Source of the DNA: Companilactobacillus allii | GTDB lineage: Bacteria; Bacillota; Bacilli; Lactobacillales; Lactobacillaceae | Assembly (NCBI RefSeq): GCF_001971585.1 | Contig: NZ_CP019323.1 | Span: 1,788,053-1,852,052, forward strand | DNA: 64,000 nucleotides | Direction: 5' to 3' | Shown here: piece after piece, positions 1 through 64,000 of the stretch | How positions within the stretch are numbered: the stretch's first letter is position 1 | Layout: the number at the start of each line of letters is the position of its first letter | Program-made: the position numbers and the translations under genes | Notes under the pieces: generated by a model | What the model was told of the DNA's origin: nothing | The model's database searches: none | The model's input: only the letters and a program-made list of their open reading frames with translations

Positions 1-1377
1 TATCAAGTAAGATTAAATGATCAATTGATCACATTCCTTGATACTCCGGGACATGCTGCATTTACAAATATGCGTGCTCGTGGTGCTGATATTACTGATA
101 TTGTTATCTTAGTTGTTGCTGCTGATGATGGTGTTATGCCACAGACAATCGAAGCTATTAATCATGCTAAGGCTGCAAATGATCCAATCATCGTTGCAGT
201 TAATAAGATTGATAAGGCTGGCGCAAATCCACAACATGTTACTGAACAATTAATGGAATATGGACTTGTTCCTGAAGATTATGGTGGGGATACTATCTTT
301 GTTAATATTTCTGCTAAGGTCGGAACAAACATTGATCAATTACTTGAAATGATTCTTTTACAAGCTGACGTTATGGAATTGAAAGCTAATCCAGACCAAA
401 AGGCTGTCGGTACTGTTATCGAAGCTAAACTTGATAAGGGTCGTGGACCAGTTGCATCATTATTGGTACAACAAGGTACACTTCATGTTGGAGATCCAAT
501 TGTTGTTGGTAATACATATGGACGTGTTAGAACTATGACAAACTATAACGGTAAAGAAGTTAAAAAGGCAATGCCTTCTCAACCAATTGAAGTTACTGGT
601 TTGAATGATGTTCCTGAATCAGCTGATAAATTCGTTGTCTTTGATGATGAGAAAACTGCTCGTGCAGCTGGTGAAGAACGTGCAAGTCGTGCTCTTCAAA
701 TTGAACGTCAAAAGACTAACCCAGTTACATTGGATAACTTGTTTGAAACAATGAAAGAAGGAGAACTTAAGACTGTCGACGTTATTATTAAAGCCGATGT
801 TCAAGGTTCTGCTGAAGCCATTGCAGGAAGCTTGAAGAAGATTGAAGTTGAGGGTGTTCGTGTAAACATCATTCATTCTGCTGTAGGTGCAATTACTGAA
901 AGTGATGTTAACCTTGCTGCTGCAAGTAATGCCATCATAATCGGATTTAATGTTCGTCCAACAGCTCAAGCTCGTGTTCAAGCTAAGGAAGAAAACGTTG
1001 ATATTCGCCTACATAGAGTTATCTATAAGGCTATTGATGAAATCGAAGCAGCTATGAAGGGTATGCTAGAACCAGTTTATGAAGAGAAGATCACAGGTAA
1101 TTTGACTGTTCGTGAAACATATAATGTTTCTAAGATCGGTACAATTGCTGGATGTATCGTAAACAGTGGTAGTATTACTCGTGACAGCGGTATTCGTCTA
1201 ATTAGAGATAGTATTGTTGTCTATGAAGGTAAACTTGCTTCACTTAAACGTTTCAAAGACGACGTCAAAGAGGTTAAATCAGGATTCGAATGTGGTATAA
1301 CAATCGAAAACTATAATGATATCAAGATTGGCGACGAAGTTGAAACCTATGTGATGGAAGAAGTTCCAGTCAAATAG
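1..1377 (+). CDS. infB: translation initiation factor IF-2 (5' end outside window)
   Basis: GTPase that places initiator fMet-tRNA on the 30S subunit and promotes subunit joining. The frame is open from base 1, so the start and the N-terminal part, including the P-loop, lie upstream of the window. The visible 458 residues begin just before the G3 motif DTPGH (residues 14-18) and carry the G4 motif NKID, followed by the IF-2 beta-barrel domains and the fMet-tRNA-binding C-terminal domain (the segment with [11 protein letters not shown] and [15 protein letters not shown]). The stop is 11 bases before rbfA, whose RBS begins at the infB stop, so the two are co-transcribed, as in most Firmicutes. 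The sequence is highly conserved and the call is secure. Confidence 0.97.
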
Positions 1378-1388
1378 GAGATGATAAA

Positions 1389-1748
1389 ATGGTAAAACAT
1401 CGAATCGGTCGTGTAGAGCAAGAGATTCAAAAAGAAGTAAATGATATTTTGTTAAAACGTATTCGAGATCCTCGTGTACAAGGTGTAACTGTAACCGGAA
1501 TTGAAATGACAGGCGATTTACAATCAGCTACAATTTATTACAGCATTCTATCCGAAAAGGCTAGTGATGTTGAAAAGACTCAAGCTGGTTTAGATAAAGC
1601 TAAGGGATTAATTCGAAAAGAATTAGCTCCACGTCTAACCTTATATAAAATTCCAGAATTGGAATTTAAACAAGATAAATCAATTCAGTATGGTGAAAAA
1701 ATTGATCGTCTAATTGCTAAAATGCATAAGGATGAAGCAACAAGATAA
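1389..1748 (+). CDS. rbfA: 30S ribosome-binding factor A
   Basis: Small KH-fold protein that binds the immature 30S subunit and helps 16S rRNA 5' end maturation, notably in the cold. The 119-residue length is normal. The family start RIGRVEQEIQKEV and the central segment VTVTGIEMTGDL are present. The start is the ATG preceded by TAGGAG at 1375-1380, which overlaps the infB stop. A strong hairpin follows the gene, so it closes the infB transcription unit. Confidence 0.96.
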   Translation: MVKHRIGRVEQEIQKEVNDILLKRIRDPRVQGVTVTGIEMTGDLQSATIYYSILSEKASDVEKTQAGLDKAKGLIRKELAPRLTLYKIPELEFKQDKSIQYGEKIDRLIAKMHKDEATR

Positions 1749-1764
1749 AAGATACTTTAATTTT

Positions 1765-1803
1765 AAAAAGAGTCCAGCAAGTAAAATTGTTGGGCTCTTT
1801 TTC
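1765..1803 (+). terminator. Rho-independent terminator after rbfA
   Basis: Arms AAAGAGTCCAGCAA and TTGTTGGGCTCTTT pair around a short AT-rich loop and are followed by a T run (TTTTTCT). It ends the infB-rbfA unit; truB then needs its own promoter in the 90 bases that follow. Confidence 0.85.
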
Positions 1804-1897
1804 TATAATAATTTAAAAAATAATTGTTAAATTATTTAAATAACTAGTAGAATAGTTCTTGATATGATTTACAAACTAATTGAATTTGGAGATAGAA

Positions 1898-2806
1898 ATG
1901 AACGGAGTAATTCCTCTAAATAAAGAGATCGGAATGACAAGTTCTGATTATGTATATAAGTTACGTAAAATTTTGCATACAAAAAAAATTGGACATACAG
2001 GAACGCTAGATCCATTGGTAGATGGTGTATTGCCAATTTGTGTTGGTCAGTCAACTAAACTTGTAAACAGACTGACGGGTTCATCTAAAGAATATGTTGG
2101 CGAGATCACATTAGGGAAATCGACCACGACAGAAGATCGTGAAGGGGATATAGTTAAAGAAGTAAAGCTTACTAAACCTTTTTCTGATGAAGAATTACAT
2201 GAAGTATTTGAGAAGATGATTGGCGAATTAGTACAAATTCCGCCAATGTATTCAGCAGTTAGAGTCAATGGTAAAAAGCTATACGAATATGCCCGTGCTG
2301 GTATTGAAGTTGAACGTCCCAAACGTCAAATACATATTTATGATTTCAATATTGTCGGAGAACCAGAATTTGATACTGAACTTGGTATTCAAAAAGTAAA
2401 ATTCCACGTTACATGTTCAAAAGGTACATATGTAAGAACTTTAGCCGTTGAATATGGTGAATTTCTTGGTGTACCTTCATTTATGTCACAATTAACAAGA
2501 ACCAAAAGTGCTGATTTTAATATCGAAGAAACATTTAAGCTTGATGAAATAAGAAAAATGATGGACGAAGACGACCACTCCTTTTTAAGAAGTACTGATG
2601 AAGTATTATCCTATATGCAAGCACATGAATTGAGCGATGAAGAGTGGGAAGTACGTGTCCTTCATGGTGGATTTTTAGATTTGGATAATTATGATTATGA
2701 TAAAGATTTAAGGGTGACAAGAAACCATGTGACTAAGGCAATTTATAAATATAACGAAGAACGTCAATTATGGATTCCTGATACGATGCTTCTTAACAAT
2801 GATTAG
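1898..2806 (+). CDS. truB: tRNA pseudouridine(55) synthase
   Basis: Converts U55 of the T-loop of tRNAs to pseudouridine. The catalytic Asp lies in the GTLDP motif of KIGHTGTLDPLVDGVLP (near residue 40). The KGTYVRTL motif and a C-terminal PUA-like tail are present. The start is taken at ATG 1898 because TTTGGAG (1885-1891) lies at the right distance; an in-frame TTG at 1880 would sit upstream of that RBS. This gives 302 residues, the usual size. It lies 11 bases upstream of ribF and is co-transcribed with it. Confidence 0.95.
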   Translation: MNGVIPLNKEIGMTSSDYVYKLRKILHTKKIGHTGTLDPLVDGVLPICVGQSTKLVNRLTGSSKEYVGEITLGKSTTTEDREGDIVKEVKLTKPFSDEELHEVFEKMIGELVQIPPMYSAVRVNGKKLYEYARAGIEVERPKRQIHIYDFNIVGEPEFDTELGIQKVKFHVTCSKGTYVRTLAVEYGEFLGVPSFMSQLTRTKSADFNIEETFKLDEIRKMMDEDDHSFLRSTDEVLSYMQAHELSDEEWEVRVLHGGFLDLDNYDYDKDLRVTRNHVTKAIYKYNEERQLWIPDTMLLNND

Positions 2807-2817
2807 GGGATGAACAG

Positions 2818-3762
2818 ATGAAAATAGTGAATGTTAAACATCCACTGAAGAATAATCAAATACCTGAATCCGATACTGTTTTGATTATGGGATTTTTTGA
2901 TGGTGTTCATCTTGGACATCAAAAGGTGATACAACGTGGAGTTGAATTGGCACATGAAAAGGGATTGAAGTCGGTTTTACTAACTTTTGATAGATCACCA
3001 CGTGAAATATATCAACATGAAGAAAATTATAAATATATTTCTACCGTGAGTCGTAAAGCCGAATTGGTTGATAAGATGGGAGTGGATACTTTATATTTTG
3101 TTGAATTTACCTTAGATTTTGCCAGCTTGAAACCTCAAGAGTTCGTGGACGACTATATGGTTTGTATGCATGCTAAGTATGTAGTAGCTGGGTTTGATTA
3201 TACATATGGTAAAAAAGACATAGCTAATATGCATGAATTGCCTAAATTTGCTAAAGATAGATTCAAAGTCATAACTGTTCCTGAACAAATGATCAATGGT
3301 GCAAAGATTGGATCCAGTATAATTAAAAGGTTGATTTTGTCAGATAAAATTGATTATGCAAATGAGTTACTTGGTTATAATTACCAAAACCAAGGACAAG
3401 TTGTACATGGCCTTAAAAGGGGCCGTACACTAGGTTATCCTACAGCCAATGTAGTTACATCACCCGAACAATTAAAGCCTTCTATCGGTGTTTATGTAAC
3501 GCGTATTGAGATAAATGGCAAATGGTATCCATCAATGACCTCTGTTGGCTATAATGTTACCTTCAAGGAAGATACTGGTGTTACCATTGAAACCAATATT
3601 TTCAACTTTGACTCGGATATCTATGAACAAAACGTTCGAGTTGAGTGGCTTCATTATCTTAGAGGTGAGATTAAGTTTGATGGTGCTGATGGCTTGATTA
3701 AGCAATTGAATAAAGACAAGGAAGACTCAATTCACTACTTTGAAGAATTCAACTCTAATTGA
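2818..3762 (+). CDS. ribF: bifunctional riboflavin kinase / FAD synthetase
   Basis: Phosphorylates riboflavin to FMN and adenylylates FMN to FAD. The N-terminal nucleotidyltransferase domain shows GFFDGVHLGHQKVI (about residues 25-38). The C-terminal flavokinase domain shows GRTLGYPTANV (about residues 202-212) and a GVY segment. The 314-residue length is typical. AGGGGATG precedes the ATG, and a hairpin terminator follows. Confidence 0.96.
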   Translation: MKIVNVKHPLKNNQIPESDTVLIMGFFDGVHLGHQKVIQRGVELAHEKGLKSVLLTFDRSPREIYQHEENYKYISTVSRKAELVDKMGVDTLYFVEFTLDFASLKPQEFVDDYMVCMHAKYVVAGFDYTYGKKDIANMHELPKFAKDRFKVITVPEQMINGAKIGSSIIKRLILSDKIDYANELLGYNYQNQGQVVHGLKRGRTLGYPTANVVTSPEQLKPSIGVYVTRIEINGKWYPSMTSVGYNVTFKEDTGVTIETNIFNFDSDIYEQNVRVEWLHYLRGEIKFDGADGLIKQLNKDKEDSIHYFEEFNSN

Positions 3763-3776
3763 GTTCAAATATAATT

Positions 3777-3810
3777 TGAGAGTGGAGAATTAGCACTCTC
3801 TTTTATTTTT
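3777..3810 (+). terminator. Rho-independent terminator after ribF
   Basis: GAGAGTG pairs with CACTCTC over the loop gagaatta and is followed by TTTTATTTTT. The right arm with its preceding bases reads TTAGCACTC (3790-3798), identical to the left half of the CIRCE operator about 90 bases downstream. Confidence 0.8.
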
Positions 3811-3842
3811 GCTAATTTTTTGAAATTTATGAGCGTCCACAC

Positions 3843-3871
3843 TTGACACTATAGGTATAGATTGTTATATT
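3843..3871 (+). promoter_or_regulatory. sigma-A type promoter of the hrcA-grpE-dnaK operon
   Basis: TTGACA at 3843-3848 and TATATT at 3866-3871 are separated by 17 bases, a near-consensus vegetative promoter. The CIRCE operator starts nine bases after the -10, so bound HrcA would cover the transcription start region. Confidence 0.8.
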
Positions 3872-3879
3872 TTACATTG

Positions 3880-3906
3880 TTAGCACTCCTATATGAATAG
3901 TGCTAA
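3880..3906 (+). promoter_or_regulatory. CIRCE operator (HrcA binding site)
   Basis: TTAGCACTC, nine bases, then TAGTGCTAA. The consensus is TTAGCACTC-N9-GAGTGCTAA, so only the first base of the right arm differs. It lies between the promoter and the hrcA RBS. HrcA is known to repress this class of heat-shock operon here, so the operon is autoregulated. Confidence 0.93.
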
Positions 3907-3921
3907 AAGGAGGACGGTATA

Positions 3922-4968
3922 ATGTTATCGGAACGTCAAGATGCAATCTTGAGAGAAGTCGTGCGCATTTTCACAGATACCGGCCAGCCGGTTGGTTCAA
4001 AAACATTGATGAATGCATTGTCATTTCACGTTAGTTCAGCGACTATAAGAAATGAAATGGCTATGCTTGAAGAAATTGGTTATCTAGAGAAAACTCATCT
4101 TTCCTCTGGACGTATTCCTTCCGCAATGGGATATCGTTACTATCTCGATAATTTGGTACAACCCACTACCGTACCGCAGGATATCGCAAAAAGAATCGAC
4201 GAAGATTTTGGTCAGACATATCATCAAATTGATGATATTATCGAACAATCGGCTAAGATTTTATCGCATTTAACAAGTTATACTGCTATTACATTAGGAC
4301 CTGAAAGCAGTCGGATTTTGTTAACGGGATTCAGAATAGTGCCTTTAAATTCTCGTCAGATCATGGCGATTATTGTTACTAGTGATAATAATGTTGAGAG
4401 TAACATTTATACAATTGATGAAAATCTTGATACAGAATTAATTGAAAAAATAATTAGGGTCGTAAATGATAAATTAGTTGGACAACCATTACCAGTAGTT
4501 ATTCAATTGCTTCATAATGATATTCCAGCTATTTTATCGCAGTATATGTATTCTAATGATGGATTGATTGATATGATCGATCAATTATTTAAAAAAGCTG
4601 GATCTGAGAAGTATTTTGTTGATGGCCAATTGAATTTATTAAACTATGCCAATAATGAAGATTTGTCAGATGTGCAATCGTTATTTTCAATTATTAATCA
4701 GAGTACAGATTTGAAGAAACTATTAGATCCAAATGATTCCGATGATGGGATTAGGGTTCGATTGGGTAGTGAATTAGGATCTGATGCATTGAAGAATTAC
4801 AGTATAATCACTGCTAATTATGATGTTGGACATCATGGTAAAGGGGTGATTGCTCTACTGGGACCTACAACGATGCATTATTCACAATTAATTGGTTTAT
4901 TAGGTGAATTTAGACAAGAATTGGCAAAACGATTGATTGACTATTATTCACGGTATGATGATTCTTGA
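3922..4968 (+). CDS. hrcA: heat-inducible transcription repressor HrcA
   Basis: Repressor that binds CIRCE and is released under heat stress. An N-terminal winged helix (LSERQDAILREVVRIF, then SSATIRNEMAMLEEIGYLEK) is followed by the GAF-like dimerisation core; 348 residues is normal. AAGGAGG at 3907-3913 directly abuts the CIRCE right arm. It is the first gene of the hrcA-grpE-dnaK operon; grpE starts 16 bases after its stop. Confidence 0.97.
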   Translation: MLSERQDAILREVVRIFTDTGQPVGSKTLMNALSFHVSSATIRNEMAMLEEIGYLEKTHLSSGRIPSAMGYRYYLDNLVQPTTVPQDIAKRIDEDFGQTYHQIDDIIEQSAKILSHLTSYTAITLGPESSRILLTGFRIVPLNSRQIMAIIVTSDNNVESNIYTIDENLDTELIEKIIRVVNDKLVGQPLPVVIQLLHNDIPAILSQYMYSNDGLIDMIDQLFKKAGSEKYFVDGQLNLLNYANNEDLSDVQSLFSIINQSTDLKKLLDPNDSDDGIRVRLGSELGSDALKNYSIITANYDVGHHGKGVIALLGPTTMHYSQLIGLLGEFRQELAKRLIDYYSRYDDS

Positions 4969-4984
4969 TATTTAGGAGGAAGTA

Positions 4985-5551
4985 ATGGCAGATAAAGAAA
5001 AACAAGAAGATGTAAAATCTTCTAGCAAACAAACTAAAGAGACATCAAAAGTAGATGCCAAAAAAGAAACTGAAAAAGTAACTAAAATAGATCCTAAGGA
5101 TAAAAAAATTACGGATCTTGAGGCTAAAAATTCAGAACTAGAAGACAAATTTTTAAGAAGCCAAGCTGAAATTCAAAATATGAACAATCGTCATAAAAAA
5201 GAAGTTTCAGGAATACTTAAGTATGATGGTCAAAAGCTGGCTACTGAAATTCTTCCAGTGATCGATAACTTAGAACGTGCTTTGGATGTTGAAGTCAGTG
5301 ATGATGCTGGTAAACAATTGAAAAAGGGAATTGAAATGGTACAGCAACATATGATCAAAGCTTTGGTCGATAATCATGTAAGTATCATTGACAATGTCGG
5401 TAGTAAATTTGATCCTAATGACAGTCAAGCAGTACAAACTGTGGCAGCTGATAAGGATCATGAAAAAGATACTGTCGTTCAAGTTTTACAAAAAGGTTAT
5501 AAGTTAGAAGATAGAGTGCTACGTCCAGCAATGGTCATAGTTGCTCAATAG
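4985..5551 (+). CDS. grpE: nucleotide exchange factor GrpE
   Basis: Releases ADP from DnaK to drive the chaperone cycle. A charged Lys/Glu-rich, likely disordered N-terminus (residues 1-40) is followed by a long coiled coil (about 40-95, containing LRSQAEIQNMNNRHKKE) and the C-terminal beta domain with VLQKGYKLEDRVLRPAMVIV. 188 residues, TTTAGGAGG RBS. It lies between hrcA and dnaK, the standard order. Confidence 0.96.
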   Translation: MADKEKQEDVKSSSKQTKETSKVDAKKETEKVTKIDPKDKKITDLEAKNSELEDKFLRSQAEIQNMNNRHKKEVSGILKYDGQKLATEILPVIDNLERALDVEVSDDAGKQLKKGIEMVQQHMIKALVDNHVSIIDNVGSKFDPNDSQAVQTVAADKDHEKDTVVQVLQKGYKLEDRVLRPAMVIVAQ

Positions 5552-5607
5552 ATCAACTTATTAAATAAAGTTAATAAATATTAAAAATTCAAAAGAGGTT
5601 TATATTT

Positions 5608-7464
5608 ATGTCAAAAGTTATTGGTATTGATTTAGGTACAACAAACTCAGCTGTTGCCGTTCTTGAAGGTGGCTCACCAAAAATTATTGCTAACCCAGAA
5701 GGCGCAAGAACAACACCTTCAGTAGTTGCTTTTAAAGATGGTGAAATTCAAGTTGGTGAAGTTGCTAAGAGACAAGCAATTACAAATCCTGATACAGTTT
5801 CATCAATTAAGAGACACATGGGTGAAGCAGGTTATAAGGTAAGTGTTGCAGGTAAGTCATATACACCACAAGAAATTTCTGCTATGATTTTGCAACACAT
5901 TAAGAAGTTCTCAGAAGATTATCTTGGTGAACCAGTTACAGATGCTGTTATTACAGTTCCTGCATACTTTGATGATTCACAAAGACAAGCAACTAAAGAT
6001 GCTGGTAAAATTGCTGGTTTAAATGTTCAACGTATTGTTAACGAACCAACTGCTTCAGCACTTGCTTATGGTCTTGATAATGATAAAGGTGACGAGAAGA
6101 TTCTTGTTTATGACCTTGGTGGTGGTACATTTGATGTTTCTATCCTTGAATTAGGTGATGGCGTCTTTGAAGTACTTTCAACAAATGGTGATACACATCT
6201 TGGTGGTGATGACTTTGATCAAAAGGTTATCGACTGGCTAGTTGAACAATTCAAGAATAAAAATGGTGTCGACTTATCACAAGATAAGATGGCTCTACAA
6301 AGATTAAAGGATGCAGCTGAAAAGGCTAAGAAAGATTTATCAGGTGTTGCACAAACATCAATCAGTCTTCCATTTATTTCATCTGGTGCTAATGGCCCAC
6401 TTCACTTGGAAGAAACATTGACACGTGCTAAATTTGATGAATTAACAGCTGATTTAGTTGAAAGAACAAAAGCTCCAGTTGACAACGCTCTTAAAGATGC
6501 TGGATTATCAATCGGTGACCTTGATAAGGTTATTTTAAATGGTGGTTCAACACGTACACCAGCAGTTCAAACTGCTGTTGAAAAATGGACTGGTAAGACA
6601 CCTGATCACTCAATCAACCCTGACGAAGCTGTTGCTTTGGGTGCTGCTATTCAAGGTGGTGTTATCTCTGGTGATGTTAAGGATGTTGTTTTACTAGATG
6701 TCACACCACTTTCATTAGGTATTGAAACAATGGGTGGAGTATTTACTAAGTTGATTGACAGAAATACAACAATTCCAACAAGTAAATCACAAACATTCTC
6801 AACTGCTGCTGATAATCAAAATGCTGTTGATATCCATGTTCTACAAGGTGAACGTCCAATGGCTGCTGATAATAAGACATTAGGTCGTTTCCAATTAACA
6901 GATATTCCAGCTGCACCACGTGGTGTACCTCAGATTGAAGTTAAGTTTGATATTGATAAGAATGGTATCGTTAATGTTTCTGCTAAAGATCTTGGTACTA
7001 ATAAGGAACAAAAGATTACTATCAAGAGTTCGTCAGGTTTGAGCGATGAAGAAATCGATCAAATGATGAAAGAAGCAAAAGAAAACGAAGACGACGATAA
7101 CAAGCGTAAAGAAGAAGTAGATGTTAAAAATGATGTTGAACAAGCATTGTTTGCAACAGACAAGACTCTTAAAGATATTAAGGGTAAGGTTTCTGATGAA
7201 GAAATCAAGAAGGCTGAAGACGCTCGTGACGCTTTGAAGAAGGCTCAAGACTCTGGTGATATTGAAGATATGAAGAAGAAACGTGACGATTTGAATAAGA
7301 TCGTCCAAGATCTTTCAGTAAAACTATATCAACAAGCTCAAGATGCTCAACAAGGTAGTGCCGATGGCGCTACTGGTACAGGATCAACTGATGGTAAGAA
7401 GTCAGATGATGGTACTGTTGATGGTGATTTTGAAGAAGTAGATCCAGATAAAGACAAAAAATAA
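5608..7464 (+). CDS. dnaK: molecular chaperone DnaK (Hsp70)
   Basis: ATP-dependent chaperone. The nucleotide-binding domain (about 1-355) opens with the signature [13 protein letters not shown] and contains [12 protein letters not shown] and the [10 protein letters not shown] segment. The linker [12 protein letters not shown] leads to the substrate-binding domain, a helical lid, and a disordered Gly/Asp/Ser-rich tail ending in acidic and basic residues. The 618-residue length is standard for lactobacilli. The hairpin structure after the gene may uncouple part of the transcription from dnaJ. Confidence 0.98.
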
Positions 7465-7475
7465 TAATTTGTGAT

Positions 7476-7536
7476 AAAGAGCAGTCATTTTAATTACTAG
7501 ATCAATCATGGTATAGTATAAATAACTGCTCTTTTG
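7476..7536 (+). terminator. long-loop hairpin between dnaK and dnaJ (possible attenuator)
   Basis: AAAGAGCAGT (7476-7485) pairs perfectly with ACTGCTCTTT (7525-7534), with a further T before the run ends, but the loop is 39 bases. A second small hairpin (GGGAT / ATCCC, 7555-7571) precedes the dnaJ RBS. The layout suits partial termination or mRNA processing between dnaK and dnaJ. This is a structural reading only. Confidence 0.5.
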
Positions 7537-7594
7537 AGCATAAAAGGACAATATGGGATGAAAGTTATCCCAGTCATACAAGGGTGATTTGTAA

Positions 7595-8719
7595 ATGGCA
7601 GATAGAGATCCATATGAAGTTTTAGGCGTTGATAAAAACGCTTCTGAAGATGAAATCAAAAAGGCCTTTCGTGGTCTTTCAAAAAAATACCATCCAGATA
7701 TTAACAAGGCTCCGGATGCTGAAGAAAAATTTAAAGAGATCAATGATGCTTATGAGACTTTAAAAGACCCTCAAAAGCGTGCTAGATTTGATCAATATGG
7801 CTCAGCTGGTATGAATCAAGGCCAAGGCTTTAGTGGCGGAGCCGGCGGTGAACAATTCGGTGGATTTGAGGATATCTTCAGTCAGTTCTTTGGTGGCGGT
7901 GGAGCAACTCGTCAAAGTCCAAACGCACCTAGACAAGGTTCTGACTTACAATACCGTATGGATTTGACCTTTGAAGAAGGGGTCTTTGGTAAGAAGACTG
8001 ATATTTCATACGATCGTGAAGAAGTCTGCAAAACTTGTGATGGTAGTGGTGCTAAACCAGGTACACATCCCGAAACATGTTCAAAGTGTAATGGTTCCGG
8101 TTATGTCGAAGTAGATCGTCAAACACCACTTGGCCGTATGCGTACAAGAGTTGTTTGTGATGTCTGCAATGGTACTGGTAAAGAAATTAAAGAAAAATGC
8201 AATATTTGTCATGGTAAGGGTAAAGTTAATGAGAAACATACTCTTAAAGTTACTGTTCCAGCAGGTGTTGAAGATGGACAACAAATGCGTCTAGACTCAC
8301 AAGGTGAAGCCGGCGAAAATGGTGGACCTTATGGTGATTTATATATTGTTTTCCATGTTTCACCAAGTAAAGAGTTCAAACGTGAAGGTTCAACAATTTA
8401 TTCTTCAGTTAACATCAGTTTCCCTCAAGCAGCTTTGGGTGATGAAATTAAAGTAAATACTGTACATGGTCCGGTTAAATTGACCGTTCCTAGTGGTACA
8501 CAGACTGGTACATCATTCAAATTGCGTGGAAAAGGTGCCCCTGTTCTTAATAGCAAGAATATCGGTGATCAAAATGTAACTGTTAATATCGTTACTCCTC
8601 GTAAAATGTCTGGTGAACAAAGAGATGCCTTGAAGCAATTCTCTGAGGCCGGTGGAAATAAAGTTAAAGAAAAAGATAGTAACTTTTTCAATAAGATTAA
8701 AGATGCCTTTAATGGCTAA
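7595..8719 (+). CDS. dnaJ: molecular chaperone DnaJ (Hsp40)
   Basis: Stimulates the DnaK ATPase and delivers substrates. The J domain (1-70) has the HPD triad in KYHPDIN and is followed by a Gly/Phe-rich stretch (75-115). Four zinc repeats follow ([32 protein letters not shown]; about 145-210), then the C-terminal substrate-binding domains. 374 residues, complete. It follows dnaK after a 130-base structured gap. Confidence 0.97.
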
Positions 8720-8726
8720 ATTGTAT

Positions 8727-8765
8727 AAAAAAGAAGTCGTATATCTAATAGCGGCTTCTTTTTTA
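8727..8765 (+). terminator. Rho-independent terminator after dnaJ
   Basis: AAGAAGTCG and CGGCTTCTT form the stem around a 12-base loop; a T run follows and an A run precedes. It ends the chaperone operon. Confidence 0.85.
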
Positions 8766-8871
8766 CATATCTCAAGTTGATGGTGGTATAGGTTTAAATA
8801 GTGTAAAATATAAAAGATGAGAATCAATTATTAAATAAATTTTAGAAATAAATGATAGAAAGGAAAATTTT

Positions 8872-10722
8872 ATGGATCTGGATCTTGATAAATTAAAAGA
8901 ACGACAAAAAAGAATTCGTAATTTTTCTATCGTAGCGCATATAGACCATGGTAAATCTACAATTGCAGATCGAATTTTGGAAAAAACACATACTGTTTCA
9001 AAACGTGAAATGAAAGCTCAAATTCTAGATGATCTTGATCTTGAACGTGAACGTGGAATTACGATCAAATTGAATTCAGTTGAATTGGAATATACTGCTA
9101 AAGATGGTAAAGATTATATTTTTCATTTGATTGATACACCAGGACATGTGGACTTCTCGTATGAGGTCTCAAGATCTCTTGCAGCTTGTGAGGGTGCTTT
9201 ACTAGTAGTTGATGCAGCTCAAGGTGTTGAAGCTCAAACATTAGCTAACTCATACTTGGCCATTGATAACGATTTAGAGATACTACCAGTTATTAATAAA
9301 GTTGATCTTCCATCCGCTCAACCAGAGAAGGTTCAAGAAGAGATCGAAGAGATGATCGGTATTGATGCATCTAATGCTGTCATGACTAGTGCTAAGACTG
9401 GATTAGGAATTGATGAACTACTTGAAAGAATAGTATCAGATGTCCCAGCACCAGTTGGCGATATTGATAAGCCACTAAAGGCTTTGATTTTTGATTCTGT
9501 TTATGACAGTTATCGTGGAGTTGTCTTGAATGTACGTGTCCGTGAAGGCATCGTTAAGGTCGGTGACGTGATTGAACTGATGAGTAATAAGAAGACCTTT
9601 GAAGTGACAGATGTTGGTGTAATGTCTCCTAAGACCGTTTCTCGTGATTATTTGATGGCTGGTGATGTTGGATATATTACTGCAAGTATTAAGTCAGTCG
9701 TTGAAACTCAAGTTGGTGATACTGTAACACTAGCAAATAACCCGACAGATGAACCATTGATAGGTTATCGCAAGAGTACCCCAATGGTATACGCTGGTAT
9801 GTATCCAGTTGATAATGGAAGGTACGAAGATCTACATGAGGCTTTAGAGAAATTGAAGTTGAATGATGCAGCACTTGAATATGAACCAGAGACTTCTCAA
9901 GCTTTAGGATTTGGTTTTCGTGTTGGATTTTTAGGACTACTCCATATGGATGTTGTCCAAGAACGTTTAGAGCGGGAATTTAATTTGGATTTGATCATTA
10001 CATCCCCATCAGTTGACTACAAAGTAACGACTACTTCTGGCGAAAATATTGTGGTTGATAATCCATCCGAATTACCAGATGCATCAGAAATCAAAGAAGT
10101 TAGAGAACCATACGTACGTGCTGAAATAATGGTCCCTGAAGACTATGTTGGACCAGTTATGGAATTGTGTCAGAGAAAACGTGGAGAGTTTGTAACAATG
10201 GATTATTTAGATAAATATCGTGTCAATGTTATTTATAAGTTACCATTGTTAGAAATTATCTTTGACTTTTTTGATGATTTGAAATCTAATACCAAAGGCT
10301 ATGCATCCCTTGATTACCAAGTTGATGCATATGAACCTAGTGAATTAGTTAAAATGGATATTTTACTTAATGGTGAACCAGTGGATGCATTGAGTTTTAT
10401 TGTACATAAAGACTTTGCCTACCAACGTGGTAGAGACATTGTTGCACGCCTAAAAGAGGTTATACCTCGTCAAATGTTCGAAATTCCAGTCCAAGCAGCC
10501 ATAGGTAACAAAGTTGTTGCTCGTGCGACTGTTAAAGCTTATCGAAAAGATGTTACTGCCAAATTGTATGGTGGTGATAGAACTCGTCGTGATAAGTTGT
10601 TGAATAAACAAAAGGCCGGTAAGAAACGTATGAAAGACGTCGGAAAGGTATCAATTCCACAAGAGGCCTTCATGTCAGTTTTGAATTTGAACAAAGGTAA
10701 AACCGATGATTCAGGCAAATAA
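8872..10722 (+). CDS. lepA: elongation factor 4 (LepA), back-translocating GTPase
   Basis: Ribosome-bound GTPase of the EF-G family, implicated in back-translocation and 30S biogenesis. The G1 motif AHIDHGKST, the switch region RGITIK, G3 DTPGHVDF and G4 NKVD are all present in the first 135 residues. The LepA-specific C-terminal domain ends with [16 protein letters not shown]. The 616-residue length is slightly above the usual 600-610. AAAGGA precedes the ATG, and the gene is flanked by terminators, so it is monocistronic. Confidence 0.97.
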
Positions 10723-10734
10723 GTAATAAAAAAA

Positions 10735-10773
10735 TAAATAGACTCTTATAATATTGTAAGAGTCTATTTTTAT
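10735..10773 (+). terminator. Rho-independent terminator after lepA
   Basis: AATAGACTCTTA pairs with TAAGAGTCTATT around a short loop, followed by TTTTAT. Strong symmetric hairpin. Confidence 0.85.
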
Positions 10774-10800
10774 ATCCAAAATTATCGGAGGTTGTAATTG

Positions 10801-12135
10801 ATGAATGAGTTTGATGCAATTGTAATTGGTGGCGGACCAGCAGGATTGGCAGAAGCCTACGATCTTAAAGCAGCTGGAAAAAATGTAGCAGTAGTTGAGA
10901 ACTATCAATGGGGTGGAACTTGCCCTAATCGTGGCTGTGATCCTAAAAAGATACTATTAAGTGGAGTACAAGCCCGTGATAGAATGGTTCAATTAAAAGG
11001 TAAAGGATTCAGTGGAGATCAAGTACCCTTTGTAAAGTGGTCAGAGATTGAAGCATTTAAAGAGACATATACAAGTAAGATACCAGATGGTAGTCGTGAC
11101 GGAATCATTAACGCTGGAATTACGGCGATCGAAGGTAGTCCTAAGTTTATTTCTGATTATCAAATTGATGTTGATGGAAAGATTTATCAAGCAGATAATT
11201 TTATTATTGCGACAGGTCAAAGGCCAAGTAAGCTTAACATTGAAGGAAATGAAAATATATTAACTAGTACAGATTTTATGAATCTAAAATCTATGCCTAA
11301 AAAAATCACCTTCATCGGGGCAGGGTATATCGCCTTTGAATTAGCCACTATCGCCAGTTCGACCGGTGCTGAGGTTCACATTGTTCACCATAATGATCGT
11401 CCATTAAAGGAATTTGATGAATCATTTGTTGATGATCTGGTTGATCAGTTGAAGAATCGTGGCATAAAGTTCCATTTTGATATTGATACCAAATCAATTG
11501 CTAAATTTGATGATCAATATGTATTAAATGCTGATGACTTTTCATTGGTGAGTGATCTTGTTGTTGGTGCTACTGGCCGTATACCAAATGTTGATAAATT
11601 AGATTTGGAGAAGGCAGGAGTTAAATATACTCGTCATGGAATTTCTACAAATGGGAAGCTTCAAACTACTAATCCTAGAATTTATGCCATTGGGGATGTC
11701 GTTGATAAAGTTCAACCGAAATTGACACCGATTGCAGGATTTGATGCAACTTATGTTGCTAGTGTTATTACTGGTAAAAATGATAAAGAGATTGTTTACC
11801 CTGCAATTCCTACATTAGTTTATGGAGGACCAGAACTAGCTAAAGTTGGCATTAGTACTGATGAAGCAAAAAAAGACCCTGACAACTATAGAATAGTTGA
11901 TCAAGATCTGACAAAATGGTTCACGTATTATAGAACTAATGAGTCTATTGCAAGGGCTAAGGTGATTTTTAACAAAAATGATGAGATAGTTGGAGCCACT
12001 GTTATGAGTAATGAGGCAGATGAGGTGATCAATTATCTTACATTAGCGATCAATAAGAAAATGAAACATAATGAAATTAGTAATACAGTGTTTGCTTATC
12101 CAACACCTGCCAGTGATCTACAATATCTAATTTAA
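10801..12135 (+). CDS. FAD-dependent pyridine nucleotide-disulfide oxidoreductase homologue (glutathione reductase-like)
   Basis: Two-dinucleotide-binding-domain flavoprotein. The N-terminal FAD site is AIVIGGGPAGLAEA, the redox disulfide is in WGGTCPNRGCDPKK (two Cys five residues apart, as in the class I family), the NAD(P) site is TFIGAGYIAFELA (about 172-184), and the second FAD motif ends in YAIGDV. The C-terminal dimer domain ends with FAYPTPASD, where glutathione and lipoamide reductases have a catalytic His in HPT; here it is Tyr, and the partner Glu is also missing. The physiological substrate is therefore open. The start is ATG 10801 (GGAGG at 10787-10791), not the adjacent TTG. 444 residues, monocistronic. 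Confidence 0.85.
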   Translation: MNEFDAIVIGGGPAGLAEAYDLKAAGKNVAVVENYQWGGTCPNRGCDPKKILLSGVQARDRMVQLKGKGFSGDQVPFVKWSEIEAFKETYTSKIPDGSRDGIINAGITAIEGSPKFISDYQIDVDGKIYQADNFIIATGQRPSKLNIEGNENILTSTDFMNLKSMPKKITFIGAGYIAFELATIASSTGAEVHIVHHNDRPLKEFDESFVDDLVDQLKNRGIKFHFDIDTKSIAKFDDQYVLNADDFSLVSDLVVGATGRIPNVDKLDLEKAGVKYTRHGISTNGKLQTTNPRIYAIGDVVDKVQPKLTPIAGFDATYVASVITGKNDKEIVYPAIPTLVYGGPELAKVGISTDEAKKDPDNYRIVDQDLTKWFTYYRTNESIARAKVIFNKNDEIVGATVMSNEADEVINYLTLAINKKMKHNEISNTVFAYPTPASDLQYLI

Positions 12136-12152
12136 TAAGAAATTTTGTTATA

Positions 12153-12201
12153 CAAAAAAGATTCTAGCAAATTTTAAAAATTTGTTTCGAATCTTTTTTT
12201 A
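12153..12201. terminator. bidirectional terminator between convergent genes
   Basis: AAAAAAGATTC and GAATCTTTTTTT form the outer stem, with a second inner pairing (CAAATTTT/AAAATTTG). It serves the flavoprotein gene on the plus strand and the operon arriving on the minus strand. Confidence 0.8.
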
Positions 12202-12211
12202 ATTTGAAGAA

Positions 12212-13138
12212 TTATAGTAACATTTCAACTAACTTTTGTAGATCGTGCTTTTCAGGTATTTCTGGCAACATATTAATATCGAACAAAGCTTGATCTTTGT
12301 ACTCCTTAACCATAACCTGTGATGCATCAACACCATTATCAATTACTTCTTCAGCTGTTATAGCAAGATTTTCTTCACCAGTTTTACCGGCCTCGGCAAT
12401 ATCGTTCATGAAGTTTTGACCTTTTTTACCAATCGCAAATATAACAGGTAAAGTGAATTCACCATTTTGTAGCATGTACAATGGTCCAAATTCGGTTTTA
12501 GATGTGTTAATTCCTACAAGATCTAGTATTTCACTCTTTATTTGATAAGCAATGCCAATAGTCTTACCAATTTCACCGGCTGAATCAACTATTATATCAG
12601 AGGCATGAGCAGCTTGAGCACCGAATCGACAAGCAAATTCAAACATTATTGCACTACGACCTTCAACACGTTTGATATATTCCGCAATATCTTCAACTGG
12701 CTTAATCATTTCTTCATCGGCCATTAATTGTTGTGTGGTAATTTCTTGGATCGCATCAATTTTACCTTGCAGAGCGTCATCGTCGGCTGAACATTTTCTT
12801 AATTCCACATCAATTAAGTCAGAAAAATATTCGACCATGAAATTCAATTTTATAGAATCAGGTCCAGCTTGATGTCGGCGCATCATTTCATTTCTTATAT
12901 AAAACATTTGAGTTACTGCTGCAGCTGATTGTAAGGTGTTTTCTTTTAGTGACTCTGTTTCTCCAAATCCGGAGAATAGGTAGAAGAAGGCACTGTGCAG
13001 GAATCTACCGGATTTTAAGAAGCCACTAGCCTCTGTAATAATATCGTCTTTGTTAAGTTCAATTAGGTGAAGAATATAATCTTCAAGATTAATCAACTTT
13101 GGGTTAAGATGTTCGAATTGTTCGAATGGGGATGCCAT
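12212..13138 (-). CDS. class 1 isoprenoid synthase-fold protein lacking Asp-rich motifs
   Basis: Related in sequence to trans-prenyl diphosphate synthases (HepT/ComQ type). Landmarks in order: the helix where the first DDxxD normally lies reads FYIRNEMMRRHQA (79-91), EGRSAIMFEFACRFGA (159-174) matches the KTA-containing helix, GIAYQIKSEILDLVG (195-209) matches GxxFQxxDDxLD, and NGEFTLPVIFAI matches the GKxTLP region. Both catalytic Asp motifs are replaced (RNE, KSE), so Mg-dependent prenyl transfer of the usual kind is unlikely. It could be a regulatory subunit or a binding protein. It is the last gene of a three-gene minus-strand operon with AAGGAG RBS. The fold assignment is by motif alignment only. 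Confidence 0.7.
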   Translation of the reverse strand: MASPFEQFEHLNPKLINLEDYILHLIELNKDDIITEASGFLKSGRFLHSAFFYLFSGFGETESLKENTLQSAAAVTQMFYIRNEMMRRHQAGPDSIKLNFMVEYFSDLIDVELRKCSADDDALQGKIDAIQEITTQQLMADEEMIKPVEDIAEYIKRVEGRSAIMFEFACRFGAQAAHASDIIVDSAGEIGKTIGIAYQIKSEILDLVGINTSKTEFGPLYMLQNGEFTLPVIFAIGKKGQNFMNDIAEAGKTGEENLAITAEEVIDNGVDASQVMVKEYKDQALFDINMLPEIPEKHDLQKLVEMLL

Positions 13139-13150
13139 TAGAAAGTCTCC

Positions 13151-14146
13151 TTACTTAAATTTGTCAATTTCAACTTCAATATTTTCTGCGATTGGTAAGA
13201 ACACTGAACCGAAGAACTTTTGTGAATCAAATTTATTTTCGTTTTCGATTAAGTCATTTGATTTTTTCCAGGCATCATTTCGCATAATTGCTGCAAGACT
13301 TTTACGCAATGTTTGAATATGTTTTTTAAGTGAAGGATTCTTAGTTCCGTATGCCTGAAGGTAGAAATATAGAATTTCATTAAATGTATTATCAAGCACA
13401 TAAAAAAAGGTATTTCGCATTTCAGCAAGATTCATCATTTGTGCAAATGGCATATCCTTTAGTATCTGTTCTTTTGTAAATGAACTAGATGAAGTAATGA
13501 TGGAATTGACTTGGCTCATATCAGCTATGTAACTAGAATAATGTTCAATTTGATCCTTTTTTAGATCAATTCCCAATTTTTCTTTGATTTCAGATTCATT
13601 GAGTGGTTGAAGTTGTTTCATAGTCATTTTTTTAACATCTAGACTTTCTTCAACTAGTTTCTTTTCAATCGCCTTTAAAATAGTTTGGTTTTCATTAAGA
13701 TACTTCATTATTACAGGCCAAATATGATCATTGAATGTTTCATTAAAGTGATTAAATAAATCGTCAGTGTAAACATTTAGGATTTCTTTTTTTGACGGAT
13801 ATTCTTTTACATGAGAAGTGAATTGAATTACCAAAGGGAATCCATTCCTGTTATCTGGATTACCAACTAAAACACCAGTATCTTTTCTTTGTTCATTTTC
13901 CCATTGTTTTAATTCATCAAGATCGAGTAACCCCAGTGGCATTATTGTTATCTCAGAATGAGTACACAAAATTTGTAATGCAAATGGGGTAATCATCTTT
14001 TGCGTTTCAGTGAATGATTTCAAGCTGACACGTAATTTTTTTTGATTATCCAAGTGATCCTCTGGGTCAGCATAAAATGCAGAGGATTGAATGGGTGCAT
14101 TTTCAAAACGACCACTTATTTGTTTCTTTAAGTCATCAATATCCAT
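13151..14146 (-). CDS. hypothetical protein, middle gene of the prenyl-synthase-like operon
   Basis: 331 residues, soluble, mostly helical in character, with no signal peptide or membrane segment. There are no Cys pairs in a metal motif and no catalytic signature that I recognise. Features seen: a beta-rich middle (TPFALQILCTHSEITIMPLGLLDLDEL), a charged helical second half, and a Ser-rich stretch ITSSSSFTK. GAGGAG lies before the ATG; it starts 2 bases after the upstream small gene and ends 12 bases before the prenyl-synthase-like gene. The tight packing suggests the three products act together. Function unknown. Confidence 0.7.
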   Translation of the reverse strand: MDIDDLKKQISGRFENAPIQSSAFYADPEDHLDNQKKLRVSLKSFTETQKMITPFALQILCTHSEITIMPLGLLDLDELKQWENEQRKDTGVLVGNPDNRNGFPLVIQFTSHVKEYPSKKEILNVYTDDLFNHFNETFNDHIWPVIMKYLNENQTILKAIEKKLVEESLDVKKMTMKQLQPLNESEIKEKLGIDLKKDQIEHYSSYIADMSQVNSIITSSSSFTKEQILKDMPFAQMMNLAEMRNTFFYVLDNTFNEILYFYLQAYGTKNPSLKKHIQTLRKSLAAIMRNDAWKKSNDLIENENKFDSQKFFGSVFLPIAENIEVEIDKFK

Positions 14147-14148
14147 GG

Positions 14149-14445
14149 TTAATTCTCCTCTTTACTATTTACATCAGGATCTTTACTATATATTTTTTTG
14201 AGTTCATCCAATTTTTTTTCACCACTTTTGGTCAATGTAGCGGATTTAAGAGTAGCAGTAGCTAAAGAATAATTGGTTATTTCTTCAAGAGACAAATCAT
14301 TGAACCAACCTTTGTCAGTAACTTCTTCAATTGTTTGATAAAGTTTTGATTGTTTATTTAATTGACGATTAGAAGTGAAATAGTTACGTTTTACATCATT
14401 AAGTAATTGATAGATTGCTTGTTCAGTACTTACATTTTCAGCCAT
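14149..14445 (-). CDS. small hypothetical protein, first gene of the prenyl-synthase-like operon
   Basis: 98 residues, charged, helical, and no Cys. An N-terminal helix (EQAIYQLLNDVKRNYF) is followed by GWFNDLSLEEI and a Lys/Asp/Glu-rich tail. It has AAGGAG seven to eight bases before the ATG and leads the operon. It is too long and too charged for a classical pheromone precursor of the ComX type, although the operon partner resembles ComQ-fold enzymes. Function unknown. Confidence 0.65.
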   Translation of the reverse strand: MAENVSTEQAIYQLLNDVKRNYFTSNRQLNKQSKLYQTIEEVTDKGWFNDLSLEEITNYSLATATLKSATLTKSGEKKLDELKKIYSKDPDVNSKEEN

Positions 14446-14609
14446 ATATTGAGTTCTCCTTATTATGCTAAATAAATCATTTCATATATTACTTATATTC
14501 TAGCGTTTTTCTTATAGATAAAAAATTAGTGAAATTCCTAAGTTAAAAAAAGTTTTTACTGCGTTATGATAAAAAAGTAATAATATTAATATATTGGAGG
14601 AATATTTTA

Positions 14610-14819
14610 ATGGAAAAGAAAATTTTGGTAAGTGGATTACATTGTGAGAATTGCCCAAGACATATTGCTGAATTGATCAAGGACGCAAGGGGTGTAGAGA
14701 ATCTAGAAAAAGATATGGATAAAATGACTCTAACAATTTCTGGTAATTCAGATTTGGATGTTAATGAAATCAAAGAAGATTTAAGTAGTAAGCCTTTTAC
14801 TGTTGAGGAATTGATTTAA
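14610..14819 (+). CDS. HMA (heavy-metal-associated) domain protein, copper-chaperone-like
   Basis: 69-residue single-domain protein with the metal-binding CxxC in GLHCENCPRH (about residues 9-18), where the canonical form is GMTCxxC. The pattern of the ferredoxin-like HMA fold is visible through the C-terminal strand KPFTVEELI. TTGGAGG lies before the ATG. The stop shares one base with the start of the EamA transporter, so they are translationally coupled. No copper ATPase or CsoR-type repressor is nearby, so the metal and partner are unknown. The extra His residues flanking the Cys pair are noteworthy. Confidence 0.75.
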   Translation: MEKKILVSGLHCENCPRHIAELIKDARGVENLEKDMDKMTLTISGNSDLDVNEIKEDLSSKPFTVEELI

Positions 14820-15700
14820 TGAAGCAAATGACTACAAAAAAAGCTCAGCTTCTTGGTGTTGAGCTCAATTTAATATCGTTATTATTTAGTAGTATCAGTC
14901 CGGTTTTGAACAAATTTTCACTGGTTAGTTTGAATCCGGTTATTGGGGCATTATTTACCAGTGTTTTCGCGGCGATATTCAATTTGATATTGATATTGGT
15001 TATGTATCATGACTTTTCAATTATCAAAAACAAATGGGTGATTGCACTTGGATTATCAAATGCAATCGGAGTCATTTTGCAATATATCGCTTTAACGCTT
15101 CTAAGTCCTGTCACAGTTACTTTGATTGCTAGAATATATTTGGTATATGTATTTGCGCTTTCATATATATTTTTGAAGGAAAAATTGGTTAAGTGGGATT
15201 ACTTAGCTATTGCAATGTGTATTATTGGTTCAGTCTTTGTCTCAACGGGACGTATTCAAATTGACAGTATCTGGGGTATTTTATGTGCGTTTATTTACCC
15301 TCTAATGTATGCAATAAATAATATCATAGCCAAATATTTGGTCGAAGATAATAATCCTGGTAATGTATTGTTTTATAATCATTTAGTTTCGGCTGTTTTA
15401 TTATTCGTATATGCCTTGATTATTCCAGGAACATTTGGGGGTATTCAAGCTAAGGCTGTAACGTTTAATTTCTTTGGCGCATTTTTCAATGGATTTTTGT
15501 CATTGTTATTATTCTATACAAGTTTGAAATTCATCACTGCTGGTAAAGCAAATATAGTTCGTGCCTTAGGTCCAATCATTGTTATTGTATATTCTTATTT
15601 CTTCTTCCCAATTCAGATAAGTTCAAATATCATTGTCGGTGCATTATTGTTAATAGCATCTACAGCGATAGTTACATTTACACGTTCGGATACAAATTAA
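14819..15700 (+). CDS. EamA/DMT-family transporter
   Basis: 293-residue integral membrane protein with about ten hydrophobic segments arranged as two repeats of five, the drug/metabolite transporter layout. Landmarks are LSPVTVTLIARIYLVYVFALSYIFLKEKLVKWDY at the end of the first repeat, seen as several short motifs (FLKEKLV, about 120-126), and the equivalent GKANIVRALGPI in the second. The ATG overlaps the HMA stop (TAATG), with GAGGA upstream. Substrate unknown; the coupling to a metal-binding domain protein suggests a metal- or stress-linked substrate, which is only an inference. Confidence 0.8.
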   Translation: MKQMTTKKAQLLGVELNLISLLFSSISPVLNKFSLVSLNPVIGALFTSVFAAIFNLILILVMYHDFSIIKNKWVIALGLSNAIGVILQYIALTLLSPVTVTLIARIYLVYVFALSYIFLKEKLVKWDYLAIAMCIIGSVFVSTGRIQIDSIWGILCAFIYPLMYAINNIIAKYLVEDNNPGNVLFYNHLVSAVLLFVYALIIPGTFGGIQAKAVTFNFFGAFFNGFLSLLLFYTSLKFITAGKANIVRALGPIIVIVYSYFFFPIQISSNIIVGALLLIASTAIVTFTRSDTN

Positions 15701-15732
15701 TGATGGAACTCTTTTTTTACTCAAATTTGCAG

Positions 15733-15850
15733 TGAAAACGCGTGCCAAAACACAATTTTCTCCGTCTAATAAAAAGGAATCGATACTTACTTACGTAATT
15801 ATCGGTTTCTTTTGCATTGTACTCGAAAACTGAACGTGTTAAGTCGCGCT
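15733..15850 (-). repeat. nested-palindrome repeat copy R1 (reverse orientation)
   Basis: About 118 bases whose ends match copy R4 (near 42.4 kb) in reverse complement: GAAAACGCGTG then CAAAACACAATTTTCTCC at the left, and CGAAAACTGAACGTGTT at the right. The centre keeps a hairpin (ATCGATACTTAC / GTAATTATCGGT around TTACGTAA) but differs in sequence from R4. It lies just after the EamA gene. The 312-base gene-free stretch 15701-16012 consists of this copy, a partial second element (R1b) and the AT-rich leader of moaA. Confidence 0.75.
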
Positions 15851-15905
15851 CTGATTATTTGCGTTAATGCTCGGAAATTACCCGCGCATTTTCACACTCT
15901 TTTAA
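15851..15905 (-). repeat. partial repeat R1b, matching the left half of copy R2
   Basis: Reverse complement of 15856-15905 reads AGAGTGTGAAAATGCG, then GGGTAATTTCCGAGC and ATTAACGCAAATAAT, nearly identical to the first half of R2 at 18041-18092. The right half of the element is absent here. It abuts R1, giving two related elements back to back. Confidence 0.7.
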
Positions 15906-16012
15906 TTAATTAGGTGTTTTTACCAATTCAAACCATTTTCAAAATAATAGATAATAAAATTAGTTAATTATCTAATTCACAAAGCTGTCTATAATATTTT
16001 GGAGGTTTCATC
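15906..16012 (+). promoter_or_regulatory. AT-rich leader of moaA with candidate promoter elements
   Basis: The stretch is very AT-rich with overlapping dyads (TTAATTAATTAG and TTAGTTAATTATCTAA). TATAAT occurs at 15990-15995 but only about 17 bases before the start codon, which would leave almost no leader before the GGAGG at 16001-16005. The true promoter may lie further upstream among the dyads. Low-confidence reading. Confidence 0.35.
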
Positions 16013-17011
16013 ATGGAAAAACTATATGATCATTATGATCGATTACATGATTATGTTCGATTATCAATAACTGATAGGTGCAATTTAAGATGTGTCTATT
16101 GCATGCCTAAGGAAGGTTTGCCGTTTTTCCCAACTGATAAGGTTCTATCACAAGATGAGATCGTTAAAATGATTGAAAATTTTGCTGAAATGGGAGTATC
16201 CAAAGTTAGAATTACTGGTGGTGAGCCATTACTTAGAACTGACGTAGTAGATATTATTAGACGAATAAAGAATGTCAGTGGAATCGAAGATGTCTCGATT
16301 ACTACAAATGGTTTATTTTTAGCAAAAAAGGCTGCAGCGCTGAAAGAAGCTGGGTTAGATAGATTAAATATTAGTTTGGATACCTTTAAAGAGGACCGTT
16401 ATAAGGAAATCACTCGTGGTGGAAATATTGAACAAGTATTAGATGGAATAAATACTGCAAGTAAACTTCACTTTAAGAAAATCAAGTTAAATATTGTTCT
16501 TATTAAGGGACAAAATGATGATGAAATTTTAGACTTTTTAAATTATACAAAAGACCATGATGTGAATGTTCGTTTTATTGAATTCATGCCAATTGGTAAT
16601 GCAGAAAAAACCTGGAAGAAAGAATATATTGGCCTAAAAAGTGTTTTTGATATTTGTGATGAAAATAAAATAAAATATCATCCAATCGATTTAAGTGGAA
16701 ATGGACCTTCAGATAACTATCAAATCGAAGGATTTTCAGGAAGCTTTGGTTTGATACATCCAATTAGTTCCAAATTCTGTGAGAATTGTAATAGGCTAAG
16801 AATTACTGCGGATGGCTATGTTAAGGCATGTTTGTATTGGAATGAGGAAATTGATATTCGCAAGGCAATTCCAGATAAAAAAGAATTCAGAAGATTGATA
16901 CAAAAGTCATTGGATAGAAAGCCTCTGAATCATGAAATGGCGATGGACGAGGAAGATAGAATAATTGATAAGGCTCCTACATGGCGTCATATGAGTCAAA
17001 TAGGTGGTTAA
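16013..17011 (+). CDS. moaA: GTP 3',8-cyclase MoaA
   Basis: Radical SAM enzyme that converts GTP to 3',8-cyclo-GTP, the first step of molybdopterin synthesis. The N-terminal [4Fe-4S] motif is CNLRCVYC (about 23-30). The C-terminal cluster residues are in FCENCNRLRITADGYVKACLY. The protein ends in the conserved Gly-Gly (QIGG) that is needed for activity in the family. 332 residues. GGAGG RBS. It stands alone on the plus strand, separated from moaC (minus strand, 4 kb away) by regulators, so the Moco genes are in several units of the island. Confidence 0.96.
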   Translation: MEKLYDHYDRLHDYVRLSITDRCNLRCVYCMPKEGLPFFPTDKVLSQDEIVKMIENFAEMGVSKVRITGGEPLLRTDVVDIIRRIKNVSGIEDVSITTNGLFLAKKAAALKEAGLDRLNISLDTFKEDRYKEITRGGNIEQVLDGINTASKLHFKKIKLNIVLIKGQNDDEILDFLNYTKDHDVNVRFIEFMPIGNAEKTWKKEYIGLKSVFDICDENKIKYHPIDLSGNGPSDNYQIEGFSGSFGLIHPISSKFCENCNRLRITADGYVKACLYWNEEIDIRKAIPDKKEFRRLIQKSLDRKPLNHEMAMDEEDRIIDKAPTWRHMSQIGG

Positions 17012-17043
17012 AATATAATAAATCAGAAGTTTTAGTAAAAAGT

Positions 17044-17052
17044 TGGTATAAT
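17044..17052 (+). promoter_or_regulatory. extended -10 promoter before the XRE regulator
   Basis: TGGTATAAT includes a perfect TATAAT (17047-17052) with the TG of an extended -10 two bases upstream; no good -35 is seen. It lies about 90 bases before the XRE-family gene and 33 bases after the moaA stop. Confidence 0.55.
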
Positions 17053-17142
17053 AGATAGCGATTGTAAAATAATTATGAGTTACATAGTGTCAGTCGTTTG
17101 TTCAATTCTCTTTAGGAATCTATGCAAAACTTTGGAGTGTGA

Positions 17143-18039
17143 ATGTTGAGAGAAATAAATATAGATGTATTTATAAAAAGGCGTAAGGAATTAAAATTAT
17201 CACAAGTAAAGTTGTGTGAGGATATCTGCACACAAGCCACATTGAGTAAATTTGAAAATAATGGACGTGTGCCGTCATTAACAATTTTAAATAAATTGTG
17301 TGCAAGACTAGGACTTATGGTTGATGATTTATATCAAGATTCTATGGCTTCTACTGCTAAAATAAGAGACCTATTGGATCGTGCCGAAAAAGAATTAATG
17401 ATGGAGAATTATCAAACCGTAATTGATATCTTGGCAAAAGTGAAACCAGAAAAGATTGAATTCGTTCCACTTAAAACACAGTTCTACTATTTACGTGGTT
17501 TGTTGAACGCTTTGACCAATCAAAAGCCAGTAGATATAATGTTTGATTTCTCACAAATTCTTGATGACCTAGATGATAGTCATCAATCTATTTTTACACA
17601 ATTGGCGTACTTGGGATCTGGTGTTATGTATTCTAGAGAAAAGCAGAATGATAAAGCTGATTTCTATTTTAGTAAAATTTTTGATTATATCAAAGAGAAT
17701 CAAGAAAAAACTGAAGTTAAAGAAGATAAAGATAATCATTATTTAAGAATTTTAACCTTGATATTCTTTACTGCTGAATACAATGCATCTAAAGGTAAAA
17801 TCAAAATTAGCGATGAGTTAGTCAAGATGGGGATAGACTTATGTTCTGAATACCATGTGACATATTATTTACCAAGACTGAAATTACAAGCAGCACAAAA
17901 TGCCATTAGTGATAATAAATCCACAACAGAGATTGAGAGATTGATGAATGAAGCACTCGCCTTTGCACATATCAATGATAATCAAGTGGTAGAGGTTCGT
18001 GTTGCTGCTTTGAGAACACAGTTTGAAAAGAATAAATAA
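17143..18039 (+). CDS. XRE-family regulator with helical repeat C-terminus (Rgg/PlcR-like)
   Basis: 298 residues. An N-terminal helix-turn-helix (about 8-65: RRKELKLSQVKLCEDICTQ, then TLSKFENNGRVPSL) is followed by a purely helical C-terminal region of TPR type (DYIKENQE, NHYLRILTLIFFTAEYNAS and others). This is the layout of Rgg/PlcR-type regulators, which often bind peptides. TTTGGAGTG precedes the ATG. It lies inside the nitrate island between moaA and nreC, with the R2 repeat at its 3' end. The ligand and targets are unknown; no obvious short pheromone gene was found next to it. Confidence 0.8.
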   Translation: MLREINIDVFIKRRKELKLSQVKLCEDICTQATLSKFENNGRVPSLTILNKLCARLGLMVDDLYQDSMASTAKIRDLLDRAEKELMMENYQTVIDILAKVKPEKIEFVPLKTQFYYLRGLLNALTNQKPVDIMFDFSQILDDLDDSHQSIFTQLAYLGSGVMYSREKQNDKADFYFSKIFDYIKENQEKTEVKEDKDNHYLRILTLIFFTAEYNASKGKIKISDELVKMGIDLCSEYHVTYYLPRLKLQAAQNAISDNKSTTEIERLMNEALAFAHINDNQVVEVRVAALRTQFEKNK

Positions 18040-18040
18040 A

Positions 18041-18160
18041 AAGAGTGTGAAAATGCACAGGTAATTTCCGAGCATTAACGTAAATAATTTCGGTATTCAT
18101 GAAAGTGAATATCGGAATTATTTTTGTTAAGTGGAAGAAATTGTGTATTTTCACACGTTT
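18041..18160 (+). repeat. nested-palindrome repeat copy R2
   Basis: Outer arms GTGTGAAAATGCAC (18045-18058) and GTGTATTTTCACAC (18143-18156) are inverted with one mismatch. Inner arms include AATTTCGGTATTCA / TGAATATCGGAATT. The element fills the whole gap between the convergent XRE gene and nreC. It has the same architecture as R3/R4 but a different centre, so it represents a second subtype. It may serve as a bidirectional terminator. Confidence 0.75.
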
Positions 18161-18172
18161 TTGTCTATAGGA

Positions 18173-18826
18173 TCAAAACTCAATTAAATGGTGATGAATG
18201 GCATATCTAACAAGGTCTGCACGGGTATCTAGCTGCAATTTACGAATAATATTGGCTTTATGTGCTTCAACTGTTTTTGTATAAATAAACATTTGCGATG
18301 CAATCTCTTTGTTTGAATAACCTAAGGCAATTAGTGGGAAAATTTCCTTTTCACGCTTGGATAAGCCATTATATCCTTTGAGATCAACGTTTATACCGTC
18401 GGAATTAATCTGTTGAATATCAGATTTTGTTATCATAATATTTTTATCAATATAATTTTCACCATTAGAAAGTGACTTCAATGCTTTGATCAATTCATCA
18501 TCAGATGAGCTCTTCAATACATATGACATGGCACCATTATGAATTGCTTTATTAATATATTCTTGTTCTTCATGCATGGATAGAATCAGTATTCTAACAT
18601 TGGGATATTTGTCATGGATTCTCTGTGTTGTAAGTAATCCACTTTCACCAGGTGGCATACTAAGATCCATGATTAAAATGTCCACGCCACCTTGTTCAAC
18701 TCTCATATAGGTGTCAGTTCCGTTAGCTTCTTCTCCGATGACTTTAAAATTGGCTTGTTGATTTACTAAAAAAGATAATCCAGATCTAACGACAGCATGA
18801 TCGTCAGCAATCAAAACTTTATACAT
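18173..18826 (-). CDS. nreC: response regulator NreC (NarL/LuxR type)
   Basis: 217 residues. A receiver domain (IADDH at 6-10, phospho-acceptor Asp54 in LIMDLSMPPG, conserved Lys in YVLKSSS) is joined to a LuxR-type DNA-binding domain (LSKREKEIFPLIALGYSNKEIASQ as its core, near 155-178). It is the output of the NreABC oxygen/nitrate sensing system known from staphylococci, which activates nar genes. GAGGGGGGAAATTT precedes the ATG. Twelve bases after nreB, last gene of the nreABC unit. Confidence 0.9.
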   Translation of the reverse strand: MYKVLIADDHAVVRSGLSFLVNQQANFKVIGEEANGTDTYMRVEQGGVDILIMDLSMPPGESGLLTTQRIHDKYPNVRILILSMHEEQEYINKAIHNGAMSYVLKSSSDDELIKALKSLSNGENYIDKNIMITKSDIQQINSDGINVDLKGYNGLSKREKEIFPLIALGYSNKEIASQMFIYTKTVEAHKANIIRKLQLDTRADLVRYAIHHHLIEF

Positions 18827-18838
18827 AAATTTCCCCCC

Positions 18839-19861
18839 TCAAACTATTGGAAACTTAACAGTAACAGTAGTACCCTCATTTACTGTTGATTTAATGTTAA
18901 AGGCACCATTTAACGCTTTAACACGTTCGTTCATATTCATCAAACCCAGTGAACGTCCATTAAATGTCTGATGTTTTGGTACATCGAAACCGTCACCATC
19001 ATCGATTACCTCTAAGGTTATAAAGTGATCGTGTGATACTAGTAAAATAGAAATTTCATCAGCATTTGCGTGTTTTAAGGCATTGTTAATTGCTTCTTGA
19101 GCTATTCTATAAAGTACACTTTGAATATCATTTGAAAGGCCACTAGTGTCAGCGCTTCCAATCACGTTGATCTCAACGCCAGAATTTTCTTCAAGACGTT
19201 TGGACAGAACACGTAACGCAGATAAAAGTCCAAAACTATCAAGAACAGATGGACGAATATCTAAAGCCATTCTTTTAACTTCGGTCAGGGTATCATTGAG
19301 CTGAGATTGAATCACACCAGTGAGTTGATTCAAATCATCATTGGACATTTCTGTATTATTTAGGCGTCTAACTCCCATAATGGCAGAGTAAACTCCTTGT
19401 GCAATACTATCGTGTAAATCTTCGGAGATTCGTTTGCGTTCATTCTCATTAGCGCGGTTGACATATTGTGTGAGTTTTCTTTGTTGAGCCAATTGATCCA
19501 TTCGATTGATCGTTCCACGATTTTTTAAGGTTAGTGAGAAGACATGACTGTCTTTATCAATAACGTTGTAAATCATGAAATAAGAAAGGGGATGGGGCAT
19601 GTCTTTGGCAAGAGTGATAGGTATAGAGACCTGTTTCATCTTATTTTGAATAATGCAGTCAAAGCAATTCTCTGTCGGTGAGAATTTTTGCTTGATCGAT
19701 GAGTCGGCAACCTCTAAAAGATATTTGGGGTTCATTTTTAGTTCTTCCTGTAATTCTTTAGCCATATGATTACTTACAATTAATTCATTATCTTTAAAAA
19801 TCATGATGGCATCTGTAGATTCATTAAAGTAATTATTTATCCATTGTGTAGTTTCAAGCAA
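18839..19861 (-). CDS. nreB: sensor histidine kinase NreB
   Basis: 340 residues, soluble. An N-terminal PAS-like domain (about 5-110) carries the only two Cys of the protein, in ENCFDC (Cys66, Cys69). A HisKA_3 dimerisation domain has phospho-acceptor His150 in ERKRISEDLHD, and the ATPase domain has NALKHAN, DDGDGFD and GLMNMNERV. Staphylococcal NreB holds its oxygen-sensing [4Fe-4S] with four Cys in two pairs; here one pair is missing. The start is TTG, and a run of eight T lies just upstream of it (19860-19867 on the plus strand as A), so the exact start is uncertain. Second gene of nreABC. Confidence 0.85.
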   Translation of the reverse strand: MLETTQWINNYFNESTDAIMIFKDNELIVSNHMAKELQEELKMNPKYLLEVADSSIKQKFSPTENCFDCIIQNKMKQVSIPITLAKDMPHPLSYFMIYNVIDKDSHVFSLTLKNRGTINRMDQLAQQRKLTQYVNRANENERKRISEDLHDSIAQGVYSAIMGVRRLNNTEMSNDDLNQLTGVIQSQLNDTLTEVKRMALDIRPSVLDSFGLLSALRVLSKRLEENSGVEINVIGSADTSGLSNDIQSVLYRIAQEAINNALKHANADEISILLVSHDHFITLEVIDDGDGFDVPKHQTFNGRSLGLMNMNERVKALNGAFNIKSTVNEGTTVTVKFPIV

Positions 19862-19894
19862 AAAAAATCAGCCCCATTCTCCAAAATTGACGAA

Positions 19895-20320
19895 TCAAAG
19901 ATATTGGGAGAGAGTTTGGGCTGTTTTATTAGAAACCTCTATATTTGAGTGATACCCTGCAAGTAAAACACCAATAATAATACCTGTATTTGCAATGATA
20001 GGTACTGCCACGGCACTGTGTAAGTGTTCATTTTGTGCAATTGGAGTATACATTTTATTAGAGTATTCATATTCTATTAAATTATTGTCCCAAAATGGTT
20101 TGCCGGTTCGAATTACTAGACCAGCAATCCCAATACCACTTCTTAAGACGATTCTTCTAAATCTTTCATTAGTATTACCGGCGACAAATTGCCATTTAAT
20201 AGAGTGTGGAGAGTTATTTGATTGAATTGCAATACCAACAAAATCAAATTCTTCGTTTTGATAGATTTTATTTACCAAGTCCTGATAATCAAATTGGTTA
20301 TTTGTCTGTTCTAGATTCAC
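19895..20320 (-). CDS. nreA: nitrate receptor NreA (GAF domain)
   Basis: 141-residue GAF-domain protein; in staphylococci NreA binds nitrate and controls NreB autophosphorylation. Typical GAF elements are seen: VGIAIQ, VLRSGIGIAGLVIRTGKPFW and HSAVAVPIIANTGIIIGVLL. The start is GTG with GGAGG eight bases upstream. It leads the nreA-nreB-nreC unit; nreB begins 33 bases after its stop. Confidence 0.85.
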   Translation of the reverse strand: MNLEQTNNQFDYQDLVNKIYQNEEFDFVGIAIQSNNSPHSIKWQFVAGNTNERFRRIVLRSGIGIAGLVIRTGKPFWDNNLIEYEYSNKMYTPIAQNEHLHSAVAVPIIANTGIIIGVLLAGYHSNIEVSNKTAQTLSQYL

Positions 20321-20427
20321 GTCTTATTCCTCCTTTATAGTAACATTTTTGACTTTGATAAAACATTGATTTTGACGGTATTTATTTAATATTGGAATAT
20401 TTTACGAATATTTTTTTATATATAATA

Positions 20428-20919
20428 TTAAAAAATATCATTTTTAGCAAATGAAACGGGCATACATTGGATTTCTTGTGTCAGGAAATCCTCTAAGTCA
20501 AAATTGTCCAAATTTAAATATGATGTTAAATTATTTGAATCAATTAGAAAGTGACTGATGGTAAAACAATTCTGATCAATAGTTGTGGCAAAACTATTTT
20601 GATTATCAGAAATTATAGAAAGTACTTCTTGATTCACATGACTATTAATAGGTGAGATCGTTAAGAATTCTACAATACCATTATATTGAATACTGGCACT
20701 ATAAATATCTGAGAGACTACCATAATTTGTAAATGGTGTTACATGTTCAATAACTTTAACGTTTTTTTGGTGATTAAATATTTGTGATATTACTTGAAAG
20801 TCTTTATTTGAAGTTGGGATAATGATATTAGAGGTCAATAGTCTCAATTTATTTACAGATAATTTTAAGCTTTCAATTGAGTCTTTAGATAATTGCTCGT
20901 TTAAAACCAATCCAATCAT
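20428..20919 (-). CDS. degenerate MobA-like protein
   Basis: 163 residues. Weakly alignable with the genuine MobA of this island (27374-27919): TNYGSLSDIYSA matches DCGPMSALWAYF, and FLTISPINSHVN matches LLVIATDYIIKSD. The N-terminal nucleotide-binding signature LAGGKSxR is replaced by LVLNEQLSKDS, and the metal-binding Asp of the TD motif is lost, so guanylyltransferase activity is unlikely. It follows moaC by 21 bases with AGGAGG, in the same operon, and precedes nreA. It may be a regulatory or binding paralog. The homology is by eye and should be treated as a proposal. Confidence 0.5.
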   Translation of the reverse strand: MIGLVLNEQLSKDSIESLKLSVNKLRLLTSNIIIPTSNKDFQVISQIFNHQKNVKVIEHVTPFTNYGSLSDIYSASIQYNGIVEFLTISPINSHVNQEVLSIISDNQNSFATTIDQNCFTISHFLIDSNNLTSYLNLDNFDLEDFLTQEIQCMPVSFAKNDIF

Positions 20920-20940
20920 GATTTCCTCCTGTGCACTGTA

Positions 20941-21414
20941 TCAATCAAATTTGAAGTGTCCACTTTTACCGCCGTCTTTTTCGACTAGATGAACATCTGT
21001 AATAATCATGCCACGATCGATGGCTTTACACATGTCATAAATAGTTAAAAGTGAAGTTTGAGCAGCTAATAGAGCCTCTATTTCAACTCCCGTAACATGT
21101 TTTGTTTTGACTTTTGTAGTAACTGTTATTGTTGTGGAGTTATCATCTTCAAAATGTATATCCACGCCAGTTAGTGGGATTAGGTGGCACATTGGAATTA
21201 ATTGACTAGTTTGTTTAGCTGCCATGATTCCAGCAACTTGTGCTACTGCTAAGACGTCACCCTTTTTGATTTTTCCTTCTTGAATCCTCAAAATAGTTTC
21301 ATGTTGCATCTTGATTTTGCCGGTGGCAATAGCAAATCTAGAAGTAATTGATTTATTGGTGACATCAACCATTTTTGCTCTATTTTGATTATTAAAGTGA
21401 GTCAATTCAGCCAT
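20941..21414 (-). CDS. moaC: cyclic pyranopterin monophosphate synthase MoaC
   Basis: Rearranges the MoaA product to cyclic pyranopterin monophosphate. 157 residues from the ATG at 21414, which has AGAAAGGT upstream; the longer open frame to 21468 has no RBS and adds a tail not found in the family. Conserved segments seen: [22 protein letters not shown] (active site His), [16 protein letters not shown] and [11 protein letters not shown]. First gene of a moaC to mobA-like unit. Confidence 0.95.
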
Positions 21415-21510
21415 TTTGATACCTTTCTTATAATTACTTTTAAATGTTTCCCGTTCAAAGTATAGCAAGCAATTTCAAAGATAAGTATTAGGGGAAATGC
21501 TAAAAGAATA

Positions 21511-21625
21511 GAGTGTGACAAAACACGTTCAGTTTTCGTTTATAAGTCCAAAGAGCCGGTATTTACGTAAGTAAATATCGGTTTTTTGGACTTATAGGGA
21601 GAAAATTGTGTTATGGCACACGTTT
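21511..21625 (+). repeat. nested-palindrome repeat copy R3
   Basis: Positions 21515-21612 are identical over 98 bases to 42391-42488 (R4). Inner arms TATAAGTCCAA / TTGGACTTATA and CCGGTATTTAC / GTAAATATCGG around GTAA form a long hairpin; outer arms GTGACAAAACAC and GTGTTATGGCAC are imperfect. It lies downstream of the feoAB operon end and upstream of moaC. A further fragment, ACGTTTTCACTGCGAGTTTGA near 21652, resembles the flank of R1, in pieces. Confidence 0.85.
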
Positions 21626-21686
21626 TCTTTTAGATTTATATGGAAAAAGTTACGTTTTCACTGCGAGTTTGATTAGAACAATATTC

Positions 21687-21866
21687 TTACAGAATCCTTT
21701 TAAGTATTTGCTGTTTAGAAGCCTTATCGGCCATTAATTTGGCCTCACATTTGTAATCACAAGCAGCACATTTACCTTGTTTGGATTTTTGAGTAACTTT
21801 GAATATCTCATATCCGGCAAGTCCCACAATAATAGCGGCAATTAATATATTAATAAACAATGTCAT
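21687..21866 (-). CDS. FeoB-associated Cys-rich membrane protein
   Basis: 59 residues from ATG 21866 (GAGG upstream). One N-terminal membrane segment (LFINILIAAIIVGLAGYEIF) is followed by a short tail with three Cys in GKCAACDYKC. It has the size and motif layout of the small proteins found after feoB in Firmicutes. It begins about 20 bases after the feoB stop and ends the feoA-feoB unit. The upstream open frame beginning at 21974 overlaps feoB and lacks an RBS, so it was not used. The role in ferrous iron uptake is inferred from the association. Confidence 0.8.
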   Translation of the reverse strand: MTLFINILIAAIIVGLAGYEIFKVTQKSKQGKCAACDYKCEAKLMADKASKQQILKRIL

Positions 21867-21886
21867 TTTTTTAACCTCGAATTGTC

Positions 21887-23881
21887 TTAGAATAATAAAC
21901 TTCCTATTTGAAAAATTATAAATGATAAGGTGTAAGCAATAAAAAGACTGGAAAAAATGGAGTAGATTGCCCATTTAGTAGAGCCGGTCTCAGATTTAAT
22001 TGTTCCTATTGTTGCGAAACATGGTACATATAACAAAATAAACACTAACAATGCATAAGCAGAAACAGGCGTGAACATTTGCCCAAATGTTGCTATTAAG
22101 GCGGTTTGACTCGTTGTATGGAAAAGAACCATCATACTTGAGCTAATAACTTCTTTAGCCAAAATACCAGTGAATAGGGCACTAATTGCTTCCCACGATG
22201 TTATACCGATTGGGGCAAAGACTGGTAACATAACTTTTCCTAATAACGCTGAAAAGCTATGATCAATATTGGTTATGAATCCAGTTGGACCAAAATTTGA
22301 TAAGAGCCAAATCAAAACTGTACCAGCAAAAATAACTGTACCAGCTTTTTTAACAAATCCCTTACTCTTATCCCAAGTTCCACGCCAGATTATGTCTAAT
22401 CTTGGTATGTGGTATTTAGGAAGTTCAACGATAAACACGGTACTGTCCTTAACATGGAAGACCAACTGATAAAACTTAGCCATGCCTAAAGCTACGGCAA
22501 TACCCAAGAAGTAGATTGATAAAACTACTAAAGCTTGATTTCTGGGGAAGAATGCTGCTACGAATAAACTGTAGATAGGTAGTCGTGCGGAACAACTCAT
22601 AAATGGTGAAATTAGAGTTGTTATCAAGCGTTCCTTTGGCTGCTCAATTGTTCTAGCAGCCATAATTCCAGTCACGTTACAGCCAAACCCGATAATAAGT
22701 GGGATAAATGCTTTACCATTTAGACCGATCATTTCCATGATACGATCAGTTACAAGTGCGGCACGAGCCATATATCCGGAGTCCTCTAATAATGAAATAC
22801 AAGCGAATAAAGCAAATATTTGTGGTATAAAAGTTAAAACGCCACCAACTCCGGCAATTACACCGTCAACAATCAATGATCTTAGAAAGTCCATTGCACC
22901 AATACTTGTTAAAAATTGATTGGCAAAACTAGAAATAGGTCCTGATAACAGTGCATCCAATTGATTTGACAGTGGTGTCCCAATCCAATCAAATGATATT
23001 TTGAACATCAAATAAAAAATTGCAATAAAAATAGGTAATCCTAGAATCGGATTTGTAACAAACTTGTCGATTCTTGAAGTCATCTCAATGTTTTTAGTAT
23101 CAGATAAGTTGTTCTTAGCTTCTGCAAGGGTTGAATCGATGAAGTTTAGTCGTGTTTTGAATATTTTATCTTCAAAGTTTTGTGCATCATAATAGTCCTT
23201 TTGTGATAGTAAAGGTGTTAAATTATTATGGAGTGCGTATTTACGAATGCTCTTATTCTTGTCTATATATTGAATAGCAATCCAACGTGCAAACGATTCT
23301 TTCATATCGAAGTCAGCAATTAATTTCTCACTTGCTTGACGAATAGCTTGTTTAATCATGAAAGGGTAATCAAGTTCTAATGGGCCTTGGGGAATTTTGT
23401 CGTGTGGAATATTTAAGAGTTCCTCACGAAGTTGTTTGATACCATCTTTGTTTCTGGCATTGGTTGTTTCTATATGACAACCTAATCTATCAGATAAAGT
23501 ATCAATATCGTAATATATTCCAGAACGTTTCAAATCATCAATCATATTTAGAGCGATAATAACTGGTGTTCCATATTCAAGTAATTCTATTGATAATAGA
23601 AGATTTCTTTTTAACTGACCAGCATTAGTAACGTTCAAAATCAAGTCTGCATCATCTGTTAATAAATAGTTGATAGCAACCGATTCATCTTTTGTTAAAG
23701 GATTTAAAGAGTATACACCAGGAAGATCAGTCACCATGACATCTGAGTGCTTGATGGTACCCATTTTCTTTTCAACCGTTACACCAGTCCAGTTGCCAAC
23801 ATAGGCATATGAATCGGTAATTTGATTAAAGATAGTAGTTTTACCAGTATTGGGGTTGCCCATCAAGGCTACAGTAGTCAT
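21887..23881 (-). CDS. feoB: ferrous iron transporter FeoB
   Basis: 664-residue inner membrane protein with a cytosolic G domain driving Fe(II) uptake. Seen: G1 GNPNTGKT (about 8-15), G3 DLPGVYSL, G4 NMID, then two Gate domains and multiple membrane helices (GYMARAALVTDRIME and GCNVTGIMAARTI are family signatures; SCSARLPIYSL holds the conserved Cys). The start is ATG 23881, overlapping the feoA stop in TGATG; the preceding TTG adds one residue only. It supplies iron for the Fe-S and heme enzymes of nitrate respiration next door. Confidence 0.95.
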   Translation of the reverse strand: MTTVALMGNPNTGKTTIFNQITDSYAYVGNWTGVTVEKKMGTIKHSDVMVTDLPGVYSLNPLTKDESVAINYLLTDDADLILNVTNAGQLKRNLLLSIELLEYGTPVIIALNMIDDLKRSGIYYDIDTLSDRLGCHIETTNARNKDGIKQLREELLNIPHDKIPQGPLELDYPFMIKQAIRQASEKLIADFDMKESFARWIAIQYIDKNKSIRKYALHNNLTPLLSQKDYYDAQNFEDKIFKTRLNFIDSTLAEAKNNLSDTKNIEMTSRIDKFVTNPILGLPIFIAIFYLMFKISFDWIGTPLSNQLDALLSGPISSFANQFLTSIGAMDFLRSLIVDGVIAGVGGVLTFIPQIFALFACISLLEDSGYMARAALVTDRIMEMIGLNGKAFIPLIIGFGCNVTGIMAARTIEQPKERLITTLISPFMSCSARLPIYSLFVAAFFPRNQALVVLSIYFLGIAVALGMAKFYQLVFHVKDSTVFIVELPKYHIPRLDIIWRGTWDKSKGFVKKAGTVIFAGTVLIWLLSNFGPTGFITNIDHSFSALLGKVMLPVFAPIGITSWEAISALFTGILAKEVISSSMMVLFHTTSQTALIATFGQMFTPVSAYALLVFILLYVPCFATIGTIKSETGSTKWAIYSIFSSLFIAYTLSFIIFQIGSLLF

Positions 23882-24111
23882 CAAATATCCTCCCCAGCTA
23901 GCAACTTGAAGACTTTATAACGAATGCCAATTTGCTGGTGATCAACTTCAACGATCACAGGTCCATGCAATGGGAAAAATCTGATAACCGTCATATTGCT
24001 ATTGTTGTGAATACCAAGACTATGAAGACGTTGCATGGTTTGATCATCTAATTCTTCAATATTACAGACTGTAAAAACTTGATTGATCACTGGTTCAGAA
24101 ATCAATTGCAT
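23881..24111 (-). CDS. feoA: FeoA family protein
   Basis: 76-residue SH3-like cytosolic partner of FeoB. Recognised by the family pattern LGIHNNSNMTVIRFFPLHGPVIVEV and QQIGIRYKVFKLL. It has GGAGGGTAAG before the ATG and overlaps feoB by one base, showing translational coupling. It leads the feoAB transcription unit. Confidence 0.92.
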   Translation of the reverse strand: MQLISEPVINQVFTVCNIEELDDQTMQRLHSLGIHNNSNMTVIRFFPLHGPVIVEVDHQQIGIRYKVFKLLAGEDI

Positions 24112-24189
24112 GATCTTACCCTCCTAAAGTGATATTCCAAAAATGAATAAAGTATATAGTTTTTTAAAATCATAAACTTATATTGATAC

Positions 24190-24202
24190 GTCATATTATG
24201 AC
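24190..24202. promoter_or_regulatory. 13-base palindrome upstream of feoA
   Basis: GTCATATTATGAC is a perfect dyad with a one-base centre, about 80-90 bases upstream of the feoA start on the minus strand. It may be an operator for an iron- or oxygen-responsive regulator. It does not match the FNR consensus TTGAT-N4-ATCAA and I cannot assign a protein. Confidence 0.4.
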
Positions 24203-24367
24203 ACGTTTCATTTTGTTTGTGTATGGGCAATTTACCTAATTTTATTTAAAATTATTTTAGGTAGAATAAATTGATATAGACAATATATTTTATTGATTTG
24301 TGAAGTATTTTGATTGTGAATGGATATATTCATATATATTAAAGGAATATTAAGGGGATAGATTGAA

Positions 24368-25282
24368 ATGGAGTTCAATAAAGAATTTTTAGAAGATTTT
24401 GAATTGGCCGCTAATGACCATGGTGAGCCACATTGGTTGGTTGATGGAAGAGTTGAAGCACTCAATGAATTTAATGAATTAGATTATCCTCAATCAAAGA
24501 AGATAAATTGGGATTTGTTAGAAATTAATGAACCAAAGTGGCATAAATCTAATCGGCAATTAATTCCTGATTGTGAAAATAATGGAAATATTCAAATTAT
24601 TCAATTGGGTCAAAAAGTTATCGTAAATAATTTAACCGATGATTTAGAAGAAGCAGGCGTTGTGATTACGGATATTTTTACGGCTTTCAGACAACATCCC
24701 AGACTAATTCAAAAGTCCTTTATGAATAAAGTAATTAATTCAGATGAAGACAAATTCACTGCCTTTCATGCTGCCATGTTAAATGCAGGAATATTTGTAT
24801 ATATTCCAAAAGGAATTCAAGTTGATCAAACTATAGAAATACACGTTTTAAAAGATGATACTTTGAATTTGCCACTGATAACGCATGTCTTAGTGGTCGC
24901 AGAGGGGGATTCATCAGTAAATATTGTTGAAGAAATTACAGATAAGGGTTCAAACAAAAATATCTTTAATGGATTCACTGAGGTTCTGGCAAGGATGAAC
25001 GCTAAAATTGATTTTAAAATATTGAATAAGCTATCTGGAGATGGTGAAGTATTTTTAAAAGATAAAGCCTATTTGGGCAAGGGTGCCACGGTTAATTGGG
25101 AAGAAAATCTGTTGAACGATAGTAAGACGTATGCCAGTTTTGAAAATAATTTATTTGGTGCCGATTCAAAAGTTAAAACAACATTAAATGTAAAAAGTCC
25201 GAATAACAAAGAATTTAATATCAACGTAGTTAAACACGGCAATAATGTTTCAAGTGAATTCGATAAGAATTTTGATGCATAA
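24368..25282 (+). CDS. orphan SufB/SufD-like Fe-S assembly protein, C-terminally short
   Basis: 304 residues with clear SufBD-core beta-helix sequence: FTAFHAAMLNAGIFVYIPKGIQVDQTIEIHV (key pieces LNAGIFVYIPKG), LVVAEGDSSVNIVEE and LGKGATVNWEENL. SufD/SufB proteins usually have 410-470 residues; this one stops right after NVVKHGNNVSSEFDKNFDA, before the conserved C-terminal helical region with the HGA motif. No remainder is found in any frame before the next gene. There is no sufC, sufS or sufU nearby. AGGGGAT before the ATG. It may be a stand-alone scaffold variant of lactobacilli or a decayed gene. Confidence 0.75.
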   Translation: MEFNKEFLEDFELAANDHGEPHWLVDGRVEALNEFNELDYPQSKKINWDLLEINEPKWHKSNRQLIPDCENNGNIQIIQLGQKVIVNNLTDDLEEAGVVITDIFTAFRQHPRLIQKSFMNKVINSDEDKFTAFHAAMLNAGIFVYIPKGIQVDQTIEIHVLKDDTLNLPLITHVLVVAEGDSSVNIVEEITDKGSNKNIFNGFTEVLARMNAKIDFKILNKLSGDGEVFLKDKAYLGKGATVNWEENLLNDSKTYASFENNLFGADSKVKTTLNVKSPNNKEFNINVVKHGNNVSSEFDKNFDA

Positions 25283-25308
25283 TTAAGATTATTGAGGAGA
25301 AGTACTAT

Positions 25309-25991
25309 ATGATATTAGAACGAGAAAATATGATTAATATCAATCAAATTCAAAGAGAACTAGGACTATATTCTAGTCGGGATGAAATTCATGATATAAG
25401 TGAATTGGTGGCATATTATCAACTATGTCATTCCGCAGTTGGAGAATTTGGAACTAAGTTAGAGAATCTTGATAATGATTATCAAGTTAGGCATAATCAT
25501 AATCCGATTCATCATATAGAAGTTCGAATGAAAGATGTTGGTAGCTTGATCGAAAAGCTTAATAGAAAGAATCTTCCTATTAAATTTGAAAGCGTAAAGG
25601 AGAATATCTTAGATGTTGGTGGGATTAGAGTTGTAACTAATTACATTGACGAGTAGTTTACACTGTTGAAGAAAATCTCTTGGCCCAAAGTGATGTGAAG
25701 TTGATCCGTCGTAAAGATTATGTTAGTGATCCCAAAAGTAGTGGCTATAGAAGTCTACACTTGGTGGTTTCAGTTCCAGTCTTTCAGTCTGATGGAGTTC
25801 AGGTTACCCCAGTAGAGATACAAATCAGGACCGTTGGTATGGATATGTGGGCCAGTTTGGAACATAAGTTACGTTATAAAACTGATAAACCAGATGAAAA
25901 AGTTGCTAAATATGCTGATTCATTGCAAGGTTATGCAAAAGAAATCAATGGTATTGAGCAAAATATGCAAGAAATTTTTCATAATTTGTAG
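25309..25991 (+). pseudogene. small alarmone synthetase (RelQ/RelP type GTP pyrophosphokinase), frameshifted
   Basis: Two adjacent reading frames together make one (p)ppGpp synthetase. Part 1 (25309-25656) ends LDVGGIRVVTNYIDE and a TAG. The continuation in the next frame from 25656 reads VYTVEENLLAQSDVKLIRRKDYV, then GYRSLHLVVSVPVF, VEIQIRTVGMDMWASLEHKLRYKTD, all canonical for the family. One base is missing near 25651-25656 (gagtag); adding one restores a complete protein of about 227 residues. Either a real inactivating mutation or a sequencing error. GAGGAG RBS before ATG 25309. The gene lies behind the SufD-like gene by 26 bases. Confidence 0.85.
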
Positions 25992-26087
25992 GAGCTATGT
26001 TCAAGGTTAAAACTTATAACTTGCACCAATGGAAGCAATATCTGTATAGTTATTAGGATTGTAATTAATTGAATTGGAGATGAGACT

Positions 26088-27083
26088 TTGGCCCAGTCAT
26101 CTTACTGGAATAAAATCGCAGATAAGACTAGAAAAGAGAATCGACCATTTTTTAGTTTGGCACCAATGGAGGCCGTTACGGGCTCAGTTTTTCGTCGTGT
26201 AGTTGAAAAGGCTGCAGCACCGGATGTTTTCTATACAGAATTTACTAACGCGTTAAGTATCACACATCCCTTGGCTAAGGAATCCGCTAAAGGACGTTTG
26301 TACATTGATCCAAAAGAAAATCCCAAACCGATAATTCAGTTGTGGGGCAATAATGGCGAAGACTTTTCTAAAGCAGTCAAAGAAGTTAAGAAGCAAGGTT
26401 TTGAGGCAATTGATATCAATACTGGTTGTCCCGATATTGCGGTCATTAAAAACCACAGTGGAAGCGACTTAATAAAACACTTTGATACTGCCAAAGAAGT
26501 TATTGAGGGTGCGCGCAAGACAAATTTGCCTGTATCTGTAAAAACAAGGATTGGTTATAGTGAAGTTGATGAGTATAAAACATGGATACCATTTTTACTG
26601 GAACAAAAACTTCCAGTCTTAACAATTCATGTACGTACGCGTGAGGAAATGAGTAATGTACCTGCCCATTATGAATTGATCGATGATTTAGTGAAGATGC
26701 GTGATGAGATAGCACCAGATACCTTGTTACAGATCAATGGTGACATTGCTGATTATCAGGCTGGAATGAAACTCTATCATGAACATCCTGGAATTGATGG
26801 TGTCATGATTGGACGAGGGATCTTTACCAATCCGTTTGCGTTTGAACCAGTTAAAAGAGAACATTCAGCACATGAGTTATTGGGTTTATTACGTTATCAA
26901 TTAGATTTGTATGATGAATTCGTTGCTATGGGAATTCCCGGTCATTTTGCTCCACTACAGAGATTCTTTAAGATCTATGTTCGTGGAATGAAGGGAGCAT
27001 CTGCCATTAGGAATGACTTGATGCAGACTAAGACAACTGATGATGCACGTAAAATTATTGATCGAATTGATATTAAGGACTAA
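26088..27083 (+). CDS. tRNA-dihydrouridine synthase
   Basis: FMN-dependent enzyme that reduces uridine to dihydrouridine in tRNA D-loops. TIM-barrel signatures: FFSLAPMEAVTGSVFRRVV, IQLWGNNGEDF, DINTGCPDIAVIKNHSGSDL (the active-site Cys in GCP), TIHVRTREEM (His/Arg FMN contacts) and GVMIGRGIFTNPF. 331 residues. The start is TTG 26088, supported by TTGGAGATGA upstream and by the lack of an in-frame ATG. It has no obvious link to nitrate respiration and ends at a terminator shared with the Moco operon. Confidence 0.93.
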   Translation: MAQSSYWNKIADKTRKENRPFFSLAPMEAVTGSVFRRVVEKAAAPDVFYTEFTNALSITHPLAKESAKGRLYIDPKENPKPIIQLWGNNGEDFSKAVKEVKKQGFEAIDINTGCPDIAVIKNHSGSDLIKHFDTAKEVIEGARKTNLPVSVKTRIGYSEVDEYKTWIPFLLEQKLPVLTIHVRTREEMSNVPAHYELIDDLVKMRDEIAPDTLLQINGDIADYQAGMKLYHEHPGIDGVMIGRGIFTNPFAFEPVKREHSAHELLGLLRYQLDLYDEFVAMGIPGHFAPLQRFFKIYVRGMKGASAIRNDLMQTKTTDDARKIIDRIDIKD

Positions 27084-27123
27084 AAAAAAGATGAGAAAAT
27101 TTTATTTTTCCCATCCTTTTTTT
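27082..27123. terminator. bidirectional terminator between dus and the Moco operon
   Basis: AAAAAAAGATGAGAAAA pairs with TTTTCCCATCCTTTTTTT with minor bulges; A run on one side and T run on the other suit both convergent units. Confidence 0.8.
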
Positions 27124-27128
27124 ATATT

Positions 27129-27377
27129 CTAATATTCAGCTTCAGTAGTTTCAAAGTTTGGATCAACGAATTGTTTATAAAAATCATAATCTTTTTTAAT
27201 CAACATAATTCGACGTTCCAACTCTTCTAGAGCTTGATCTTGTTCCAAAGTTCTTAAGTCATCACGTTGTACTTGTTCTTCATTTTCTAACAATGTACGT
27301 TGAATGCTTAAATCGTTTAGACAAATTTTAATCATTTTTTGGAAATCGCCACGGCTCATTTCATTTTGTGCCTTCAT
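27129..27377 (-). CDS. small coiled-coil protein ending the Moco operon
   Basis: 82 residues, strongly charged and helical, with a coiled coil over about 25-65 (LLENEEQVQRDDLRTLEQDQALEELERR in pieces). Its ATG overlaps the mobA stop (ATGA), so it is translationally coupled to Moco guanylylation. No metal motif, no signal. I do not recognise the family; the position suggests a role linked to Moco insertion or nitrate reductase assembly, which is an inference. Confidence 0.7.
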   Translation of the reverse strand: MKAQNEMSRGDFQKMIKICLNDLSIQRTLLENEEQVQRDDLRTLEQDQALEELERRIMLIKKDYDFYKQFVDPNFETTEAEY

Positions 27378-27919
27378 TTTAAATCCTCCGGATAGTTGAT
27401 ATTCTTCAAATAACCACCATAATCTTGTGCCTGACAGTTGGCATCATTCAAAAGACTTCGCCAACGGTAGCTTTTCAAATTGACATATTTCATTAATATA
27501 TCAATATTAATCTTTAAATGACAACAAGTGTAGTAGGGAACTTGCTTAATTTTGATATAACCGTCATTCTCATTCAAAAATTTAATGGCATCAGATTTAA
27601 TAATATAATCAGTAGCTATGACTAATAAGTCTGCATTAGTAGTCTGTGTTGCTTGAAAATAGGCCCATAGTGCAGACATTGGTCCACAGTCTATCATGGG
27701 ATAAACATCAGGAATAACTGTTATTTTATGATCCAATAATTCATTTATTGCTCCATTGTTAGTTTTGTTTGTAGAAACAAAACAATTATCTACAAAAGGT
27801 AATGTTAAATCGGCAGTGTACTTTACATTGGGAATTATTACATCATTGAAATGTGCTAGCGCCTTATCACTTTTGTACCGGGTTGATTTTCCACCAGCAA
27901 GTATCAGACTATCGGTCAT
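27374..27919 (-). CDS. mobA: molybdenum cofactor guanylyltransferase MobA
   Basis: Attaches GMP to Mo-molybdopterin to form MGD, the form used by nitrate reductase. The N-terminal nucleotide-binding signature LILAGGKSTRYKSDKAL (5-21), the DCGPMSAL segment and the VIATDYI Asp region are present. 181 residues, a typical size. It overlaps the small coiled-coil gene downstream and mobB upstream by a few bases, within the operon moeB-moaB-moeA-mobB-mobA. Confidence 0.93.
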   Translation of the reverse strand: MTDSLILAGGKSTRYKSDKALAHFNDVIIPNVKYTADLTLPFVDNCFVSTNKTNNGAINELLDHKITVIPDVYPMIDCGPMSALWAYFQATQTTNADLLVIATDYIIKSDAIKFLNENDGYIKIKQVPYYTCCHLKINIDILMKYVNLKSYRWRSLLNDANCQAQDYGGYLKNINYPEDLK

Positions 27920-28397
27920 TTTGAATATCCTCTATAAAACTGTTTATAAATTTTTTTCGATTATTTATATTTTCAATATTTAAAACTTTTGTAGAAGTAT
28001 TACCTTGAATAGAAACAAAGGTCGAGATGTTAGTTATATCAGAGTAATCACTGATTGACTCGTCAGATTTAAGTAAAACGATTTTTGGAAAGTCCAATTC
28101 CTTAATTCCTTCAATAATAATGAAATCAGAATCACCTTTTTGGAGCTTTGCGATTTTATCTAAATTTGTAGTAGGCAAGTTTCTTTGGTAATGAATTGTT
28201 TGTTCATTATTTAATAGCAACACATCATCAGAATATTGGAAAAATTTACCAGTATCATTTGTAGTTGCAATATCAATTGGTAAATGAGTGTGTTTGACGA
28301 CACTGAATTTATATTGTGGTGTTTCAGTAAGAAAATTTTGTAGCAAAGTAGTTTTTCCACTTTTTTTATGTCCGATTATTTGAAAGGTAATAGCCAT
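27909..28397 (-). CDS. mobB: molybdopterin-guanine dinucleotide biosynthesis protein MobB
   Basis: GTP-binding P-loop protein that assists MobA. Walker A is GHKKSGKTTLL (about 9-19); the protein also shows VVKHTHLPIDI and FIIIEGIKEL, typical of the family. 162 residues. It overlaps moeA by 22 bases and mobA by 11, so translation is tightly coupled. Confidence 0.93.
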   Translation of the reverse strand: MAITFQIIGHKKSGKTTLLQNFLTETPQYKFSVVKHTHLPIDIATTNDTGKFFQYSDDVLLLNNEQTIHYQRNLPTTNLDKIAKLQKGDSDFIIIEGIKELDFPKIVLLKSDESISDYSDITNISTFVSIQGNTSTKVLNIENINNRKKFINSFIEDIQNDR

Positions 28398-29605
28398 GTG
28401 CGTAGCTCACTATCTTTAGGAGTAATGGATTTGCCACGTGGAATTTCAAACATACAAGTAGCACGTTGCAAATTATTCAAGTTACCAGATGCATCACCAC
28501 CAACACGACCAATTTCAATGTGATTACCAACAAACTTATATTGACCACGTAAAATACGATCATACATATTTGTCTTAGTGTATTCAGCGTTTAAAGTGGC
28601 AATACATTCGATACAGTTACTAGTCTGATGTTGCATTAAGCGGAGGGCATATTCAACGAATAAATAAAATCCAGTGAAACAAGCACCAGGGTTACCGGAT
28701 AATCCAAAGAACAAGGTATTGTCATATATAAATGCAGTCGTGACACTACCTGGTCTCATTTCTAGCTTATTAAATAATAATTTCTCTGATGATTTAGCAA
28801 GATCTGCAATAATATCAAAATCACCAACTGAAACACCACCATCAGTGATAATAACGTCGCATTTATCTAACAAATCATTGACTGCAGTTTTCAATTTATT
28901 GGGATCATCTTTAATTTGTGTATAACTGATAACATCGGCACCATTTTCTTTACATAGATTACGTATCATCGGGCCGTTACTATTAAATATTTTGCCGTTT
29001 ACTATTTGTTCACCGGGATGTAATAGTTCTGAACCAGTTGTGATAATGCCGATAGTTGGTTTTTTATAGACTGAGATATCTTGAATATCAAAGGCACTCA
29101 GCAGACTAATACCGCCAGGATTGATCTCGGTATCTTTTTTCAAAAGAATGTCGCCTTTTTTAAAATAATCACCGATCGGTGTGATGTTGTCCTTATGTTG
29201 AGTTTCGGAAATTTCAACAGTATCTTTGTCGATCATTCTAGTTGTTTCAAGCATTACTACGATATCGGCTCCATCAGGAACGTATCCACCAGTCATTATT
29301 CTGACCGCTTCACCAGAAACAAGAGGTCTGTCAAAGTCAGCACCAGCTGGAATGTCACCAACGACCTTCAATGTTCTTGGTAATTTTGTTAAGTCTTCTT
29401 GTAGCATAGCGAATCCATCGTATCCAGATCTTCTAAAGGTAGGGTAATCGTTAGGAGCAACAACATCTTGAGCAATGATGCGATGATTGGATTCTATTGA
29501 TGGAATTTTTTCTGAACCGAGTTTGACACTGCCAATATTTTCGACAATAACTTTTCTGGCCTCGTCGATACTTATAGCGTTTCTATTATCTACTGGTTTG
29601 TACAT
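28376..29605 (-). CDS. moeA: molybdopterin molybdenumtransferase MoeA
   Basis: Inserts molybdate into adenylylated molybdopterin. Recognised by SGYDGFAM near residue 65, AVRIMTGGYVPDGADIVVMLE, the MoCF-binding domain GIITTGSEL with ITDGGVSVGDFD, and LSGNPGACFTGFYLFV. 409 residues, full length with the C-terminal beta domain. AAGGAGAT precedes the ATG; it shares one base with the end of the MoaB/Mog gene upstream. Confidence 0.95.
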   Translation of the reverse strand: MYKPVDNRNAISIDEARKVIVENIGSVKLGSEKIPSIESNHRIIAQDVVAPNDYPTFRRSGYDGFAMLQEDLTKLPRTLKVVGDIPAGADFDRPLVSGEAVRIMTGGYVPDGADIVVMLETTRMIDKDTVEISETQHKDNITPIGDYFKKGDILLKKDTEINPGGISLLSAFDIQDISVYKKPTIGIITTGSELLHPGEQIVNGKIFNSNGPMIRNLCKENGADVISYTQIKDDPNKLKTAVNDLLDKCDVIITDGGVSVGDFDIIADLAKSSEKLLFNKLEMRPGSVTTAFIYDNTLFFGLSGNPGACFTGFYLFVEYALRLMQHQTSNCIECIATLNAEYTKTNMYDRILRGQYKFVGNHIEIGRVGGDASGNLNNLQRATCMFEIPRGKSITPKDSELRTWLLPFK

Positions 29606-30072
29606 TATTTTGTTATCTCCTTTATTAAATGATCAATGTCTGGCAGGATTATTTGTTCCAAAGCTGTTTTACATGCGTTAGTAGAGCCGGGGAGAAGGTA
29701 ACAAATTTGATCTCTCGCAGTAATTCCGGCAGTTGCACCAGAAACCAAAGCCTTTAAGCCGATATCCTCAATACTGATTTTACGAAAATATTCACCAAAG
29801 CCTGGAATTATCTTGATGAATTTTGACTCTAATGTATCAATGGTCACATCTCGTCTTGCAATTCCCGTTCCACCATTTACTAGGATCAATTGGCAAGTAG
29901 TGTTAAGTAACTTGTTATAAGCGTCGGTTATTTGTTTTGCATCGTCTTTAACGATGTATTTTGTAACAAAGTTATTTCCAGCTTTTTCCATTGCTCCTTT
30001 GATATATTGTCCCGATTTGTCAGTTTCAGTCGTTCTGGTATCGCTGACAGTAATAATTCCAAAATCAATCAT
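29605..30072 (-). CDS. moaB: molybdopterin adenylyltransferase (MoaB/Mog family)
   Basis: Adenylylates molybdopterin before molybdenum insertion by MoeA. 155 residues with GIITVSDTRT near the start, VNGGTGIARRDVTIDTLE (the family has TGGTG; the first residue here is Asn) and LVSGATAGITARDQICYLLPGSTNA. GGAGAGAAG RBS; the ATG overlaps the stop of the ThiF-type gene (TAATG). Whether it is called MoaB or Mog is a matter of family naming in Firmicutes. Confidence 0.93.
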   Translation of the reverse strand: MIDFGIITVSDTRTTETDKSGQYIKGAMEKAGNNFVTKYIVKDDAKQITDAYNKLLNTTCQLILVNGGTGIARRDVTIDTLESKFIKIIPGFGEYFRKISIEDIGLKALVSGATAGITARDQICYLLPGSTNACKTALEQIILPDIDHLIKEITK

Positions 30073-30803
30073 TAACTTCTCTCCTCAAAATTGTGATGGT
30101 CTATAGGACAATCACTTTTTTTGTTTACTCTAATTTTTCTAAAATCAAAAGTCCAATTATCTAGTACTAATAATTGTCCGGCATCATATTTGCCACTAGT
30201 TAAAAATTTCATAGCTAATGAAGCTTGAAGGCTGCCAGTTAAGGCAACAATCATGGGATTAGTTCCAATATTGGCACTTAATCCTAACTTATCTATATTT
30301 TCTTTTGGATATAGGCATTCTAGACAAGCAGAAGTAGGATCAATAAACATAACTTGTCCTTGATTAGCTGCACAAGTTCCAAAAATATGATTGATACCAC
30401 GTTCTTGGCAATCTTGATTTATCTGATACTTAACAGGGAAGTTGTCAGTACAATCAATTACCAAATCATACTTTGTATCCAATAAATCAGGTGAATATTG
30501 CTGATTAATAGTGTTGATAGTTACGTCTTTATTTGCTTTTTGCAAGTGGCTTTTCATAGCAACTAACTTGTCTATTCCAACGTCTTCTTCAGTATAAAGA
30601 TTTTGACGATGCAAATTAGTTATTTCTACAACATCATAATCCACTAAAGTTATGTTACCAACTCCAGCTTTGACCAATTCAGATGAAACAAAACTTCCAA
30701 GTCCTCCAACGCCAACTACAAGTATATGGGAATTTTCCAGTCTTTTTTGTCCCACAATTCCAATCTGTTTTATTTTCAATTGCCTGTCGTATCTGTTTGT
30801 CAT
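30072..30803 (-). CDS. moeB: molybdopterin-synthase adenylyltransferase MoeB (ThiF/HesA family)
   Basis: E1-like enzyme that adenylylates the C-terminal Gly of MoaD. ATP-binding VVGVGGLGSFVSSELVKAG, DYDVVEITNLHRQ (Arg finger region) and IDCTDNFPVKYQIN are typical. One CxxC (CLECLYP) is intact; the second zinc pair, usually DCPxC, reads DCPID, so one Cys is lost. The start is ATG 30803 with GAGGTG eight bases upstream; the GTG at 30812 is inside that RBS. First gene of the minus-strand Moco operon, divergent from narG. Confidence 0.92.
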   Translation of the reverse strand: MTNRYDRQLKIKQIGIVGQKRLENSHILVVGVGGLGSFVSSELVKAGVGNITLVDYDVVEITNLHRQNLYTEEDVGIDKLVAMKSHLQKANKDVTINTINQQYSPDLLDTKYDLVIDCTDNFPVKYQINQDCQERGINHIFGTCAANQGQVMFIDPTSACLECLYPKENIDKLGLSANIGTNPMIVALTGSLQASLAMKFLTSGKYDAGQLLVLDNWTFDFRKIRVNKKSDCPIDHHNFEERS

Positions 30804-30827
30804 TTCTTTCACCTCACGTACAAAAGG

Positions 30828-30860
30828 TTAGGGAAAATCCTAATCGAAGTCAATAAGGAT
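30828..30860. promoter_or_regulatory. dyad cluster in the moeB-narG divergent promoter region
   Basis: Two overlapping inverted repeats lie here: TTAGG-6-CCTAA (30828-30843) and ATCCTAAT-7-AATAAGGAT (30837-30860). They sit 54-86 bases upstream of the narG ATG and just upstream of the moeB start, placed to serve both divergent units. NreC is the natural candidate to bind, but no consensus was available to test. Confidence 0.45.
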
Positions 30861-30913
30861 AAGTGCTAGATTTGTTATAAGGAATTCTAAAGTGAACTAG
30901 GTGGGAGTTGCAT

Positions 30914-33900
30914 ATGCTAAAATCTAGATTTTTTAAAAAAGTTGATAAATTTAACGGTAATTTCACCCAATTAGAGGAACATTCTCGTCGTTGGGAGAAA
31001 TTGTATAAAGAACGTTGGGCGCACGATAAGGTCGTCCGTACAACACATGGTGTTAACTGTACAGGATCTTGTAGTTGGAACGTTTATGTTAAGCAAGGAG
31101 TAGTTACTTGGGAGCATCAATCTACTGACTATCCATCTTGTGGTCCTAACATGCCAGAATATGAGCCACGTGGGTGTCCTCGTGGGGCTAGTTTCAGTTG
31201 GTATGAGTACAGTCCTTTGAGAATCAAGTATCCATATATTCGTGAACGCCTGTGGAAGTTTTGGGAAGATGCTAATGAAAAGTATGATAGTCCAGTTGAT
31301 GCTTGGGAAAGTATCGTTACTGATCCTGAGAAAACTAAATCATACAAATCAGTCCGTGGTCATGGTGGATTGATTCGTGTTAAATGGGAAGATGCCACAC
31401 AGATGATTTCGGCAATGCTTATTTATACGATCAAAAAATATGGTCCAGATCGTATTGCTGGATTTTCGCCAATTCCTGCCATGTCAATGATGAGTTATTC
31501 ATCTGGTGCGAGATTTATCTCGTTACTTGGCGGTGAAATGCTGAGCTTTTATGATTGGTATGCTGATTTACCACCAGCTTCTCCTCAAGTTTGGGGTGAA
31601 CAAACTGATGTCCCAGAATCAGCCGACTGGTATAACAGTCAATACTTGATCATGTGGGGTTCAAATGTTCCATTGACTAGAACACCTGATGCTCACTTTA
31701 TGGTTGAGGCTCGTTATAAAGGTACAAAAGTAGTTTCGATCAGCCCAGATTATGCCGAAAATGTTAAGTTTGCTGACAACTGGTTAGCTCCACATCCAGG
31801 ATCTGATGCAGCACTAGCTCAAGGTATGACGCATGTAATCTTGAATGAATTCTACAATGAAAAACAAGTACCATACTTCATAGATTATTCTAAGAAATTC
31901 ACTGATCTACCATTTGTTATCACATTGGAAACCAGTGAAACAAATACTGAACACGTCGTATCTGGAAGATTTTTGAGAATCTCAGATATTGATAATACCG
32001 AAACACCAAATTCTGAGTGGAAACCAGTCCTTGTCGATGAACCAACAGATGAACTGGTAGTTCCCAATGGAACTATTGGACAAAGATGGGAAGAGGGTAA
32101 AAAATGGAATCTGGATTTGAACGGTATTAGTCCAAAACTCTCCTTCTTAGGTGAATCAGAACGCACTATTGATATGCCAATTTTTGATGCATCTGGAAAT
32201 GGAATCTATCAAAGAACAATCCCATGTCGTGAAATCACCTTAAAAGATGGTAGTAAAAAACTTGTTACAACAGTATTCGACTTATTAATGGCCCAATATG
32301 GAATCCGTCGTAAGAAATTTGATGAGTATGCTGCAAAGGGTTACGACGATGCAACAAGTCCCTTTACTCCTGCTTGGCAACAAAAAGTTACAGGGGTTAA
32401 ACCTGAAGTTGTGATTCAAATTGCACAAGAATTCGCACAAAATGCTGCTGAAACAAACGGAAAATCAATGATTATTATCGGTGCCGGTGTCAATCATTGG
32501 TTCAACTCAGATATGACATATCGTGCAGTTATTAATATGTTGATGTTGACCGGATGTATTGGCGTTCAAGGTGGTGGCTGGGCTCACTATGTTGGTCAAG
32601 AAAAACTTCGTCCTGCAGAAGGTTGGGCTAGTATATCATTTGCTAATGATTGGCAACCTGGCGGAGCTCGCCAACAACAAGGAACATCATTCTTCTATTT
32701 TGCCAGTGATCAATGGAAATATGACGAGATAGATAACGAAGGTATGAAATCCCCAATCAAAACTATCAAAGATACATTTAAGCATCCAGCCGATTACCAA
32801 CAAATGGCCATTAGATTGGGTTGGATGCCTTCATATCCACAATTCAATCGTAATAGTTTGGACTTTACCAAACAGTATGGAACAACTGATATAAAAGAAG
32901 TTTCTAAAAAAGTTGTTAAAGAATTAAAGGATGGAACATTACACTTTGCTGCAGAAGCACCTGATGAAGATATTAATGAACCAAAAGCAATGTTCATTTG
33001 GCGCTCAAATCTTTTTGCATCGTCAGGAAAAGGCCAGGAGTACTTTATGAAACACATTCTTGGTGCTGAAAATGGTCTACTTGCTAAACAAAGTGAAAAC
33101 TTCAAACCACAAGATATGGAGTGGGATGAAGAAAGTGTTACTGGTAAGTTGGATCTTGCGATAGATTTTGATTTCAGAATGGTAACAACACCACTCTACT
33201 CAGATATTGTTTTACCTGCAGCAACTTGGTATGAAAAAACTGACCTATCTAGTACAGATATGCATCCATTTATTCACCCGTTCAATAAAGCGGTTGATCC
33301 ATTATGGGAATCACAAAGTGACTGGCAAGCATTCCAACATATCGCTAAGAATTTCCAAGCAATGGCCAAGAAGTATTTGAATGAACCACAATATGACTTG
33401 AAGACGCAACCCCTCGGTCATGATTCTAAGGGTGAGATTTCTCAACCAATGGGTAAGATCAAAGATTGGAAATATGGTGAAATAGAACCTATACCTGGTA
33501 AAACAATGCCAAGTCTTTCAATTATAAAACGTGATTATACCAAGGTTTATGACAAGTATATTGCACTTGGTCCAAACGCTAGAGGTAAAATGGGCGCTAA
33601 CGGATATAGCTATAGTGTCGCTGACGAATATGATGAACTTAAAGACATCATAGGAACATTTGATGATGGTCCTGATGAAGGATTACCAAGATTAGATGAA
33701 GATGTGAACGTTGCAGAAGCAATCCTACACTTATCAAGCGCATCAAATGGTCATGTTGCTAAAAAAGCTTGGGCAAATGCTGAAGAAATAACTGGTGAAA
33801 AGCTATCTGATATTTCAGAAGGTCAAACTGAAAAGCAGATGACGTTTGCCAAAATAACAGCACAACCGAGTGAGTCAATCCCAACACCTATTTTCTCCAG

Positions 33901-34567
33901 TGCCAAACATGACGGGGATAGATATTCTCCATTTTCAGTGAATATCGAACGTAATGTACCATTTAGAACCTTAACTGGTAGACAACAATTTTACTTAGAT
34001 CATGAAATATTCCAAGAATATGGTGAAGAACTTGCAACCTATAAACCTACACTACCACCACATGTCTTAGGACCAGCAGATACTGTGGTTGAACCAGCGG
34101 ATAAAGAAGTAACACTTCGTTATCTAACACCGCATGGTAAGTGGAATATTCATACAACTTATCAAGATAATCTATACATGTTGACTCTATTTAGAGGTGG
34201 TCCAACTGTTTGGTTAAGTTTGGATGATGCCAAAAAAATCGATGTTGCAGATAATGATTGGGTTGAATTGTATAACAAGAACGGTGTAGTAACCGCTAGA
34301 GCGGTTGTTAGTCAACGTATGCCTGATGGAACAATGTATATGTATCATGCTCAAGATATGGAAATAGAAGAGCCAATGTCCACTATCACTGGTAATCGTG
34401 GTGGTAGTCATAACGCTCCAACTCAGATCCATATCAAACCAACCCAGATGGTTGGAGGATATGCTCAACTAAGTTATGGATTCAATTACTATGGTCCAAT
34501 TGGTAATCAAAGAGATTTGTATGTAAATGTTAGAAAATTAAAGGAGGTCAAGTGGAATGAAAGTTAA
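30914..34567 (+). CDS. narG: respiratory nitrate reductase alpha subunit NarG
   Basis: Catalytic bis-MGD subunit that reduces nitrate to nitrite on the cytosolic face. The FS0 [4Fe-4S] ligands are His45, Cys49, Cys53 (HGVNCTGSC) and Cys88 (GCPRG). The molybdenum-ligand Asp lies in YADLPPASPQVWGEQTDVPES, seen as conserved pieces YADLPPASP and GEQTDVPESADW. The C-terminal molydopterin domain has GGPTVWLS and GNRGGSHNAPT. 1217 residues, full length. Start ATG 30914 with GGGAG six bases upstream; the TTG at 30908 is too near that RBS. First gene of narGHJI; overlaps narH by 11 bases. Confidence 0.97.
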   Translation: MLKSRFFKKVDKFNGNFTQLEEHSRRWEKLYKERWAHDKVVRTTHGVNCTGSCSWNVYVKQGVVTWEHQSTDYPSCGPNMPEYEPRGCPRGASFSWYEYSPLRIKYPYIRERLWKFWEDANEKYDSPVDAWESIVTDPEKTKSYKSVRGHGGLIRVKWEDATQMISAMLIYTIKKYGPDRIAGFSPIPAMSMMSYSSGARFISLLGGEMLSFYDWYADLPPASPQVWGEQTDVPESADWYNSQYLIMWGSNVPLTRTPDAHFMVEARYKGTKVVSISPDYAENVKFADNWLAPHPGSDAALAQGMTHVILNEFYNEKQVPYFIDYSKKFTDLPFVITLETSETNTEHVVSGRFLRISDIDNTETPNSEWKPVLVDEPTDELVVPNGTIGQRWEEGKKWNLDLNGISPKLSFLGESERTIDMPIFDASGNGIYQRTIPCREITLKDGSKKLVTTVFDLLMAQYGIRRKKFDEYAAKGYDDATSPFTPAWQQKVTGVKPEVVIQIAQEFAQNAAETNGKSMIIIGAGVNHWFNSDMTYRAVINMLMLTGCIGVQGGGWAHYVGQEKLRPAEGWASISFANDWQPGGARQQQGTSFFYFASDQWKYDEIDNEGMKSPIKTIKDTFKHPADYQQMAIRLGWMPSYPQFNRNSLDFTKQYGTTDIKEVSKKVVKELKDGTLHFAAEAPDEDINEPKAMFIWRSNLFASSGKGQEYFMKHILGAENGLLAKQSENFKPQDMEWDEESVTGKLDLAIDFDFRMVTTPLYSDIVLPAATWYEKTDLSSTDMHPFIHPFNKAVDPLWESQSDWQAFQHIAKNFQAMAKKYLNEPQYDLKTQPLGHDSKGEISQPMGKIKDWKYGEIEPIPGKTMPSLSIIKRDYTKVYDKYIALGPNARGKMGANGYSYSVADEYDELKDIIGTFDDGPDEGLPRLDEDVNVAEAILHLSSASNGHVAKKAWANAEEITGEKLSDISEGQTEKQMTFAKITAQPSESIPTPIFSSAKHDGDRYSPFSVNIERNVPFRTLTGRQQFYLDHEIFQEYGEELATYKPTLPPHVLGPADTVVEPADKEVTLRYLTPHGKWNIHTTYQDNLYMLTLFRGGPTVWLSLDDAKKIDVADNDWVELYNKNGVVTARAVVSQRMPDGTMYMYHAQDMEIEEPMSTITGNRGGSHNAPTQIHIKPTQMVGGYAQLSYGFNYYGPIGNQRDLYVNVRKLKEVKWNES

Positions 34568-36116
34568 AGCACAAATTTCTATGGTACTGAACTTGGACAA
34601 ATGTATAGGTTGTCATACTTGTTCAGTAACATGTAAACAGACATGGACTAATCGTCCGGGTGCGGAGTATATGTGGTTTAACAACGTAGAAACTAGACCT
34701 GGTGTCGGTTATCCGAAGAAATGGGAAGATGAAAGTCACTACAAAGGTGGCTGGAAATTAAATCGCAAAGGAAAACTTGAATTGCGTGCTGGTAATAAGT
34801 TGAATAAGGTCGCACTTGCCAAGATTTTTTATAATCCTGATATGCCTAACCTTGATGACTATTACGAACCATGGACATATGATTATCAAACATTGTTTGG
34901 TAAAGAAAGAAAACATCAACCAGTAGCCCGTGCTAAGTCTCAGATTACTGGTGAATATATGAAGCTAAACAATGGTCCCAATTGGGATGATGATTTAGCT
35001 GGATCTGATCGCAGTTTTGGTGAAGATCCTAATATGCAAAATATAGAATCAGATATCAAAGGTAATTTTGAAAAGACATTCATGATGTATCTACCAAGAC
35101 TTTGTGAACACTGTCTTAACGCTGCTTGTGTGGCATCTTGTCCTAGTGGGGCAATGTACAAACGTGACGAAGACGGAATTGTCTTAGTTGATCAGGAACG
35201 TTGTCGTGGATGGAGATTTTGTATGACGGGATGTCCATACAAGAAGGTTTACTTCAACTGGAAGACTAATAAAGCTGAAAAATGTACCTTTTGTTATCCT
35301 AGAATTGAAGAAGGATTACCAACAGTTTGTTCAGAAACATGTGTTGGTCGTATTCGTTATATCGGTGTTATTTTGTATGATGCTGATAGAGTTGCAGAGG
35401 CTTGTGAAGAACCAGATGATACTAAGTTGTACGAAAGACAATTGGATCTATTCTTAGATCCGAATGACCCAGAAGTTATAAAACAAGCACTCGTTGACGG
35501 TGTTGATATGGAAACAATCAGATGTGCTCAAAAGTCACCTATTTATAAGATGGCTGTTGAACAAAAGATTGCTTTCCCATTGCACCCAGAATATCGTACA
35601 ATGCCAATGGTTTGGTATGTTCCACCGCTATCACCAATCATGAATTATTTTGAGGGTAAGAATTCTATTAAATACCCTGAAATGATTTTTCCAGCTATTA
35701 ATGAAATGCGTATTCCAGTTGAATATCTTGCAAACTTACTTACTGGTGGTAATACAGAAGTTATCAAAAATGCCTTGTATAAATTGGCAATGATGAGACT
35801 ATACATGCGCGCTAGAACTAGTGGAAAAGATTTTGACGCCGAAAAACTAGAAAGAGTTGGATTAACTGAAAAATCAGCAACTGCACTATATCGTTTACTA
35901 GCAATTGCTAAATATGATGATAGATTTGTTATTCCAAAGGCTAAAAAAGAAAAAGTTGAGCACGTTGAAGAACAACAAGGTGGATTAGGTTACGAAGCAT
36001 GTAATGGTTGTTCACTAGCACCTGTTCATGGAAGCATATTACGTAAGGCTAAGGCTGGTGAGTCTGGTAAAGATGCATATGCCGAAAGCTTCTATGGAGG
36101 AATTTGGCGTGATTAA
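34557..36116 (+). CDS. narH: respiratory nitrate reductase beta subunit NarH
   Basis: Electron-transfer subunit with one [3Fe-4S] and three [4Fe-4S] clusters. Cys groups seen: CIGCHTCSVTCKQTW (near residue 17), CEHCLNAACVASCP, CRGWRFCMTGCP (Trp in place of a Cys marks the [3Fe-4S] site) and CTFCYPRIEEGLPTVCSETC. 519 residues. AAGGAGG RBS inside the narG end. A C-terminal extension contains CNGCSLAP, an additional Cys pair. Ends over the narJ start by eight bases. Confidence 0.96.
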   Translation: MKVKAQISMVLNLDKCIGCHTCSVTCKQTWTNRPGAEYMWFNNVETRPGVGYPKKWEDESHYKGGWKLNRKGKLELRAGNKLNKVALAKIFYNPDMPNLDDYYEPWTYDYQTLFGKERKHQPVARAKSQITGEYMKLNNGPNWDDDLAGSDRSFGEDPNMQNIESDIKGNFEKTFMMYLPRLCEHCLNAACVASCPSGAMYKRDEDGIVLVDQERCRGWRFCMTGCPYKKVYFNWKTNKAEKCTFCYPRIEEGLPTVCSETCVGRIRYIGVILYDADRVAEACEEPDDTKLYERQLDLFLDPNDPEVIKQALVDGVDMETIRCAQKSPIYKMAVEQKIAFPLHPEYRTMPMVWYVPPLSPIMNYFEGKNSIKYPEMIFPAINEMRIPVEYLANLLTGGNTEVIKNALYKLAMMRLYMRARTSGKDFDAEKLERVGLTEKSATALYRLLAIAKYDDRFVIPKAKKEKVEHVEEQQGGLGYEACNGCSLAPVHGSILRKAKAGESGKDAYAESFYGGIWRD

Positions 36117-36693
36117 TATTGAGAAACTAAATACTCTAAAACAAGGCTTTACATATCTTTCACGTTTATTAGATTATCCAGAGCAAGATATTTTGGATCC
36201 GGATTTTCTTGATAAATTTCAAAAAGAATACGCAAAAACACCTTCAAAATCTGAAATAACTGAAGTGATTTTGGAGATGCAGACGTATTCTTTAGAAGAA
36301 CTTAAGACACATTATGTTTCTTTATTCGAGTTGAATAATCGTTATACATTGTATATGACATACTATAAGATGACTGACTCTAGAGAAAGAGGTCAGTTGT
36401 TGGCAAAGTTGAAGATGTTATATGAAATGTTTGGGGTACGTATTGACGGGACAGAGTTGTCGGATTATTTGCCATTGATGCTGGAATTCTTGGCATATAG
36501 TGATTGGAAAGATGATGAGCGCCAACAAGATATGCAACTTATGGTATCCGTTATTGAAGATGGAACCTATAGCTTGTTGAAGAATGCTGAAGTTCAAGAT
36601 GATGATATGTATTTTAAACTTATAAGAATTGTTCGTGCCGAATTCAAGTCATGTATTGAGCAAACTACAAAAGAGGGGGAGAAGTTGGTATGA
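36109..36693 (+). CDS. narJ: nitrate reductase molybdenum cofactor assembly chaperone NarJ
   Basis: Dedicated chaperone (TorD/NarJ family) that helps insert Moco into NarG and couples the complex to NarI. 194 residues from GTG 36109, chosen because GGAGG (36096-36100) lies eight bases upstream; the open frame back to 36028 is inside narH. Helical, with YLSRLLDYPEQDIL near the start and DYLPLMLEFLAY in the middle, as in the family. Overlaps narI by four bases. Confidence 0.93.
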   Translation: MINIEKLNTLKQGFTYLSRLLDYPEQDILDPDFLDKFQKEYAKTPSKSEITEVILEMQTYSLEELKTHYVSLFELNNRYTLYMTYYKMTDSRERGQLLAKLKMLYEMFGVRIDGTELSDYLPLMLEFLAYSDWKDDERQQDMQLMVSVIEDGTYSLLKNAEVQDDDMYFKLIRIVRAEFKSCIEQTTKEGEKLV

Positions 36694-37382
36694 AAAACTT
36701 TTTAGATATATTCTTATGGGTGATTTTTCCATACCTTTGTCTTGGTTCGTTCATCTTTGGAACTATCGGACGTTTTGCAATTTTTGGTGCAAATGTAACT
36801 GCTGAATCTAGTGAATTACTTGAAAAGAAACAACTAATGGTTGGAAGTATTCTCTTTCACATTGGGATTATCTTTGTTTTTGCTGGACACGTTGTAGGTG
36901 TTTTGATTCCTAAGTCATTTACCGACTGGCTAGGAATTCCCAATGAAGTGTATCATATAGGCGCACTTGTAATGGGTGGAGTTGCCGGATTCATGGCATT
37001 AGCTGGAATGATGATCTTATCTTATCGACGCTTCAGCAATAAGCGTGTTTTCAGAACTAGTTCATTCAGTGATCTAATGGTCAATGTATCATTTTTGATT
37101 ATTATTGTTCTTGGATTAAGTGCCTCATTAATTGATGGAGCAATCTTACATCCAGAATTTAATTACCGTTTGAATCTGTCAATTTGGGCAAGACAAATAT
37201 TTGCTTTCCATCCTGATTATCACTTGATGCTTAAAGTTCCAATTATGTTTAAGATACATGTGATATGTGGATTCATTATTTTTGGATTCTTCCCATATAC
37301 AAGATTGGTTCACGCACTGGCATTACCTTGGCAATACATCTTTAGACGTCCAATAGTCTATCGCAGGAAACCAAGGGCTTAA
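36690..37382 (+). CDS. narI: respiratory nitrate reductase gamma subunit NarI (cytochrome b)
   Basis: Membrane diheme cytochrome b that oxidises menaquinol. 230 residues with five hydrophobic segments. Heme ligands match the family spacing: His57 and His67 (FHIGIIFVFAGH, ten apart), His190 and His208 (18 apart). Since lactobacilli generally lack heme synthesis, activity would need external heme and a quinone source; this is known of the group, not seen in the window. Start overlaps the narJ stop (ATGA). Confidence 0.95.
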   Translation: MKNFLDIFLWVIFPYLCLGSFIFGTIGRFAIFGANVTAESSELLEKKQLMVGSILFHIGIIFVFAGHVVGVLIPKSFTDWLGIPNEVYHIGALVMGGVAGFMALAGMMILSYRRFSNKRVFRTSSFSDLMVNVSFLIIIVLGLSASLIDGAILHPEFNYRLNLSIWARQIFAFHPDYHLMLKVPIMFKIHVICGFIIFGFFPYTRLVHALALPWQYIFRRPIVYRRKPRA

Positions 37383-37429
37383 TTAGATAGTGGGAGATAA
37401 TTATTATTAAGAAGCAACAAAATAAAATT

Positions 37430-38395
37430 GTGATGAGTATAGCGTTGTTAACGCTAATTATATTGGTAACTGTTTCAATGATGATTGGTAGATATGATTT
37501 GTCGTTTTCTGAAGTTCTCAAATATTTTACAGGACAAGCCAACTCTTCTTCAGCATTAATTTTGAAGCTTAGATTCATTCGAATTATAGCAGTAGTATTA
37601 GTTGGCGCGGGTCTTTCTATGGCTGGCGCCACTTTTCAATCTGTCTTTGGAAACGGATTGGCTTCGCCAAATCTTTTAGGTGTTTCTACCGGTGCTAGTG
37701 TTGGTGCTGCGATAGCGATTCTTAACGGTAAATCGATTTATTGGATTGAAATAAGTGCTTTTTTGATGGGTATACTAACAGTATTTTTAACTTTATCAAT
37801 TAATCGAATCCTTCACAGTGAATCAAATATCACTTTGATTTTATCGGGAATTATCATGTCAGGATTGATGCAGTCACTATTGGGATCAGTCAAGTATATT
37901 GCTGATCCAGAGGACCAATTACAAAGTATTGTTTATTGGGAATTGGGGAGTTTTATGAAAGTAGACTCACAATCGCTAATATCGGTAGCACCCATATTAG
38001 TAATAGGAATAATTTTTCTTTTGATGACGCGCTGGAGATTGAATGCATTATCATTAGATACAAATACAATAAAGACAATTGGAATAAATCCAACAATCAA
38101 TCGTAATTTGATGATTTTATTTGCCACATTACTGACTGCTGCATCCGTTTGTTTATGCGGTGTTATTGGGTGGATCGGTTTGGTCGTTCCACATGTTAGT
38201 CGTAGTATTGTGGGTGAGGATAACCGATATGCACTACCAATGACAGCAATCACTGGCGCTATTTTACTATTGATTTCGGATACATTGGCTAGAAGTATTT
38301 CAGTTAATGATATTCCATTGAGTATTATTACTGGCTTTATTGGCGTTCCAATCTTTATTGTGATACTTGTTAGGAGAAAAAATGTTGGAATCTAG
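37430..38395 (+). CDS. FecCD-type ABC transporter permease (probable molybdate importer)
   Basis: Integral membrane permease with about ten hydrophobic segments and family motifs GAGLSMAGATFQSVFGNGLASPNLLGVSTGA and GVIGWIGLVVPHVSR (seen as GWIGLVVPH). The first GTG/ATG (37430/37433) has no RBS; in frame upstream an ATT codon at 37406 (or 37403) follows GGGAG and would add IKKQQNKI, a basic N-terminus typical for the family, so a non-ATG start is possible. It belongs to a three-gene importer set among narGHJI and moaE/moaD. FecBCD-type importers include siderophore, vitamin B12 and molybdate/tungstate (MolBCA) transporters; context favours molybdate. Confidence 0.85.
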   Translation: MMSIALLTLIILVTVSMMIGRYDLSFSEVLKYFTGQANSSSALILKLRFIRIIAVVLVGAGLSMAGATFQSVFGNGLASPNLLGVSTGASVGAAIAILNGKSIYWIEISAFLMGILTVFLTLSINRILHSESNITLILSGIIMSGLMQSLLGSVKYIADPEDQLQSIVYWELGSFMKVDSQSLISVAPILVIGIIFLLMTRWRLNALSLDTNTIKTIGINPTINRNLMILFATLLTAASVCLCGVIGWIGLVVPHVSRSIVGEDNRYALPMTAITGAILLLISDTLARSISVNDIPLSIITGFIGVPIFIVILVRRKNVGI

Positions 38396-39164
38396 GATCA
38401 TTACAGAAAACTTGTCATTTGCATATAAGAATAAGTCGATCATTGGAAATGTTAATTTGAATGTTGATCCTGGACAAGTTCTGGTAATTTTAGGACCGAA
38501 TGGAATTGGTAAGAGTACTTTATTGAATTGTTTGAGTGGAGTTTTAACAAAATATAACGGAAAAATCAGTGTAAATGAAAAAGATTTAAGTGAGTTGACT
38601 ACTAAGAATCTATCACATCAAGTGGCTTTGGTCAGTCAAGGTGTAAGTATCAAATCTAGTTTGACTTTGTTTGATTATTTGCTCTTAGGACGTACGTCTT
38701 TTCACTCGATATTTGAGCAGCCAGATGAACATGATGAGAAGGTTGTTGCAAATGTTATTGAAGAGATCGGCTTGATTGATTATCGTAATATTAGTCTTCA
38801 AAATATGAGTGGTGGTCAAAGACAGCTGGCGATAATTGGTCGTGCATTGGCACAAGAACCGGATATATTGATCATGGATGAACCCACCTCTGCTCTAGAT
38901 TATAAGAATCAGACGGTAGTATTGAAGTTGATTCGTGAACTATCAAATAAAGACATTTCAATAATCATGAGTACTCATGATCCTAATCAAGCTCAAATTA
39001 TTGGTGATGAAGTCGGATTACTAATAGATAATAAAACTTATTTGCAGGGATCAACGAATGAGATATTAAATGATAAGAATTTATCTAAACTCTATGGAAC
39101 TTCAATTTTATCGACTTATAATGAATCAGTGAATAGGAAAATATTTGGAATAGGGATGGATTAA
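38382..39164 (+). CDS. ABC transporter ATP-binding protein (probable molybdate importer)
   Basis: 260-residue ATPase of the FecE/BtuD class: Walker A GPNGIGKSTLL, Q-loop VALVSQGV, signature NMSGGQRQLAIIGRAL, Walker B ILIMDEPTSALD and the switch His in MSTHD. The start is ATG 38382 with TTAGGAG upstream; it overlaps the permease by 14 bases. It energises the importer encoded with its neighbours. Confidence 0.92.
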   Translation: MLESRIITENLSFAYKNKSIIGNVNLNVDPGQVLVILGPNGIGKSTLLNCLSGVLTKYNGKISVNEKDLSELTTKNLSHQVALVSQGVSIKSSLTLFDYLLLGRTSFHSIFEQPDEHDEKVVANVIEEIGLIDYRNISLQNMSGGQRQLAIIGRALAQEPDILIMDEPTSALDYKNQTVVLKLIRELSNKDISIIMSTHDPNQAQIIGDEVGLLIDNKTYLQGSTNEILNDKNLSKLYGTSILSTYNESVNRKIFGIGMD

Positions 39165-39166
39165 GT

Positions 39167-40201
39167 ATGAGAAGGAAACGAAATATTGTTGTTTTACTTT
39201 TGGGGCTATTAGTCTTTTTCATTAGTGGAATAACAACACAAGCTGCTTCAACGAAAACAATTGTTGATAATACTGGTGCTCCAGTAAAAATACCAAAGAA
39301 AGTTAATAAGATTGCGGATCTTTGGCATGCTAATAATCCGATATTGTTGATGCTTGGGGGAGAGGATAAGTTAGTTGCTACCACAAAACTAACTCATGAT
39401 AATGCTTTATTAACTCAACTGTATCCTAAGGTTAAAAAACAAGCAGTCCCATTTAATGGTGAGGATTTTCAGATTGAGGAATTGGTCAAACAAAAGCCAG
39501 ATGTAGTCATTAGTTCTGATACTTCACAGATCAGTGAATTGAAGAAGAACAATATTCCAGCTGTTAATTCGATGTTTCAAGACTTTGGTGGTTTGAAGAA
39601 AACGGTTACTTTGACTGCTAAAGTAGTTGGTACCAAAGATGCGAAGAAAAAGGCCAAGAAATATAATAAGAAATTGAATTCAGATATAAAACAAGTTAAA
39701 AAACGTGTCCGTAAGGATAAATCAAAGCCCAGCGTGTTACATATTGTTAATACTAGTGATCTAAGTAAGGTCGATGGTAAAGATACTATTGTAGATGAAT
39801 GGTTAAAGATTGCTGGTGGTAAAAATGCCATTAAAACTAAGGGCAATATGATTAACGTTTCTGCTGAAGAAATTATTAAGGCTAATCCAGATGTCATAAT
39901 CATCGGTGGAACTACTAATAAAAAAGCTTTGAAGCTGCTCAAAAAAGATGATCGATTCAAATCTTTGAAAGCGGTTAAAGATAAAAAGGTGTATGGTAAT
40001 CCGACAGGTATCTTTATGCTAGACAGATACAGTGCTGAAGAAGATTTACAAATTTGGTGGGCAGGTAAAATACTTCACCCCAAACAAATGAAAGATGTAA
40101 ATCTAAACCATAAATTCAAGTCATTTTATAAGGAATTTTTTGATTATGAATTCAGTAATAAAAAAATAAAGCAGATTATTAATGGTGAGGTTATCAAGTG
40201 A
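39167..40201 (+). CDS. ABC transporter substrate-binding protein (probable molybdate importer)
   Basis: 344-residue periplasmic-binding-type protein of the FecB/BtuF class, with a basic start, a hydrophobic segment (about 6-22) and a likely signal peptidase I site around TQAAS. It has no Cys at all, so it lacks the lipobox usual in Gram-positive binding proteins and may be held by an uncleaved signal or be released. Core motifs: KIADLWHANNPILLMLGG, KPDVVISSD, ANPDVIIIGG. Two bases after the ATPase stop. The substrate is inferred from the surrounding Moco and nitrate genes. Confidence 0.87.
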   Translation: MRRKRNIVVLLLGLLVFFISGITTQAASTKTIVDNTGAPVKIPKKVNKIADLWHANNPILLMLGGEDKLVATTKLTHDNALLTQLYPKVKKQAVPFNGEDFQIEELVKQKPDVVISSDTSQISELKKNNIPAVNSMFQDFGGLKKTVTLTAKVVGTKDAKKKAKKYNKKLNSDIKQVKKRVRKDKSKPSVLHIVNTSDLSKVDGKDTIVDEWLKIAGGKNAIKTKGNMINVSAEEIIKANPDVIIIGGTTNKKALKLLKKDDRFKSLKAVKDKKVYGNPTGIFMLDRYSAEEDLQIWWAGKILHPKQMKDVNLNHKFKSFYKEFFDYEFSNKKIKQIINGEVIK

Positions 40202-40605
40202 AAATAGAAATAACACAAGAACCCATCAATACTGAAAAGCTCACACAGAGTTTGATCCATAGTGAGTATGGAGGAGTTGATATTTTTATAGGTAATATTC
40301 GTCGATTTACTGATGATATTGAAACCGAAAAAATTGAGTATACTACTTATAAGAAAATGGCAGAAAAAGAAATGCAAAAGTTAGCCGACAAGGTACTCTC
40401 AAAGGGCATGGATGTGGTGATGGTTCACCGTATTGGTGAATTACAACTTGGTGATATTGCTGTGTTTATTGGCGTATCTGCACCACACAGGGCTGAAGCA
40501 TTTGAAAACTGTCAGTTCTTAATTGATGAGTTGAAGAAGACAGTTCCGATTTGGAAAAAGGAATATGATCGTGACAAAATTCGTTGGGGAGGTTTAGAAG
40601 ATTGA
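40198..40605 (+). CDS. moaE: molybdopterin synthase catalytic subunit MoaE
   Basis: Large subunit of molybdopterin synthase, which puts two sulfurs on cPMP. Key segments: FIGNIRRFTDD, YTTYKKMAEKEM, MVHRIGELQLGDIAVFIGVSAPHRAEAFE and PIWKKE (catalytic Lys region). 135 residues. GTG start overlapping the binding-protein stop (GTGA). Coupled to moaD. Confidence 0.95.
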   Translation: MKIEITQEPINTEKLTQSLIHSEYGGVDIFIGNIRRFTDDIETEKIEYTTYKKMAEKEMQKLADKVLSKGMDVVMVHRIGELQLGDIAVFIGVSAPHRAEAFENCQFLIDELKKTVPIWKKEYDRDKIRWGGLED

Positions 40606-40841
40606 AAGTAAAAATGTTTTCTATCTTGGCTGAAGAAATAGGTCCGACACTAGAAGTAGATTTGAACGATAGTTTCTATTCAAGGGATGTTAAAGAATCA
40701 ATTATTAAAAAATATCCTGATTTAAAGAACATCATAGATCAATCTTTGGTAGCTATTGATGAAGAATATGCGGATGAATCGCTATTTTCATTAAATAGTG
40801 TAGATGAAATTGCTTTGATCCCACCAGTCAGTGGCGGCTAA
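40602..40841 (+). CDS. moaD: molybdopterin synthase sulfur carrier subunit MoaD
   Basis: 79-residue ubiquitin-like sulfur carrier ending in Gly-Gly (PPVSGG), the residue thiocarboxylated after MoeB adenylylation. VKMFSILAEEIG at the N-terminus is typical. Start TTG 40602 overlapping the moaE stop (ATTGA), with GGGGAGG nine bases upstream; the longer frame to 40584 is inside moaE and its RBS. Confidence 0.94.
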   Translation: MKVKMFSILAEEIGPTLEVDLNDSFYSRDVKESIIKKYPDLKNIIDQSLVAIDEEYADESLFSLNSVDEIALIPPVSGG

Positions 40842-40859
40842 TATAAGGGGGGCTTTATA

Positions 40860-42035
40860 ATGGAAAGTAAATCTAAATCAATAATTGCTTTGGCCATGGG
40901 TACTTTATCCATGATGATTTGTTTTATGGTTTGGCTGAGTTTATCGCCGTTAGTTGGAGTTATTCTTTCACATAATGGAATTGAGTTAAGTGAATTTCAG
41001 CGAACATTCTTGTTAGCAACACCAATTTTATTAGGTTCAATTATGCGTATCCCAATGGGAATCTGGAGTGATAAATTCGGTGGCAAGAAAGTTTACATTA
41101 TATTAATGCTGTTCTTGATCATTCCTGTGCTTATGGTTCCTAGAGTCAATTCATTTGGAATGATGATAGTTGCTGCATTGCTACTTGGTATGAGTGGGAC
41201 GTCATTTGCAGTTGGTATTTCGTATGTTACCGGCTTTTTTCCACCAGAAAAACAAGGATTAGTCCTTGGAATTGCCGGTGTTGGTAATATCGGTACTGCG
41301 TTTTCATCGTTCTTTTTCCCAAGAATGGAGAAGGTATGGGGATTAAACAGTGTATTTTATACATTGATCATCTTATTAATTATTTTTGTATTATTGATGT
41401 TCTTTATAGCTCCAGAATCAAACAAAAATGAAGATGCTAGTATGCTCAAGTCTTTGGCTGTTGCTAAAGAAAAGGATACTTGGTACCTTGCATTGTTCTA
41501 CTTTCTAACATTTGGTTTATTTATGGCTATGACTAACTTATTATCAACTTTTATGGTCAATTTATTTAATAGTAGTTTAATAGATGCTGGATTATGGGCA
41601 GCAATATTTGCTGTTATTGGTACATTGACACGTCCATTGGGTGGTTATCTTTCAGATAAAATTCGTCCGATGACACTTTTAAAGTATGATTTTGTCGCAA
41701 TTACTGTTTCTGCAATAATTTTAGGGATTTTCCTAAAGACACAGGCCATTTTTCTTATTATGATGATAGTAATAGGTGTCTTAGTTGGATTAGGTAATGG
41801 AATTATTTTCAAGATGGTTCCGTTCGTGTCTGACAGTAACACTGGTGCCGTTACAGGATTTGTTGGCGCTATGGGTGGACTAGGTGGATATTTCCCACCA
41901 ATTATCCTGGGTGTGATTAAACAGGCTACTGGCACTTATGAACTAGGGATATATTTAATCGCTGTATTTGCTATAATATGTTTAGTATTACTACAGAGAG
42001 TATATATTTCTGGAGAACACAAAATTGTTAAGTAA
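40860..42035 (+). CDS. narK: nitrate/nitrite transporter NarK
   Basis: 391-residue MFS transporter with about 12 hydrophobic segments. Nitrate/nitrite porter features: GIWSDKFGGKKVY between segments 2 and 3, and the Gly-rich signature region GISYVTGFFPPEKQGLVLGIAG (central pieces FFPPEKQG and GIAGVGNIG), with its counterpart GAVTGFVGAMGGLGGY in the second half. AAGGGGGGC before the ATG. Next to the Moco and nar genes, it imports nitrate and/or exports nitrite. Confidence 0.93.
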   Translation: MESKSKSIIALAMGTLSMMICFMVWLSLSPLVGVILSHNGIELSEFQRTFLLATPILLGSIMRIPMGIWSDKFGGKKVYIILMLFLIIPVLMVPRVNSFGMMIVAALLLGMSGTSFAVGISYVTGFFPPEKQGLVLGIAGVGNIGTAFSSFFFPRMEKVWGLNSVFYTLIILLIIFVLLMFFIAPESNKNEDASMLKSLAVAKEKDTWYLALFYFLTFGLFMAMTNLLSTFMVNLFNSSLIDAGLWAAIFAVIGTLTRPLGGYLSDKIRPMTLLKYDFVAITVSAIILGIFLKTQAIFLIMMIVIGVLVGLGNGIIFKMVPFVSDSNTGAVTGFVGAMGGLGGYFPPIILGVIKQATGTYELGIYLIAVFAIICLVLLQRVYISGEHKIVK

Positions 42036-42055
42036 TGGAATTGAGGTGCAACTTT

Positions 42056-42379
42056 ATGAGTGAGAATGAACAAACAGAGAAAAAAGAAAATGCCGTTATG
42101 GAGGCACTAGAGGATGTTATTGACCCAGAACTTGGAATCGATATCGTTAATCTAGGCTTGATATATGGGATTGAGATCAAAGATAATCTTTGTACCGTGA
42201 CTATGACATTAACAACTATGGGATGCCCATTAAGTGATATGATTTCTAACGATATCCATAATGCCGCTGAATCAGTTGAAGGTGTCGATTCGTGTGACAT
42301 CAATTTGGTTTGGTATCCAATTTGGGATATGAGTAAAATGAGTCGTTTTGCCCAAATTGCACTTGGTATTGGTGGTTAA
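42056..42379 (+). CDS. MIP18 (DUF59) family protein, SufT/PaaD-like Fe-S assembly factor
   Basis: 107 residues from ATG 42056 (GAGGTG upstream); the 42035 start lacks an RBS. Family hallmarks: LEDVIDPELGIDIVNLGLIYG and MTLTTMGCPLSDMI with the conserved Cys. Proteins of this family help deliver Fe-S clusters. Last gene of the nar-fec-moaE-moaD-narK run, and the R4 repeat follows, so it may support Fe-S loading of NarGH or MoaA; that is inference. Confidence 0.9.
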   Translation: MSENEQTEKKENAVMEALEDVIDPELGIDIVNLGLIYGIEIKDNLCTVTMTLTTMGCPLSDMISNDIHNAAESVEGVDSCDINLVWYPIWDMSKMSRFAQIALGIGG

Positions 42380-42386
42380 CATTTGA

Positions 42387-42504
42387 GAGCGTGACAAAAC
42401 ACGTTCAGTTTTCGTTTATAAGTCCAAAGAGCCGGTATTTACGTAAGTAAATATCGGTTTTTTGGACTTATAGGGAGAAAATTGTGTTTTGTCACGCGTT
42501 TTCA
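42387..42504 (+). repeat. nested-palindrome repeat copy R4
   Basis: The outer arms GCGTGACAAAACAC (42389-42402) and GTGTTTTGTCACGC (42484-42497) form a perfect 14-base inverted repeat. Inside, TATAAGTCCAA / TTGGACTTATA and CCGGTATTTAC / GTAAATATCGG form the main hairpin with GTAA at the tip. It shares 98 identical bases with R3 (21515-21612). It lies 8 bases beyond the last gene of the nitrate island and may act as its terminator. Between it and gdhA (42505-42606) only AT-rich leader is seen. Confidence 0.88.
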
Positions 42505-42573
42505 TGTTCATTAGATTTTTTCTAATAATCATGGTGCGTTTTTTAAATGAAAGCGGTAATATATTTAATATAG

Positions 42574-43953
<1,380 letters not shown>

Positions 43954-44050
43954 TCAATGTCATAGTTGGAATTTATAAAAGTGATTATTTTTTTATGATT
44001 TTTAATGTTTTGTTATCATATAGATGTAATACTTAAAAGGGAGAGTAAAA

Positions 44051-44911
44051 ATGGCAAATTTAAATGGTTTAACTGATACATACACACTCAGTAATGGTGT
44101 AAAAATTCCTATTGTTGGGTTCGGAACTTGGCAAACACCAGATGGTGATGTTGCTAAAGAAAGCGTTAAAGCTGCGATTGAGGCTGGATATCATCATATT
44201 GATACTGCTGCAGCCTATGGCAATGAAGATAGTGTAGGAGAGGGAATTAAGGCTTCAGGAATTAAACGTGATGACTTATTCTTGACTACAAAGTTGTGGA
44301 ATGATGATCATGGATATGATTCAACTAAAAAAGCACTTGATCATTCATTGTTAGAATTAGGTGTAGATTATGTTGATCTATATTTGATTCACTGGCCAAA
44401 TCCTATTAAGTTCCGTGATAATTGGAAAGAAGTTAACGCAGAAACTTGGCGTGCAATGGAAGAAGTACTTAAAGCCGGTAAAACACGTGCAATTGGTATT
44501 TCAAACTTCCGTCCACAACATATGGATGAACTCTTGAAGACTGCAACAGTTACACCAATGGTTAATCAAATTTTCCTTAACCCAAGTGATCTCCAACCCA
44601 AGGTTGTCGCTTATAACAATCAACACAATATTTTGAGTGAAGCTTATAGTCCACTTGGCACTGGAAAAATCTTCCAAGTTGAAGAATTGAAAGAGATGGC
44701 AACACGTTATGGTAAGTCAGTTGCACAATTAGTTTTACGTTGGTCACTACAACATGGATTCTTGCCACTTCCTAAGTCAGTACATGCCGATAGGATTAAG
44801 GAAAATGGTCAAATCTTTGATTTTGAAATTTCTAGTGATGATATGCTAACTATCGATGGATTGCACGGACTTGCAGGAATTGCTAATGATCCTGATACTG
44901 CTAATTTCTAA
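44051..44911 (+). CDS. aldo/keto reductase
   Basis: 286-residue NAD(P)H-dependent TIM-barrel oxidoreductase. Catalytic tetrad: Asp in HHIDTAAAYGNED, Tyr in the same stretch, Lys in TTKLWNDDHG and His in LIHWPNP. Signature AIGISNF and SVAQLVLRWSLQHG are present. AAAGGGAGAG before the ATG. Substrate not predictable; related proteins reduce 2,5-diketo-D-gluconate or methylglyoxal. Followed by the R5 hairpin. Confidence 0.92.
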   Translation: MANLNGLTDTYTLSNGVKIPIVGFGTWQTPDGDVAKESVKAAIEAGYHHIDTAAAYGNEDSVGEGIKASGIKRDDLFLTTKLWNDDHGYDSTKKALDHSLLELGVDYVDLYLIHWPNPIKFRDNWKEVNAETWRAMEEVLKAGKTRAIGISNFRPQHMDELLKTATVTPMVNQIFLNPSDLQPKVVAYNNQHNILSEAYSPLGTGKIFQVEELKEMATRYGKSVAQLVLRWSLQHGFLPLPKSVHADRIKENGQIFDFEISSDDMLTIDGLHGLAGIANDPDTANF

Positions 44912-44913
44912 TA

Positions 44914-45052
44914 GAGTTTGAAAAAACGCGTTCAATTTTTGAGTATAATGCAAAATAAGTAGATATTCACGTAAGTGGATGTCTACTTATTTTTTTTTTA
45001 TTAAACAGGAAAATTTGCATTTTTCCACACGTTTCCACTGTAAATTTGAGTA
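44914..45052 (+). repeat. nested-palindrome repeat copy R5 (divergent)
   Basis: Inner stem AATAAGTAGATATTCAC / GTGGATGTCTACTTATT around GTAA, followed by nine T, makes an excellent terminator. Flanks resemble R1 and R4: AAAACGCGTTCAATTTTTGAG on the left, in pieces, and CCACACGTTTCC...TAAATTTGAGT on the right. It fills the gap between the aldo/keto reductase and the convergent AI-2E family gene. It shows the element working as a 3' end. Confidence 0.7.
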
Positions 45053-45065
45053 GAAACGAAGTTTA

Positions 45066-46205
45066 TTACGATTTCTTTTTGACTACAACAGTTGATTTCG
45101 CTTCTTTATTTAAAGTGGCATTTTTAACTAATTGATAAATTGTAGCGGCAATCGGAACACCGAGTAACATTCCAATGATGCCAGCAACCCCACTACCAAT
45201 AGTAATGGCAGCAAGAACAAAGATTCCTGGTAATCCAATAGAACCACCAACGACACGTGGATAGATAAGATTACTTTCAAGTTGTTGCAAGATGATGATA
45301 TATACAACAAACAAAATTCCTTGAAGTGGTGAAGTGACTGCTATAAGAACAAATCCAACAGCACCACCTATCCAGGCACCGATCATTGGAACTAGAGCTG
45401 TTATACCAACTAGAGCACCAATTGATAAAGCGTTTGGAAATTTAAAAATCCACATGCCCAATGCACATAGTGTACCAAGAATGAAAGCTTCGATAACTTG
45501 GCCACTTATGAAACTAGAAAATGCTTTGTCGGCTACTCCAATTACATAGTATGTTTTTTTCATAATTTTTTTGGGGACAAATGTGTTCAGTACACGATTA
45601 ATTCCTTGACCAATTTTTTCTTTACCACTTACCAAATATATTGCAAAGGTAAATGCAAGTATGAAGTTGAAGAGTCCTTTTGATAAACTACCAAAAATAT
45701 TTATAGAAGAAGAAAATACTCCGGATACGCCAGAAGAAACGAATTTCATCAATTTGGATTGGATACTTGCCCAATCGATCTGGCTTGTCTTAAGTTGGGA
45801 CGCGATGAGACTTGCTTGATTGGAGTTATTCAGCCATTTATTAAAGTTATTCAAAAGATTCGGAAGACTAGAAAAGAAACTACTAATTGCAGTGATGAAT
45901 TGAGGTAGTACTAGACGTAATACCCAAGCAATTATGGCGATTATTATCACAATTGATAACAACAAAGCTACAGGACGCCTTGTTCCGATTGCAAATTTAT
46001 TCTTTGCCTTAGGCCAAAAGCGTTTTTCTAGCATACTACTTAATAAATTTATACAATAAGCCAAGGCTGCACCTATGATAAGTGGTAATGAGATTGAATA
46101 AATTATTTTTAACAGGCCTAAAATTTGTCCGGGATATACAAGTAACACTAAAAATATGGCGACTAGGGAACTGTATCTTATTATTTCTTGTTTGGTAAGT
46201 TTCAT
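45066..46205 (-). CDS. AI-2E family transporter
   Basis: 379-residue membrane protein with about seven to eight hydrophobic segments and the family C-terminal pattern ALVGITALVPMIGAWIGG and LESNLIYPRVVGGSIGLPGIFVLAAITIG (seen as pieces NLIYPRVVG and GLPGI). The start is ATG 46205 with GAGAGGAAA upstream. The family includes TqsA-type exporters and Na+/H+ or sporulation-related permeases, so the substrate is uncertain. Confidence 0.9.
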   Translation of the reverse strand: MKLTKQEIIRYSSLVAIFLVLLVYPGQILGLLKIIYSISLPLIIGAALAYCINLLSSMLEKRFWPKAKNKFAIGTRRPVALLLSIVIIIAIIAWVLRLVLPQFITAISSFFSSLPNLLNNFNKWLNNSNQASLIASQLKTSQIDWASIQSKLMKFVSSGVSGVFSSSINIFGSLSKGLFNFILAFTFAIYLVSGKEKIGQGINRVLNTFVPKKIMKKTYYVIGVADKAFSSFISGQVIEAFILGTLCALGMWIFKFPNALSIGALVGITALVPMIGAWIGGAVGFVLIAVTSPLQGILFVVYIIILQQLESNLIYPRVVGGSIGLPGIFVLAAITIGSGVAGIIGMLLGVPIAATIYQLVKNATLNKEAKSTVVVKKKS

Positions 46206-46270
46206 ATGTTTTCCTCTCATATAATTGATAATAGTAGTATTAGTTTACCATTCAAGAACATGGACATACT

Positions 46271-46307
46271 AGAAAAAAACGTGATACCTATAAAGGAATC
46301 ACGTTTT
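46271..46307 (-). terminator. terminator after galE
   Basis: On the minus strand AAAACGTGATTCC pairs with GGTATCACGTTTT and runs into TTTTTCT. It lies 15 bases past the galE stop. Confidence 0.8.
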
Positions 46308-46321
46308 GACATAATTAAATA

Positions 46322-47311
46322 TTATTTTGTGTAACCATTCATGTGTTTTGTCTTAAAATTCCAAGCATCTTTGATAACTGTATGAACATCATCATATTGA
46401 GGTTTCCAATTCAAAACTTCACGTGCTTTACTTGAATCGGCAATCAATGTACTTGGGTCGCCTAAACGACGTGGTCCCATCTTGGCTGGGATTTCTTTTC
46501 CGGTAACTTCACGGGCAGCTTCTAGTATCTCTTTATTTGAGAAGCCATTTGAAGAACCTAAGTTAAAGATATTGCTATCATTACCAGAACGTAGATACTC
46601 CATTGCTAAACGATGAGCTTCGGCCAAATCTTCAACGTGCACATAATCACGAACATTTGTACCATCTTTAGTATCATAATCATCACCAAAAATAGTTAAC
46701 GTATCACGTTGACCTGCAGCAGTTTGCAATACAACAGGGATCAAGTGAGTTTCAGGATTATGATCTTCACCAATCGTACCGTCAGACTTTGCGCCAGCAA
46801 CGTTGAAGTAACGTAGTGCAACGAACTTGATTCCATAAGCTACATCTGACCAATGCATGATCTTTTCCATGGCCAATTTACTTTCACCATATGGATTAGT
46901 TGGAATTGTAGGATCTGTTTCCTTGATTGGAATGTGCTTTGGTTCACCATAAGTTGCGGCAGTTGAAGAGAAGATGATATGTGAAACACCAAAGTCTTTC
47001 ATTACTTCTAGCAATGAAATCATACCGTAAGTGTTGTTATCAAAGTATTTTAGAGGGTCTTTCATAGATTCAGGAACAACTGAAAAAGCCGCAAAATGAA
47101 TAACGTCTGTGATGTCTTCGTTTTGGAATAACTTAATAAGGAATTCCTTGTCACGAATATCACCTTGATAAAATTTTGCTTTGTCGTTCACGGCTTCACG
47201 ATGGCCAGTAGCTAAATTGTCTGCTACAACAACGTCGTAATCCATGTTGCATAAATGATCTACAGTGTGAGAACCGACATAGCCAGCACCACCAAGTACA
47301 AGAATACTCAT
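46322..47311 (-). CDS. galE: UDP-glucose 4-epimerase
   Basis: Interconverts UDP-glucose and UDP-galactose (Leloir pathway and cell-surface sugar supply). 329 residues; NAD-binding [10 protein letters not shown] (7-16), Ser in FSSTAATYG, catalytic Tyr141 and Lys145 in [11 protein letters not shown], and [17 protein letters not shown]. It stands without galK or galT, so it probably serves exopolysaccharide or teichoic acid precursors. Confidence 0.95.
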
Positions 47312-47465
47312 ATAATTACCTCCGATTTTGATTTACTTTCTATTATACCGTATTATTATAGAATAGTTTTATTAGGTTAAGCTCAATTTAAAAATTTCAC
47401 ATTTTCTGTGTTATGCTTTAATATATCTTTATGGATTAAAATATGCTTGAATGGAATGAAGGAAT

Positions 47466-48128
47466 ATGAAGAAATTCTTTTCTATATTTGGAACTGTGTT
47501 ATTAATATTAGTAGCATTGGCTCTGATTTTTAATGAACCGATTAAAGAATATGCAGTTAGTCGTATTTCTGATTATCATTTGTCATCTTTGACCTCTTCT
47601 AAAGTGAAAAAAAATGAAAAAAAAGATGGCGAATTTAATTTCCAAAAAGTTAAACCATTAACGGCAACACAAGTGGCTAAAGCTTCCGTCAGCAATGATG
47701 CGGCGGTAATTGGGAAAATGGCTGTACCTTCAGTTGGTTTGTATCTTCCTATTGTAAAGGGATTAAGTGATGATTCTCTTTCAACTGGTGGCGGTACAAT
47801 GAAAAAAGACGAAAAAATGGGGCAAAACAATTATGCACTAGCCGGTCATTATATGACTAATAAGGGTGCTTTGTTCTCACCACTCGAAAATTCTCAAATT
47901 GGTGATAAAGCATATATTACCAATATGAAACGAGTTTATACTTATAAGATTTTTTATAAAAAAATTGTTCCACCAACCGCGGTGTACTTGTTAGATGATA
48001 CCAAAGGTCAAAAACTTTTAACATTGATAACTTGTGCTGACGGTGGTACTAATCGTTGGGCTATTCAAGCCACATTAGTAAGTAGTGTTCCAGCAAATAA
48101 AGCGACACTTTCAGTATTCTCTAAATAA
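47466..48128 (+). CDS. srtA: class A sortase
   Basis: Membrane-anchored transpeptidase that attaches LPXTG proteins to peptidoglycan. An N-terminal membrane segment (5-23) precedes the sortase beta-barrel. Catalytic residues are His128 (ALAGHYM), Cys190 (LITCAD) and Arg197 (TNRWAI). 220 residues. AAGGAA upstream of the ATG. Divergent from galE and followed by a terminator. Confidence 0.93.
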   Translation: MKKFFSIFGTVLLILVALALIFNEPIKEYAVSRISDYHLSSLTSSKVKKNEKKDGEFNFQKVKPLTATQVAKASVSNDAAVIGKMAVPSVGLYLPIVKGLSDDSLSTGGGTMKKDEKMGQNNYALAGHYMTNKGALFSPLENSQIGDKAYITNMKRVYTYKIFYKKIVPPTAVYLLDDTKGQKLLTLITCADGGTNRWAIQATLVSSVPANKATLSVFSK

Positions 48129-48156
48129 GTCATGTTGTGGCTTATTTTTTTTTTTG
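48122..48156 (+). terminator. Rho-independent terminator after srtA
   Basis: AAATAAGTCA pairs with TGGCTTATTT, followed by a run of T. It overlaps the srtA stop codon. Confidence 0.85.
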
Positions 48157-48162
48157 AAATAC

Positions 48163-48171
48163 TGTTATAAT
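48163..48171 (+). promoter_or_regulatory. extended -10 promoter of recJ
   Basis: TGTTATAAT is a perfect extended -10 (TGnTATAAT). It lies 22 bases before the recJ start, just after the srtA terminator. No clear -35 is present, as allowed for this promoter class. Confidence 0.65.
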
Positions 48172-48193
48172 GATTTAGTTAGTAGGTGATGTA

Positions 48194-50500
48194 GTGGTAT
48201 TAATCAATTGGGAAAAACGAAAAAATCCCACTAAAGAAGAGATTTCAAATTTTTCATCTGAAAATGATGTAAGCCAAATTCTTGGTGAATTATTAATGTC
48301 TAGAGGATTAACAAAAAAGGCCGATATCGGTGACTTTATTCATACTGATATTGCTGGTTTACAAGATCCGTTTGGATTACATGACATGGATAAGGCATTA
48401 GATATTATTGATCAAGCCATTCAAAATGAAAGTAAAATCGCCATCTACGGAGATTACGATGCTGATGGTGTTACCAGTACTTCTATTATGAAATTGACAC
48501 TGCAGAGATTAGGTGTGAAGCCGATATTTTATATTCCGGATCGTTTCAAAGATGGATACGGTCCTAACTTAGATGTATATAAATTCTTGGCTGATCAGAA
48601 TATTGATTTGCTTATTACTGTAGATAATGGTGTTAGTGGTAAAGAACAGATTAAGTATTTGAAGGATCGTGGCATTAAAGTCATTGTTACAGATCATCAT
48701 GATTTACCGGATGAATTGCCGGAAGCAGACGCAATCGTCCATCCAACTATCCCAGGATTTGAGTATACGTGTCCTTATCTTTCTGGAGCTGGAGTTGCAT
48801 TCAAAATTGCTGATGCATTACTTGGTGATGATGCTTTAGATTTGATTGATATAGCCGCCATTGGTACTATTGCTGATTCTGTGCCACTATTAGGTGAGAA
48901 CCGTGTCATTGTTACAGAGGGCTTGAAACGCATGGCTGACAACAAGCATGTTGGTCTAAGTGCATTGATCGAGAAGTGTGATCTTAAAATCAATCAAATG
49001 ACAGAAGAAGATATTGGTTTCAAAGTTGCTCCTAGAATCAATGCATTGGGACGCTTAGCAAATGCTTCTTCAGGAGTTGAATTGTTGACTACTGGGGATG
49101 AATCGTTTGCTAAAGAGATTGTTGATGAAACAGAAGACATTAATAGTAAACGACAAGACTTAGTCGCCTTTGCTTTTGATGATTCACAGGTACAAATTAA
49201 GGAACAAAAGAATAGTGGTGTCTTGGTTCTTAAAAGTGATAAGTGGCATCAAGGTATTTTAGGAATCGTTGCTAGTAGGGCCGTTGAACAAGAACATAAG
49301 CCAACACTGGTTCTTCAATATGATGAGGATTCTGGATTGTACAAAGGTTCTGGTAGAAGTCCTGAGGGATTCAACTTATTTGATGCATTGAATGCTCATA
49401 AAGAATTATTTGCAGGTTTTGGAGGACATGCACAAGCCTGTGGCTTTTCAATCGGTAAAGATGAATTAGAAAAACTAGTTCCTTTGTTGCAAACGGAACC
49501 AGAAAAGCAAAACTTTGATCCAACTGGTCCAATGACTAAGTTATATGATCTGAATCTTAATATTAGTGATTTGAATTTTGATTTGATTAAAGAGATTGAT
49601 CAATTAGCTCCGTTTGGAATGGGTAATCCTAAGCCAGTAATTAAGTTATCTAATGTGTCGTTATCAGAGCCTAGATCAATCGGTAAAGATGGTACTCATT
49701 TGAAGACTGATGTCGTTGACAAAAATCATAAAATCGGTGCCATTGGTTTTGGAATGTATTCAAAGATTGATTCTTTAAATACGAATGCTTGTGACGTTTA
49801 TGGTGAGCTAGGAGTCAATGAATGGCGTGGACGTAAGAACTTGCAGTTGATGTTGGATGATTTTCAGGCATCCGCTGAGGGTATGAAAATTAACCAGATG
49901 AGTGATATATATATTGATTATCGAAATAAACAAATATCTGGTTCGATTTTGAATAAATTCGATGCAATAGTCTTCTTCAATGAAACTTATTATGAGGCTG
50001 CTAATCGAGCACATCCACAAGTTAAGTTGATTATGTACAACGATAGTTTTAGTGGACAAAATGTATTGGTATATGATCGTCCACATAATTTGGATTTATT
50101 TAAAGAATTTATAAGTAAGAATAGTTTTGAACATGTTGCATTATATTTCCATACCGACCTGACTAGTCGCTATTTAGGACCTGATATGTCAGCGATGAAG
50201 AACTTCTTGAAGTATCTATATACTCATCAAAATGTGAAAGCAGATGGGATGGAATTGGTCGCAGAATATTTGCAATATAAAAAATCTGATATAGATTTCT
50301 ATTTAAAAGTGTTTTTAGAGCTAGATTTTGTTAAAATAGTAGATGGCTTTGTTGAAAAAGCTAATGCTTCACAACAACGCGAATTGATTGAATCTCCAAC
50401 ATATCTTAAGAGATTACAACGCAATGATGTTGAAAAAATATTAATTGAATCCGACTTTGACAGTCTCTTGTCTTGGATAAGCGATTTTTGCCATAGTTAG
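48194..50500 (+). CDS. recJ: single-stranded-DNA-specific exonuclease RecJ
   Basis: 5'-3' ssDNA exonuclease of the DHH family used in recombination and repair. DHH domain: IAIYGDYDADGVTS (about 82-95), LLITVDNGVSG, VTDHHDLP (the DHH motif). DHHA1 domain: GFGGHAQACGFSI (about 413-425). The long C-terminal part is typical of Firmicute RecJ. 768 residues. GTG start with AGGTGATG upstream. It forms a unit with apt, 21 bases downstream, as in many Gram-positives. Confidence 0.95.
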   Translation: MVLINWEKRKNPTKEEISNFSSENDVSQILGELLMSRGLTKKADIGDFIHTDIAGLQDPFGLHDMDKALDIIDQAIQNESKIAIYGDYDADGVTSTSIMKLTLQRLGVKPIFYIPDRFKDGYGPNLDVYKFLADQNIDLLITVDNGVSGKEQIKYLKDRGIKVIVTDHHDLPDELPEADAIVHPTIPGFEYTCPYLSGAGVAFKIADALLGDDALDLIDIAAIGTIADSVPLLGENRVIVTEGLKRMADNKHVGLSALIEKCDLKINQMTEEDIGFKVAPRINALGRLANASSGVELLTTGDESFAKEIVDETEDINSKRQDLVAFAFDDSQVQIKEQKNSGVLVLKSDKWHQGILGIVASRAVEQEHKPTLVLQYDEDSGLYKGSGRSPEGFNLFDALNAHKELFAGFGGHAQACGFSIGKDELEKLVPLLQTEPEKQNFDPTGPMTKLYDLNLNISDLNFDLIKEIDQLAPFGMGNPKPVIKLSNVSLSEPRSIGKDGTHLKTDVVDKNHKIGAIGFGMYSKIDSLNTNACDVYGELGVNEWRGRKNLQLMLDDFQASAEGMKINQMSDIYIDYRNKQISGSILNKFDAIVFFNETYYEAANRAHPQVKLIMYNDSFSGQNVLVYDRPHNLDLFKEFISKNSFEHVALYFHTDLTSRYLGPDMSAMKNFLKYLYTHQNVKADGMELVAEYLQYKKSDIDFYLKVFLELDFVKIVDGFVEKANASQQRELIESPTYLKRLQRNDVEKILIESDFDSLLSWISDFCHS

Positions 50501-50521
50501 ATTGAATGGAGAAATTAAAAG

Positions 50522-51040
50522 ATGGATATTGATTTTAAGAAATACGTTGCTAATGTTCCGGATTTTCCAGAACCAGGTGTACTATTTCGTGACATTTCAC
50601 CATTAATGTTGGACGGTAAGGCATATGCCGCTGCCACAGATGAAATAGTTGAATATGCTAAGAGTCGTGGAGCAGAAATGATTGCTGGACCCGAAGCTCG
50701 TGGATTTATTGTTGGGTGCCCTGTAGCCTATAAATTAGGCGTTGGATTTGCCCCAGCACGTAAAAAGGGAAAGTTGCCTCGTGAAACTGAATCTGTTACT
50801 TACGATTTGGAATATGGACAAAGTTCACTTTATATGCAAATGGATGCAGTTAAACCAGGTCAAAAAGTATTAGTAGTTGATGATTTGATGGCAACTGGTG
50901 GTACATTAGCCGCAACTATTGATTTAGTTGAAAAACTTGGTGGTATAGTTGTTGGAACTGCATTCTTGATTGAATTAAAAGATCTACATGGCCGTGATAA
51001 AATTAAAGGCTATGATATGTTTACATTGATGCAGTATTAA
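50522..51040 (+). CDS. apt: adenine phosphoribosyltransferase
   Basis: Salvages adenine to AMP with PRPP. 172 residues; PRPP-binding loop [17 protein letters not shown] (about 118-134), [14 protein letters not shown] near the N-terminus and [17 protein letters not shown] before the ATG. Co-transcribed with recJ and ended by a hairpin just before the tRNA gene. Confidence 0.96.
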
Positions 51041-51046
51041 TATTAT

Positions 51047-51074
51047 AATAATAAAGGCACATGCCTTTTATTAT
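51047..51074 (+). terminator. terminator after apt
   Basis: AATAAAGGCA and TGCCTTTTATT pair over a two-base loop and the T-rich arm ends directly at the first base of tRNA-Ser. Whether the tRNA has its own promoter is not clear. Confidence 0.7.
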
Positions 51075-51162
51075 GGAGAGTTGGCAGAGTGGTAATGCAC
51101 CGGACTCGAAATCCGGCGAACCGGTTCATACCGGCGCGCAGGTTCAATTCCTGTACTCTCCT
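51075..51162 (+). tRNA. tRNA-Ser (anticodon CGA)
   Basis: Acceptor arms GGAGAGT and ACTCTCC, D-arm, anticodon stem CCGGA/TCCGG with loop CTCGAAA (anticodon CGA at 51107-51109), a long variable arm typical of serine tRNAs (GAACCGG...CCGGCG) and the T-arm with GTTCAATTC. The 3' CCA is not encoded. Reads UCG. The gene is the host end of the prophage, whose integrase lies 126 bases downstream. Confidence 0.93.
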
Positions 51163-51165
51163 TAA
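51138..51165 (+). other. candidate attachment site (attL) at the 3' end of tRNA-Ser
   Basis: Tyrosine integrases commonly use the 3' half of tRNA genes; here the T-arm and acceptor end of tRNA-Ser face the integrase gene across 126 bases. The exact core cannot be set because attR lies outside the window. Confidence 0.4.
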
Positions 51166-51203
51166 ATAACACGTCTAGAACACTGATATATCAGCACTTA
51201 TAT

Positions 51204-51236
51204 AAATAGTGTGCACATTATGTGCACACTATTTTA
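51204..51236. terminator. symmetric hairpin at the integrase 3' end
   Basis: AAATAGTGTGCACA and TGTGCACACTATTT form a perfect 14-base stem over a three-base loop. Reads as a terminator in both directions; it lies about 50 bases past the integrase stop and could also insulate the tRNA gene. Confidence 0.7.
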
Positions 51237-51287
51237 CTATGGCTCGCTTGTCATGGACATTATCTGTGTGGTGTGAGAGCTCGGTAA

Positions 51288-52409
51288 CTAAAGGTCAATT
51301 CTCTCTGTATAAGTATCATCTTGGGTTAGGGTGTCTAAGCTGTTATCGATCACTACATCACTTTTAGCTTTGTACTCATCAATTAGATATGCATAGACTT
51401 TGGTAGTGGTTCCCAAGTTTGAATGGCCCAATCTTTTTGATATTGCATATATATCGACATTGTTTGCAAGTAAAAATGCAACGTGGGAATGTCTTAGACT
51501 GTGGAAATGAAATCCATCACGCTTTATGGAAAGAGTTTTTAATGATTTTTTTAGAGTTTTATTGACCGCGCTAGAACTGGGAATTGTATTGTATTGATTA
51601 AGAAATACAATATTGGAATTATTATTCTTTAATTCTTTTAAAATATTCAGAAACTCTGAGTTTACACGAATTACACGGTTAGACGATTCATTTTTAGTTG
51701 ATTTAAATCCACCGCCGTTTGTATAATCCCAAGCTTTGCTAATAGTTATGGTTTTGAAATTGAAATTAATATCATCCCAAGTTAAGGCCATGATTTCTCC
51801 GAGACGAGCTCCGGTATAAAGTGCTGTAAGAATCATATATCTAGAAGTGAAGTGTCTGTTGAGACCAGATATTAAATATTGAGTGAGTCTTCTTATCTCA
51901 TCAAGGTTGAGATAATCAACTTTGCGTGTTTTTGATTTGTCAAAAGTGATAATAATATTTTTTGTAAAGTCCTTTGGAATGATATCTTCGTAAACAGCAT
52001 TTTGAACACATGATCTGATAAAAGTATTAAGTTTTGATACGGAAGACTTAGATCTATTCTTACCATATGCATTAATGAAGCTTTGGTAATCACGTCTAGT
52101 TATTTCCTTAATGTCTCGGATGCCAAAGTATTTATCAATTTGTTTACTAGTATTTGTGTACCATTGAGCAGTTAATTTGGTAATATTTGGCAATCTATAT
52201 GTTTTGGCCCAATCGTCAAAATATTCCTTAAAAATAGTGCTGCCTATATCATCAGATTGACTAGCGGTTTTATTCAACTCATTTATATAAAGTTCAGCTT
52301 CTTTTTTAGTTTTGAATCCCGCTTTTGATTTAAAATGACGTTTACCATGTATGTCCAAATAACTGGTTCTAATCTGCCATGATTTACCACGTTTTGTTAT
52401 CGATGCCAT
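51288..52409 (-). CDS. int: phage tyrosine recombinase / integrase
   Basis: 373 residues. N-terminal AP2-like arm-binding region (1-50, RGKSWQIRTSY and FKTKKEAELYIN), core-binding SAM-like domain (about 55-150) and catalytic domain with Arg202 (TGARLGEIMALTW), HSLRHSHVAFLL (His-x-x-Arg) and the nucleophile Tyr in TKVYAYL after LGHSNLGTT. GGAGG before the ATG. It integrates and excises the prophage at the adjacent tRNA-Ser. Confidence 0.96.
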   Translation of the reverse strand: MASITKRGKSWQIRTSYLDIHGKRHFKSKAGFKTKKEAELYINELNKTASQSDDIGSTIFKEYFDDWAKTYRLPNITKLTAQWYTNTSKQIDKYFGIRDIKEITRRDYQSFINAYGKNRSKSSVSKLNTFIRSCVQNAVYEDIIPKDFTKNIIITFDKSKTRKVDYLNLDEIRRLTQYLISGLNRHFTSRYMILTALYTGARLGEIMALTWDDINFNFKTITISKAWDYTNGGGFKSTKNESSNRVIRVNSEFLNILKELKNNNSNIVFLNQYNTIPSSSAVNKTLKKSLKTLSIKRDGFHFHSLRHSHVAFLLANNVDIYAISKRLGHSNLGTTTKVYAYLIDEYKAKSDVVIDNSLDTLTQDDTYTERIDL

Positions 52410-52550
52410 TATATGATTTCCTCCAATATGATATACTTAAAGGGCTAAAAAGGGTGCAATAATCCCCTTTAGTATATGTTTAGTCTAAGTCATATCCCAC
52501 AACTTTGGTCGGTGAGGGGGTATGACTTTTTAATTTAATTTTCTTAACAA

Positions 52551-53402
52551 TTATAGATTTAATAATTCAGATTTCTTTTTGTCGAATTCTTCTTGTGAAA
52601 TAATACCGTCATCAAAAAGTTCTTTATATTTTCTTATTTCGTCTGCACTGCTAGCTTCAGTATTGTTAACTTGTTGTGTAGGTTGTGATTGATTGTCACT
52701 GATGATTCTATCAAGAATGTTGCACCATGAATCAAGTTGCTGCTGTGCACCTCTCGCAATCCATGAATCTGGCTTCTTTTCTTCAGATAAGAAAGTAGCT
52801 CCAAAAGTTTCTCCTGATGATAGGTATACAGTTATTGCAATTTTTGTGATCACATCGTACTGTTTCCCACCAGTCATTGCTCCTACAATTGCTCCAGCAC
52901 CTCCAAAGAGAATACCTCCAGTAGCTGCACGAGCAATTCCGTGATGTTTTTTAACTTCATGTCCTTCGACAATAGGCTTGTATCCAGTTATATCTTTAAA
53001 ATAGTAAAGTTTTTCAGTTGTTTTAAATGCAAATTTCAATTGGGTCATTACAATCTTTGATGTAAAGTCAGCATACAATCCATCAGCGCTTGCAGCACGA
53101 TTTACGTCAAAGACATCATCGGGCTGTTCATCTAGTTCGTCTGACTCTTTTTCAGAAATTTCATCAGTAATAATTTCTTCATCTTTTAGTGGATTTTCTT
53201 TAAGATAAGATAATTTTGATTTAATATCTTCTGAATTCATTTTTGATAGTTTTAATGATTCCATTATTTTTGGTGGATTACTGAATTCCAAAGCCATAGA
53301 AACATCAGGCATGCAATCATTGCATATGTTTCCATTTTCAATTTGATATGATGACTCCCAAAGTTTGATTTTTTTATCACATATGACACATTGTTTTGAC
53401 AT
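52551..53402 (-). CDS. zinc-ribbon and SHOCT domain protein (phage lysogeny module)
   Basis: 283 residues. An N-terminal zinc ribbon has two Cys pairs (CVICDKK and CNDC, residues 5-30). An acidic linker (60-100) is followed by a PH-like region with a Gly-rich helix pair (GIARAATGGILFGGAGAIVGAMTGG in pieces) and a C-terminal SHOCT domain (KYKELFDDGIISQEEFDKKKSELL, pieces). Genes of this type are common cargo next to integrases in lactobacillus prophages. The function is unknown; SHOCT domains are thought to mediate oligomerisation or membrane association. Confidence 0.8.
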   Translation of the reverse strand: MSKQCVICDKKIKLWESSYQIENGNICNDCMPDVSMALEFSNPPKIMESLKLSKMNSEDIKSKLSYLKENPLKDEEIITDEISEKESDELDEQPDDVFDVNRAASADGLYADFTSKIVMTQLKFAFKTTEKLYYFKDITGYKPIVEGHEVKKHHGIARAATGGILFGGAGAIVGAMTGGKQYDVITKIAITVYLSSGETFGATFLSEEKKPDSWIARGAQQQLDSWCNILDRIISDNQSQPTQQVNNTEASSADEIRKYKELFDDGIISQEEFDKKKSELLNL

Positions 53403-53458
53403 AATAAAAATCCCCTAATTATAGCAGCTTTTAAAGTCAGTCAGTATTTGGACTATGG

Positions 53459-53887
53459 CTATCTATAATAACTTTGAATTTCATCGATAACAGTATCTTC
53501 CAAGTAAAGTGGTATGTTAAAAGCTTCCATAAATCTTACTGTATTTGCATGTATGTATTCAATATTAGAAAAGTATAATGGTATCAATAATTGAATTGCA
53601 GTCTTATTTGCATGTCCTTCAATACCAAATTTTGAGGGTGAAAAATACAGGCATGCTTTGGATCCATCGTCATTTAATACATGTCCAATTTCATGTGCAA
53701 GTTGAAATGGTATTTGATTTTGAATATGCCAGTTGCTGTTGATAACTATGACTTTTGTTTTAGTATCTACTGCAGCAGGTGTGTAAGGTGAGAACTTATC
53801 TTCCATAATTACTGCTATGTTATTATCAAATGCCAAATTCATTAAGGCAGACGTCATGTCATTTATCATATAATCATATCCAATCAA
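53459..53887 (-). CDS. ImmA/IrrE family metallopeptidase
   Basis: 142 residues with the zinc motif HEIGH (65-69) in FQLAHEIGHVLNDD. In ICEBs1 and phages this family cleaves the CI-like repressor to induce the element. The start is uncertain: TTG 53887 or ATG 53869; neither has a strong RBS, and it begins two bases after the upstream gene ends, so translational coupling is likely. It is separated from the repressor gene by the SAP-domain gene. Confidence 0.85.
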   Translation of the reverse strand: MIGYDYMINDMTSALMNLAFDNNIAVIMEDKFSPYTPAAVDTKTKVIVINSNWHIQNQIPFQLAHEIGHVLNDDGSKACLYFSPSKFGIEGHANKTAIQLLIPLYFSNIEYIHANTVRFMEAFNIPLYLEDTVIDEIQSYYR

Positions 53888-53889
53888 AA

Positions 53890-54843
53890 TTAGTTAAAGA
53901 TGTTTTCTCCGTATTGTTGAATCAGGTCGTTGCGCCACTCAGGATAGCTTTTATAAGGAATCATCTCACTCTTGTTTGTTACAGGGTTACGACTCCATCT
54001 TTCGGAAATCGGTAGTAAGGATTCATCCATATCTCGTGTTGTTATATCACAACGACAACCATCATGCAGAGGAGGAATCATGTTTAATTCGTCCGATTTA
54101 AATATGATTCCATCAGCTTGGCCACATTTAGTGCATGTGTTCTTATCTAGTGTTGCAGTGAATTCATAATTATCAGCTCCGCCTAGCAGTGTCATGCTCT
54201 TGTGCTTAGTATAACCAACACTGGTAACTAATTTTTCTCTCGAAATCATTTGCTCTTTAGATTGTGATAATGCGTTTAATGGGCTGATTATTCCGTCACT
54301 AGATTTATTTTTGTGAGACCAAATTAAAGTTTTATATTTTGATACAATATCAAATCCAGTGTTAGTTAGTTCTAGTATTCTTAAATTTGGATTTCTGTAA
54401 GTATCTTCATCTAAATTTTCTTTGATTCTTCCGATTAATTCTGATTTTTTTCCGGATACTTTTAATGAATTATTACGAAGAATATTCTTCAGCTCTGTAA
54501 CCTTTAATACAGAAAGAGAATTTGATGGTGATGAATATTTAAGCAGATTATTTTTAATCAGTGAATCTTTATGGGCAATTGCATTAATTCCAAACTCATA
54601 TTCAAAATAGGAAGGAGGTGTCTCTAAATAATCTTTATTGTTAAGCCAGTCCAAAAGAATTATATCTCCAGTTAATAGATTTTCTTCTAAGGGCTGTAAG
54701 AATATATCGTTAAGCTCCATTGATGGAAATGATTTTGCTTTTTTCTTAAACTCTTTCATATCTCTATCGGGATTAATGTATGGAGATACTTCTTTTTTTC
54801 TGGATAATTTGCTTAGCAGTTTTTCCAATAGTTTATTGATCAT
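53890..54843 (-). CDS. SAP-domain protein with SPP1 gp7-like Cys/His C-terminal motif
   Basis: 317 residues. The middle has a SAP domain (about 107-145; LKVTELKNILRNNSLKVSGKKSELI in pieces), a DNA/RNA-binding helix-hairpin. The C-terminal part has CTKCGQADG and then IPPLHDGCRCDITTR, the Cys/His pattern that ends phage head-morphogenesis (SPP1 gp7-like) minor capsid proteins. The combination sits between the repressor and ImmA, not in a head module. Start ATG 54843 with GAGGTGG upstream, overlapping the repressor end by 11 bases. The function is unknown. Confidence 0.75.
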   Translation of the reverse strand: MINKLLEKLLSKLSRKKEVSPYINPDRDMKEFKKKAKSFPSMELNDIFLQPLEENLLTGDIILLDWLNNKDYLETPPSYFEYEFGINAIAHKDSLIKNNLLKYSSPSNSLSVLKVTELKNILRNNSLKVSGKKSELIGRIKENLDEDTYRNPNLRILELTNTGFDIVSKYKTLIWSHKNKSSDGIISPLNALSQSKEQMISREKLVTSVGYTKHKSMTLLGGADNYEFTATLDKNTCTKCGQADGIIFKSDELNMIPPLHDGCRCDITTRDMDESLLPISERWSRNPVTNKSEMIPYKSYPEWRNDLIQQYGENIFN

Positions 54844-55177
54844 TTCTACCACCTCTTAAAAGTCGCTTCATTAATTCTAAATCTTCCGGTGGGATAGGGC
54901 GACCCTCAAATGTCATTATTACGTCATCGTTATCAATTGCTTCTTTTACATCTATCTCTTTAGTAGTACTAATCACTTTTTTAGAATCATCGTCGAGCAA
55001 ATCTTTTCTATCAACTTTTAAAACGTTAGCTATTTTATCCAGAGTCTCCAAAGATGGGTTCTTTCCAGTTCTATATTGATAAATCATATTTTTGCTTAAC
55101 CCAGATTTCTCAGCAACTTGTTGAAGACTCATGCCTCTGATTTTTGAATATTTTTTTATGTTGTCATATACCGTCAT
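54833..55177 (-). CDS. CI-like repressor (XRE HTH)
   Basis: 114 residues. HTH (about 4-58: YSKIRGMSLQQVAEKSGLSKNMIYQYRTG as core). The short C-terminal part lacks the S24 autoprotease domain and ends with GRPIPPEDLELMKRLLRGG, a tail seen in repressors of the ImmA-controlled type. Divergent from Cro across the operator region. It is the likely target of the ImmA-like peptidase two genes downstream. Confidence 0.88.
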   Translation of the reverse strand: MTVYDNIKKYSKIRGMSLQQVAEKSGLSKNMIYQYRTGKNPSLETLDKIANVLKVDRKDLLDDDSKKVISTTKEIDVKEAIDNDDVIMTFEGRPIPPEDLELMKRLLRGGRNDQ

Positions 55178-55210
55178 AGTAGTGTTTCTCCTAAAATTAA
55201 TAGGATGAAT

Positions 55211-55412
55211 TTACACCTATGGTGTTAAAAATGTTGCATTATTTTACACCTATGGTATGATTAATTCATCAAGTAATTAAGCAACAAAAAACAAGCGTTA
55301 TCGTAGACAACTTTGTCGAGTGAATTACGATAGCATGAGGAATCATTTGCTTATTTGTTATGCCCATATTTTACACCATAGGAATGAAATACACAACTAC
55401 TTGATGAATTAA
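55211..55412. promoter_or_regulatory. lysogeny switch operator region
   Basis: Three copies of a CI/Cro-type site: TTACACCTATGGTGTTAA (55211-55228, core ACACC-TAT-GGTGT is a perfect dyad), TTACACCTATGGTATGA (55244-55260) and TTACACCATAGGAATGAA (55371-55388, partial dyad). A perfect 15-base inverted repeat, TTAATTCATCAAGTA (55261-55275) and TACTTGATGAATTAA (55398-55412), frames the interior. A third dyad (GTTATCGTA near 55297 with TACGATAGC near 55326, inner GACAA/TTGTC) lies between. Divergent promoters must lie within; no single clear -35/-10 pair is proposed. Confidence 0.7.
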
Positions 55413-55434
55413 TAACAGTAAAGGAGGTAAATAC

Positions 55435-55644
55435 ATGCCAGAAGCACAGTTAGCAAGCTATGCACGTAAGATTGAAAGTGAAATTAAGATTGCCCTAATC
55501 CAACGTAATATGACACAACGGGAACTAGCTAAGTTGATTGGAACAGGTACACAACAATTGAATCGTGCCATTAAAGGTGATATGACTCCAAAATCTCGCG
55601 AACTTAGAAAGAAAATTGAAAAGATTTTATTTATAGAAGGCTAG
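55435..55644 (+). CDS. Cro-like XRE regulator
   Basis: 69 residues, almost all one HTH domain (KIALIQRNMTQRELAKLIGTGTQQLNRAIKG as core). AAAGGAGG RBS. First gene of the rightward early operon, divergent from the repressor, hence the Cro role. Confidence 0.85.
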   Translation: MPEAQLASYARKIESEIKIALIQRNMTQRELAKLIGTGTQQLNRAIKGDMTPKSRELRKKIEKILFIEG

Positions 55645-55654
55645 GTGAAAGTTA

Positions 55655-56443
55655 ATGGATAACGTGGAGAAATTTAGTTTTAAGGGAAACAATGTACGAA
55701 TAATACAGATTGAAAATGAACCGTGTTTTGTAGGAAATGATGTGGCCAATATTTTAGGATATTCCAGAAACAGAAAGGCGATTCAAGATCATGTAGATGA
55801 TGAAGATAAATGTGACGTCCCAATTCAGGACGCCATAGGCAGAAAGCAAAATACAACGGTTATCAATGAATCGGGTTTATATAGCTTAATTCTTTCAAGC
55901 AAGTTACCAAATGCCAGAGAATTTCAACGTTGGGTTACATCAGAAGTGTTGCCAGCTATTAGAAAACACGGTGCGTATCTGACTGATGAGGCAATTGAAA
56001 ATACATTAACTGATCCGGATTTTATCATTAAGCTTGCCACTCAATTAAAATTTGAACGCGAAGGTAGGTTAATTGCTGAGCAGCGAGTTAATGAGTTACA
56101 ATCCAAGGCTACTTATTATGATCAGGTTTTATCTAATTCGTCATTAGTGTCAATTACAACTATTGCTAAAGATTACGGTATGGGAGCTCGTGAGATGAAT
56201 AAGTTACTTCATGGATTAGGGGTTCAATTTAAGCAAGGTAAGAATTGGTTTTTATATGCAAAATATCAAAAGACAGGTTGGACGCATTCAGAAACATTTA
56301 TGGTTACTGCTAGCGACGGAACTGAACACGCAAAGGTAACAACTAAATGGACTCAAAAAGGAAGACTTGGATTATACGAACTATTAAAACAAAAAAATGT
56401 AATTCCATTGATTGAGCAAAATGATACAGCGTTGGAGGTGTAG
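55655..56443 (+). CDS. phage antirepressor (BRO-N plus KilA-C domains)
   Basis: 262 residues. BRO-N domain (about 3-105; PCFVGNDVANILGYSRNRKAI, NESGLYSLILSSKLPNA and FQRWVTSEVLPAIRKHGAY), a coiled segment and a KilA-C domain (about 155-250; TTIAKDYGMGAREMNKLL, GKNWFLY). Such proteins modulate the lysis-lysogeny decision. Ten bases after cro, GGTGAAAG RBS. Confidence 0.9.
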   Translation: MDNVEKFSFKGNNVRIIQIENEPCFVGNDVANILGYSRNRKAIQDHVDDEDKCDVPIQDAIGRKQNTTVINESGLYSLILSSKLPNAREFQRWVTSEVLPAIRKHGAYLTDEAIENTLTDPDFIIKLATQLKFEREGRLIAEQRVNELQSKATYYDQVLSNSSLVSITTIAKDYGMGAREMNKLLHGLGVQFKQGKNWFLYAKYQKTGWTHSETFMVTASDGTEHAKVTTKWTQKGRLGLYELLKQKNVIPLIEQNDTALEV

Positions 56444-56446
56444 GTT

Positions 56447-56779
56447 ATGACTCAATATATCGAAGTTCCAACTAAGCCTTTAAAAATTGAGATTCCCGAA
56501 GGAATGAAAGTTGTTTCAATGGATGCACATGGCTATGAAGGTCAGTCGTTATTAGGAAGAACGTGGACAAAGGCTGATATGCGTGAATGGTGTGGAAATA
56601 AATCCTGGGATTGGATATTAGAAAATATTATTTCCAATCCCAAATATAGCCTCCAAATGGGCGCGATGGAACGTAAGAATCAAATAGTACACAAGGGTGT
56701 TAAAGGTAGTCCATGGAGAATTAAGGCACGTCCTATGGCAGAGTTTTTAGATGAATATTGGGAGGAATTACCATGGTAA
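56447..56779 (+). CDS. DUF771 family phage protein
   Basis: 110 residues. Matches the small phage family with a MREWCGNKSWDWILENI core (residues 45-61) and a C-terminal PWRIKARPMAEFLDEYW segment. Usually follows the antirepressor or excisionase in Lactobacillus and Staphylococcus phages. Biochemical role unknown; likely DNA-binding accessory. Overlaps the next gene by seven bases. Confidence 0.8.
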   Translation: MTQYIEVPTKPLKIEIPEGMKVVSMDAHGYEGQSLLGRTWTKADMREWCGNKSWDWILENIISNPKYSLQMGAMERKNQIVHKGVKGSPWRIKARPMAEFLDEYWEELPW

Positions 56780-56946
56780 GCTTTGAAACATTGATTAATT
56801 GGACATTTTTAGTAGCACTTGTTAGTTCTATGACTAGTTATCTATTCATGAAATATAAAACGCTTAAAAATATTATTTTGAGTCTAACTGACTTTACTGA
56901 TGATGATATTCAAAAGTTGAAAGGTTTGATTAGATGGAAATTCTAA
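56773..56946 (+). CDS. small membrane protein (phage)
   Basis: 57 residues from ATG 56773 with GGGAGG nine bases upstream, inside the previous gene. One membrane segment (about 7-24, INWTFLVALVSSMTSYLF) and a charged C-terminal helix (SLTDFTDDDIQKLKGLIRW). No family recognised. Confidence 0.7.
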   Translation: MVSFETLINWTFLVALVSSMTSYLFMKYKTLKNIILSLTDFTDDDIQKLKGLIRWKF

Positions 56947-57020
56947 AGGGATTATTTTTACTTGTTATCGCTGTAGTTGTTTCAGGTTTGTTTATTAAAT
57001 TTTGGAATGATTGTAAATAA
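56934..57020 (+). CDS. tiny hydrophobic phage peptide
   Basis: 28 residues (MEILKGLFLLVIAVV then SGLFIKFWNDCK), almost wholly one membrane segment with a C-terminal Cys. AAAGG about eight bases upstream, overlapping the end of the previous gene by 13 bases. The layout supports a real coupled gene. Confidence 0.55.
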   Translation: MEILKGLFLLVIAVVVSGLFIKFWNDCK

Positions 57021-57042
57021 AAAAACACCCGGAGGTGTATTT

Positions 57043-57120
57043 ATGGGGAAAAGAGAAATATTTTGGTGGGGATTATGGGCACTGTCTACCATTCTTTCAT
57101 TGCTTGCCTTAATTTTATAG
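57043..57120 (+). CDS. tiny hydrophobic phage peptide
   Basis: 25 residues (MGKREIFWWGLWALSTIL then SLLALIL), a single membrane segment. A strong GGAGGTG (57031-57037) precedes the ATG at good distance, which argues for translation. Its 3' end overlaps the end of the convergent minus-strand gene. Confidence 0.6.
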   Translation: MGKREIFWWGLWALSTILSLLALIL

Positions 57121-57604
57121 AGTCTGATTTTAAGTCTATTTTAAATGATGCAGCTTTTCTATTGGTTTTAATTTGAACAAGTCCATCTTTGTTTAATAAA
57201 TCTTTTATATGTTGTTCGTTATCTTTATTTACAAATTCTATAAGTATCTCTTGCTGTTCCCAGGGGCTTACATTAACTGGAAAAGCTGATGTCCAAACAT
57301 TTCGGTCTGGATCTTTGATGATTTTCGAGAAACGGTGATGGTGTTTGTTAAATCGAAATGAATTTAGAACTAGATCATAAATTCCCAGTGTTCGGGATGA
57401 TTTGTTAGTTATGTAAAAATGCATAAAGAAACTGATATCAGATAACTGAACAATTTGAACTTGCTTAATATCTATTTTTGTCCGATATGAAAACCATTTT
57501 TCGAGCGCGAGGGAAAAGCTTATTAGCAATGAAAGTAATGATACATAGGTTGCAAGTGGTACATCTTTAAGAAAGGTTATAAAATCATTCAATTTAAATT
57601 TCAC
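57086..57604 (-). CDS. membrane-anchored hypothetical protein on the opposite strand (moron candidate)
   Basis: 172 residues. An N-terminal hydrophobic segment (about 17-34) and a soluble, beta-rich C-terminal part with SDISFFMHFYITNKSSRTLGIYDL, in pieces, which looks like an immunoglobulin-like or sandwich fold. It is the only minus-strand gene in the rightward early region. The GTG at 57604 overlaps its own AGGAG; a TTG at 57592 is an alternative start. Such isolated genes are often lysogenic-conversion or superinfection-exclusion genes. Function unknown. Confidence 0.65.
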   Translation of the reverse strand: MKFKLNDFITFLKDVPLATYVSLLSLLISFSLALEKWFSYRTKIDIKQVQIVQLSDISFFMHFYITNKSSRTLGIYDLVLNSFRFNKHHHRFSKIIKDPDRNVWTSAFPVNVSPWEQQEILIEFVNKDNEQHIKDLLNKDGLVQIKTNRKAASFKIDLKSDSIKLRQAMKEW

Positions 57605-57641
57605 TCCTATTTATTTAGATTATATCAAAGGAAGTGATCCG

Positions 57642-57830
57642 ATGAACAAAGTATTGAAAGGGTTAGTCAGAATTTCACTAACACAGTTTCAAGATTCATG
57701 TGTCGAGTATGGCAGGCAACAAGCAATGTGTGAATTTTGCAAAGATCATCCTGTAAAAAAATTGCTTGAATCTGCAGATAAAATGAACCAAATAAAAAAG
57801 TCGCTAACCACGTCATTGGTAGGCGACTAG
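57642..57830 (+). CDS. small hypothetical phage protein
   Basis: 62 residues, basic N-terminal half and a CEFCKDH segment with a third Cys earlier (Cys20), which could bind metal. AAAGGAAGTGATCCG before the ATG. First gene after the minus-strand insertion; family not recognised. Confidence 0.65.
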   Translation: MNKVLKGLVRISLTQFQDSCVEYGRQQAMCEFCKDHPVKKLLESADKMNQIKKSLTTSLVGD

Positions 57831-57879
57831 ATACAAAAATATTTAACACTTAAATTATAACACGAAAGGCAATTAAAAT

Positions 57880-58791
57880 ATGGCTAATGAATTAGCAAAT
57901 ATAGATTTTGGAGTTTCATATACTCCAACAGAAATCAAAATTAATAACGAAGAAGGATTAAAGAACGAATTAAAAAGTATTTCTCTAAAGTACAAAGGAT
58001 TAATTGTTACTGAAGATAATCTGAAAGGTGTTAAATCTACCAGAGCTAAACTTAATGCCTTAAACAAAGGACTGGACGACAAACGCAAAGAAATTAAAGC
58101 TAGTTACAATGAACCTTTGTCGGCATTCGAGGATAGGGTTAAAGACTTCAAGGGAATTATTGACCAGTCTTTAGTACCCATCGACAATGGGATTAAAAAG
58201 CTTGAGAATTCTCAACGTGAAGGACGCAAGAACCATGTCCAAGATATTATTGATGAAATGGCTCCTGAATATGATATTGATCCTAATGATATTGAGTTTG
58301 AGAAGTCTTGGACCAATAAGACTATGACAGACATTAAGCTTACTAAGATTTTTGCTGATGGTTTTAATGCACTTAAACGGAAGAAAGAGTTAATTGCAAC
58401 TAATAAAAAATTAGTTGAAGAACATTGTAAGTACGTTGGTGTTGAAGCTGCAGGCTGGGTTAGTCAACTATCAGATGAATACAATGCTACCGATGTTATT
58501 AAAGCAATTGATCAGTTTGCTGAAGACAGAAAACTAAAAGAAATCGCAGAGAAAAAGAGACTTGAATCTGAAAAAGCAATTAAAGCTGCCACTCAACGTC
58601 AGGTAAATGATGTAGTTATTGATGATGAAACCGGTGAATTGATTGAGTCAAAACCACAAATGTTTGAATGGTCAATGCATTTGACGGGTTCCAAAGGTGA
58701 CTTAATAAGTGCTTATAACGCTTTGAGTGAATTAAAAGGAATACATGTTCAAACTATCGATGGTCTGTCAGAGGTGGAGGGGGAATTATGA
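57880..58791 (+). CDS. DUF1351 family phage protein
   Basis: 303 residues, mostly helical with long charged coiled segments (KRKKELIATNKKLVEEH, DRKLKEIAEKKRLESEKAI). The family start, STRAKLNALNKGLDDKRKEIK, and the C-terminal HLTGSKGDLISAYNAL domain are typical. It always precedes recombination genes such as erf or recT in phages, suggesting a role in recombination. ACGAAAGG RBS; overlaps erf by four bases. Confidence 0.88.
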   Translation: MANELANIDFGVSYTPTEIKINNEEGLKNELKSISLKYKGLIVTEDNLKGVKSTRAKLNALNKGLDDKRKEIKASYNEPLSAFEDRVKDFKGIIDQSLVPIDNGIKKLENSQREGRKNHVQDIIDEMAPEYDIDPNDIEFEKSWTNKTMTDIKLTKIFADGFNALKRKKELIATNKKLVEEHCKYVGVEAAGWVSQLSDEYNATDVIKAIDQFAEDRKLKEIAEKKRLESEKAIKAATQRQVNDVVIDDETGELIESKPQMFEWSMHLTGSKGDLISAYNALSELKGIHVQTIDGLSEVEGEL

Positions 58792-59432
58792 AAATAAGTG
58801 AAGCACTTATAGAGATTAGAAAGAACATTAGGAATCCCGAAAAAAATGGACTAAATCCAATGTTCAACAGCTCTTATCCCAAATTGAATGATGTATTGAA
58901 GGCTATTTCTGATTCTTTACCGGAAGAAGCAACATATTCACAGCCTGTGAATGTAGACAAGATCACCGGAAATAATTATTTAGAATTGCACATCATCACC
59001 GATGAAGAAGAAAAGATTGTTTCAAATATGCAGATTGTTGAATTAGAAGGTAATAGGAGTACGAATAAACTTCAAATGTTTGGACAATCCATTACCTATC
59101 TCAGACGCTACCAATTGCAGAGCTATTTTGGACTCGGGGCAGATGACAATGATGGAAGCGGATCTAATCAGGATGAATCTGATAAAGAATCAAATGGTAA
59201 TTCAAATCATGATATTTTTGCCAATGAAAATAAACGTAAATTACTTAACAACCGTATCGAAAAACTGTCACAAATAATGGACACAACTAACAGAAAAATC
59301 ACAGATATTTTAATTTCACATTTTCCGGATGCCGATTTTACTAATTTAACTAACGAAATGGCAGATAAAATATTGGTTGATTTAAATAAACAGATTGATC
59401 AAGCCAATGAAGCATTAGCTCAAATGGTTTAG
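58788..59432 (+). CDS. erf: ERF family single-strand annealing protein
   Basis: 214 residues. Core ERF pattern: NGLNPMFNSSYPKLNDVLKAI, QMFGQSITYLRRYQLQSYFGLGADDNDGSG (pieces TYLRRYQL and GADDNDG). Anneals ssDNA during phage recombination and replication. Ser/Asn-rich linker and helical C-terminal tail. ATG overlaps the DUF1351 stop; GGAGG upstream. Confidence 0.92.
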   Translation: MKISEALIEIRKNIRNPEKNGLNPMFNSSYPKLNDVLKAISDSLPEEATYSQPVNVDKITGNNYLELHIITDEEEKIVSNMQIVELEGNRSTNKLQMFGQSITYLRRYQLQSYFGLGADDNDGSGSNQDESDKESNGNSNHDIFANENKRKLLNNRIEKLSQIMDTTNRKITDILISHFPDADFTNLTNEMADKILVDLNKQIDQANEALAQMV

Positions 59433-59443
59433 GAAGTGTTTTT

Positions 59444-60100
59444 ATGAGGATTTATGCGAAGTTACATGAAATAGTTGGTAATAAAATTATTGCTGTTCTG
59501 AATGATGATGTAGATATATTGAAACTTCAAAAATTAGCTAACAATAAACAGCCAACTATAGAAATTGGATTCTCAGATAGTCGTTCAATTTCTACTGATC
59601 AGCGCAAGAAGATTTATGCCTTGATTGGTGAGATTAGTGAATGGTCAGGATATATGATTGATAAGGAAGCACCGGGCATCATGAAATGGCAATACCTTAC
59701 TGAGACCGGTAAGAAAATATTTAGCCTATCAAATTGTACTATGACACAAGCTAATTCATATCTAAGTTGGTTGCTTGATTTCTGTTTTGATAATGACGTT
59801 CCCTTTAAAACTAAGACTTGGGATATGTTACCCAACGATTATGCAATGCAGTATCGATGTTTAAAGCATAGACGTTGCTGCATCTGCGGTAGAAATGCGG
59901 ATATTGCACACGTTGAAACTGTGGGAATGGGTAGAAATAGACGCGAGATAGATCACAGTAGATTCTACTTCATGGCACTGTGCAGAACTCATCATACTGA
60001 ACAACATAAAATTGGAATTATGACATTTTTAGAAAGATATCATATCAAGCCAGTGAAACTTGATGCTGATGATCGTAAACAATTGAGGATAGGAGGTTAG
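59444..60100 (+). CDS. putative HNH nuclease (phage)
   Basis: 218 residues. N-terminal domain with a DQRKKIYALIGEISEW segment, shared by phage HNHc families near erf/recT. The C-terminal zinc HNH-like part has CCICGRNADIAHVE (His of the active site) and FMALCRTHHTEQH. AGGAAGTG before the ATG. Likely a nuclease in recombination; it stands between erf and the replication initiator. Confidence 0.85.
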   Translation: MRIYAKLHEIVGNKIIAVLNDDVDILKLQKLANNKQPTIEIGFSDSRSISTDQRKKIYALIGEISEWSGYMIDKEAPGIMKWQYLTETGKKIFSLSNCTMTQANSYLSWLLDFCFDNDVPFKTKTWDMLPNDYAMQYRCLKHRRCCICGRNADIAHVETVGMGRNRREIDHSRFYFMALCRTHHTEQHKIGIMTFLERYHIKPVKLDADDRKQLRIGG

Positions 60101-60102
60101 TT

Positions 60103-60831
60103 ATGGAAAACGAAAAGCCAAGTTATTATTCAATTCTTACTGCAGAAGTTAGATATGATTCGGAAATAACATATTTTGAAAAAATTTTATACAGCGAAAT
60201 TACAGCACTTAGTAATAAATATGGTTATTGCACGGCTACTAATAATTACTTTAAAAGTCTTTATGGTAAATCGATTGGAACTGTCTCAAGAAGTATTAAT
60301 CATTTGAAATCTAGAGGCTTTTTAACGGTTGAAATCATTCGTAATGGCAAAGAAATTAAATCAAGAAAAATTTACCCTATTGCCAAAAATGTTAATACCC
60401 CTATAACCAAAAATGAGTATACCCCTACTCAAAAAACGCAAAAGGGTATACCCAAAAACCGCAAAGGTAATAATACAAGTAATAATAGTACAAGTAATAA
60501 TAATAGTCATAAGTCTAAAGACCATGATATTAACGATGAGAACTATAAATTGGCAAATTACTTAATGGAAAGAATTAAGGCTAACAATCCCAATATCAAG
60601 GAACCTAATTTACAGAACTGGTCTGATTCAATCAGATTGATGCATGAACGAGACAATCGGGATTATCAAAATATTAAGAACATGATTGATTGGTCGCAAT
60701 CGAATGATTTTTGGTCAACAGTAATATTATCGGCTGTGAAATTACGCAAACAATATGATCAAATGTTTGCACAGATGAGTAAAAAGAAAAAAATACCTCA
60801 TAAAAGTTATGATTATGATTTGCCTTACTAA
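60103..60831 (+). CDS. phage replication initiator (helix-turn-helix, replisome organiser type)
   Basis: 242 residues. N-terminal winged helix (LTAEVRYDSEITYFEKILYSEI, LYGKSIGTVSRSINHLKSRGFL). The middle (about 88-145) is an Asn/Ser/Thr-rich linker encoded by the repeat-rich DNA that may be the origin. The C-terminal helical domain (YKLANYLMERIKANN, VILSAVKLRKQYDQM) resembles DnaD-like interaction domains. Followed by the DnaC-like loader gene, as in other phages that recruit host DnaB. Confidence 0.88.
   Translation: MENEKPSYYSILTAEVRYDSEITYFEKILYSEITALSNKYGYCTATNNYFKSLYGKSIGTVSRSINHLKSRGFLTVEIIRNGKEIKSRKIYPIAKNVNTPITKNEYTPTQKTQKGIPKNRKGNNTSNNSTSNNNSHKSKDHDINDENYKLANYLMERIKANNPNIKEPNLQNWSDSIRLMHERDNRDYQNIKNMIDWSQSNDFWSTVILSAVKLRKQYDQMFAQMSKKKKIPHKSYDYDLPY
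60371..60463 (+). repeat. iteron-like repeats inside the initiator gene (candidate phage origin)
   Basis: Four spaced, imperfect direct repeats of the form TACCC(C)TA-n-CAAAAA: TTACCCTATTGCCAAAAA, ATACCCCTATAACCAAAAA, ATACCCCTACTCAAAAAA and GGTATACCCAAAAACC. Intervals are about 21-27 bases. Origins of lactococcal and staphylococcal siphophages often lie inside the initiator gene. No function test is possible here. Confidence 0.55.
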
Positions 60832-60846
60832 CGAGGAGGGAAAAAT

Positions 60847-61617
60847 TTGGAATCCATGGGAATAGCCATGTCACGAATGATAAAGGAGATTAATAAAAAG
60901 CATGATATTAATATTGACCTGACTAAAATTGATAAAAATCGCGATGAGATTCAAGCTGAAAAATCACTGGAATTTACTAGAATCAACAATAGAAATAAAC
61001 GAAGAAAGATGTTTAAAAGCTCGCTGGTAAGTGATTCTAATGATTTATATAGTACATTTGATGATTTTCAAACTGATAAGTCATATCAAGTTGATGAACT
61101 TAATAAAGCCAAAAATATAGCAAATCGTATTTACAAGGGAGAAATTGGCAATTTTCTATTCACTGGAAAACCTGGGTTAGGCAAAACTATGCTTGCAGTA
61201 AGTATTTTGAACGGCCTAAATAAATTAGATAACACCGATTTAAGTTGTCTGTTTGTAAGTTTTGAAATGTTTATGGAGTTAAAGAAAAACAGTTTTAATG
61301 ATAAGTCGGGATTCATTAGGGATGATATTTATAAGTTAGAACAGTGTATAAAAAATTGTGATGTTCTTGTACTCGATGATTTAGGAAGCGAAACCAGTTT
61401 TGAAAATGATTTAAACGTAAGAACGGGTTCACAGTATACACAAGAAACCCTATTCAGGATAGCTGACTATAGGAAGAATAAAACTAACATAATTACTACA
61501 AATAACGATGGTAGAGAACTGCAGAATATGTATCATCCCAAAATAATTAGTCGTTTAATGACTAAAAAGCCTGAGAATTTTATTCAATTTAACGGTACTG
61601 ATCAAAGGAGAGGTTAA
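60847..61617 (+). CDS. DnaC/IstB-like ATPase, helicase loader
   Basis: 256 residues. AAA+ ATPase with Walker A FTGKPGLGKTML (about 100-111), Walker B CDVLVLDDLGSE (about 170-181), sensor-1 NIITTNN and the Arg-finger region SRLMTKK. Loads the replicative helicase at the phage origin. Start TTG 60847 with GAGGAGGG seven bases upstream. Pairs with the initiator just upstream. Confidence 0.92.
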   Translation: MESMGIAMSRMIKEINKKHDINIDLTKIDKNRDEIQAEKSLEFTRINNRNKRRKMFKSSLVSDSNDLYSTFDDFQTDKSYQVDELNKAKNIANRIYKGEIGNFLFTGKPGLGKTMLAVSILNGLNKLDNTDLSCLFVSFEMFMELKKNSFNDKSGFIRDDIYKLEQCIKNCDVLVLDDLGSETSFENDLNVRTGSQYTQETLFRIADYRKNKTNIITTNNDGRELQNMYHPKIISRLMTKKPENFIQFNGTDQRRG

Positions 61618-61619
61618 AA

Positions 61620-61895
61620 ATGCTTACGCAAGAAGAATATGGATTCAATAAAACTGGTCCATTTATTGCTAAACGTGATTTAAATGTTATTAATGATCTA
61701 GCAAATCACATGGAATTTGAAACAAGAAAGTCACTAGATTTAATGAAGAATCTTCAATCATCAAATAATGCATACAGAGGCAATCAAGAAGTAATTAATG
61801 GTCTGATGATTATGAATGCCTGTGCTAAAGATATTGGGAAAGAATTGGCTAGTGATCTTAAATTATTTGGTGGAGGTGTCAATAATGCTGAATAA
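61620..61895 (+). CDS. small hypothetical phage protein
   Basis: 91 residues, helical, no motif recognised. AAAGGAGAGG upstream of the ATG. It overlaps the ssb start by 11 bases. It lies in the replication module, so a minor role in replication is possible. The Met-rich helix [21 protein letters not shown] is its most conserved-looking part, in pieces. Confidence 0.65.
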
Positions 61896-62427
61896 GTGTG
61901 TTTTAGTCGGACGATTAACTAAGGATGTTGAACTTAGATACACGAATAACAATGATGCTGCAGCAAATTTTATAATTGCGGTTAATCGAAACTTTAAGAA
62001 TGCTCAAGGTGAACGTGAGGCAGATTTTATTAACTGTGTTATTTGGAGGAAAGCAGCTGAAATATTCAGTAAATATACTCACAAGGGTTCATTAGTGGCA
62101 ATTGATGGTAGGATTCAAACACGAACTTACGATAATAATCAAGGTCAGACTGTTTATGTTACCGAGTTGCTCGTAGATGAGTTTTCATTTTTGGATTCAA
62201 ATAATTCTGATAGTAACCAATCTAATAATAATAACAGCCAACAAAGATTTAATCGTAATAATTCTCAAAATAGCAATAATTACCAAAATAATAATCAATC
62301 GCAATTTGGGAATAATAGTCCATTTGAAAATGGTCGTCAGAACAATAATGCTGGTAATGGTATGAATGATCCATATAAATCAAATAATGGTGGGATAAAT
62401 GTCAGCGATGATCAGTTGCCATTTTAA
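61885..62427 (+). CDS. ssb: single-stranded DNA-binding protein
   Basis: 180 residues from ATG 61885 (GGTGGAGGTG upstream). OB-fold with [39 protein letters not shown] and [17 protein letters not shown] Gln/Asn-rich linker (about 110-165) precedes the acidic tip DDQLPF for partner binding. Phage copy, distinct from the chromosomal ssb. Confidence 0.95.
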
Positions 62428-62444
62428 TTGAATGAGGTGTAAAC

Positions 62445-62885
62445 ATGAGTGAATTAAGTAAAGATATCAACTTTGACTTATCTCAAATAGCGGATGGGGG
62501 AGTTCAAGAGAAGTTTTCCAGAGAATTAAAAAAGTTGAGTGAGAATATTCTTGACTCTAATACGGATGCCAAGGCTAAAAGAAAAATCACGATTAATTTG
62601 ACGTACAAACCAAATGACAATAGGGATGCGGTCGATGTGATAGCTGAGGTTAAATCAACTTTGGCACCACAGGTAGGATTGAGTACAACCATGCTTGTTG
62701 GTCGTGACGAGAATACGGGAGTAATTGCTGCTAATGAGTTGAAGTCTGGTACCCCAGGACAAACTTATTTTGATTCAATCGATAGTACTTTGAAGACGGA
62801 TACGGGGGAACCTGTTGATGAGGTAGAAGAGAATAAAGAAACGCAATCAGAAAATGTAATTGATTTACAAGACAAGAAGGCATAG
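62445..62885 (+). CDS. phage replication-terminator-like hypothetical protein
   Basis: 146 residues. KRKITINLTYKPNDNRDAVDVIAEVKSTLAP is the conserved core (pieces), followed by an acidic tail. Similar proteins in Gram-positive phages are called replication terminator proteins by transfer only. GAGGTG before the ATG. Confidence 0.7.
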   Translation: MSELSKDINFDLSQIADGGVQEKFSRELKKLSENILDSNTDAKAKRKITINLTYKPNDNRDAVDVIAEVKSTLAPQVGLSTTMLVGRDENTGVIAANELKSGTPGQTYFDSIDSTLKTDTGEPVDEVEENKETQSENVIDLQDKKA

Positions 62886-62898
62886 ATGGGTAACCAGT

Positions 62899-63084
62899 AT
62901 GAATAATGAAGAGATATATCGTACTACTGTTGAGAAAGTGTTTGATGATCAATGTCAAAGTCTCGAGAAAACAATAACTTATTTATCGAATCATAAAATG
63001 ACGGCTGCCTTTAGACAGGCACGTAGAAATCTAGATGATAGAACCAAAAATGATATTCTGAGGGATGTTTCTTATCCCTTTTAG
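62899..63084 (+). CDS. small hypothetical phage protein
   Basis: 61 residues from ATG 62899; helical, charged, one Cys. RBS weak (GATGGG). An upstream in-frame start inside the previous gene would add 13 residues. No family recognised. Confidence 0.55.
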   Translation: MNNEEIYRTTVEKVFDDQCQSLEKTITYLSNHKMTAAFRQARRNLDDRTKNDILRDVSYPF

Positions 63085-63095
63085 GGAGATATAAA

Positions 63096-63311
63096 ATGGA
63101 AAAATTTAGAGTTCCACTACCAGGAAAATTCGAAGTTGATATTTATGGCCAAAATTATTATGCCTTTGATAAAAGTGGAAAATTAGCTTTAGTTGGGATT
63201 AATTCATCTAATCGTATTAAAAAAAGATACAATTTTGAATTCGATGAAGAAACCGCAAAACAATTTGGTATTGATGATTTACCAAGAATTTACGAGTTGA
63301 AAAATGAATAA
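63096..63311 (+). CDS. small hypothetical phage protein
   Basis: 71 residues; beta-rich, with PGKFEVDIYGQNYYAFDKSGKLALVG as its core, in pieces. TAGGGAGA before the ATG. Its end overlaps the next gene by eight bases. Function unknown. Confidence 0.65.
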   Translation: MEKFRVPLPGKFEVDIYGQNYYAFDKSGKLALVGINSSNRIKKRYNFEFDEETAKQFGIDDLPRIYELKNE

Positions 63312-63522
63312 AAGAGTTATTACTAACTGGCCTAAGAGTGCTGTGAAGGAAATGGAAGATGCATATGATTGCGGAGAAACTGCGTTAACGATTATTGAAG
63401 CTGACAGCAGACAGTATCCAGAAATATGCGATGTACTTTTGAATTGTAAAGATGAAAATTTATTTGTTAAAGACTTGGCTGATTATTTTTGTTGTCAGGC
63501 AGAATTTGAGATAGAAAATTAA
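63304..63522 (+). CDS. small hypothetical phage protein
   Basis: 72 residues, acidic, with four Cys (CGE, CDV, NCK, FCCQ) scattered and no clear zinc motif. Its ATG lies within the end of the previous gene. Function unknown. Confidence 0.6.
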   Translation: MNKRVITNWPKSAVKEMEDAYDCGETALTIIEADSRQYPEICDVLLNCKDENLFVKDLADYFCCQAEFEIEN

Positions 63523-63563
63523 TAAATTGGGAAAGTGAGGTAAAAATCATAATCAGAACTTCA

Positions 63564-63971
63564 TTGAAACGATTAATTGAGGACATATTGAGAGACTATC
63601 CATTGGTTGATCAATACATTAAAGACAGAGAGCAAGAGTTGATGCATCCCGTTCGTGATAACGATGAGAATATCGGTGGTGGCAAGTCTGGAAAGATATC
63701 TAAACCACAAGAACAGATGATTATCACATTGGAAGAGGATAGGCGTTTGAATCAACTTAAGAAACAGCGTGATGTCGTTGAAGAGTGCCTAGATAATTCC
63801 AGTGACAATACTAAGAACATCATCAAGGAACTTTATTTTAGAAAATATCCGCGTTATCAAATGGAGGGATTAATTGATAATCACATCATTTACTGCAATA
63901 GATCACAGGCGTTTAAGTTGAGAAATGAATTTATTGAGCAAATTGCAAAGGAATTAAATATTTTTATCTAA
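63564..63971 (+). CDS. RinA/ArpU-type phage late transcription activator
   Basis: 135 residues. The family patterns IEDILRDYPLVDQYIKDREQEL, NIGGGKSGKISKPQEQM and EDRRLNQLKKQRDVVEECL are clear, as is a C-terminal sigma-70 region 4-like HTH (IIKELYFRKYP, NRSQAFKLRNEFIEQIAKEL). The first ATG/GTG/TTG is TTG 63564, without an RBS; GTGAGG (63535-63540) sits eight bases before an in-frame ATA at 63549, so a non-canonical start or a base error is possible. This is the last gene before the packaging module. Confidence 0.82.
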   Translation: MKRLIEDILRDYPLVDQYIKDREQELMHPVRDNDENIGGGKSGKISKPQEQMIITLEEDRRLNQLKKQRDVVEECLDNSSDNTKNIIKELYFRKYPRYQMEGLIDNHIIYCNRSQAFKLRNEFIEQIAKELNIFI

Positions 63972-64000
63972 TCCGTGGATTTTTTGTGGACTATTGAGGC

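Follow-up and report, generated by a model that had tools for sequence, protein, structure and literature searches.

A dispersed hairpin family at gene ends in Lactobacillaceae and its probable recruitment as a terminator in Companilactobacillus

Introduction

Several described bacterial repeats resemble the element studied here. The sections of PMC2267715 on Efa-1 present this Enterococcus repeat as a 163-bp intergenic element with 65 members that forms a pair of adjacent stem-loops, and EFAR is listed among MITE-like palindromes in the part of PMC3733652 that covers them. The SPRITE repeat of Streptococcus pneumoniae is described in sections of PMC3049150 as a terminator-like repeat close to the 3' ends of coding sequences (CDSs) and enriched between convergent genes; co-option as terminators was suggested, and a target-site duplication (TSD) was not established. 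The same sections portray BOX of S. pneumoniae as modular, with repeatable inner modules and a predicted RNA structure, and say that BOX and RUP cause TSDs. REP/GTAG palindromes, as treated in parts of PMC3733652, lie less than 20 bp from the 3' ends of open reading frames (ORFs), and the GTAG termini often supply a TAG stop.

Here we describe a palindromic element of Companilactobacillus allii, represented by positions 42387-42504 of a 64-kb window, i.e., the whole stretch of 64,000 nucleotides that was analyzed. Like EFAR/Efa-1 it occurs in Lactobacillales and is intergenic, a likeness drawn from the published descriptions; EFAR could be a relative. With SPRITE it shares the character of a terminator-like repeat near CDS 3' ends, a likeness of function, but SPRITE comprises 30 elements with an 18-bp duplex and a U-rich tract, and the sections of PMC3049150 concerned report neither a start exact to the stop codon nor such interior motifs. 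The boxA-boxB(n)-boxC arrangement of BOX may have a counterpart in the repeatable 3' module of our element; the distance from BOX to the nearest gene decays gradually according to the same sections. We saw no sign of TSDs of the BOX and RUP kind, in a test that covers duplications longer than a few bases.

REP also adjoins gene 3' ends and supplies TAG stops (PMC3733652, in the part cited above), so stop-codon adjacency is known in principle. The REP units are 20-40 bp long and tagged GTAG or CGTC, in contrast to a core of about 120 bp that starts with GAGYG after an A; our element has no tagged palindrome of this size, and Y1 transposases do not track it. A literature search, with subscription papers mostly outside it, returned no description of this palindrome family. 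What we consider new is the family, its breadth, and a contrast of arrangements pointing to replacement of native terminators, EFAR having been compared by description.

Results

Five copies in the window

A preliminary description had proposed five such palindromes in the window. The proposal is borne out: all five are matched by covariance model R1, with E values from 1.9e-34 to 2.4e-16, and the remaining five R1 matches in the window at E ≤ 1 are opposite-strand hits at the same five places. The training set of R1 included the copies at 42387 (L001) and 21511 (L005), the other three window copies being outside it. The same five were recovered with a second model, R2, in whose training set the 42387 copy was present. 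The identity reported for two copies 21 kb apart also proved exact, over 98 bases (21515-21612 and 42391-42488). The features are as follows.

42387..42504, + strand: copy 1, core element, starting GAGCGTGACA... and finishing ...CACGCGTTTTCA; R1 140.3 bits, E 1.9e-34; fold z -14
42415..42474, + strand: inner helix of copy 1 in the minimum-free-energy fold, two 28-base arms and a 4-base loop, with inverted repeat I3 within
42458..42463, + strand: T-run TTTTTT, 3' of the inner GC-rich stem in the sense direction, from the sequence and from detector counts over all cores
21511..21628, + strand: copy 2, with 98 bases identical to copy 1; R1 134.1 bits
21687..21866, - strand: small ORF with its 3' end towards copy 2; in relatives the gap holds different hairpins (synteny)
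15733..15851, - strand: copy 3, antisense; R1 101.3 bits; 32 nt beyond the end of the EamA transporter gene 14819-15700
15854..15899, - strand: older copy of the second subfamily, 5' half only, adjoining copy 3
18043..18163, + strand: copy 4, second subfamily, CGAGCATTAA...; R1 77.5 bits, R2 111.1 bits
44914..45037, + strand: copy 5; R1 71.6 bits; 2 nt past the stop of the aldo/keto reductase gene 44051-44911 (PF00248)
45038..45070, + strand: partial 3' module behind copy 5, CTGTAAATTTGAGTAGAAACGAAGTT..., from alignment to the 3' module; end approximate

Placement at the 3' ends of transcription units, as first proposed, holds in the sense direction for the copies at 18043, 42387 and 44914, which start 3, 7 and 2 nt past a stop codon. 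Copy 1 follows the gene for an iron-sulfur assembly protein (42035-42379, Pfam PF01883), and copy 4 follows 17143-18039 and is faced by the convergent 18173-18826. The copies at 15733 and 21511 also lie beyond a gene end, yet antisense, at 32 and 58 nt; the latter is antisense to adjoining minus-strand genes, and the distance is from its end to the stop of the small ORF 21687-21866. The other half of the older copy beside copy 3 was not seen there, as if it had been partly replaced by another element.

The core extends from GAGYG to CRCGTTT and is preceded by A in 80 of 85 copies. It measures about 118-124 bases, and the element is longer than first described, since many copies continue into a 3' module of about 45 bases, CACTGCAAGTTTGAGTAGAAAARGAGTTATGTCACAACCCC, which is sometimes shortened or trailed by a further partial unit. 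Subfamilies diverge internally, and the motif pair CGAGYATTAA ... TTAAGCGGA is retained in many copies. From its sequence, the T-run of copy 1 would make a terminator-like tail inside a longer helix.

Copy number and distribution

In the C. allii genome (2.53 Mb, two contigs; the window is 1788053-1852052 of contig 1) the element occupies at least 108 places, and the idea that the window might hold the only copies fails. A nucleotide search with the 118-base query gave at least 68 match lines, with the best 40 of 106 candidates scored. Model R1, built from 30 copies, gave 141 lines among the best 150 of 2128 candidates, of which 98 were entered once 42 overlaps on the opposite strand and a single line with E 0.05 had been set aside. 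They fall into 95 places that do not overlap; 85 of these score ≥ 50 bits and underlie the 85-copy counts given below, from which the 10 weaker places were excluded. This genome search missed two copies, the one at 18043 and one in L181. An exact motif pattern was found at 48 places, compared to none with a reversed control, and 11 of the 13 listed are absent from the 95.

Related species also carry the family. R1 matched 30 of 36 Companilactobacillus genomes at E ≤ 1e-3, with copy numbers that vary widely among species; of the six negative genomes, G007 has R2 matches. Over 295 genomes of the order, taking the best 12 candidates per genome, R1 found three of the four sampled Companilactobacillus and two weak matches in the other 291 Lactobacillales. 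R2, built from 29 copies of several species (two from a second genus) and run within the family with the best nine candidates per genome, matched 180 of 397 Lactobacillaceae genomes in 21 of 40 genera at E ≤ 1e-5, these E values being rough. Named carriers include Lactiplantibacillus xiangfangensis, L. pingfangensis and C. jidongensis, together with plasmids of Pediococcus damnosus and Latilactobacillus curvatus. None of nine R2 matches at E ≤ 1 fell on the seven named non-Lactobacillaceae loci among 25 sources. With Rfam 15 at gathering score, no family reached threshold on the element and the window gave only a tRNA; 19 loci searched at E ≤ 1 or 5 gave sub-threshold matches only.

Anchoring to stop codons

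Most copies start at a stop codon. In C. allii, the stop of a sense ORF (90 codons or more) lies no more than 25 nt from the start in 71 of 85 copies, against 8.8% for random intergenic points and 3% for any point in the window, and 14 copies lack such anchoring. The corresponding counts, with ORFs of at least 60 codons, are 46 of 54 in four Companilactobacillus relatives and 19 of 25 outside the genus; the null was made for the 90-codon C. allii test alone. All ORFs came from a mechanical finder. The 54 copies were taken from 62 distinct places, one contig-edge and seven weak copies being left out, and the 25 matches include two training copies and one unclassified Lactobacillus MAG. On the annotated plasmids of P. 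damnosus and L. curvatus the copy starts 1 and 11 bases beyond the CDS end.

The element's first G completes a TAG stop in 19 copies, and in four the gene stops at a TGA within the element. Judged by the ORFs on either side, 50 of the 95 places lie between convergent genes, 32 are co-directional sense, eight co-directional antisense, one lies between divergent genes and four have no assignment. Since most copies lie at or just behind a stop and point along the gene, transcription would place them at the beginning of its 3' UTR.

A conserved RNA-like helix

Copy 1 has a single-strand fold of -66.4 kcal/mol in sense and -47.5 in antisense, compared to a mean of -20.9 for shuffled sequences. The weakest fold among the five window copies is that of 15733-15851 (z -2.6), which 4 of 200 shuffles equal. 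An alignment of 72 distinct copies, 62 from the C. allii genome and 10 from relatives, has 95.5% of its cells paired, and both partners have changed in 35 of 42 pairs (30 of 74 rows trained the model). None of 500 shuffles attains any of the five values measured, and when partners are displaced by 1-3 columns pairing falls to 40-53%. For 22 copies from outside Companilactobacillus, none used in training, the values are 94.8% paired cells, 33 of 38 pairs with both-side changes, and again no shuffle out of 500 as high. Because a model guided both alignments, these counts lean towards the structure. Chance is ruled out by copy number and covariation, and the helix is real and maintained. In another genus, one copy is common to the same site of two species with nearly identical flanks, and there the outer stem carries two compensatory double changes and one change to G-U.

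Arm correction during replication is another possible source of covariation. At four genomic places (953187, 42922, 963497 and 1398869) a partial copy close behind the element repeats its locus-specific arm sequence, which suggests duplication in place or correction between palindrome arms. Recurring arms of this kind, as at 953187 and 42922, would be expected of DNA-level palindromes that are kept by such correction and are functionally neutral, but G-U/U-G cells outnumber A-C/C-A cells 262 to 67, about 4:1, and still 145 to 67, or 2:1, without two near-fixed G-U columns. This excess indicates a helix that matters in sense RNA. A neutral palindrome would also not explain that a further terminator is rarer behind elements than at other gene ends (see below), and we consider this explanation improbable.

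Covariation and stop-codon anchoring together suggest transcribed RNA structures of 3' ends. Such structures could also constitute a 3'-UTR-derived small RNA family, or a protein-binding 3' tag on many mRNAs, with termination as a side effect. The sense-strand structure, the interior motifs conserved over 21 genera and the anchoring itself would suit that function; the variable copy number and the 6 of 36 genus genomes without an R1 match (one of which, G007, has R2 matches) fit it poorly, and it seems unlikely to us. In other genera we observed copies followed by hairpins of the common form GAGTCTGGGAC...GTCCCAGACTC (L357, L361, L372, L378 and L042), whose 3' arm has a second possible pairing partner in the 5' end of the element, GAGTGGGACAAAA.

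Terminator-like cores

Throughout, terminators were detected as a stem of at least 7 pairs followed by 6 T in 8 positions. In C. allii the detector was positive in 69 of 85 sense cores, 36 of 85 antisense cores and 1 of 85 of the following 150-nt segments. The four relatives gave 35 of 54 sense cores, 28 of 54 antisense cores and 2 of 54 downstream segments. Outside the genus, it found a terminator in 1 of 12 cores and a separate one downstream in 7 of 12. Background in the window was 9 of 300 random 118-mers and 7 of 300 random 150-mers. A hairpin with GC and a following U-run, the hallmark of an intrinsic terminator, is thus found in most sense cores of C. allii, and the proposal that the element doubles as a terminator agrees with a core that is predicted to be built like one. 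Because antisense cores are frequently terminator-like as well, direction is less clear than placement. A consensus scan for terminators on pieces of the window recognized copy 5 well, and copies 1 and 2 by the outer arm only.

Gene ends without an element and with a gap of at least 60 had a terminator in 7 of 25 cases in the window and 13 of 43 in the relatives' stretches (7 of 56 and 22 of 109 without the gap condition). The detector is insensitive, missing two of the four relatives' hairpins at the site of copy 5 that are plain by eye; evenly applied, it finds a second terminator behind C. allii elements far more rarely than at other gene ends. In Companilactobacillus the elements appear to have taken over the ending of transcription, as judged from these predicted structures.

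Occupied and unoccupied sites in relatives

Synteny holds around each of the five sites in four relatives (G008, G027, G015 and G010), and R2 was run on these stretches. At the sites of copy 5 (site 2) and copy 4 (site 4) none of the four has a family member; T-run hairpins are plain by eye and were detected in 2 of 4 and 4 of 4, respectively. At the site of copy 1 (site 1), G015 and G010 carry a family member (52.9 and 54.9 bits) and then a separate terminator, G027 has a terminator alone, and G008 has another large palindrome followed by a terminator. Hairpin plus terminator and hairpin alone therefore both occur at this site within Companilactobacillus. At the site of copy 3 (site 3), antisense members are present in G015 (two matches), G010 and, weakly, G008 (28.8 bits, E 7e-4), with a plain terminator in G027. 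At the site of copy 2 (site 5), G027 has a weak, reduced relative (30.1 bits) and the others have different hairpins or a gene-bearing insertion. A family member is present in 6 of the 20 combinations of site and relative, two of them weak. Loss of native terminators is what we read from these syntenic sites, i.e., the five in the window.

At sites 1 and 3, what G010 and G015 carry had been taken for palindromes of other families, a view given up because R2 matches them as members. The G008 palindrome behind the iron-sulfur protein gene (L256) gave no R2 match; other large palindromes occupy this slot also in G001 (L260) and G024 (L270). In G008, three gene ends close together on one contig (L285 from 13610, L349 from 4497 and 7942) have the simple hairpin GAGTCATACYTAACTTGATGTAAYARTAYCAAGTTARRTATGRCTC with a nearly unchanged loop, and plain terminators in this genome may be dispersed repeats too. 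In the same genome (L285, 16111-16871), a 52-base terminator stretch occurs twice, the starts being separated by 709 bases; the insertion between the two contains a 115-residue ORF whose product presumably resembles MazF/PemK-type toxins.

Multiplication and mobility

The resemblance proposed to repeats of the BOX/RUP kind is apt: the element is a dispersed modular palindrome family, SPRITE-like too, in which near-identical full-length copies sit in unrelated flanks right up to the element ends. Of 49 copies in relatives with an identified upstream gene, five lie behind an orthologue (78-94% identity) of a C. allii gene that also bears an element, in a comparison with 73 listed C. allii copies. 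As the R1 lists are incomplete, this sharing of host genes is a lower bound. The copies at these five gene pairs are 65-69% alike, no more than random between-species pairs. Repeated insertion at the same slots would give this pattern, and so would gene conversion within species. The identical copies first taken as a sign of recent mobility or gene conversion could come from either, and mobility of the element as such is uncertain.

Vertically inherited 3'-end elements that seldom or never transpose, and that recombination or gene conversion keeps uniform in each species, would account for the slots shared in two of four relatives at site 1, three at site 3 (one weak, all in the same antisense direction) and one, weak, at site 5. 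The shared sites, including the unusual antisense copy, weaken the case for mobility. One host gene common to G010 and G015, the site kept between two species of another genus, the near-identical copies within species and the random-level likeness of copies at the five shared host genes fit this account as well. It does not readily explain sites 2 and 4, where the four relatives lack a family member, the wide variation of copy number, or full-length near-identical copies with flanks unrelated up to the ends. We regard it as a serious candidate, though a less than even bet.

The earlier suggestion of a MITE found no support. Direct repeats between flanks showed no excess (5.99 against 6.22 when permuted, 1959 of 2000 permutations being as high), in a test that is blind to duplications of a few bases and works with an ill-defined element 3' end; the single long direct repeat, at 1972779, is an exception. 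Copy number did not correlate with Y1_Tnp, the one transposase family tested, which is absent from the high-copy genomes G002, G020, G008 and G006 and present in others, and no autonomous relative of the element was seen. A classical MITE mobilized in trans and inserting anywhere, with stop bias arising from selection against insertions elsewhere, would be short and dispersed with near-identical copies, as observed; imperfect terminal inverted repeats are visible by eye in copies with the 3' module (many copies end earlier), and an older half copy lies beside copy 3. Set against these features are the absence of excess direct repeats between flanks, the transposase distribution and an anchoring far tighter than at random intergenic points, which make such an origin unlikely.

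Other routes were considered and rejected. Insertion into a terminator loop, raised by complementary flanks of young copies, gave no excess in permutation tests, and the right-hand flank of several young copies is a further module and not a paired flank. Y1 transposase as mobilizer was dismissed for its lack of correlation. As to phage carriage, an out-of-genus copy had no phage match, two weak matches were to Acinetobacter phages, and one viral pattern match showed no hairpin by eye.

Plasmid copies were found in C. allii, P. damnosus and L. curvatus. The plasmid locus of C. allii WiKim39 has the same copy and flank as the chromosomal locus L008. This 3.6-kb p1_WK39 (NZ_CP099482.1, L212) carries a synthetase end, nth and a penicillin-binding gene of what seems to be the chromosomal neighborhood; filed as a plasmid, it may be a chromosomal fragment circularized in assembly. 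The class II tRNA synthetase of L008, which we take to be AsnS, is 83% identical to that of the small genome G034 (L008/L225/L226) and only 46-50% identical to the best match in the other 34 genomes of the genus, i.e., there are two enzyme lineages.

Discussion

The explanation we favor, with a probability of about 0.65, is a dispersed 3'-UTR hairpin that occurs across Lactobacillaceae and was recruited as a terminator in Companilactobacillus. In sense RNA its core of about 118-124 bases would form a single long hairpin, nested and with conserved motifs in its interior, and copies that begin with GAGYG after an A, at or just behind the stop codon, would form the first part of the 3' UTR. Outside Companilactobacillus the core would often precede a separate terminator. 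Within that genus a U-run mostly lies behind the predicted inner helix, and separate terminators are seldom detected. Most likely the element itself brings transcription to a stop and forms a cap at the 3' end, which may protect the mRNA. Copies would multiply within species by insertion, gene conversion or both; we infer this copying from their distribution.

A wider reading is conceivable, and we hold it tentatively: an undescribed superfamily of 3'-UTR RNAs in at least 21 genera that multiplies in a mobile-like manner, lands at stop codons and has displaced native terminators in one genus. If true, this would be selfish DNA turned terminator. Interspersed palindromes have long been suspected to act as terminators, and here related species show both arrangements, a hairpin ahead of a separate terminator (in other genera and, at site 1, in two relatives) and a hairpin alone. 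Whether dispersed repeats are recruited as terminators can thus be tested directly in harmless food bacteria. The annotation of 3' ends would also change, given a structured element that lacks an Rfam match and is matched in 180 of the 397 genomes analyzed from a family of industrial importance.
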